From: Gammaproteobacteria bacterium
GTDB taxonomy: Bacteria; Pseudomonadota; Gammaproteobacteria; DSM-19610
NCBI GenBank assembly: GCA_030618475.1
Contig: JAUXDG010000002.1
Span: 1 to 32,667 of the forward strand
Direction of reading: 5' to 3'
Length of the DNA stretch: 32,667 bases
The notes beneath the pieces are model-generated. The model searched no databases, had not been told where the DNA came from, and saw nothing but the letters and a program-made list of their open reading frames with translations. Made by a program: the position numbers and the translations under genes. Positions 1 to 32,667 of this stretch are shown here, one piece after another. How positions within the stretch are numbered: the stretch's first letter is position 1; each line of letters opens with the position of its first letter.

Positions 1-93
1 CGACTTGCCGTATAAGCAATATATATACGTTACATCGTATAATGTCAATATATACGCTTAAACGGATAAAAATATTATACGGCTTACCGTATA
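1..93. repeat. Tandem array of about four 18-bp palindromes, consensus TATACG-N6-CGTATA (operator/iteron-like), truncated at left edge
   Basis: Units read directly: CG-acttgc-CGTATA (1-14, left half cut by the window edge), TATACG-ttacat-CGTATA (24-41), TATACG-cttaaa-CGGATA (51-68, one mismatch), TATACG-gcttac-CGTATA (76-93). Spacer inside each unit is always 6 nt; unit period is 27, 27 and 25 bp. Confidence 0.75.
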
Positions 94-174
94 AATAGGG
101 CGGCAGGGTTGAGGACTGGCGCGAATTTCACTTTTTGTGACGTTCGACGTAGAAAACTTGCATCCGGGTAATAC

Positions 175-190
175 CTGTATATACTTACAG
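175..190. promoter_or_regulatory. LexA/SOS box 1 (CTGTATATACTTACAG)
   Basis: Exact CTGT-N8-ACAG, overlapping a likely -10 (TATACT, 180-185) with a -35-like TTGCAT (158-163), 32 bp upstream of the lexA ATG. Confidence 0.9.
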
Positions 191-194
191 TACA

Positions 195-210
195 CTGGAT
201 AAAATTACAG
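195..210. promoter_or_regulatory. LexA/SOS box 2 (CTGGATAAAATTACAG)
   Basis: CTGG-N8-ACAG, one mismatch to CTGT-N8-ACAG, starting 20 bp after box 1. The tandem arrangement resembles the double box at E. coli lexA. Confidence 0.65.
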
Positions 211-221
211 CAGGTGGCGCA

Positions 222-830
222 ATGGAAGAACTGACTCCACGGCAGGCGGAAATCCTGGCCCTGGTTCGGGAATATATCCACGACGAAGGCTATCCGCCCA
301 CACGCATGGAAATTGCCGAAGCTTTTGGTTTCCGCTCGCCCAACGCGGCCGAGGAGCATCTGCGGGCGCTGGAGCGCAAGGGTGCCATTGAATTGTTGCC
401 GGGCTCTTCACGCGGTATCCGCCTGCTGGATGCCGAGCAAGAACAGGGCATCCCGGTGGTGGGTCGGGTGGCGGCCGGCGAGCCGATTCTGGCTGCAGAA
501 CATGTCGAAGACCATTACCCCGTCGATCCGGCACTGTTTCACCCGCGGGCGCATTACCTGCTGCGGGTACATGGCATGAGTATGCGCGATATCGGCATTA
601 TGGACGGCGATCTGCTGGCCGTACACCGTACCCGGCAGGCGCAGAATGGCCAGATAGTCGTGGCGCGCCTGGACGATGAAGTAACTGTCAAACGTTTTCG
701 CCGCCGTGGTTCCATTGTTTATCTGCTGCCCGAAAATGAAGACTTCGAACCCATTCGTGTTGACTTGCGGCAACAACCGCTGGTTATCGAAGGTTTGGGC
801 GTAGGGATTCTCCGTAACCAGTCGCTATGA
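222..830 (+). CDS. lexA: LexA repressor (SOS regulator, S24 autoprotease)
   Basis: [54 protein letters not shown] wing-helix; VAAGEPILA cleavage region; [17 protein letters not shown] catalytic region. Confidence 0.96.
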
Positions 831-1510
831 CTCTCGACGCTTTGTTACAACGTACGGATGTCTGGCGCGGTGGCCGACTCACTGCTGCCGTTAAGGCTGT
901 GCCCAGCGGATTCACCGAACTGGACGAACTGTTGGGCGGAGGCTGGCCACAGGGTGCCTTAACCGAAATCATTATGCCCCGCCAGGGTATTGGTGCACTG
1001 CGTCTGCTGATACCGGCGCTGGCACGACTCAGTCAGGGCGACCGCTGGATATGCTGGGTGGCGCCTCCGCATATCCCCTATGCCCCCGCCCTGGTCAACG
1101 CTGGTGTCGACTTGTCCCGCATATTACTGGTGCATCCCAGGGCGCAGCAGGATGGTCTGTGGGCAGTGGAGCAAAGTCTTCGTTCCGGAAACTGTGCTGC
1201 CGTTCTGGCCTGGCCGGCGCTGGACGACAAGGTCATATTGCGGCGCCTGCAACTGGCGGCAGAAGCCGGTGGTGCCCTGGGTGTCCTGTTTCGTCCCCGG
1301 CATTTTGTACAGCGGCCATCAGCGGCGGCATTACGTATCCAGTTGGCCTCCGGAATCGATGGCGGCCTGTCGGTATCCGTCCTCAAACGCCGTGGCGGCT
1401 GGGTGGCCGGTCCGGTTCATCTAGACAATTCTCTGCAGACACATGGTGCACTGGCTTTGCATTCGCGCGGCACAACTGCCACTGGAAATTTTCGCTCGCA
1501 GTGGCAATAA
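827..1510 (+). CDS. imuA: ImuA/SulA-like translesion synthesis-associated protein
   Basis: RecA-like fold start '[62 protein letters not shown]'; ATGA overlap with lexA; followed by imuB. Confidence 0.88.
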
Positions 1511-2873
1511 AGAACAGCCACTGGCAGTCAGTGACGAGGGAAGGCGAGCCAGTGTGTTGTTGTGTAATGAAGTCGCACAAATCCGTGGCATCTGCCCTGG
1601 CATGCCGGTTGCGGCTGCGCGGGCCCTGGCCCGTGACCTGATTATCCAGTCCAGGGATCACAAGGCTGAGCAGGCAGCCTTGCACAGTCTTGCTGCCTGG
1701 GCCTATCAATTCAGTTCCCAGGTCAGTCTCTATCCGCCTTGTGCGCTGTTACTCGAAGTGCAGGGCAGCCTGACCTTGTTTGGCGGGCGTGTTGCCTTAC
1801 TCAAAAAACTACGCGCAGGGCTCGCAGAACTGGGCTACCAGGTTCAGTTTGCCGGCGCACCGACACCGCTGGCTGCCTTGAGCCTGGTCCGCTGCCAGCG
1901 TGAACAAATGGTCGAAGAACAACATCAGCTGGCAGCGGCTCTGGCGCCTCTGCCCATCTCCGTACTGGACTGGGAGCAGACATTACTGGACCGTATGGAT
2001 GGTATGGGCGTGCGTCGACTGGGTGATGTATTACGACTGCCGCGTGACGGACTGGCGCGCCGACTGGGCCAGCGCAGCCTGCTTTATCTGGATCGCATGC
2101 TCGGCCGTCAGCCGGATCCACAAACCCTGTACCGGCCACCCACACAATTTAAACACCGCCTGCAGCTGCCGTCAGAAGTCGAACACGCACAGGTATTGCT
2201 GTTTGCCTTGCAAAGACTGGTGCTGGAACTGTGCGGCTGGTTGCAGGGCCTGGGCGCAGGGGTACAGACATTCGATATCGCTTTATGGCATCGGCAAGGG
2301 CGGCAGACATCCTTGTGTATAGGCATACACAAGGGGAGCAGGGATGCGGAACAATTCACCATCCTGTTACGTGAACGCCTGGAACGATTAGTATTGCAGG
2401 AACCCGTTATCTCAGTCGAACTTTGTGCAGAGAAAATTGTAAAACTCGAGGCACAGTCGCTGGATCTGTTCGGGAAAACTGATGTGCGGGGCGAGGTCGA
2501 TTTGCTCGATCGCTTACGCGCGCGACTCGGTGACCAGGCTGTAAAAGGTGTCAGTGCCGTCGCCGAGCACCGGCCCGAATATGCCTGGTGCTACAGTGAA
2601 CCTGGCCACAGTCAGAAAGACAGCAGCGGTCAGCAAAGACCGCTATGGCTGCTACCCGTGCCACGACAGCTCAAAACCCGGAGCGGACGGCCCCAGCTGC
2701 AAGGTGAACTCAAACTGCAACCCGGCTGCGAACGTATCGAATCCGGATGGTGGGATGAACAGGATGTCGCACGTGACTATTTTGTCGCCACAAATTCTTT
2801 CGGTTCGTGTTACTGGATTTATCGCGAGCTCAGCGGTGAGCGGCATTGGTATTTGCAGGGGGTTTTTGAGTAG
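1443..2873 (+). CDS. imuB: ImuB, Y-family DNA polymerase-like protein (probably non-catalytic)
   Basis: '[13 protein letters not shown]...LAVSDEGRRASVLLCNEVAQIRGICPGMPVAAARALA', 'LLEVQGSLTLFGG', HhH-like 'LDRMDGMGVRRLGDVLRLPRDGLARRLGQ'; Pol-Y catalytic acidic motifs not evident; 68-nt overlap with imuA. Confidence 0.9.
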   Translation: MVHWLCIRAAQLPLEIFARSGNKEQPLAVSDEGRRASVLLCNEVAQIRGICPGMPVAAARALARDLIIQSRDHKAEQAALHSLAAWAYQFSSQVSLYPPCALLLEVQGSLTLFGGRVALLKKLRAGLAELGYQVQFAGAPTPLAALSLVRCQREQMVEEQHQLAAALAPLPISVLDWEQTLLDRMDGMGVRRLGDVLRLPRDGLARRLGQRSLLYLDRMLGRQPDPQTLYRPPTQFKHRLQLPSEVEHAQVLLFALQRLVLELCGWLQGLGAGVQTFDIALWHRQGRQTSLCIGIHKGSRDAEQFTILLRERLERLVLQEPVISVELCAEKIVKLEAQSLDLFGKTDVRGEVDLLDRLRARLGDQAVKGVSAVAEHRPEYAWCYSEPGHSQKDSSGQQRPLWLLPVPRQLKTRSGRPQLQGELKLQPGCERIESGWWDEQDVARDYFVATNSFGSCYWIYRELSGERHWYLQGVFE

Positions 2874-2896
2874 GAGCCCGGGTAGCGCCTGAATCA

Positions 2897-3775
2897 CTAC
2901 TCGGCGGTGCCGTTGCGGACGGATTGCTTATAAGTCCGGTAAAAACCGATCATGGTTTTCCACACCGGCCCCGGCGATCCCTGGCCAACCGTTTTTGCGT
3001 CCAGTACCGTGACCGGGATGATTTCCCGGGTGGAGCTGGTTATCCAGATTTCATCGGCTTCCCGTAGCCTGTCTTCGCTAATATCGGTTTCCTGACAGGG
3101 CAGCCTGTGTTGTTCGGCGAGTTCCAGGACCAGGTCGCGGGTGATGCCGGGCAACATTTGTGGCCCTTTGGCAGGTGTAAGAATGTTGCCGTCCTTGACG
3201 ACAAAGACGTTGCTGGCTGATCCTTCAATAACCAGGCCATTGCGAATCAGTATGGCTTCCATGGCATTTCGGTCAACAGCCTGCTGCCGCAGTAATACAT
3301 TGGGTAACAGGGTGACAGCCTTGATATCGCAGTACTGCCAGCGTATATCATCGAGCGTAATCGCTGCGACACCTTGTTCTGTTATTGCGGGGTCAGGGTC
3401 GGTGATGGGGTTGCTGCTGGCAAAAACAGTCGGTATGACGTGTTCCGGAAAACTGTGGTCACGTTTTGCAGCGCTTCCCCGTGTCACCTGCAGATAAACC
3501 GACTGATCGTTATTGGCTGCGGCCAGTCCGCGGTTGTGTTCCAGTAAGGTGTCGAGGATTGCTTTCCATTCGCCGTCGCTGTGTGGATTGTCGAGGCGAA
3601 TACCGTCCAGGCTGTTTTGCAGTCTTTGTAAATGATGCGAAAGCCGGAAAAGCCGCCCGCCATAGGCCGGTATGACCTCATATACCCCGTCGCCAAACAG
3701 AAAGCCACGGTCAGTGACGGGGATAAGGGCGTCTTCGATGGGGATGAATTTTCCGTTCAGGTAGACTGTAGACAT
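2897..3775 (-). CDS. dat: D-amino acid aminotransferase (class IV PLP)
   Basis: MSTVYLNGKFIPIEDALIPVTDRGFLFGDGVYEVIPAYGGRLFRLSHHLQRL; 'ITRDLVLELA'; 'EIWITSSTREIIPVTVLDAKTVG'; located after dacA as in related genomes. Confidence 0.85.
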   Translation of the reverse strand: MSTVYLNGKFIPIEDALIPVTDRGFLFGDGVYEVIPAYGGRLFRLSHHLQRLQNSLDGIRLDNPHSDGEWKAILDTLLEHNRGLAAANNDQSVYLQVTRGSAAKRDHSFPEHVIPTVFASSNPITDPDPAITEQGVAAITLDDIRWQYCDIKAVTLLPNVLLRQQAVDRNAMEAILIRNGLVIEGSASNVFVVKDGNILTPAKGPQMLPGITRDLVLELAEQHRLPCQETDISEDRLREADEIWITSSTREIIPVTVLDAKTVGQGSPGPVWKTMIGFYRTYKQSVRNGTAE

Positions 3776-3845
3776 AGGAGATTTATATTTGCCGGTAATT
3801 AGGGCAGGTCTGGAATGGTCCTTACCTAAGCTAATGTCATGTAAA

Positions 3846-3910
3846 TAGCCACGGAAGGCACGGAAAATTTTTATTGTTTATTTCCGTTATTTCCGTGTCT
3901 TCCGTGGCTA
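3846..3910. repeat. Dispersed inverted repeat, CCACGGAA-family, copy 1
   Basis: TAGCCACGGAAGGCACGGAAAA ... TTTCCGTGTCTTCCGTGGCTA; spurious translation 'ATEDTEITE' on the minus strand. Confidence 0.85.
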
Positions 3911-3987
3911 AATTCAATGCTGTTCGATCGGGGCGTGGGGCGGCTGGGAGCTTGAGTAAGTACCACTGGTACAGGCCTGGGGTTCTC

Positions 3988-5133
3988 CTATTCAAAATAC
4001 AGCATGGCTTCATCAACGATGCGTTGCCAGAAGGTGCCTTCATCCACCGCCTGCAGCGCAACCAGGTCTTTTTCGGAGACGAGTTTGTCGGCGAGCCGCA
4101 CCACCACATGCCCCAGGGCCTGTCCCTGGGAGACCGGGGCGATGATTTGATCCTGCAGTTGCATGGCGGCATCGAGGTTTTTGTATTCGCCGCGGGCGAT
4201 GGTTACGTACAGGGTTTCATCCAGCCCTAAATCAACGGACTCAGTGGCACCTTTCCATACCCGTGCTGTGGTGAGTTTGTTGTCGGCGTCGTACAGCTTG
4301 TGGGTTTCAAAAAAGCGGAAGCCGTAATTGAGCAGGGACTGGGTGGCATCGGCGCGGGCTTCCTCGCTCTTGGTACCCAGTACGACACTGATCAGACGCA
4401 TGCCATCACGTTTGGCGGAGGTCACCAGGCAATAACCGGCTGAATCGGTATGCCCGGTTTTTACTCCGTCCACGGACTCGTCGCGCCACAAGAGTTTATT
4501 GCGGTTGTATTGCGTGATGTCGTTGTAGGTGAACTGGCGTTCCGAGTACCATTGGTAGTATTCGGGAAACTCATCAATCAGGGCATGTGCGATACGCGCG
4601 ATGTCGTGCGCCGTTGTGTAGTGCTCCTTGTCCGGCAGCCCGGTGCTGTTCATGAAATTGCTGTGCGTGAGGCCGAGCTCTTTGGCGTGGTGATTCATCA
4701 GGGCGGCAAAACTCGCTTCTGTGCCGGCGATATGTTCCGCCAGCGCGACGGTTGCATCATTGCCGGACTGAATGATCACGCCCTTTAACAGATCGGCAAC
4801 AGTGACCTGGGTGTTGACTTCCACGAACATGCGCGAGCCCGGTGTGCGCCAGGCTTTTTCGCTGATGCGGACCTTGTCAGACAGCGCCAGGGAGCCGTTA
4901 CGGATTTCCGTGAAAACCACATAAGCGGTCATCAACTTGGTTATGCTGGCCGGTTCCATCGGCTGGTCGGCATCTTTCTCCGCTATCGACTGACCGCTGT
5001 GGAAATCCTGCAGCAGGTAACTTTTCGCGCCAACAGCGGGTGCTTTGGGCACCGGCGTGGCGGCCTGACTCCAGGCGCTGATCATAAAACTGAAAACGAG
5101 GAACAACGAGTATAACGCTGGGATTTTTTTCAT
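3988..5133 (-). CDS. dacA: D-alanyl-D-alanine carboxypeptidase (PBP5/6 family)
   Basis: Signal peptide; SITKLMTAY (SxxK), SGNDATVALAEH (SGN), 'DGVKTGHTDSAGYCLV' (KTG). Confidence 0.95.
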   Translation of the reverse strand: MKKIPALYSLFLVFSFMISAWSQAATPVPKAPAVGAKSYLLQDFHSGQSIAEKDADQPMEPASITKLMTAYVVFTEIRNGSLALSDKVRISEKAWRTPGSRMFVEVNTQVTVADLLKGVIIQSGNDATVALAEHIAGTEASFAALMNHHAKELGLTHSNFMNSTGLPDKEHYTTAHDIARIAHALIDEFPEYYQWYSERQFTYNDITQYNRNKLLWRDESVDGVKTGHTDSAGYCLVTSAKRDGMRLISVVLGTKSEEARADATQSLLNYGFRFFETHKLYDADNKLTTARVWKGATESVDLGLDETLYVTIARGEYKNLDAAMQLQDQIIAPVSQGQALGHVVVRLADKLVSEKDLVALQAVDEGTFWQRIVDEAMLYFE

Positions 5134-5203
5134 GGGCCTGAATGTCTTTTAATCAAGCGCCGCATTGTCGGCGCTTGCACAGGAATTTTCAATGCAGATT
5201 GAA

Positions 5204-6085
5204 TCAGTCAATAACCACTCTGGGTGATTCGATACCTTGGTCAGCGAGAAATTGCGTAAGTTTATCAGCGGTTTCGACACTCGCCAGAGGGCCGATACGA
5301 ACCCGGTAGATGGGTTTCCGGTTGGACATGCCTTCTCTGATCTGCAGATTGCCCGGTAGCTCAGTCGAGCTCAGCCGGGTTTTCAGGCGTTCCGCATTGC
5401 CGCGGCTGAGAAAGGCACCGACCTGCAGATAGAGGGAGGATTTATGTTCAGTGTTTTCATGTTCGGTGTTGTCAACTGCTTGTGTGGCGGCGACTTTGGG
5501 CTTACTGGGCAATACGCTGCGTCTGGCCGGTTCCGGGTTGTGTGAGCTCGGGTCGATGGTTTGTACCTCTACCAGTCCGGTACCTGTACCGAGAATGCCC
5601 AGTCTGGAGGCAGCGGCATAGGACAGGTCAATGATACGGTTGTCGTGAAAGGGTCCTCGGTCGTTGATTTTGACCATCACGCTTTTGCCGTTGCCCAGGT
5701 TGGTGATACGCGCATAGCAGGGTAATGGCAGTGTTTTGTGTGCCGCTGACATCTGGTACATGTCGTAGGGTTCGCCACTGGACGTGCGGTGGCCGTGGAA
5801 CTTGGTGCCGTACCAGGAAGCGATGCCGCGTTCACTGTAACCCTTGCTGCTGGCAAGGGTGTGATAGCGCTTGCCGAGCACCACGTAAGAGTCCGGGTTG
5901 CCGTAACGGCTTTTGGCTTCGACGCGCGGGATGGCGTCTTTGACATCGGACACGTCTACAGCACGATCAGGTGCCCGGTCCTGGGATTGTGTGTAGCGAC
6001 TGCTACTGCTGTGCTGGCTGGTTGAGCAGGCAGCCAGCAGTGTGGTGACGCACAGCACGGTCAATGGGGTTTTCCCCAATTTCAT
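5204..6085 (-). CDS. rlpA: Septal ring lytic transglycosylase RlpA (lipoprotein, SPOR domain)
   Basis: Lipobox LLAAC; 'GIASWYGTKFHGHRTSSGEPYDMYQMSAAHKTLPLPCYARITNLGNGKSVMVKINDRGPFHDNRIIDLSYAAA'; C-terminal SPOR-like domain. Confidence 0.95.
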   Translation of the reverse strand: MKLGKTPLTVLCVTTLLAACSTSQHSSSSRYTQSQDRAPDRAVDVSDVKDAIPRVEAKSRYGNPDSYVVLGKRYHTLASSKGYSERGIASWYGTKFHGHRTSSGEPYDMYQMSAAHKTLPLPCYARITNLGNGKSVMVKINDRGPFHDNRIIDLSYAAASRLGILGTGTGLVEVQTIDPSSHNPEPARRSVLPSKPKVAATQAVDNTEHENTEHKSSLYLQVGAFLSRGNAERLKTRLSSTELPGNLQIREGMSNRKPIYRVRIGPLASVETADKLTQFLADQGIESPRVVID

Positions 6086-6133
6086 GTCGCTCTCCCATCA
6101 GCGCAGTAGATTGTTCCCAAGCCAGACAGGCTC

Positions 6134-7141
6134 CTAGGGTCGGCTTTTTTGGTAGGCATCCTGTATCGCTTCGCTCAGTTGATAGACCGCCATCGCGTAT
6201 AGCGGGCTTCTATTATAGCGTGTAATGACGTAAAAGTTATTGCTTGTCAGCCAATACTCTGGACCATTACGCTGTTCAAATTCCAGCAACGCTACCGCCT
6301 GATCCACCTCCATGAGTGGCTCAGTGGTAATCCCCGCCTTGGCAAAATCACCCGCTGTTTTCTTGCCGGGTTTGATATTTTCGGATACCTGGGAGCTGGC
6401 CGCAGGGGAACCGCTGTTCACCCTGCTGGCGACGGGTTCGCCTAACTTCCAGCCGTGCCGGTGAAAATAGTTGGCAACACTGCCGATGATGTCGTCCATG
6501 TTTCCCCACAGATCGCGTTTGCCGTCTTCGCTGAAATCCACCGCATAGGCGCGGTAACTGGATGGTATAAACTGTCCGTAGCCCATGGCACCGGCGTAGG
6601 AGCCCTTGACCTTGGCGGCGTCGACGTCCTCTTCCCGTGACAGAATCAGGAACTGCTCCAACTCCGAACGAAAGAATTTGCTGCGCGGCGGGTATTCGAA
6701 AGCCAGGGTGGAGAGTGCATCAATGACGCGGTAGGAGCCGGTATTGGCACCATAACGGGTTTCCACACCGATGATGGCGACAATGATGGCAGCGTCCACG
6801 CCATAGGCCTGCTCCGCTCTTTTCAGGATGTCCTCGTTTTCCTTCCAGAAGCTGACGCCACCGTCAATCCGCTTTGGCTTAAGAAAAATATTGCGGTATT
6901 CATACCAGGGTTTGGTTTTTTCTGCCGGGCGGGAAATGGCCTCGAGGATGTCGTCGCGTTTTTTCGCCTGCGCAAACAGCGCTTCGAGTTCCGTACGGTC
7001 GAACTGGTGGCGTTCTGCCATTTCTTCGATGAACGCCTGAGCGTTCGCGTTATCCTGAAAGTCTCCCGCGCAACCCGGGCCGGCGGCCAGAGTCCCCAAC
7101 AGACTCGCGAGCCATGCACCTAGATATTTTTTTTGTAACAT
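6134..7141 (-). CDS. mltB: Lytic murein transglycosylase B
   Basis: 'IVAIIGVETRYGANTGSYRVIDALSTLAFEYPPRSKFFRSELEQFL', 'GSYAGAMGYGQFIPSSYRAYAVDFSEDGKRDLW', 'YFHRHGWKLGEPV'. Confidence 0.94.
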   Translation of the reverse strand: MLQKKYLGAWLASLLGTLAAGPGCAGDFQDNANAQAFIEEMAERHQFDRTELEALFAQAKKRDDILEAISRPAEKTKPWYEYRNIFLKPKRIDGGVSFWKENEDILKRAEQAYGVDAAIIVAIIGVETRYGANTGSYRVIDALSTLAFEYPPRSKFFRSELEQFLILSREEDVDAAKVKGSYAGAMGYGQFIPSSYRAYAVDFSEDGKRDLWGNMDDIIGSVANYFHRHGWKLGEPVASRVNSGSPAASSQVSENIKPGKKTAGDFAKAGITTEPLMEVDQAVALLEFEQRNGPEYWLTSNNFYVITRYNRSPLYAMAVYQLSEAIQDAYQKSRP

Positions 7142-7150
7142 CTGATTTCC

Positions 7151-8275
7151 TTAAGTAGCCAGCAGCTTCCTGTGTGTATGTATGGACATGAGGATACCGA
7201 AACCGGCCATCAGGGTCACCATTGATGTGCCTCCGTAACTGACCAGCGGAAGCGGCAGGCCCACGACCGGTAACAGGCCTGTCACCATACCGGTATTGAC
7301 AATAAAATATATGAAAAATGTCATCGCCAGGCTACCGCCGAGCAGACGCCCGTAGGTATCCTGCGCCTGGGCGGCAATGTACAGGCTGCGAACAATAATG
7401 AAACTGTAAATCACCACTATCACGCCGATGCCGAACAGACCAAATTCTTCACCCAGCACAGCAAAAATAAAATCGGTGGAACGTTCCGGCAGGAATTCCA
7501 GATGGGCCTGCGTGCCGTTCAGCCAGCCCTTGCCGAACAGGCCGCCGGAACCGATGGCGATTTTCGATTGAATGATGTGGTAACCGGTGCCCAGCGGGTC
7601 CTGTTCCGGGTCGAGGAAAGTGATGACACGCTGGCGTTGATAGTCGTGCATGAAATGCCACAGCAGCGGGGCACCCGCGGTGGCTAACAGGCCCAGACCG
7701 CCTAACAGTTTCCACGACAGGCCGGCCAGGAACAGGACAAAAAAACCTGCACTGGCAATCAACAGCGAAGTACCGAGATCTGGCTGTACGGCGATCAGTA
7801 AGACCGGTGCCACAATCAGGGCGCCGGCGATAAGCAGTCTCGGATAGGTGGGCGGCAGACGCTTGTCGGACAGGTACCAGGCCACCATCATGGGCACCGC
7901 AAGTTTCATCATTTCGGACGGCTGGAAACGAACGAAACCCAGGTCCAGCCAGCGTTGCGCACCTTTGCCGACATCGCCCACCACCAGCACGGCAATCAGC
8001 AGCGTCAGTCCGAGTCCGTACAGCCAGGGTGTCCAGCGTTGCAGCCATTGAGGCCGCAGTTGGGCAACGACGACCATGCCGCCAAAGGCGATCCCCAGGC
8101 GAACAATCTGGCGGGCCACCAATTGATTGTCCCCTCCGGCCGAACTGTACAGCACAAACAGTCCCAGCGCCGAGATTGCCAGCAAGCCAAACAGCAAGGC
8201 CGCATCAAAGTGCAGAATATGCTGCCAGTCACGCTTGCTGGCATCTTCGCGGCTGGTGTCGAGTATTGTGCTCAC
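7151..8275 (-). CDS. rodA: Rod shape-determining protein RodA (SEDS glycosyltransferase)
   Basis: 'FVRFQPSEMMKLAVPMMVAWYLSDK', 'VQPDLGTSLLI', 'LPLPLVSYGGTSMVTLMAGFGILMSI'; overlaps mrdA by 4 nt. Confidence 0.96.
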   Translation of the reverse strand: MSTILDTSREDASKRDWQHILHFDAALLFGLLAISALGLFVLYSSAGGDNQLVARQIVRLGIAFGGMVVVAQLRPQWLQRWTPWLYGLGLTLLIAVLVVGDVGKGAQRWLDLGFVRFQPSEMMKLAVPMMVAWYLSDKRLPPTYPRLLIAGALIVAPVLLIAVQPDLGTSLLIASAGFFVLFLAGLSWKLLGGLGLLATAGAPLLWHFMHDYQRQRVITFLDPEQDPLGTGYHIIQSKIAIGSGGLFGKGWLNGTQAHLEFLPERSTDFIFAVLGEEFGLFGIGVIVVIYSFIIVRSLYIAAQAQDTYGRLLGGSLAMTFFIYFIVNTGMVTGLLPVVGLPLPLVSYGGTSMVTLMAGFGILMSIHTHRKLLAT

Positions 8276-10122
8276 GAGCGTTTTTCTACCAGATACTGGT
8301 CAAGAATGATGCGTGCAATCGGTGCCGCTACGGCGCTGCCACTGCCACCGTGTTCAATCACGACGGCAACGGCAATACGTGGTTTATCGATGGGAGCAAA
8401 GGCAATAAACAGGGAGTGGTCGTGCAGTTCCTTAGCCAGTTTGTCGGCTTCGTATTTTTCCTCTTGCTTGAGGCCGAAGACCTGGGCCGTGCCGGTTTTA
8501 CCGGCAAACTCGAATTCACTATCTTTGCCGATTTTACGTGCCGTACCCCGTTTTCCATGCACGACTTCGCGCATGGCGGTAATCACGCTGGTCCAATGAT
8601 GCAGGTCTTCAATGGGGGTATCCACCAGCGGTTCAACCGGCACAGGCGTCAGTTCGATGTCGTCATACTGCTGGGTTGAGGCGACAATGTGCGGTTTGAA
8701 ACGCCGGCCATATTCTGACAGGGTTGCCGTGGCACTGGCCAGTTGAACCGGCGTGGTCAGCATGAATCCCTGGCCGATGCCGGTGATCAGGGTTTCGCCC
8801 GGGAACCAGGGCAGGTTGCGGGCCGCACGTTTCCATTGCCGGGAGGGCAGCAATCCCGGCAGTTCGCCGATGATATCGATGCCCGTACGTTCGCCAAAGC
8901 CGAACAGGGAGAGAGCGCTGTGCAGACGGTCGATGCCCATAGACAGGGCAAGGTCATAAAAATAAACATCGCAGGACTGCGCGATAGCAGTATTTAACTC
9001 GACTGTACCGTGTCCGCTGCGTTTCCAGTCCCGGTACTTACGCGCCTTGCCGGGCAGTCGATAAAAACCGGGGCAGTAGGTATGCGCGTGCTCGTTGATG
9101 ATGCCCCGTTCCAGGCCGCCCAGGGCAACAAAAGGTTTCAGCGTGGAACCGGGCGGATACTGGCCGCGCAAGGCGCGGTTGAACAGGGGTTGTTCGTCGT
9201 CATCGCGCAGTGCCTGGTAGGTTTCGGTATCAATGCCGTTGACGAACAGGTTGGGGTCGTAGGTGGGCTGGCTGACAAATGCCAGTATGTCGCCGTTACT
9301 CGGGTCAATGGCGATGGCGGCACCGGCTTTCCCTTCGAAAGCCTGTTCGGCGACACTCTGCAGTTCCGCATCCAAGGTCAGGTACAGGTTTTCACCCGGT
9401 ACCGGTGGGGTACGAACCAGGGTACGCAAAATGCGCCCTTCGGCATTGGTTTCTACCTGCCGGTAGCCGACAGTACCGTGCAGAACGTCTTCGTAAGTTC
9501 TTTCAATGCCCACTTTACCGATGTGCGTGGTGCCGCTGTAGTCGGATGCATCAATCCGCTGCAGATCACGTTCGTCAATGCGTCCGACATACCCCAGAGC
9601 GTGCACCGCCAGCGGACCGTGCGGATAATGCCGGGAAAGACCGGCGACAATATCCACGCCCGGGAAACGGTGGCGATTGATGGCAAATCGCGCGACTTCA
9701 TCGTCACTGAGATGAAAGCGCAATGCCACGGGTTTGAACACCGGCGTGCGCTGGCGCAGTTTTTTAAAGCGTTTGCGGTCCACGTCACGGATGTTGACCA
9801 GCCTCGACAGGGCATCCAGCGTGGCGTCGATGTCGTGGATCTGTTCCAGTGTGAGTTCCAGTCGGTAGGATGGCAGGTTGTCTGCCAGGATCAAACCGTT
9901 ACGGTCAAAAATCAGGCCGCGATTAGGTGGCAGTGGCAGGATCTTGATGCGGTTGTCATCGGACAGGGTAATGTAATGTTCATGAGCCAGCACCTGTAAA
10001 TACACCAGTCGACCGATTAGCGCGGCAATTAACACGGCTGCAAATATCAGCGCCTGTACCGAGCGCTGCATGAACAGGTGGCTCTCGAACAGATAATCCT
10101 TGATAGTGACCCGTACCGGCAT
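8272..10122 (-). CDS. mrdA: Penicillin-binding protein 2
   Basis: 'YPPGSTLKPFVALGGLERG' (SxxK), 'IAQSCDVYFYDLAL' (SxN), 'FAGKTGTAQVF' (KTG). Confidence 0.96.
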   Translation of the reverse strand: MPVRVTIKDYLFESHLFMQRSVQALIFAAVLIAALIGRLVYLQVLAHEHYITLSDDNRIKILPLPPNRGLIFDRNGLILADNLPSYRLELTLEQIHDIDATLDALSRLVNIRDVDRKRFKKLRQRTPVFKPVALRFHLSDDEVARFAINRHRFPGVDIVAGLSRHYPHGPLAVHALGYVGRIDERDLQRIDASDYSGTTHIGKVGIERTYEDVLHGTVGYRQVETNAEGRILRTLVRTPPVPGENLYLTLDAELQSVAEQAFEGKAGAAIAIDPSNGDILAFVSQPTYDPNLFVNGIDTETYQALRDDDEQPLFNRALRGQYPPGSTLKPFVALGGLERGIINEHAHTYCPGFYRLPGKARKYRDWKRSGHGTVELNTAIAQSCDVYFYDLALSMGIDRLHSALSLFGFGERTGIDIIGELPGLLPSRQWKRAARNLPWFPGETLITGIGQGFMLTTPVQLASATATLSEYGRRFKPHIVASTQQYDDIELTPVPVEPLVDTPIEDLHHWTSVITAMREVVHGKRGTARKIGKDSEFEFAGKTGTAQVFGLKQEEKYEADKLAKELHDHSLFIAFAPIDKPRIAVAVVIEHGGSGSAVAAPIARIILDQYLVEKRS

Positions 10123-10125
10123 GAA

Positions 10126-10614
10126 TTACTGCACCGAGAAATTGACGCGCAGGGCCGTCATCAAGCGGTACACCAGAGGCCATAGTGCCGCACCAATCAG
10201 GGATGGTAACCAGTAGCTCAACGGGCGCGTCGGACGGCCAATGATGCTGTCTATCCACAATGTCAACAACTGGTGCAAAATCAGCAGAGTCAGTACCGTA
10301 AGTGCCTGTTGCCACATGGGATAGATACGAATGCGCTGGTGCAGGCGCACGCAGATATAGGCGACCAGGCTGAGTGCCAGGGCGTGTTGTCCCAGCAGGG
10401 TGCCGGTCAGTACATCCAGAAATAGCCCGGCGATAAAGCCGGAACCGACGCTGACCCGGTAGGGTAGAGCCAGGCACCAGAAAATCAGTGTCAGGGCTAC
10501 CCAGTCCGGGCGCAGGGTACGAAAACCGTCGGACAGGGGGATAATGGTCAGCAACATCGCTGCAGCGAAGGTCAGCAGAATGAAAGTGCCGCCGTGGTGC
10601 CGGGTCAGGTTCAT
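10126..10614 (-). CDS. mreD: Rod shape-determining protein MreD
   Basis: Small polytopic protein, 'GSGFIAGLFLDVLTGTLLGQHALALSLVAYI', between mreC and mrdA. Confidence 0.9.
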   Translation of the reverse strand: MNLTRHHGGTFILLTFAAAMLLTIIPLSDGFRTLRPDWVALTLIFWCLALPYRVSVGSGFIAGLFLDVLTGTLLGQHALALSLVAYICVRLHQRIRIYPMWQQALTVLTLLILHQLLTLWIDSIIGRPTRPLSYWLPSLIGAALWPLVYRLMTALRVNFSVQ

Positions 10615-11498
10615 GCGTCGCTGTTGCCGGTTTTGTCCGTTGTCGAGGGTGACGGAGGGGGAGGAGGGCCCTCCAGTTCCGGTGGCCAGACCACCAACAC
10701 TTCCCGGCTGCGATCCAGCAGTGCCCGCGGACGCGCCGTAACATGTGAAAAAGCGCGCCCTGGGTCCTGTTCCACGTCGATGACTTCGGCGACCGGGTAT
10801 CCGGGTGGAAAACGCCCACCAAGCCCCGAGGTAACCAGCAGATCGCCCACCCTGATGTCCGCGTTATCGGGTATGTGGGGCAGTTCCAGGCGGTCAATGG
10901 TGCCGGTGCCCAGCGCAATGGTACGCAGGCCGTTGCGATTAACCTGCACCGGGATGGCGTGGCTGGGGTCAGTGATCAGCATGGCGGTGGAGGTGAAGGG
11001 GCCGACATGGATAAGCTGTCCCATCACGCCCTGGCTGTCCAGCAGCGGCTGACCTTCGAAGAGGTGATCGAGTGTGCCTTTGTTGAGTTCAATCTGATGG
11101 CGGTAGGGATCCATATCCACAGAAAGCAGTCCGGCAATCAGCATGGGACGTTTGCCGACCTGGAAGGATGAATCGAGCAGTGCCCGCAGGCGCCTGTTTT
11201 CGGCTTCCAGCGCTTCCAGTTTTTGCAGCTGGGTATTCAGTACCAGCTGCTGGGTACGCAGGCTGGCATTTTCTTCCTGCAGTTCACGCCGGGTGGACAG
11301 TGATTCACGGAACCATTCACTGGTCGAGCGGGGCAGGTCAACGAGCCATTGCAGCGGATACACCAGTACCGAAAGCCCACCCCGCACGCTGTCGAGATGG
11401 TGCTCGCGGTGATCAACAGTCATAAACCCGATGGAAAGCAATACCAGGCCCACTAAACGGGCGAAAAGCGGTGGGCCTGCTGTAAAAATCTGCTTAAT
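10611..11498 (-). CDS. mreC: Rod shape-determining protein MreC (probable ATT start codon)
   Basis: MreC coiled coil and 'LLTDPSHAIPVQVNRNGLRTIALGTG'. Frame is open upstream of the listed GTG and encodes IKQIFTAGPPLFARLVGLV, the conserved MreC N-terminus; GAGGT sits 6 nt before ATT at 11498. Confidence 0.9.
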   Translation of the reverse strand: MKQIFTAGPPLFARLVGLVLLSIGFMTVDHREHHLDSVRGGLSVLVYPLQWLVDLPRSTSEWFRESLSTRRELQEENASLRTQQLVLNTQLQKLEALEAENRRLRALLDSSFQVGKRPMLIAGLLSVDMDPYRHQIELNKGTLDHLFEGQPLLDSQGVMGQLIHVGPFTSTAMLITDPSHAIPVQVNRNGLRTIALGTGTIDRLELPHIPDNADIRVGDLLVTSGLGGRFPPGYPVAEVIDVEQDPGRAFSHVTARPRALLDRSREVLVVWPPELEGPPPPPSPSTTDKTGNSDA

Positions 11499-11516
11499 AG
11501 CGCTACCTCGTGAACC

Positions 11517-12587
<1,071 letters not shown>

Positions 12588-12733
12588 TTAAAGGCCTGTA
12601 ATCTAACAACGAGGGGGATTTTGGGCAAGCAAATAACCCGTCTATTGCAGGAATGAATTGGAGATTCATGCAACTGGGCGGTCAGTTGTGCTACCTTTCG
12701 CGTCTCCCACAACCGTCAATCGAGATCAGCACC

Positions 12734-13024
12734 ATGTCGTTGGATACAGAGGCTGTCAGAAAGATCGCTCACCTCGCGCGTTTGGGTGTGGAGGAAAGTG
12801 AAAACGAACTCTATGCCCGTAATCTGTCCGATATCCTGTCATTTATTGAGCAGCTCAACGCTGTGGATACCCGGGGTATCGAGCCCATGGCGCATCCATT
12901 GGACGCCAGTCAGCGTCTGCGTGCCGATGAGGTTTCCGAAACGGATCGACACGAACAATTCCAGCGGATTGCACCCAAAGTCGGGGCCGGCCTGTATCTG
13001 GTGCCGAAAGTCATTGAATATTAG
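12734..13024 (+). CDS. gatC: Aspartyl/glutamyl-tRNA amidotransferase subunit C
   Basis: MSLDTEAVRKIAHLARLGVEESE...LSDILSFIEQLNAVDTRGIEPMAHPLD; ORF-track start trimmed to the ATG at 12734. Confidence 0.95.
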   Translation: MSLDTEAVRKIAHLARLGVEESENELYARNLSDILSFIEQLNAVDTRGIEPMAHPLDASQRLRADEVSETDRHEQFQRIAPKVGAGLYLVPKVIEY

Positions 13025-13045
13025 TGACGAGGTACACACTAGCCC

Positions 13046-14500
13046 ATGTATCAAAAGACGATTGCTGAACTGGCTGCCGGCCTGCGCGCTGGTGAGTTTT
13101 CCAGTGAAGAACTGACCCGAAGCTATCTCGATCGTATTGAAAAGCACGATGAGAAATTGAACAGTGTCCTGACTCTGACCGCGTCTGCGGCGCTGGAAGC
13201 GGCGAAAGCGGCTGATAAGCGATTGAAAAACGGTGATGCCACGATGCTGACGGGCATCCCATACCTGCACAAGGACATATTCTGCACCCTGGGCGTGCGC
13301 ACCAGTTGTGGGTCACGCATGCTGGATAACTTCGAGGCGCCTTATGACGCCACCGTCACCGCTCAGCTGAAAGAGGCCGGTGCTGTCATGCTGGGCAAAA
13401 CCAACATGGATGAGTTCGCCATGGGGTCGTCCAACGAGACCAGTTTCTATGGCCCGGTTAAAAATCCCTGGGACCTGGAACGTGTACCGGGCGGTTCCTC
13501 GGGCGGTTCGGCCGCCGCGGTGGCCGCGCGTCTGGCACCGCTGGCCACCGGTACCGATACCGGCGGCTCGATTCGCCAGCCAGCTGCCTTGTGCGGGGTT
13601 ACCGGCATCAAACCGAGCTACGGCCGTGTGTCGCGTTTCGGTATGATTGCCTTTGCCTCCAGCCTGGATCAGGGCGGTCCTTTTGCGACCTGTGCAGAGG
13701 ACGCTGCGCATATGCTGGAAGCCATGTCAGGCTTTGACCGGCGTGATTCCACCAGCATCGATCGGCCCGTCGATCACTACGCGGAGGGGCTGGCTGAGGA
13801 TTTGTGCGGTCTGAAAATAGGCCTGCCCAGAGAGTATTTTGGTGAAGGTCTGGATGCCCGGGTGGGTGCTGCCGTTGAAGCCGCTATTGAGGAATACAGA
13901 ACACTGGGTGCTGAGGTGAGGGAAATCAGTCTGCCCAATGCGTCGCTGGCAGTACCTGCCTATTATGTCGTGGCGCCGGCGGAATGCTCATCCAATCTGT
14001 CACGTATGGACGGTGTGCGTTTCGGTTACCGCTGCGATAATCCCAGGGATCTTGAAGATCTATATACACGTTCGCGTGGTGAAGGCTTCGGTGCCGAGGT
14101 GAAGCGGCGCATTATGGTGGGCACCTATGCCTTGTCTGCCGGCTACTACGATGCGTATTACCTCAAGGCGCAACAGGTACGGCGTATGATCCGTGACGAT
14201 TTCGTCAGGGCATTTGAAGACGTCGATATCATTATGGGTCCGGTCACGCCCACGACGGCGTTTAAACTGGGTGAAAAAGCGGACGACCCGGTGACCATGT
14301 ACTTATCGGATACCTACACCATTGCCGTGAACCTGGCGGGATTGCCGGCTATGTCAGTGCCGGCCGGCATGGCAGAGGGTCTGCCGGTCGGGTTGCAGTT
14401 GATCGGCAACTATTTTGACGAAGGACGCCTGCTGAATGCGGCGCACAAGTTTCAGCAGGTCACCGACTGGCATACACGCATGCCGGCGGGATTTGAATAA
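13046..14500 (+). CDS. gatA: Aspartyl/glutamyl-tRNA amidotransferase subunit A
   Basis: Amidase signature '[53 protein letters not shown]'. Confidence 0.98.
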
Positions 14501-14501
14501 G

Positions 14502-15938
14502 ATGAAATGGGAAGTTGTCATCGGCCTGGAGATACACGCCCAGCTGGCCACCAAAAGCAAGATTTTTTCCGGCGCCTCAACCGCCTACGGCGCTGCGCCC
14601 AATACCCAGGCCTGTGCCGTTGATCTGGGTCTGCCGGGGGTGCTGCCGGTCTTGAATGCCGGCGTGGTGAGCATGGCGGCCAAATTCGGTCTGGCGACAC
14701 ACTCAGCGGTGGCAAAGCGTTCGGTGTTTGCGCGCAAGAACTATTTTTATCCCGACCTGCCCAAGGGATACCAGATTAGTCAGTTCGAGTTGCCGATTGT
14801 GCACGACGGCTATATCGATATCGACCTCGAAAACGCTGAAACCAGGCGCATCGGTATCACCCGTGCTCATCTGGAAGAGGACGCAGGAAAATCCCTGCAC
14901 GAAGACTTCCACGGTGAGACCGGAATCGATTTGAACCGTGCCGGTACGCCATTACTGGAAATCGTCTCTGAACCGGATATGCGTTCTGCCAGGGAAGCGG
15001 TTGCTTACATGAAGAAAATCCATGCCCTGGTGCGATACCTGGGTATCTGTGACGGCAATATGCAGGAAGGTTCGTTTCGTTGTGACGCCAATGTTTCGAT
15101 ACGCCCCAAGGGGCAGGAAGCGTTTGGCACCCGTGCAGAGATCAAAAACATCAACTCGTTCCGTTTTGTCGAACGTGCCATCAACTATGAAATCGAGCGT
15201 CAGATCGATGTCATCGAAGGTGGTGGTGAGGTGGTGCAGGAAACCCGTCTTTACGACGCGGACAGGGACGAAACCCGTTCCATGCGCAGCAAGGAAGAAG
15301 CCAACGACTACCGTTACTTTCCGGACCCGGATCTGTTGCCACTGGAGATGGATCAGGCATTTATCGATGCAGTGGAAAAAACACTGCCTGAACTTCCGGA
15401 TGCAAAGCGTGATCGCTTCATACAGGCGTACGACCTGTCCCGTTACGATGCCAGCGCATTAACGGCCAGTCGTGAACTGGCGGATTTCTTTGAGTGCACG
15501 GTCGAGGCGGCCGGCGGCGAAGGTAAACTGTCTGCCAACTGGGTGATGGGAGAGCTGTCGGGTCTGTTGAACAAGGAAGGCAGGGATATCAGCACAAGCC
15601 CGGTCAGTCCTGAACGCCTGGGCGGCATGTTGCAGCGTATCAAGGACGGCACCATCTCCGGAAAAATTGCCAAGCAGGTCTTCGAGGCCATGTGGAACGA
15701 CGAGGGTGATGCAGATGCCATCATTGAGAAAAAAGGTCTGAAACAGATTACCGATACCGGTGCTATCGAAAAAATCGTTCGGGACGTGCTGGACGCAAAC
15801 CCCAGGCAGGTCGAGCAGTATAAGGGGGGTCAGGAAAAACTGCTGGGCTTCTTTGTCGGGCAGGTGATGAAAGCCACCCAGGGCAAGGCGAATCCCGGCG
15901 AGGTCAACAAGATTCTAAAGGGACTGCTCTCCGCTTAG
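14502..15938 (+). CDS. gatB: Aspartyl/glutamyl-tRNA amidotransferase subunit B
   Basis: '[27 protein letters not shown]', '[19 protein letters not shown]'; start trimmed to the ATG at 14502. Confidence 0.98.
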
Positions 15939-15943
15939 CTCGA

Positions 15944-15962
15944 TTTCTCACCTTGTGAGAAA
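15944..15962. terminator. Candidate bidirectional terminator hairpin between convergent genes
   Basis: Perfect TTTCTCAC-CTT-GTGAGAAA between gatB (+) and the JAMM gene (-); U-tract weak. Confidence 0.45.
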
Positions 15963-15968
15963 TGCCGG

Positions 15969-16373
15969 CTAGATTTCCAGCTGCACCTGTTCGGCTTTGC
16001 CGTCTTTCAGCCGGAAACCGCGCATCTCCAGTACACCTTTGGTATTTAGAGAGACGATAACGTAGAGCGCGTCGGGATAACCAGCCTGATCCAGGTCGGT
16101 AGCAGAAGGTTCTGCCGCGCTGTGTGGGTGCGAATGATAAATGCCGAACAGTTCTTCGTTCTGTTCACGTATATTTCGCAGCGCGTCGATCTGGCTCTCA
16201 GGGTCCATGGCAAAAAGCCGTTGTGGCTGGTCGGAGACATTGGGGACCGGGATACAGCGTTGTGGTCGACCCTGTTTGGCGGTAATCAGGCCGCAGACTT
16301 CCGCATCCGGGGAGGTTTGAGCCTGGTGCAGAATACGGTTAACCAAATGTCTCGGCAGGATGATTCTTTCCAT
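15969..16373 (-). CDS. JAMM/MPN (M67 family) metallopeptidase
   Basis: Intact JAMM motif HSHPHSAAEPSATD (HxHPx7Sx2D-type) with upstream Glu in EVCGLI. Confidence 0.9.
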   Translation of the reverse strand: MERIILPRHLVNRILHQAQTSPDAEVCGLITAKQGRPQRCIPVPNVSDQPQRLFAMDPESQIDALRNIREQNEELFGIYHSHPHSAAEPSATDLDQAGYPDALYVIVSLNTKGVLEMRGFRLKDGKAEQVQLEI

Positions 16374-16433
16374 GGTCTAACTATAACCAGCTTTGGGACC
16401 CACGTGTACCCTGCCCCGATAGAACAGCATAGA

Positions 16434-16495
16434 ATATAGCTACGGAAGACACGGAAACAAACGATAAAAATTTTCGCTGTTTTTCGTGGCTATAT
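16434..16495. repeat. Dispersed inverted repeat, CCACGGAA-family, copy 2 (degenerate)
   Basis: ATATAGCTACGGAAGACACGGAAA ... TTTTTCGTGGCTATAT, between the moeB-like and JAMM genes. Confidence 0.8.
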
Positions 16496-16542
16496 ATATT
16501 CCGGAGAAGAAAGGTATAAGCCGTGAACTTCGGGCTGGGTGA

Positions 16543-17307
16543 TTACGCGGGAGCCGATTTATCCTGGTGACCGCACACCGGACAGGCCGGATCCCTGGTC
16601 AGTTTCAGGCTGCGCCACTCGTGGTACAGACCATCAAAGATCAACAGCCGGCCGCAGAGTGGCTCACCAAGGTCGAGAAGAACCTTAATGGCTTCCAGTG
16701 CCTGAAGGCTGCCGATAACGCCTACGATGGGCGAAACAATACCGTTGTCGGTACAGGTCTGATCGGGTTCTTCGCTTTCTTTATACAGGCAGCGATAGCA
16801 GGGGCTGTCCGCCCGTTGCGGCAAAAAAACGGACAACTGTCCTTCCATGCGGATCGCCGCGCCTGAAACCAGAGAGGTCTGATGTGTCACGCAGGCTTCA
16901 TTGATCGCAAAACGAGTGGCAAAATTATCACTGGCATCAATCACCAGATCGGCCTGTTTTACCAGCCCGGCGAGCTGTTCATCGCTGACGCGGGCGTGCA
17001 GCGTGGTGACCTGAATATCCGGATTCAGTTCAGCCAGTGTATCTTTCGCAGAGTCTACTTTAGGGCGGCCAAGATCCTTGCTATGGTGCAGAATCTGGCG
17101 CTGCAGATTGGATAAGTCCACTTCATCGTTATCGGCAATGGTGATATGGCCGATGCCGGCGCTAGCCAGATAGATAGCAGCCGGAGACCCCAGTCCCCCT
17201 GCCCCTACAATCAAAACGTGCGCGCCCAGCAGTTTCTGCTGACCTTCGTAACCGATCTGGGGCAGCATGATTTGCCGACTGTAGCGGAGCAGTTGTTGAT
17301 CATCCAT
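16543..17307 (-). CDS. moeB: ThiF/MoeB/HesA family adenylyltransferase (E1-like)
   Basis: 'RYSRQIMLPQIGYEGQQKLLGAHVLIVGAGGLGSPAAIYLASAGIGHITIADNDEVDLSNLQRQ', catalytic-type 'TCTDNGIVSPIVGVIG', zinc CYRC/CPVC pairs. MoeB versus ThiF not resolvable from sequence alone. Confidence 0.9.
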   Translation of the reverse strand: MDDQQLLRYSRQIMLPQIGYEGQQKLLGAHVLIVGAGGLGSPAAIYLASAGIGHITIADNDEVDLSNLQRQILHHSKDLGRPKVDSAKDTLAELNPDIQVTTLHARVSDEQLAGLVKQADLVIDASDNFATRFAINEACVTHQTSLVSGAAIRMEGQLSVFLPQRADSPCYRCLYKESEEPDQTCTDNGIVSPIVGVIGSLQALEAIKVLLDLGEPLCGRLLIFDGLYHEWRSLKLTRDPACPVCGHQDKSAPA

Positions 17308-17337
17308 GGCGCTAAGATACCGGCACAGGCCTAAAAA

Positions 17338-17392
17338 AAACAGCCACGGAAAAGCACGGAAATTATTTTTCCGTGTATTTCCGTGGCTGTTT
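17338..17392. repeat. Dispersed inverted repeat, CCACGGAA-family, copy 3
   Basis: AAACAGCCACGGAAAAGCACGGAAA ... TTTCCGTGTATTTCCGTGGCTGTTT. Confidence 0.85.
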
Positions 17393-17424
17393 AATTAAAT
17401 AGTACTGCCTGAGTCTTCAGGTTC

Positions 17425-17847
17425 TCAAAGGTATTTGCGCCAGTAGTCGGGCCGTTCATCCCGGCAGCCGTGGCTCTTGCAGCGATAACAGCGCATGAAA
17501 ATATCGCGCGTGCTGTGGTCCTGGTCACGTGTAATGTTCAGGCTTTCGAGTTCGTTCTCTTCTGTGTAATAGTGCAACGCACGCTTCAGTTTGGATAGCA
17601 GGCTGTTGTCCAGATGAAAACCCAACTCGAATAACAGCTCTTCTACGACACGTAGACAAATCTGGCTGAGGTCGTAACTGATATGGATGGTATTGCGGGC
17701 GCGGCCCTGAATCGAAGCACTGATAATCCCCTCAACATCAGCGAGTACCAGCACGGCACTTCGCGCTTGCTGCGGGTCCGGGTGCGGATTTCGAAAGCCG
17801 ATTTCCCGGTGTTTGACGGGGTCCGGGTATGGTCGATCCATATGCAA
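17425..17847 (-). CDS. Uncharacterised small protein with HMA-like core and C-terminal Cys cluster
   Basis: 140-aa ORF in the hemA-prfA-prmC-moeB block, no overlapping better ORF; 'VLADVEGIISASIQGRARNTIHISYDLSQICLRVVEELLFELGFHLD' and 'RCYRCKSHGC'. Confidence 0.75.
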   Translation of the reverse strand: MHMDRPYPDPVKHREIGFRNPHPDPQQARSAVLVLADVEGIISASIQGRARNTIHISYDLSQICLRVVEELLFELGFHLDNSLLSKLKRALHYYTEENELESLNITRDQDHSTRDIFMRCYRCKSHGCRDERPDYWRKYL

Positions 17848-17884
17848 AGCCTATACGAAAAACACAAGTGATGCGAGCCGGCGC

Positions 17885-18724
17885 TCAGGCGGGTTTCTGC
17901 GCGCAGCTGACCCGCTCCAGTCCGGCCAGGTCCAGCGCCGTTGTGATATTTATAAAATGTATATTATTCAATAGTTTGTTAAGTTTTTTCGCTTGATCCA
18001 TGCCGTGTTCGAGAACAATCCAGCCACCTGGTTTCAGAACCCGCGGCGCATCTATAATCAGACTTCTCAGGTCATTCAGACCTTGCGGGCCGGATGTCAG
18101 TGCGGTTGCCGGTTCAAAGCAGACATCGCCCTGCTGAAGATGTGGGTCCTGATCGGCGATATACGGGGGGTTGGCGACCATGGCGTCTAAGGACTGATCG
18201 GCCAGCGCCTTGTTCCAGTCAGCGTTTATACAACACAGATTGTCGACATCGAGACGTTGGGCATTGTGTTGTGCCAGCTTTACACACTGAAACGATCGAT
18301 CGATAGCATAAAGTCTCCAGTTTCTTCGTTCATGTGCCAGTGCAATGGCAATGGCACCACTGCCGGTACCGAGGTCGGCGACCCGCAGGGTCTCGTTTTC
18401 CGGCAACAGGGCCAACGTGCGTTCGACCAGCAGTTCGGTTTCAGGGCGTGGGATCAGGCTGTCCGGGGTGACTGCAAAATTCAGTGACCAGAATTCACGC
18501 CGTCCGGTGAGATAGGCGACCGGCTGGCCTGCGGCGCGTTGCCGAATCATGTTAAGGAACTGTAATTCCTGATCCTGACTGAGTTCGGTTTCCGGCCAGG
18601 TATGCAGATAAACGCGCGGCTTGTTCAGGACATGCGCTAACAGTACCTCGGCATCCAGTCCTGCCTGATCGTGCATGTGCAACTGACTAATGGCCTGTTT
18701 CAGCGCCTGTACAAGCGTAGTCAC
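17885..18724 (-). CDS. prmC: Peptide chain release factor N5-glutamine methyltransferase
   Basis: 'VADLGTGSGAIAIALAHERR', 'VANPPYIADQDPHL' (NPPY), adjacent to prfA. Confidence 0.96.
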   Translation of the reverse strand: MTTLVQALKQAISQLHMHDQAGLDAEVLLAHVLNKPRVYLHTWPETELSQDQELQFLNMIRQRAAGQPVAYLTGRREFWSLNFAVTPDSLIPRPETELLVERTLALLPENETLRVADLGTGSGAIAIALAHERRNWRLYAIDRSFQCVKLAQHNAQRLDVDNLCCINADWNKALADQSLDAMVANPPYIADQDPHLQQGDVCFEPATALTSGPQGLNDLRSLIIDAPRVLKPGGWIVLEHGMDQAKKLNKLLNNIHFINITTALDLAGLERVSCAQKPA

Positions 18725-18731
18725 TGATGCG

Positions 18732-18791
18732 CTAGTGCTCTATCCATGTGATAAAGCTGAATCCGTAATTATCACATGGATAGAGCACTAG
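18732..18791. repeat. Perfect 23-bp-arm inverted repeat filling the prfA-prmC gap
   Basis: CTAGTGCTCTATCCATGTGATAA - agctgaatccgtaa - TTATCACATGGATAGAGCACTAG; abuts the prfA stop codon (18792-18794). Confidence 0.95.
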
Positions 18792-19880
18792 TTATTGCTG
18801 CAAATTGAGTGCGGCCAGGCGGTCTGCCTGATCTTCTCTCTGCAACGGGTCTATGACACCGTCGAGTGCGCCCTGCATGACATCTTCGAGCTTGTAGAGC
18901 GTCAGGTTGATGCGGTGATCCGTGACACGGCCTTGCGGGAAGTTGTAGGTACGAATACGCTCTGAGCGGTCTCCGCTGCCAACCAGGTTGCGCCGTGTTT
19001 CTGTTTCTTCAGTGCGGCGTTTTTCATCTTCAGCGGCCTGCATGCGTGCTGCCAGCAGGGACATTGCGCGGGCGCGGTTCTTGTGCTGAGAGCGCTCGTC
19101 CTGGCATTCCACCACAATGCCGGTCGGCAGGTGAGTGACACGCACTGCAGAATCCGTTTTGTTGATGTGCTGTCCACCGGCGCCGGAAGCACGGTAGGTA
19201 TCCACTTTGAGGTCGGCGGGGTTGATTTCGATCGCTTCCTGCTCTTCGGCCTCCGGCAGTACCGCCACGGTCGCTGCCGAAGTGTGAATACGCCCCTGGG
19301 ATTCGGTTTCCGGAACACGCTGCACACGGTGCGCGCCGGATTCAAACTTGAGCTTCGCATACACGTTCTGACCGCTGACGCGTGCTATAATTTCCTTGAA
19401 GCCACCGTGTTCACCTTCACTCTCACTGAGAATCTCGACAGTCCAGCGCTGTGATTCTGCAAAACGTGAATACATGCGGAACAGGTTGCCGGCAAAAATC
19501 GCTGCTTCATCACCGCCGGTACCGGCGCGGATTTCCAGGTATGCATTTTTGTTGTCGTTGGGGTCCCTGGGTAGCAGGTGGGTTTGCAGTTCGAGTTCCA
19601 ATCCTTCCCTGTGCAGCTGTGCTGCTGCCAGTTCTTCGCTGGCCATGGCGCGCAATTCCGGGTCAGGGTCGTTGAGCAGTTCCTGTGCAGACTGTTCGTC
19701 CTGCTGAGATTTTTGCAGGGCTTCAAAACAGTTCACCACCGGTTTAAGTTGCGAGTACTCAACCGATAGATCACGGAAGCGCTTGATGTCAGCGATGACA
19801 TCCGGATCAGCGAGTAATGCGCTCACTTCCTGGGCACGTTCCACGATAGTTTCCAGTTTGCGTTCCAGTGAAGGGTTCAC
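18792..19880 (-). CDS. prfA: Peptide chain release factor 1
   Basis: '[23 protein letters not shown]', [39 protein letters not shown]. Start taken as the GTG at 19880 ([10 protein letters not shown]), just after the hemA stop. Confidence 0.97.
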
Positions 19881-19881
19881 G

Positions 19882-21138
19882 TCAATCTTTCTGCAGCTTG
19901 AACAGTTCGAGAGCCGCCTGCAGCAGCTCGGTATTTCCACATTCCGCCGCTTGGCGGATTTGCACGCTGGGTTGGTGGATCAGTTTATTGGTCAGGGTGT
20001 GGGCGAGAAACTCCAGTACCTGCTGTGGATCCTTGCCGTTTGCCAGCATGTTCCGCGCTTTTTCCAGTACTGCATCGCGTTGCCGCTCGGCTTGTTGCCG
20101 GTAATCTCTGATAGTGGAAACAGCACCCTGCGCGCGCAACCAGGCCATGAAGCGCTCGACCTGAACGTCGATGATTTCTTCGGCCTGCAGAGCTGCCTGT
20201 TGCCGCGATTTCAGGTTCTCCTGAATCACTTCCTGCAAGTCATCCACTGTATACAGGTAAATATCTTCAAGTTCAGCGATTGCCGGATCGATATCGCGCG
20301 GAACAGCGATGTCGACCATAAATACCGGCCGGTGTTTACGGTGCTTGAGTGCTTTTTTTACCATCGCCTTGTTGAGGATTGGCTCGCTGCTGGCTGTGGC
20401 GGAAATAATTATGTCGGCTTCGGCCAGGTGGGCGGGGATTTCATCCAGAGAAATGCCGTAACCATTGAAAGTCGTCGCCAGGCAGTGCGCGCGTTCCTGG
20501 GTTCGATTCGCGACGATCAGACGCCCCAGCTTCTGATCGCTCAGGTGTCGGGCGGTCAGTTCGATGGTTTCACCGGCACCGATCAGCAGGGCAGTATGCT
20601 CGTTGAAACCACTGAATATCTGTCGTGCCAGACTGACTGCCGCGAAAGCCACGGAAACCGGGCTTTCGCCGATGGCGGTATCGGTGCGGATCTGTTTGGC
20701 GACTGAGAAGGTGTGCTGGAACAAACGACTTAACACAGCGTCCAGTGTGCCGGCATCGTCGGCAGCCTGATAGGCTTCTTTCATCTGGCCAAGAATCTGT
20801 GGTTCACCGAGAATCATCGAATCCAGTCCGCCGGCAACACGCAGCAGATGACGAACTGCGTCGTTATCGGGAAAGCTGTACAGGTGGGGGTGTATCGTGG
20901 CTGGATCCAGTCGGTGAAAGCGGGCCAGCCAGTCAGTCAGGATCTCAACACGCTCATCCTGCAGTCCGCAGTACAGCTCTGTGCGGTTGCAGGTGGATAG
21001 AATGGCCGCCTCACTGACGGAGGGCAGTGCGACCAGGTCCCGCAGCGCATCGGCGATATGTTCGCCAGTGAAGGCGACCCGCTCCCGTAATTCGACGGGT
21101 GCCGTACGATGATTAATGCCAAGCGCAATCAGGGACAT
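19882..21138 (-). CDS. hemA: Glutamyl-tRNA reductase
   Basis: '[23 protein letters not shown]', '[11 protein letters not shown]', '[17 protein letters not shown]'; start trimmed from 21204 to 21138. Confidence 0.97.
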
Positions 21139-21260
21139 AAAGGCACATTTATAAATACAAACAGGAAATTCTGAGGTATGGTCGCGCTGAATACAAGCCA
21201 GCATGGCAGGTTACTGTAGCTTACGAAAACTTTGCCGTATAGTGACATGATGAATAAAAG

Positions 21261-23054
21261 GTGGACCGAATACTGGACAAGATGATTGATTTTAGCTGTA
21301 AAAGTGTAAATCTCCGTGCTTCTCTGCCCGTTTTTGTGATCCTGCTGCTGGCCGCGTGCGCCCAGCCGGTGGTCAAGGACGAACCCGGGGAGAAGGTCTC
21401 CGCTCCCGCAGCGGTTGAGCCTGAGCCCGATTCCAGGGAGTTGTCAGTGCAGCCTGTGCCAAAGCAGGAGCAACTGACCTCTCCCTTGTTATACAGTATG
21501 CTGCTCGGAGAAATTGCCGGGCAGCGCGGGCGGCTGGATGTTTCCGGAGCCAGTTACCTGGAGGCGGCGCGACAAAGTAACGACCCACGCATCGCGGAAC
21601 GTGCCCTGAAGATTTCCGTGTACGCCAAAAAACCGCAGCTGGCATTGCAGGCAGCGCGCCGCTGGGTAGAGCTGGCGCCCGGGAACCTCGAGGCCCGGCA
21701 GTCGCTGGCGGTGCTGGCATTACGTACCGACAATCAGCAGGAAGCGCTGGAGCAGTTTGAGTATTTGCTGCAACAGAGCCAGGGCGAGGGCGACGACCCC
21801 TACCAGTCCCTGCTGGCACTGATGGCACGGGAACCGGACCAGCAGCGTGCCCTGGAAATGATGAAGCAGCTGGTTGCCTTGCGTCCACAGGACCCAGGGG
21901 CGCATTTTGCTTATGCACGTCTGGCAGTGCACGCCAAGAACCAGCCGCTCGCGGAGCAGGAGGTTGAGCGTTCTCTGCAGCTGCGCCCCGACTGGACGCA
22001 GGCACTGATTCTGCAGGCGCAGATTCATCTTGAGCAGGGCCGGGGTGAGCTCGCCCGCCAACGGCTGTATGCAGCGTTACAGCGTAAGCCGAAAGATGCT
22101 GATCTGCGCCTGGCTTATGCACGTCTGCTGGTGGATCTGGACGACTTTGATGGCGCACGTGCTGAGTACAGCACGTTGCTTAAACAGCAGCCCGATAACG
22201 GTCAGGTTCTTTATTCACTGGCGCTTCTGGCGCTTGAAGCCAACCAGTTGGAAGATGCTCAGAATTTTTTCGAGAAGCTGGTAGCGCTGGATTATCAGAC
22301 GCAGCAGGCCTATTACTACCTGGGTGCCATCGCCGAAGAACAAAACAACAGGTCGCGCGCCTTGCAGTGGTATCAGAAGGTTGAACAAGGTGACCACTGG
22401 ATCGAAGTGCAGATCCGCATCGCCCGGCTGGAAGCGCAGGGGGATGATGTCGGGGCTGCCCGCGAGCGCCTGCGTAAGCTGCGCCTTGGCCACCCTGCTC
22501 AGGCGCAACGCCTGTTCCTGGTGGAAGGCGATATTCTGACACAGCTTGGACGCTACCAGGAAGCCTACACCTTATACAGCCAGTATCTGGACACACAGCC
22601 GGACGATTCCGAAATTCTATACGCTCGTGCGCTCACCGCCGAAAACCTTGATCGGCTTGATGAGGCTGAGCGTGATTTTCGCAAGGTATTGCAGCAGGAC
22701 CCGGAAAATACACGGACCTTGAATGCCCTGGGCTATACGCTTGCCGATCGTACCGGGCGTTACCAAGAGGCTCTGGTCTACGTGCAAAAGGCATTCACCC
22801 AGACACCCGATGATCCAGCCGTCATCGATAGCATGGGTTGGGTGCTGTATCGTCTCGGGCGTTTGCAGGAAGCGCGTGATCACCTGCAGAAAGCCTATGA
22901 CATGACAGCGGACGGTGAAATTGGTGCACACCTGGGTGAGGTCATGTGGGCGATGGGTGATAAGAACGCCGCCCGTGCCGTCTGGGATAAGGCGCGCAGG
23001 GATTCGCCCGGCAACGCTGTTCTGGAAGAGACGCTCAGGCGCTTATCACCCTGA
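21261..23054 (+). CDS. TPR-repeat lipoprotein
   Basis: Lipobox LLLAACAQP; many TPR repeats; upstream of lolB and divergent from hemA. Start GTG 21261 or ATG 21282. Confidence 0.9.
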   Translation: MDRILDKMIDFSCKSVNLRASLPVFVILLLAACAQPVVKDEPGEKVSAPAAVEPEPDSRELSVQPVPKQEQLTSPLLYSMLLGEIAGQRGRLDVSGASYLEAARQSNDPRIAERALKISVYAKKPQLALQAARRWVELAPGNLEARQSLAVLALRTDNQQEALEQFEYLLQQSQGEGDDPYQSLLALMAREPDQQRALEMMKQLVALRPQDPGAHFAYARLAVHAKNQPLAEQEVERSLQLRPDWTQALILQAQIHLEQGRGELARQRLYAALQRKPKDADLRLAYARLLVDLDDFDGARAEYSTLLKQQPDNGQVLYSLALLALEANQLEDAQNFFEKLVALDYQTQQAYYYLGAIAEEQNNRSRALQWYQKVEQGDHWIEVQIRIARLEAQGDDVGAARERLRKLRLGHPAQAQRLFLVEGDILTQLGRYQEAYTLYSQYLDTQPDDSEILYARALTAENLDRLDEAERDFRKVLQQDPENTRTLNALGYTLADRTGRYQEALVYVQKAFTQTPDDPAVIDSMGWVLYRLGRLQEARDHLQKAYDMTADGEIGAHLGEVMWAMGDKNAARAVWDKARRDSPGNAVLEETLRRLSP

Positions 23055-23076
23055 TTTCGTCTATCGCATTTTTTAA

Positions 23077-23682
23077 ATGAGTTCTATGGCAATCACGCGC
23101 TGGGTCTGGCTGGCCGGTTTTCTTGTCCTGAGCGGTTGCGCTACCCGCCCACCGGTTTCCCCGGCGGATTCGGAGGCAAGCTGGCTGGCCCACCAGGCCG
23201 TACTTGAAACCCTGACCCATTGGAGGGTCCAGGGACGGATCGCCGTGCGCACCGATAGCGAGGGCTGGAGTGCCCATTTTGACTGGAAACAGCGCGGTGA
23301 GGATTACCGGATTCGTGTACGTGGTCCGTTCGGGCAAGGGGCCGTGGAATTACACGGCAATGATCTGGGGGTGTGGCTGAAGCGTGCTGACCAGCCGCCC
23401 GTTTTTGCACTGAATCCCGAAGCCCTGCTCGAGCGGGAAACCGGCTGGCAGCTGCCGGTGGCAGGCCTCAGTTCCTGGCTGCGTGGCTTGCCGGTACCAG
23501 GCGGGCAGCCGAATATTGTCTGGGATACGCAAGGCCGTCTGCTGAAAATCGAGCAAAATGGCTGGCAGATCAGTTACAGTCGTTACCTGGTGCAGAGTGA
23601 TTTGCAGTTGCCGGAGAAGTTGCGGATGCAGCGTGATTCCCTGCAGGTCAAATTTATCATCGATGTCTGGCAGACATCGTGA
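23077..23682 (+). CDS. lolB: Outer-membrane lipoprotein LolB
   Basis: Lipobox LVLSGCATR; 'WRVQGRIAVRTDSEGWSAHFDWKQRGEDYRIRVRGPFGQGAVELHG'; precedes ispE. Confidence 0.93.
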   Translation: MSSMAITRWVWLAGFLVLSGCATRPPVSPADSEASWLAHQAVLETLTHWRVQGRIAVRTDSEGWSAHFDWKQRGEDYRIRVRGPFGQGAVELHGNDLGVWLKRADQPPVFALNPEALLERETGWQLPVAGLSSWLRGLPVPGGQPNIVWDTQGRLLKIEQNGWQISYSRYLVQSDLQLPEKLRMQRDSLQVKFIIDVWQTS

Positions 23683-24542
23683 GCGGGGCCGTCACGGGCC
23701 GGCCTTGGCCCGCACCCGCCAAGCTTAACCTGTTCCTGCATGTCACCGGCCGTCGCGCGGATGGTTACCATGAATTGCAGACGGCCTTTCAGTTTCTCGA
23801 TAGGGGTGATGCGCTGTGGTTCGAGGTGACAGATGGCGGTGGCATCGAACTCGAGTGTGGTTTGCCGGGCATTCCTGCTGATCAGAACCTGATTGTTCGC
23901 GCGGCCCGGCGTCTGGCTGATCACACCGGCTGTTCCCAGGGAGCGCGGATACAGGCTGAGAAGCGTTTACCCGTGGGTGGTGGGCTGGGTGGTGGAAGTT
24001 CGGATGCGGCAACCACGCTGGTGGCGCTGAATGTCCTGTGGGGACTGGGGCTGGATGCCGATGAGTTGGCCTGGCTCGGCTTGCAGTTGGGCGCCGACGT
24101 ACCGGTGTTTGTTCGCGGGGCAGCCGCCTGGGCAGAGGGTGTGGGCGAGAAACTGACCCCCCTCCCGGAGCTCGTGGAGCCCTGGTACCTGGTCGTGTAT
24201 CCTGCGGTAAGCGTATCAACTGCTGAGATTTTTTCCGATCCGGAATTGACACGCAGCACACACCCCCTCAAAATACCCGCCTTTCTCTCGGGCGCAGGGG
24301 TTAACTACCTGGAGCCGGTGGTTGTGCGGCGCTATCCGGAAGTAGGTAAGGCACTGAATTGGCTTTCAAAACATCAACCTGCACGGATGACTGGGAGTGG
24401 TGCCTGTGTGTTTGCTGCGTGTAAAGATCGTCACCAGGCGGAATCCATTCTGAAGCAGCTGCCAGTCCCCTGGACGGGATTTGTGTCTCGCGGCTGTAAC
24501 CGTTCCCCGTTGCTGGAGAGGCTGGAACAGCGGCACATATAG
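23679..24542 (+). CDS. ispE: 4-diphosphocytidyl-2-C-methyl-D-erythritol kinase
   Basis: 'WPAPAKLNLFLHVTGRRADGYHELQTAFQFLD', GHMP motif 'LPVGGGLGGGSSDAATTL'; GTG start overlapping the lolB stop. Confidence 0.96.
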   Translation: MSGAVTGRPWPAPAKLNLFLHVTGRRADGYHELQTAFQFLDRGDALWFEVTDGGGIELECGLPGIPADQNLIVRAARRLADHTGCSQGARIQAEKRLPVGGGLGGGSSDAATTLVALNVLWGLGLDADELAWLGLQLGADVPVFVRGAAAWAEGVGEKLTPLPELVEPWYLVVYPAVSVSTAEIFSDPELTRSTHPLKIPAFLSGAGVNYLEPVVVRRYPEVGKALNWLSKHQPARMTGSGACVFAACKDRHQAESILKQLPVPWTGFVSRGCNRSPLLERLEQRHI

Positions 24543-24550
24543 GGTTTTAT

Positions 24551-24625
24551 TGGGGCGTCGCCAAGCGGTAAGGCACTGGGTTTTGATCTCAGTATGCGCA
24601 GGTTCGAATCCTGCCGCCCCAGCCA
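24551..24625 (+). tRNA. tRNA-Gln (anticodon TTG), CCA encoded
   Basis: TGGGGCG...CTGGG-TTTTGAT-CTCAG...GGTTCGAATCC...CGCCCCAGCCA cloverleaf. Confidence 0.95.
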
Positions 24626-24689
24626 AAGTTGAACAAGGTTGCGTTATCACCGGGCCGGTTTTGCTCGGACAACTACGGGTAGCAATAGC

Positions 24690-25664
24690 ATGAAAGGCAT
24701 TCCTCCATCGGACGCAGACGATTCCCTGATGGTGTTTTCGGGTAATGCCAACCCGCCATTGGCGCAGTCGATCGCCAACCACTTGCGAATGCACCTGGGC
24801 AAGGCGGTGGTCAGCCAGTTCAGTGATGGCGAGATTATGGTCGAGATCATGGAAAACGTTCGTGGTCGAGACGTTTTCGTGGTGCAACCCACCTGTGCGC
24901 CGACCAATAACAATTTGATGGAATTGCTGGTCATGGTGGATGCCCTGCAGCGCGCCTCAGCGGCCCGTGTCACCACGGTGATTCCTTATTTCGGTTATGC
25001 GCGCCAGGACCGGCGTCCACGCTCCGCCCGCGTGCCGATTACCGCCAAGGTCGTTGCGCAGATGATTGGTAACGTTGGTGCGGACCGGGTCTTGACGGTG
25101 GATCTGCACGCGGACCAGATACAGGGCTATTTTGATGTGCCGGTCGACAATGTCTACGCCTCACCGATTCTGTTGGGTGATGTGTGGCGTCAGAAGTATC
25201 CGAATATTATCGTAATATCGCCGGATGTCGGTGGTGTGGTCCGGGCACGGGCGTTGGCCAAACGTCTGGACGATGCCGAACTGGCTATCATCGACAAGCG
25301 CCGGCCGAAAGCCAATGTAGCCAAGGTCATGAATATCATCGGCGAAGTCGAGGGGCGTAGCTGTGTATTGGTGGACGACCTGGTCGATACCGCCGGCACC
25401 TTGTGCCAGGCCGCCAAAGCGCTTAAGGAGCAGGGCGCTGAACGTGTCGTGGCGTATTGTACGCATCCGGTACTGTCGGGTGATGCCATCAAGAATATAG
25501 CTGACTCGCAACTCGACGAGCTGGTGGTGACGGATAGTATTCTCTTGCGCCCCGATGCGCAGGCCTGCCCGCGTATCCGCCAGTTGAGTATCGCCGAAAT
25601 GCTGGCCGAAGCGATTCGCCGTATCAGTTGCGAAGAGTCTCTCAGCTCGATGTTTATGGATTAA
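24690..25664 (+). CDS. prs: Ribose-phosphate pyrophosphokinase
   Basis: '[20 protein letters not shown]', '[19 protein letters not shown]', PRPP loop '[21 protein letters not shown]'; start trimmed to 24690. Confidence 0.97.
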
Positions 25665-25703
25665 GATTTCGGGTTCGGTGCCCTGGGCGTCGAACCTTGT
25701 GGT

Positions 25704-25723
25704 CTCCTCTGGTCGCGGAGGAG
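25704..25723 (+). other. Small leader hairpin upstream of rplY
   Basis: CTCCTC-tggtcgcg-GAGGAG followed by TTGTTT in the prs-rplY gap. Confidence 0.4.
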
Positions 25724-25750
25724 TTGTTTATGCAAACTGGAGTAAGTGGT

Positions 25751-26392
25751 ATGTCAATTTTTGAACTCGAAGCAGAGTCACGCTCAGACATGGGGAAGGG
25801 TGCGAGCCGCCGCCTGCGTCGTGACGGCAAAGTGCCCGCTGTCATCTATGGTGGTGGAGAGGACCCGCAGTCCATTACGCTGGTACACAGCGAAATTCTG
25901 AAACGTCTGGATCACGAAGCTTTCTATTCACACATTCTGACCGTCAATGTCGATGGCAAGCCCGGTAATGCGGTATTGCGTGATATGCAGCGCCACCCGG
26001 CGAAGCCGATTATCATGCACATGGACTTCCAGCGTGTCGACGAGAGCAAGCCGATTCGTGTGCACGTGCCGTTACACTTTATCGGTGAAGATGTGGCGCC
26101 CGGTGCCAAGGCCGGTGGGCTGATTACTCACGAACTCATCGAAGTGGCGCTGGATGTGTTGCCCCGGCATTTACCGGAATTCATCGAAGTGGATGTTTCC
26201 GCTCTCGAGGTGGGTGAATCACGGCACCTGTCAGATCTCCCGCTGCCGGAAAGCGGCAGCCTGGTTGAGCTGGCGCGTGGTGAAGGACACGATTTGCCTG
26301 TTGTTTCTATCCACGTACGTCGCGGAGGTGGTGAGACTGAAGAGGGTGAAGCAGTCGAAGGCGGTGAAGCAGCCGCTGAAGGCGAAAGCTGA
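25751..26392 (+). CDS. rplY: 50S ribosomal protein L25 (Ctc form)
   Basis: '[47 protein letters not shown]', acidic C-terminal tail; start trimmed to the ATG at 25751. Confidence 0.95.
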
Positions 26393-26404
26393 TCCTGCTG
26401 GCCG

Positions 26405-26983
26405 GTGCCGGCTATTCAGCTCATTGTCGGACTCGGGAACCCAGGTTCCGAATACGAACCAACCCGGCATAACGCCGGGTTTTGGTTTGTAGATGAACTG
26501 GTGCAGCGTTGCGGGCAGAGATTCCGCTCCGAACAGCGATCTCAGAGTGAAGTGGCGCGCTGTCTGCTGGACGGCAACGAGTGCCGCCTGCAGAAACCAA
26601 TGACCTTTATGAACCGCAGCGGCCAGGCAGTCGGCGCACTGGCGCGGTTTTTTAAAATCCCGCCGCCGCAGATCCTGATAGTTCACGACGAGCTGGATCT
26701 GCCACCCGGTACCATCAGGCTTAAAAAGGGCGGTGGTCATGGTGGCCATAACGGTTTGCGTGATTTGATCAGTCATCTGGGCAGTAAGGATTTTCACCGT
26801 TTGCGTGTGGGCATCGGTCATCCCGGGCACCGGGACCAGGTCGTGGACTATGTGCTCCGAAAACCGTCAAAGGAAGATCGCCGTCAGATAGATGACGCTA
26901 TCTATGATGCGCTGAACGTGATGCCGGATGTGGTAGAAGGGAAGTTTGAGCTCGCCATGAATTCACTGCATGTCCGGAAATAA
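26405..26983 (+). CDS. pth: Peptidyl-tRNA hydrolase
   Basis: 'IQLIVGLGNPGSEYEPTRHNAGFWFVDEL', 'KPMTFMNRSGQAV', 'GGHGGHNGLRDLI'. Confidence 0.97.
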   Translation: MPAIQLIVGLGNPGSEYEPTRHNAGFWFVDELVQRCGQRFRSEQRSQSEVARCLLDGNECRLQKPMTFMNRSGQAVGALARFFKIPPPQILIVHDELDLPPGTIRLKKGGGHGGHNGLRDLISHLGSKDFHRLRVGIGHPGHRDQVVDYVLRKPSKEDRRQIDDAIYDALNVMPDVVEGKFELAMNSLHVRK

Positions 26984-26991
26984 AGTTAAAG

Positions 26992-27016
26992 GGGAACAGG
27001 TTTCAAATCTGTTCCC
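26992..27016 (+). terminator. Hairpin in the pth-ychF gap
   Basis: GGGAACAG-gtttcaaat-CTGTTCCC perfect 8-bp stem; no strong T-tract follows. Confidence 0.4.
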
Positions 27017-27039
27017 TGCACTATTTGGATTAAAACATT

Positions 27040-28131
27040 ATGGGATTTAAATGCGGAATTGTTGGTTTGCCGAATGTCGGCAAGTCAACCTTGTTCAACG
27101 CCCTCACCAAAGCCGGGATTCAGGCTGAGAATTATCCGTTCTGTACCATAGATCCCAACGTCGGCGTAGTGCCGGTTCCAGATCCAAGACTGGCTGAACT
27201 GGCGGCGATTGTTAATCCGCAAAGGGTGTTGCCCACTACCATGGAATTTGTGGACATCGCCGGCCTGGTTGCCGGCGCCTCCAAGGGTGAGGGGCTGGGT
27301 AACAAGTTCCTCGCCAACATCCGCGAGACCGACGCCATTGTGCATGTTGTGCGCTGTTTCCAGGATGATAATGTGATACACGTGGGGGGCAGAATAGATC
27401 CACTATCCGATATCGAAGTCATCAATACCGAACTGGCGCTGGCCGATCTGGAGACTGTGGAAAAAGCCCTACACCGGGTCAGCAAAGTAGCCAAAAGCGG
27501 TGACAAGGCTGCCAGGTCCAAACTGGTTGTGCTTGAACAACTCGGGACCCATCTCGACGAAGGTCACATGGCACGTGCCATGAATCTGGACGATGACGCC
27601 AGGGCAGAGCTGTACGACCTTCATCTGCTGACCATCAAACCCACCATGTATATCGCCAATGTTGCTGAAGATGGATTCCGCAACAACCCCCAGCTCGATG
27701 CCGTGCGTGTACTGGCGGAACGGGAGGGTGCTGCGGTGGTGCCGGTGTGTGCAGCCATCGAGGCCGAACTGGTTGAGCTGGACGAGGAAGACCAGAGCGC
27801 CTTTCTGCATGAACTCGGGCTCGAAGAACCCGGCCTGACCCGGGTAATCCGTGCCGGCTATCTCCTGCTCGGACTGCACACCTACTTCACCGCCGGTGTG
27901 AAGGAAGTCCGCGCCTGGACGGTACGCATCGGTGCTACAGCGCCACAGGCGGCCGGGGTCATCCACACAGATTTCGAGAAAGGTTTTATCCGGGCGGAAG
28001 TGACATCTTTCGATGACTTTATCGCCTGTAAAGGCGAACAGGGCGCCAGGGAGGCCGGAAAGCTGCGTCTGGAAGGCAAAGACTATGTCGTGCATGACGG
28101 TGATGTCATGCACTTCCGCTTTAACGTCTAA
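27040..28131 (+). CDS. ychF: Redox-regulated ATPase YchF (OLA1-type)
   Basis: '[25 protein letters not shown]', C-terminal TGS '[15 protein letters not shown]'. Confidence 0.98.
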
Positions 28132-28203
28132 CTGGACAGCAGGCCGTTAAATTCCTACAATCTCGCCTCTTTCCGCGGCCGACCTGAGCCGCATCCGAAC
28201 AAT

Positions 28204-28280
28204 GGCAAGGTAGCTCAGTTGGTTAGAGCACAGCACTCATAATGCTGGGGTCGGCGGTTCGAGCCCGCCCCTTGCTACCA
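28204..28280 (+). tRNA. tRNA-Met (anticodon CAT, elongator type), CCA encoded
   Basis: GGCAAGGTAGCTCAGTTGGTTAGAGCACAGCACTCATAATGCTGGGGTC...GGTTCGAGCCCGCCCCTTGCTACCA cloverleaf. Confidence 0.95.
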
Positions 28281-28495
28281 AATATTACCATGCCTATCAA
28301 TGTGTCATGCTCTCCTGGGTGGGGCTCAGGCCTGGCGCAGGATCACCGGTGCGGGACTCTTGCCCGCAAACCCGTTCCGCCGCTCCAATCAGCTTACCCA
28401 GTTCTGCGCCAGAGGAATGCGTCGTTATGCGTCCGGACGTGTGGCCGAGCAGATCCTGCCGACCCATGCCCGAGCCAAAGAGCGCTCGCGGTGTT

Positions 28496-30505
28496 TTAGA
28501 CCAAACCCTGCTGAAAGAACCCGATTGTTACCAGGATCAGCAGGATCAGCCCAATGCCGAGCAGAGTGAAGCCGAGTACGTAGGAAACCGTGTTGGCTCG
28601 CTTTGATGGCGGGGCTACCAGGCGTTTTTCCAGTTCACCACTGGCCTTCAGTCGTTGGTATTCCTCTGGTCGGTCTTCCTTGAATTCCTCCAAGTCCCAG
28701 CTACCGACAAACATCACCGTATCCAGTGGGAATTTGCTGGGTCGGAAGTGGTTGTTGAAGAAATGCACCACGAATAACGTCATAACCGCAAGGAAGGCCT
28801 CCAGCCCGTGGGCCAGGGTCGCCAGGTTGAACGCCCAGCCGGGCAGGAAACGGCTGAAGAACGGTGAGAACCACAGGATCAGGCCGGACAGGCCGATTAC
28901 CAGCGCGCCCCAATAGACCGCCCAGTAGTCGAACTTCTCCCAATAAGCCCAGCGGTCGAAGCGCGGCGCATCACCCTTGCCGAAGAACCAGCCGAACTGG
29001 CCCTTCATGTCCGCCCAGTCTTTCTTGCGTGGCAGCAGTGAGTCGTGGCCAAACCAGTCGAAGTCCTTGTCTTTGGACAGTCGCAGCAGCACCACGCCGG
29101 CGTGGCCGAATACCGCGATCAGGAATACCACCGCGGCGGTTCGATGCACATAGCCGAAGTCGCCAGGGCCGCCGAACAGCTTGATGAGGGTGGTTGCCCA
29201 GCCGGTTTCCGGGAACATTACCACCATTCCGGTCAGGGTCAGGACCATTACCGACAGCGCCAATGCCCAGTGGTTCGCGCGCCATTGCCAGGAGAATCGG
29301 CGGACGTGTTTGCCGCTGTTGTGTTTGACTCGTTTCATCCGCACGCGGAAGCGTTTGCCGTCGACGACGACGGTTTCATACGGACGTGATTTCAGTTCAC
29401 GCCAGAACCACAACATCGAGTGGCTGTAGAAGAATATCAGTGTCAGGATGATGATCGCGATCATCACCCGACCCAGCCACCACATTCCCGGGTTGCGCTC
29501 GAAGTCGCCCATGTCGGCATGGGCACGGAAATTGGTGAACTCCGGGCCGGCATCCTCGTGGCAGTTCCGGCAGGTTTTCAGGATGTTTTTTTCTGAAACC
29601 AGCGCTGCGAAATTGTCGGTCTTGTGGGTGTTGTGCGGACTGTGACAGTCCTTGCACTGGGCGACGTCTTTGTCGCCTAGCCAGGCGAGCTGGCCGTGCG
29701 TGGTGGCCTTGTAGCTGCGTACCTGCTTGTCGTGGCAACTACCGCACTGTTCGGTAATTACGCGGTGGGTCGCCAGGGCGTCTTTTTCGGCGATTTGGTG
29801 TGCGGAGTGACAGTCAGTGCAGGTCGCGCTGTCACCCTTCCAGGGTGTTTTGAGGCTGGCGCCGTGGATCGACTGTTGGTATTCGTTGAGTTCTTTCTGA
29901 TGGCACTCACCGCAGGTTTCCGGTGAATTCAGTTTATAGACGGTCGAACGTGGGTCGTCAGAACGATAGACATAGTGCGCGGTGTGACAATCGGAGCAAC
30001 GGGCATTGTCCTGCGCGTCTTTCTGTTGCGCATGGACGGAATGAGTGTATTGCCTGGTCTGGATGACAATGTCGATGTCGTCGCCGCTGAGCCAGGCAGT
30101 GCGCTCTGGTGCGCTGCCTTCACCCTGCTGTATATGGCAGCTTATGCAATCGACCGTTTTCAGGTCGTCTTGGTGTGGTAGCTGTTCGATGTCCGCATGG
30201 CAGTCCAGGCAACCATAGTGACCATGCACGCTGGCCTTCAGCGCATCGGTCTCTATGTCCAGATGGCGATAGGGCGGTGTGCCGTCCTTGCCGAGCGGAA
30301 CGGCGAAGCCCTTTTCGCCGTGGCAGTTCAGGCAGTCGCCATCGTTGATTTGATTTCGGCCCAGCTTCTGTTCGCCGGGCAGCAGTCCTTCCGCGGGTTT
30401 GTCGACCGGTTGCTGAGCGGCAGCGCTGTCGTCCGTGGCAAAGGCAGGGCCGGTCAGCACCGCCAGCAGTATGCCGGCGATTAGTGCGTACACGCGACGT
30501 TTCAT
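28496..30505 (-). CDS. Fused multiheme c-type cytochrome (nine CxxCH) with C-terminal membrane cytochrome b domain (CbcL-like architecture)
   Basis: Signal peptide; motifs CLNCH, CLDCH, CISCH, CSDCH, CGECH, CTDCH, CGSCH, CKDCH, CRNCH; then TM helices with His in 'WRANHWALALSVMVLTLTG', 'YVHRTAAVVFLIAVFGHAGVVLL', 'LAHGLEAFLAVMTLFVVHFFNNHFRPSKFPLD' as in FdnI/HydC cytochrome b. Confidence 0.92.
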   Translation of the reverse strand: MKRRVYALIAGILLAVLTGPAFATDDSAAAQQPVDKPAEGLLPGEQKLGRNQINDGDCLNCHGEKGFAVPLGKDGTPPYRHLDIETDALKASVHGHYGCLDCHADIEQLPHQDDLKTVDCISCHIQQGEGSAPERTAWLSGDDIDIVIQTRQYTHSVHAQQKDAQDNARCSDCHTAHYVYRSDDPRSTVYKLNSPETCGECHQKELNEYQQSIHGASLKTPWKGDSATCTDCHSAHQIAEKDALATHRVITEQCGSCHDKQVRSYKATTHGQLAWLGDKDVAQCKDCHSPHNTHKTDNFAALVSEKNILKTCRNCHEDAGPEFTNFRAHADMGDFERNPGMWWLGRVMIAIIILTLIFFYSHSMLWFWRELKSRPYETVVVDGKRFRVRMKRVKHNSGKHVRRFSWQWRANHWALALSVMVLTLTGMVVMFPETGWATTLIKLFGGPGDFGYVHRTAAVVFLIAVFGHAGVVLLRLSKDKDFDWFGHDSLLPRKKDWADMKGQFGWFFGKGDAPRFDRWAYWEKFDYWAVYWGALVIGLSGLILWFSPFFSRFLPGWAFNLATLAHGLEAFLAVMTLFVVHFFNNHFRPSKFPLDTVMFVGSWDLEEFKEDRPEEYQRLKASGELEKRLVAPPSKRANTVSYVLGFTLLGIGLILLILVTIGFFQQGLV

Positions 30506-31764
30506 AACTTCTGGGTGAATTCCGGATAGGCCTCCAGACCAATTTCGGCGATATCCGCACCTTCGTACTCATCCAGTTCCGACAGGCGAATGCCCATGGT
30601 CTTCTTGAGAATCAGCCAGGTCACAAAGCTGGTACTGAATACCCAGATGAAGATCAGCGCAATGCCCTCCAGTTGTGCGATGAAGCTGGCCTTGGGGTTG
30701 GACAGCACCACCGCCAGCAGACCCCAGATGCCGACAACGCCATGCACCGAAATTGCTCCCACCGGGTCATCGATATGGCCGCGGCGGTCCATCATGATGA
30801 TAGAGACGACCACGATTAGTCCACCGACAATGCCGATGAAGGTAGCCAGCCCCGGCGTTGGTGTCAGTGGTTCCGCGGTTATCGCGACCAGCCCGGCGAG
30901 GACCCCGTTCAGGCCCATGGTGAGGTCGGTCTTGCCGAACCAAAGTCGTGACAAAATCAGCGCGGCGATGCAGCCACCGGCGGCGGCCATGTTGGTATTC
31001 ACGAAGATCAATGAGACCGCATTGGCGGCTGGGACCGAGGTGATGGTCAGTTGCGAGCCACCGTTGAAGCCGAACCATCCCAGCCAAAGAATCATGGTGC
31101 CGAGGGTTGCGAAGGTCATGTTGGAACCGGGGATGGCCATCGGTTGCAGGCCGCCGTCCGGTTTTCTGACGTATTTTCCCTTGCGCGCGCCGAGTAGCAG
31201 AACGCCGGCCAGGGCAGCGGAGGCGCCGGCCAGATGGACCACGCCACTGCCGGCGAAATCCAGGAAGCCCGCCTGTTCGAGTATGCCGCCACCCCATTTC
31301 CAGTAACCCTGGATCGGGTAGATCAGCGCGGTCATTACCACGCTGAACAGCAGGAAAGACCATAGTTTCATGCGCTCGGCGACACTGCCGGAGATGATCG
31401 ACATCGCCGTGGCGACGAATACCACCTGGAAGAAGAAGTCTGAGAGTTTTGAGTGACCCAGTTCACCGCCGGACTCAACCACCTGCGCGAGGCTGTTGTC
31501 GAGGCCCAGAAAAAAGCTTATTGATGGCAGCCAGGCGCTATCGCTGCTGCCGTACATGATGTTGTATCCGACCAGCATGTACATGATGCAGGCAATTGCA
31601 TACAGAGCGATATTTTTGGTCAGGATCTCGGCTACGCTCTTGGTGCGCACCATGCCGGATTCCAGCATCGCGAAGCCGGTGGCCATCCACATCACCAGCG
31701 CGCCGGACATCAACAGGAAGAAGGTATCCTGCGAATAGATCAGTTCGATTAGTTTGGTTTCCAT
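30502..31764 (-). CDS. amt: Amt/MEP/Rh-family ammonium transporter
   Basis: 'LDFAGSGVVHLAGASAALAGVLLLG' and 'AISVHGVVGIWGLLAVVL' (twin-His positions), C-terminal 'GIRLSELDEYEGADIAEIGLEAYPEF'. Start trimmed to METKLIEL (31764). Confidence 0.96.
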   Translation of the reverse strand: METKLIELIYSQDTFFLLMSGALVMWMATGFAMLESGMVRTKSVAEILTKNIALYAIACIMYMLVGYNIMYGSSDSAWLPSISFFLGLDNSLAQVVESGGELGHSKLSDFFFQVVFVATAMSIISGSVAERMKLWSFLLFSVVMTALIYPIQGYWKWGGGILEQAGFLDFAGSGVVHLAGASAALAGVLLLGARKGKYVRKPDGGLQPMAIPGSNMTFATLGTMILWLGWFGFNGGSQLTITSVPAANAVSLIFVNTNMAAAGGCIAALILSRLWFGKTDLTMGLNGVLAGLVAITAEPLTPTPGLATFIGIVGGLIVVVSIIMMDRRGHIDDPVGAISVHGVVGIWGLLAVVLSNPKASFIAQLEGIALIFIWVFSTSFVTWLILKKTMGIRLSELDEYEGADIAEIGLEAYPEFTQKL

Positions 31765-31792
31765 TACAGACTCGATTCGGTATTCGTGAGGG

Positions 31793-31820
31793 GGCGGGTA
31801 CCGCGCCAGCGGCACCCGCC
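31793..31820 (-). promoter_or_regulatory. Intercistronic hairpin between HAO-like gene and amt
   Basis: Minus strand GGCGGGTGCCGC-TGGC-GCGGTACCCGCC: 12-bp stem with one G.T pair, 7 nt after the HAO-like stop. Confidence 0.7.
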
Positions 31821-31827
31821 GTGGGCA

Positions 31828-32667
31828 TTAGCGCTTGATGTTGGCTTCAGCTTCGGCCTTCATGCGTGCCTTCATGATGTTGAAGCCATGGTTGTCGTCA
31901 TCAGACGGACGCCAGGCCTTGGGCGGCTTGCCACCTTCGAACCAGCGATGCATCGGTGAGGCGAGTACCTCGGTCAACAGTACCTCGACCTTGTCAGCAC
32001 CCTCGGTGTTGCCGTTCTCGCGGGCATGCTTGATGGATTCGCGAATCCCCGGGACCATTTCCATATAGAAGCGGTGAGCAACCTCGAACACACCTTCCCA
32101 GTGGACATAGTCCGGGGCGAACATCGCGGCACCGTGACGAGCGCGACGACCTTCGTGGTGCCACAGGTAGAAGTAGTCCCATTCGATGGCTTCATTGAAC
32201 TTGACCGGGTCACGCAGGCCGTTCTGCAGCATGGAAACCACTAACTTCTTGGCTGGAATCAGAAATTTGTCGTTGAACATGACAACGAAGTTATCCAGCT
32301 GCTCGAAATGGCCGTCGACAATATTGTTGCCGTGACAGGCGCGACATACCGATTTCATGTCCTTGCGACGTTCCAGCCAGGGCTTGACATCCTTGCCCTT
32401 GCTGATGGCCTTGGAATCAACCCGTGCGGATACCGGCGCGCGCAGGTTCCAGGCGATGCGGTCGCCGATGTCATGCGTCACCGGCAGGTCCTTGGTGCGG
32501 GACATATGGCAGGTGGCGCAGGTCGGTGCGGCAGTGTAGTCCTCGCCAACGATCCACTTGCTGGAATCCAGATTCATCTCATCCTTATGAGCGCGGAAGG
32601 CGATACCGTGGGCGGACTCCTCATAGATTTCCTTCTGCGGATGGTCCGGGCCGAGGTGGCAGCGGCC
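31828..32667 (-). CDS. Octaheme hydroxylamine oxidoreductase-like (HAO/OCC) cytochrome, C-terminal part, 5' end beyond window
   Basis: ORF continues past the listed Met (32577) to the window edge: GRCHLGPDHPQKEIYEESAHGIAFRAHKDEMNLDSSKW... then CATCHMS, 'WNLRAPVS', CRACHG, 'YFYLWHHEGRRARHGAAMFAPDYVHWEG'. Confidence 0.9.
   Translation of the reverse strand, partial: GRCHLGPDHPQKEIYEESAHGIAFRAHKDEMNLDSSKWIVGEDYTAAPTCATCHMSRTKDLPVTHDIGDRIAWNLRAPVSARVDSKAISKGKDVKPWLERRKDMKSVCRACHGNNIVDGHFEQLDNFVVMFNDKFLIPAKKLVVSMLQNGLRDPVKFNEAIEWDYFYLWHHEGRRARHGAAMFAPDYVHWEGVFEVAHRFYMEMVPGIRESIKHARENGNTEGADKVEVLLTEVLASPMHRWFEGGKPPKAWRPSDDDNHGFNIMKARMKAEAEANIKR

Follow-up and report, generated by a model that had tools for sequence, protein, structure and literature searches.

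In Escherichia coli, HipB is reported to bind cooperatively to four TATCC-N8-GGATA operators and to repress hipBA, with HipA acting as co-repressor (PMC3376134, PMC3920265). The promoter regions of Caulobacter crescentus hipBA1 and hipBA2 are reported to have three palindromic operator sites (PMC8545095). In Legionella hipBST the Xre protein HipB binds three evenly spaced inverted-repeat sites that differ from the array studied here in their 53-bp gaps, conserved cores, other arms and tripartite system (PMC10653801). We analysed a gammaproteobacterial contig of 32,667 bases (C235, taken complete and hereafter the window) from a 79%-complete MAG. As judged from the DNA, its bases 1–93 very probably constitute a HipB operator array together with the leftward hipBA promoter/operator region, pointing away from lexA. 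Control switches of this type are already known; the organism is a new one for them.

The resemblance to E. coli K-12 hipBA lies in the overall plan, that is, four 18-bp palindromes with TAT/ATA ends immediately upstream of hipB (in the window, of its predicted start), one of them in the −35/−10 spacer with the −35 element abutting it. Read in the same way, the MG1655 hipBA promoter has four units at 28/39/28 bp, with TTGACT abutting one unit. The window departs from it in its half-site, TATACG rather than TATCC, and in its spacing of 27/27/25 bp; E. coli-type TATCC half-sites are lacking from the array, whose half-site is TATAC(G), while the overall geometry is the same. The likeness to C. 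crescentus hipBA1 and hipBA2, several palindromic operators in the promoter (three there), is drawn from their published description (PMC8545095).

Units, spacing and statistics of the array

A first-pass annotation had described four TATACG-N6-CGTATA units of identical geometry in a periodic array upstream of lexA. The phased array stood up to scrutiny, but bases 1–93 hold three full 18-bp palindromes and half of a fourth, and the middle unit is an imperfect palindrome:

1–14, minus strand: half unit TATACGGCAAGTCG (minus-strand reading), proximal operator, truncated by the contig edge
24–41, unstranded: unit TATACGTTACATCGTATA, perfect arms with 0 mismatches to TATACGN6CGTATA, operator within the −35/−10 spacer
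51–68, unstranded: unit TATACGCTTAAACGGATA, one arm mismatch, operator just upstream of the −35 element
76–93, unstranded: unit TATACGGCTTACCGTATA, perfect arms, distal operator

The CGTATA at 9–14 is the right arm of the cut unit, whose start would be coordinate −3. Unit-to-unit spacing is accordingly the annotated 27/27/25 bp, the first 27 being implied by the half unit. At this same place, 27 bp from the next unit, relatives have the unit nearest hipB, and a fourth unit, the counterpart of the distal one, is also found in three of their loci (L089, L090 and L096). The array is made up of several 18-bp palindromes with arms of 5–6 nt and a variable core.

None of 5000 local dinucleotide shuffles of bases 1–96 equalled this arrangement of three phased units with at most two mismatches in total, the best shuffle having five. 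The genome-wide search for TATACGN6CGTATA proposed in the annotation found units with at most one mismatch solely within this cluster. The reversed control pattern also occurs three times, and the signal is therefore the clustering, not the genome-wide number. An Rfam search of window positions 1–1000 returned no match, leaving an RNA element unsupported.

Promoter within the array and its direction

On the minus strand, TTGACA lies between two units, the next unit follows in a 17-bp spacer, and then comes the −10 element:

43–48, minus strand: −35 element TTGACA of the leftward hipBA promoter, at the same operator-relative position in most hipB promoters examined
20–25, minus strand: −10 element TATATA after a 17-bp spacer, placed by alignment with hipB promoters

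Operators and a sigma-70 promoter of hipB type are thereby interleaved, with the unit at 24–41 filling the spacer. The reverse complement of bases 1–96 aligns with the plan of hipB promoters, sharing 57 of 74 positions with each of the two closest. When ten hipB promoters were made into a profile, with the window left out, it matched minus-strand positions 72–1 at 56.7 bits (E 1.2e-15). On the plus strand it scored 35.1 bits, as expected because the units are palindromes, and it found zero matches in 30 shuffled windows. The 55 motif-bearing loci without hipB scored at most 32.1 bits, all of them exceeded by the window, which evidences a similarity to hipB promoters beyond the bare palindromes. 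Loci at hipB ranged from 8.8 to 81.0 bits; a low score hence does not exclude a hipB promoter, while a high score is specific.

The annotation had suggested an operator array for cooperative binding by a dimeric protein, and this was right in kind, the most likely regulator being the Xre-type antitoxin HipB. The 18-bp palindromes, whose starts are about 27 bp apart, would be bound, probably cooperatively, by dimers of this helix-turn-helix protein, either by themselves or together with HipA, the kinase toxin. One operator would fill the −35/−10 spacer and its neighbours would flank the promoter. Since the operators lie in and around the promoter, we propose that HipB occupancy blocks RNA polymerase and that the operon, presumably intact beyond the edge, represses itself. 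Among relatives the −35 element precedes the ATG by 57–70 bp, which places the predicted hipB start at coordinate −22 to −9, that is, 9–22 bp past the left contig end.

hipBA of relatives, the lexA side and rival explanations

A family-wide search for the unit revealed one other array, that of the congener G005, whose four units are spaced exactly 27/27/27 bp and stand directly upstream of an 82-aa Xre protein (hipB) that is followed by a 432-aa HipA. Pfam assigns the domains HipA_C and Couple_hipA to the latter, which aligns with E. coli HipA over its full length (1.6e-90). For the 82-aa protein, the match to E. coli HipB (8e-6) is slightly bettered by one to a HigA antitoxin (4e-7). The annotation had advised a search for a neighbouring Xre or toxin-antitoxin regulator, and in G005 such a pair stands directly beside the same array. 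It had also named lack of conservation in relatives as grounds for dismissal; instead, the array is kept in relatives, upstream of hipB rather than lexA.

With the G005 HipA as query, genomes of 85,462 species yielded 23 loci, and most of those with upstream DNA have the order unit, TTGACA, unit in a 17-bp spacer, −10, unit, hipB start. The window's unit and the 27-bp phasing recur in the hipBA promoters of Thiogranum-like and other proteobacterial MAGs (L089–L109), and for most of the gammaproteobacterial hipBA set the TTGACA position is as in the window; the window differs from L089–L109 in having lexA as its neighbour and in lacking its own hipB in the assembly. A plasmid hipBA of Caulobacter rhizosphaerae (L196) likewise has four units of TATACG/TATGCG kind at 27/27/27 bp. 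A two-unit pattern (at most three mismatches) was found in 16 of 369 genomes of the class, the window's included, and in 0 for the reversed control; it lies at hipB in 10 of the other 15. Among 386 alphaproteobacterial genomes, five have the pair (at most one mismatch), all five at hipB. The hipB promoters of relatives mix TATACG and TATCC half-sites.

In the window, the contig ends before the start of the gene expected directly downstream, and no HipB or HipA of G005 type was found in the 79%-complete MAG. The hipBA piece is likely missing because it was not assembled or binned. The same genome has a hipBA-like pair of unrelated type on contig C5 (L055, 197–1830), and its contig C38 opens with a HipA fragment (L056, 1–453). 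These two HipA_C genes were rejected as the missing genes of the array, being of another type than G005 HipA.

The other side of the array is occupied by lexA and its control sites:

175–190 and 195–210, unstranded: two SOS boxes of lexA, a 16-bp direct repeat conserved upstream of lexA in congeners, outside the array
222–830, plus strand: lexA, divergent neighbour, with Pfam LexA_DNA_bind and Peptidase_S24

The SOS boxes are separate from the array, as annotated. Relatives of the same genus keep them, and everything farther upstream varies from genome to genome. The contiguity of array and lexA is known from one assembly.

Several further observations concern this side. A repeat of ~21 bp, (G)AATCTCAYTTTNTRTGGCG, lies upstream of lexA in one copy in the window (119–151) and in three copies in each of two congeners (L011, 1369–1430; L018, near 2200–2243). 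They resemble IS21-like terminal repeats; a transposase was looked for and none was found. In the region 827–3775, a SulA/ImuA-like gene and an ImuB-like gene (Pfam IMS) come after lexA, and the next long frame, on the opposite strand, looks by eye like a D-amino-acid aminotransferase. Many imuA-imuB cassettes have dnaE2 adjoining; the window's ImuA/ImuB-like pair has no dnaE2 next to it.

How far do other explanations account for these data? The array could be a relict in which operators and promoter survive but hipBA itself, beyond the left contig end, was deleted or broken. The lack of G005-type HipB and HipA in the assembly fits this, as does a region upstream of lexA that is different in every congener. 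Against this, the MAG is incomplete and the contig ends exactly in an operator, many hipBA loci of relatives are likewise on short contigs or at contig ends, and two units with perfect arms plus an intact promoter are unlike a decayed site; we consider a relict unlikely. Less probable still is that the units serve a different Xre-type regulator, or form a phage-type two-operator site, and not hipB. The pair does lack a neighbouring hipB in 5 of the 15 other genomes of the class and in 50 of 55 viral contigs, but such sites almost always have two units only, whereas 10 of the 11 other arrays with at least three phased units adjoin hipB, and the window's 56.7 bits stand against at most 32.1 for sites lacking hipB.

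The position of the array upstream of lexA would suit a part of the lexA control region bound by an extra regulator of the SOS response. This is hardly credible, as the promoter within the array is directed away from lexA and no congener examined has the array upstream of lexA; a profile search of their lexA upstream regions found no second copy, and a lexA-linked function was therefore rejected. A replicon's iteron array or centromere-like site, which the annotation had also offered on the strength of the regular phasing, found no support and has a negligible probability: the repeats are inverted, have variable cores, number just three to four and surround a sigma-70 promoter, the genes alongside are chromosomal rather than rep or par genes or a replicon origin, and relatives have hipB beside their arrays, not rep or par. 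What speaks against the preferred reading as a hipBA promoter/operator region is the MAG's lack of G005-type hipB and hipA, a gene start that lies outside the contig, the contiguity with lexA in one assembly, a half-site (TATACG) that departs from E. coli TATCC, a distal spacing of 25 instead of 27 bp, and pairs of the TATACG unit in phages without hipB.

Paired sites in phages and a possible HipB code

The 50 viral contigs mentioned above (L133–L187 minus L147, L158, L173, L180 and L183) carry the pair TATACGN6CGTATA-N9-TATACGN6CGTATA, and hipB is absent from its surroundings. Although a gap of 7–10 was allowed, each of the 40 distinct phage pair sequences has one of exactly 9. Some pairs separate tRNA genes, some fall inside stretches annotated as permuted tmRNA (L141, L152), and others occupy further intergenic gaps. 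Cultured Caulobacter phages (CcrBL9, CcrSC and relatives) and roseobacter phages have the pair or a close variant, for example:

L188, 2501–2547: phage pair of Dinoroseobacter phage DS-1410Ws-06
L189, 1501–1545: phage pair of Caulobacter phage CcrBL9

A tblastn search of the cultured phages carrying the pair found no HipB or HipA. The host genus Caulobacter has a hipBA with TATACG-type operators. A related palindrome pair, TATACGACAGTTCGTATA ... ATACGACATGTCGTCTA (L127, L128), recurs in G062 and, in genome G202, on three contigs, in each case distant from any hipB, and is possibly the end of a mobile element.

We tentatively suggest, as a possibility well short of even, that 27-bp-phased TATACG-N6-CGTATA is a HipB code common to alpha- and gammaproteobacterial hipBA, and that lytic alphaproteobacterial phages carry promoter-less two-operator decoys that would titrate host HipB or HipBA. 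The decoy part is one reading of the phage pairs; alternatively, some other regulator, of host or phage, may use the same site. If the decoy reading is true, the phage pairs would mimic a real cellular operator, represented here by the array of the window.

Reading bases 1–93 as a hipBA promoter/operator region makes a predictable control element of a repeat array that had no explanation; an array of this sort predicts a hipBA operon even if a draft genome lacks the genes. The reading also brings out a clear alternative HipB half-site, TATAC versus TATCC, at fixed 27-bp phasing in two classes of Proteobacteria, which renders HipB specificity testable. The wider pay-off may lie in the phages, which have the same paired site and no hipB gene.
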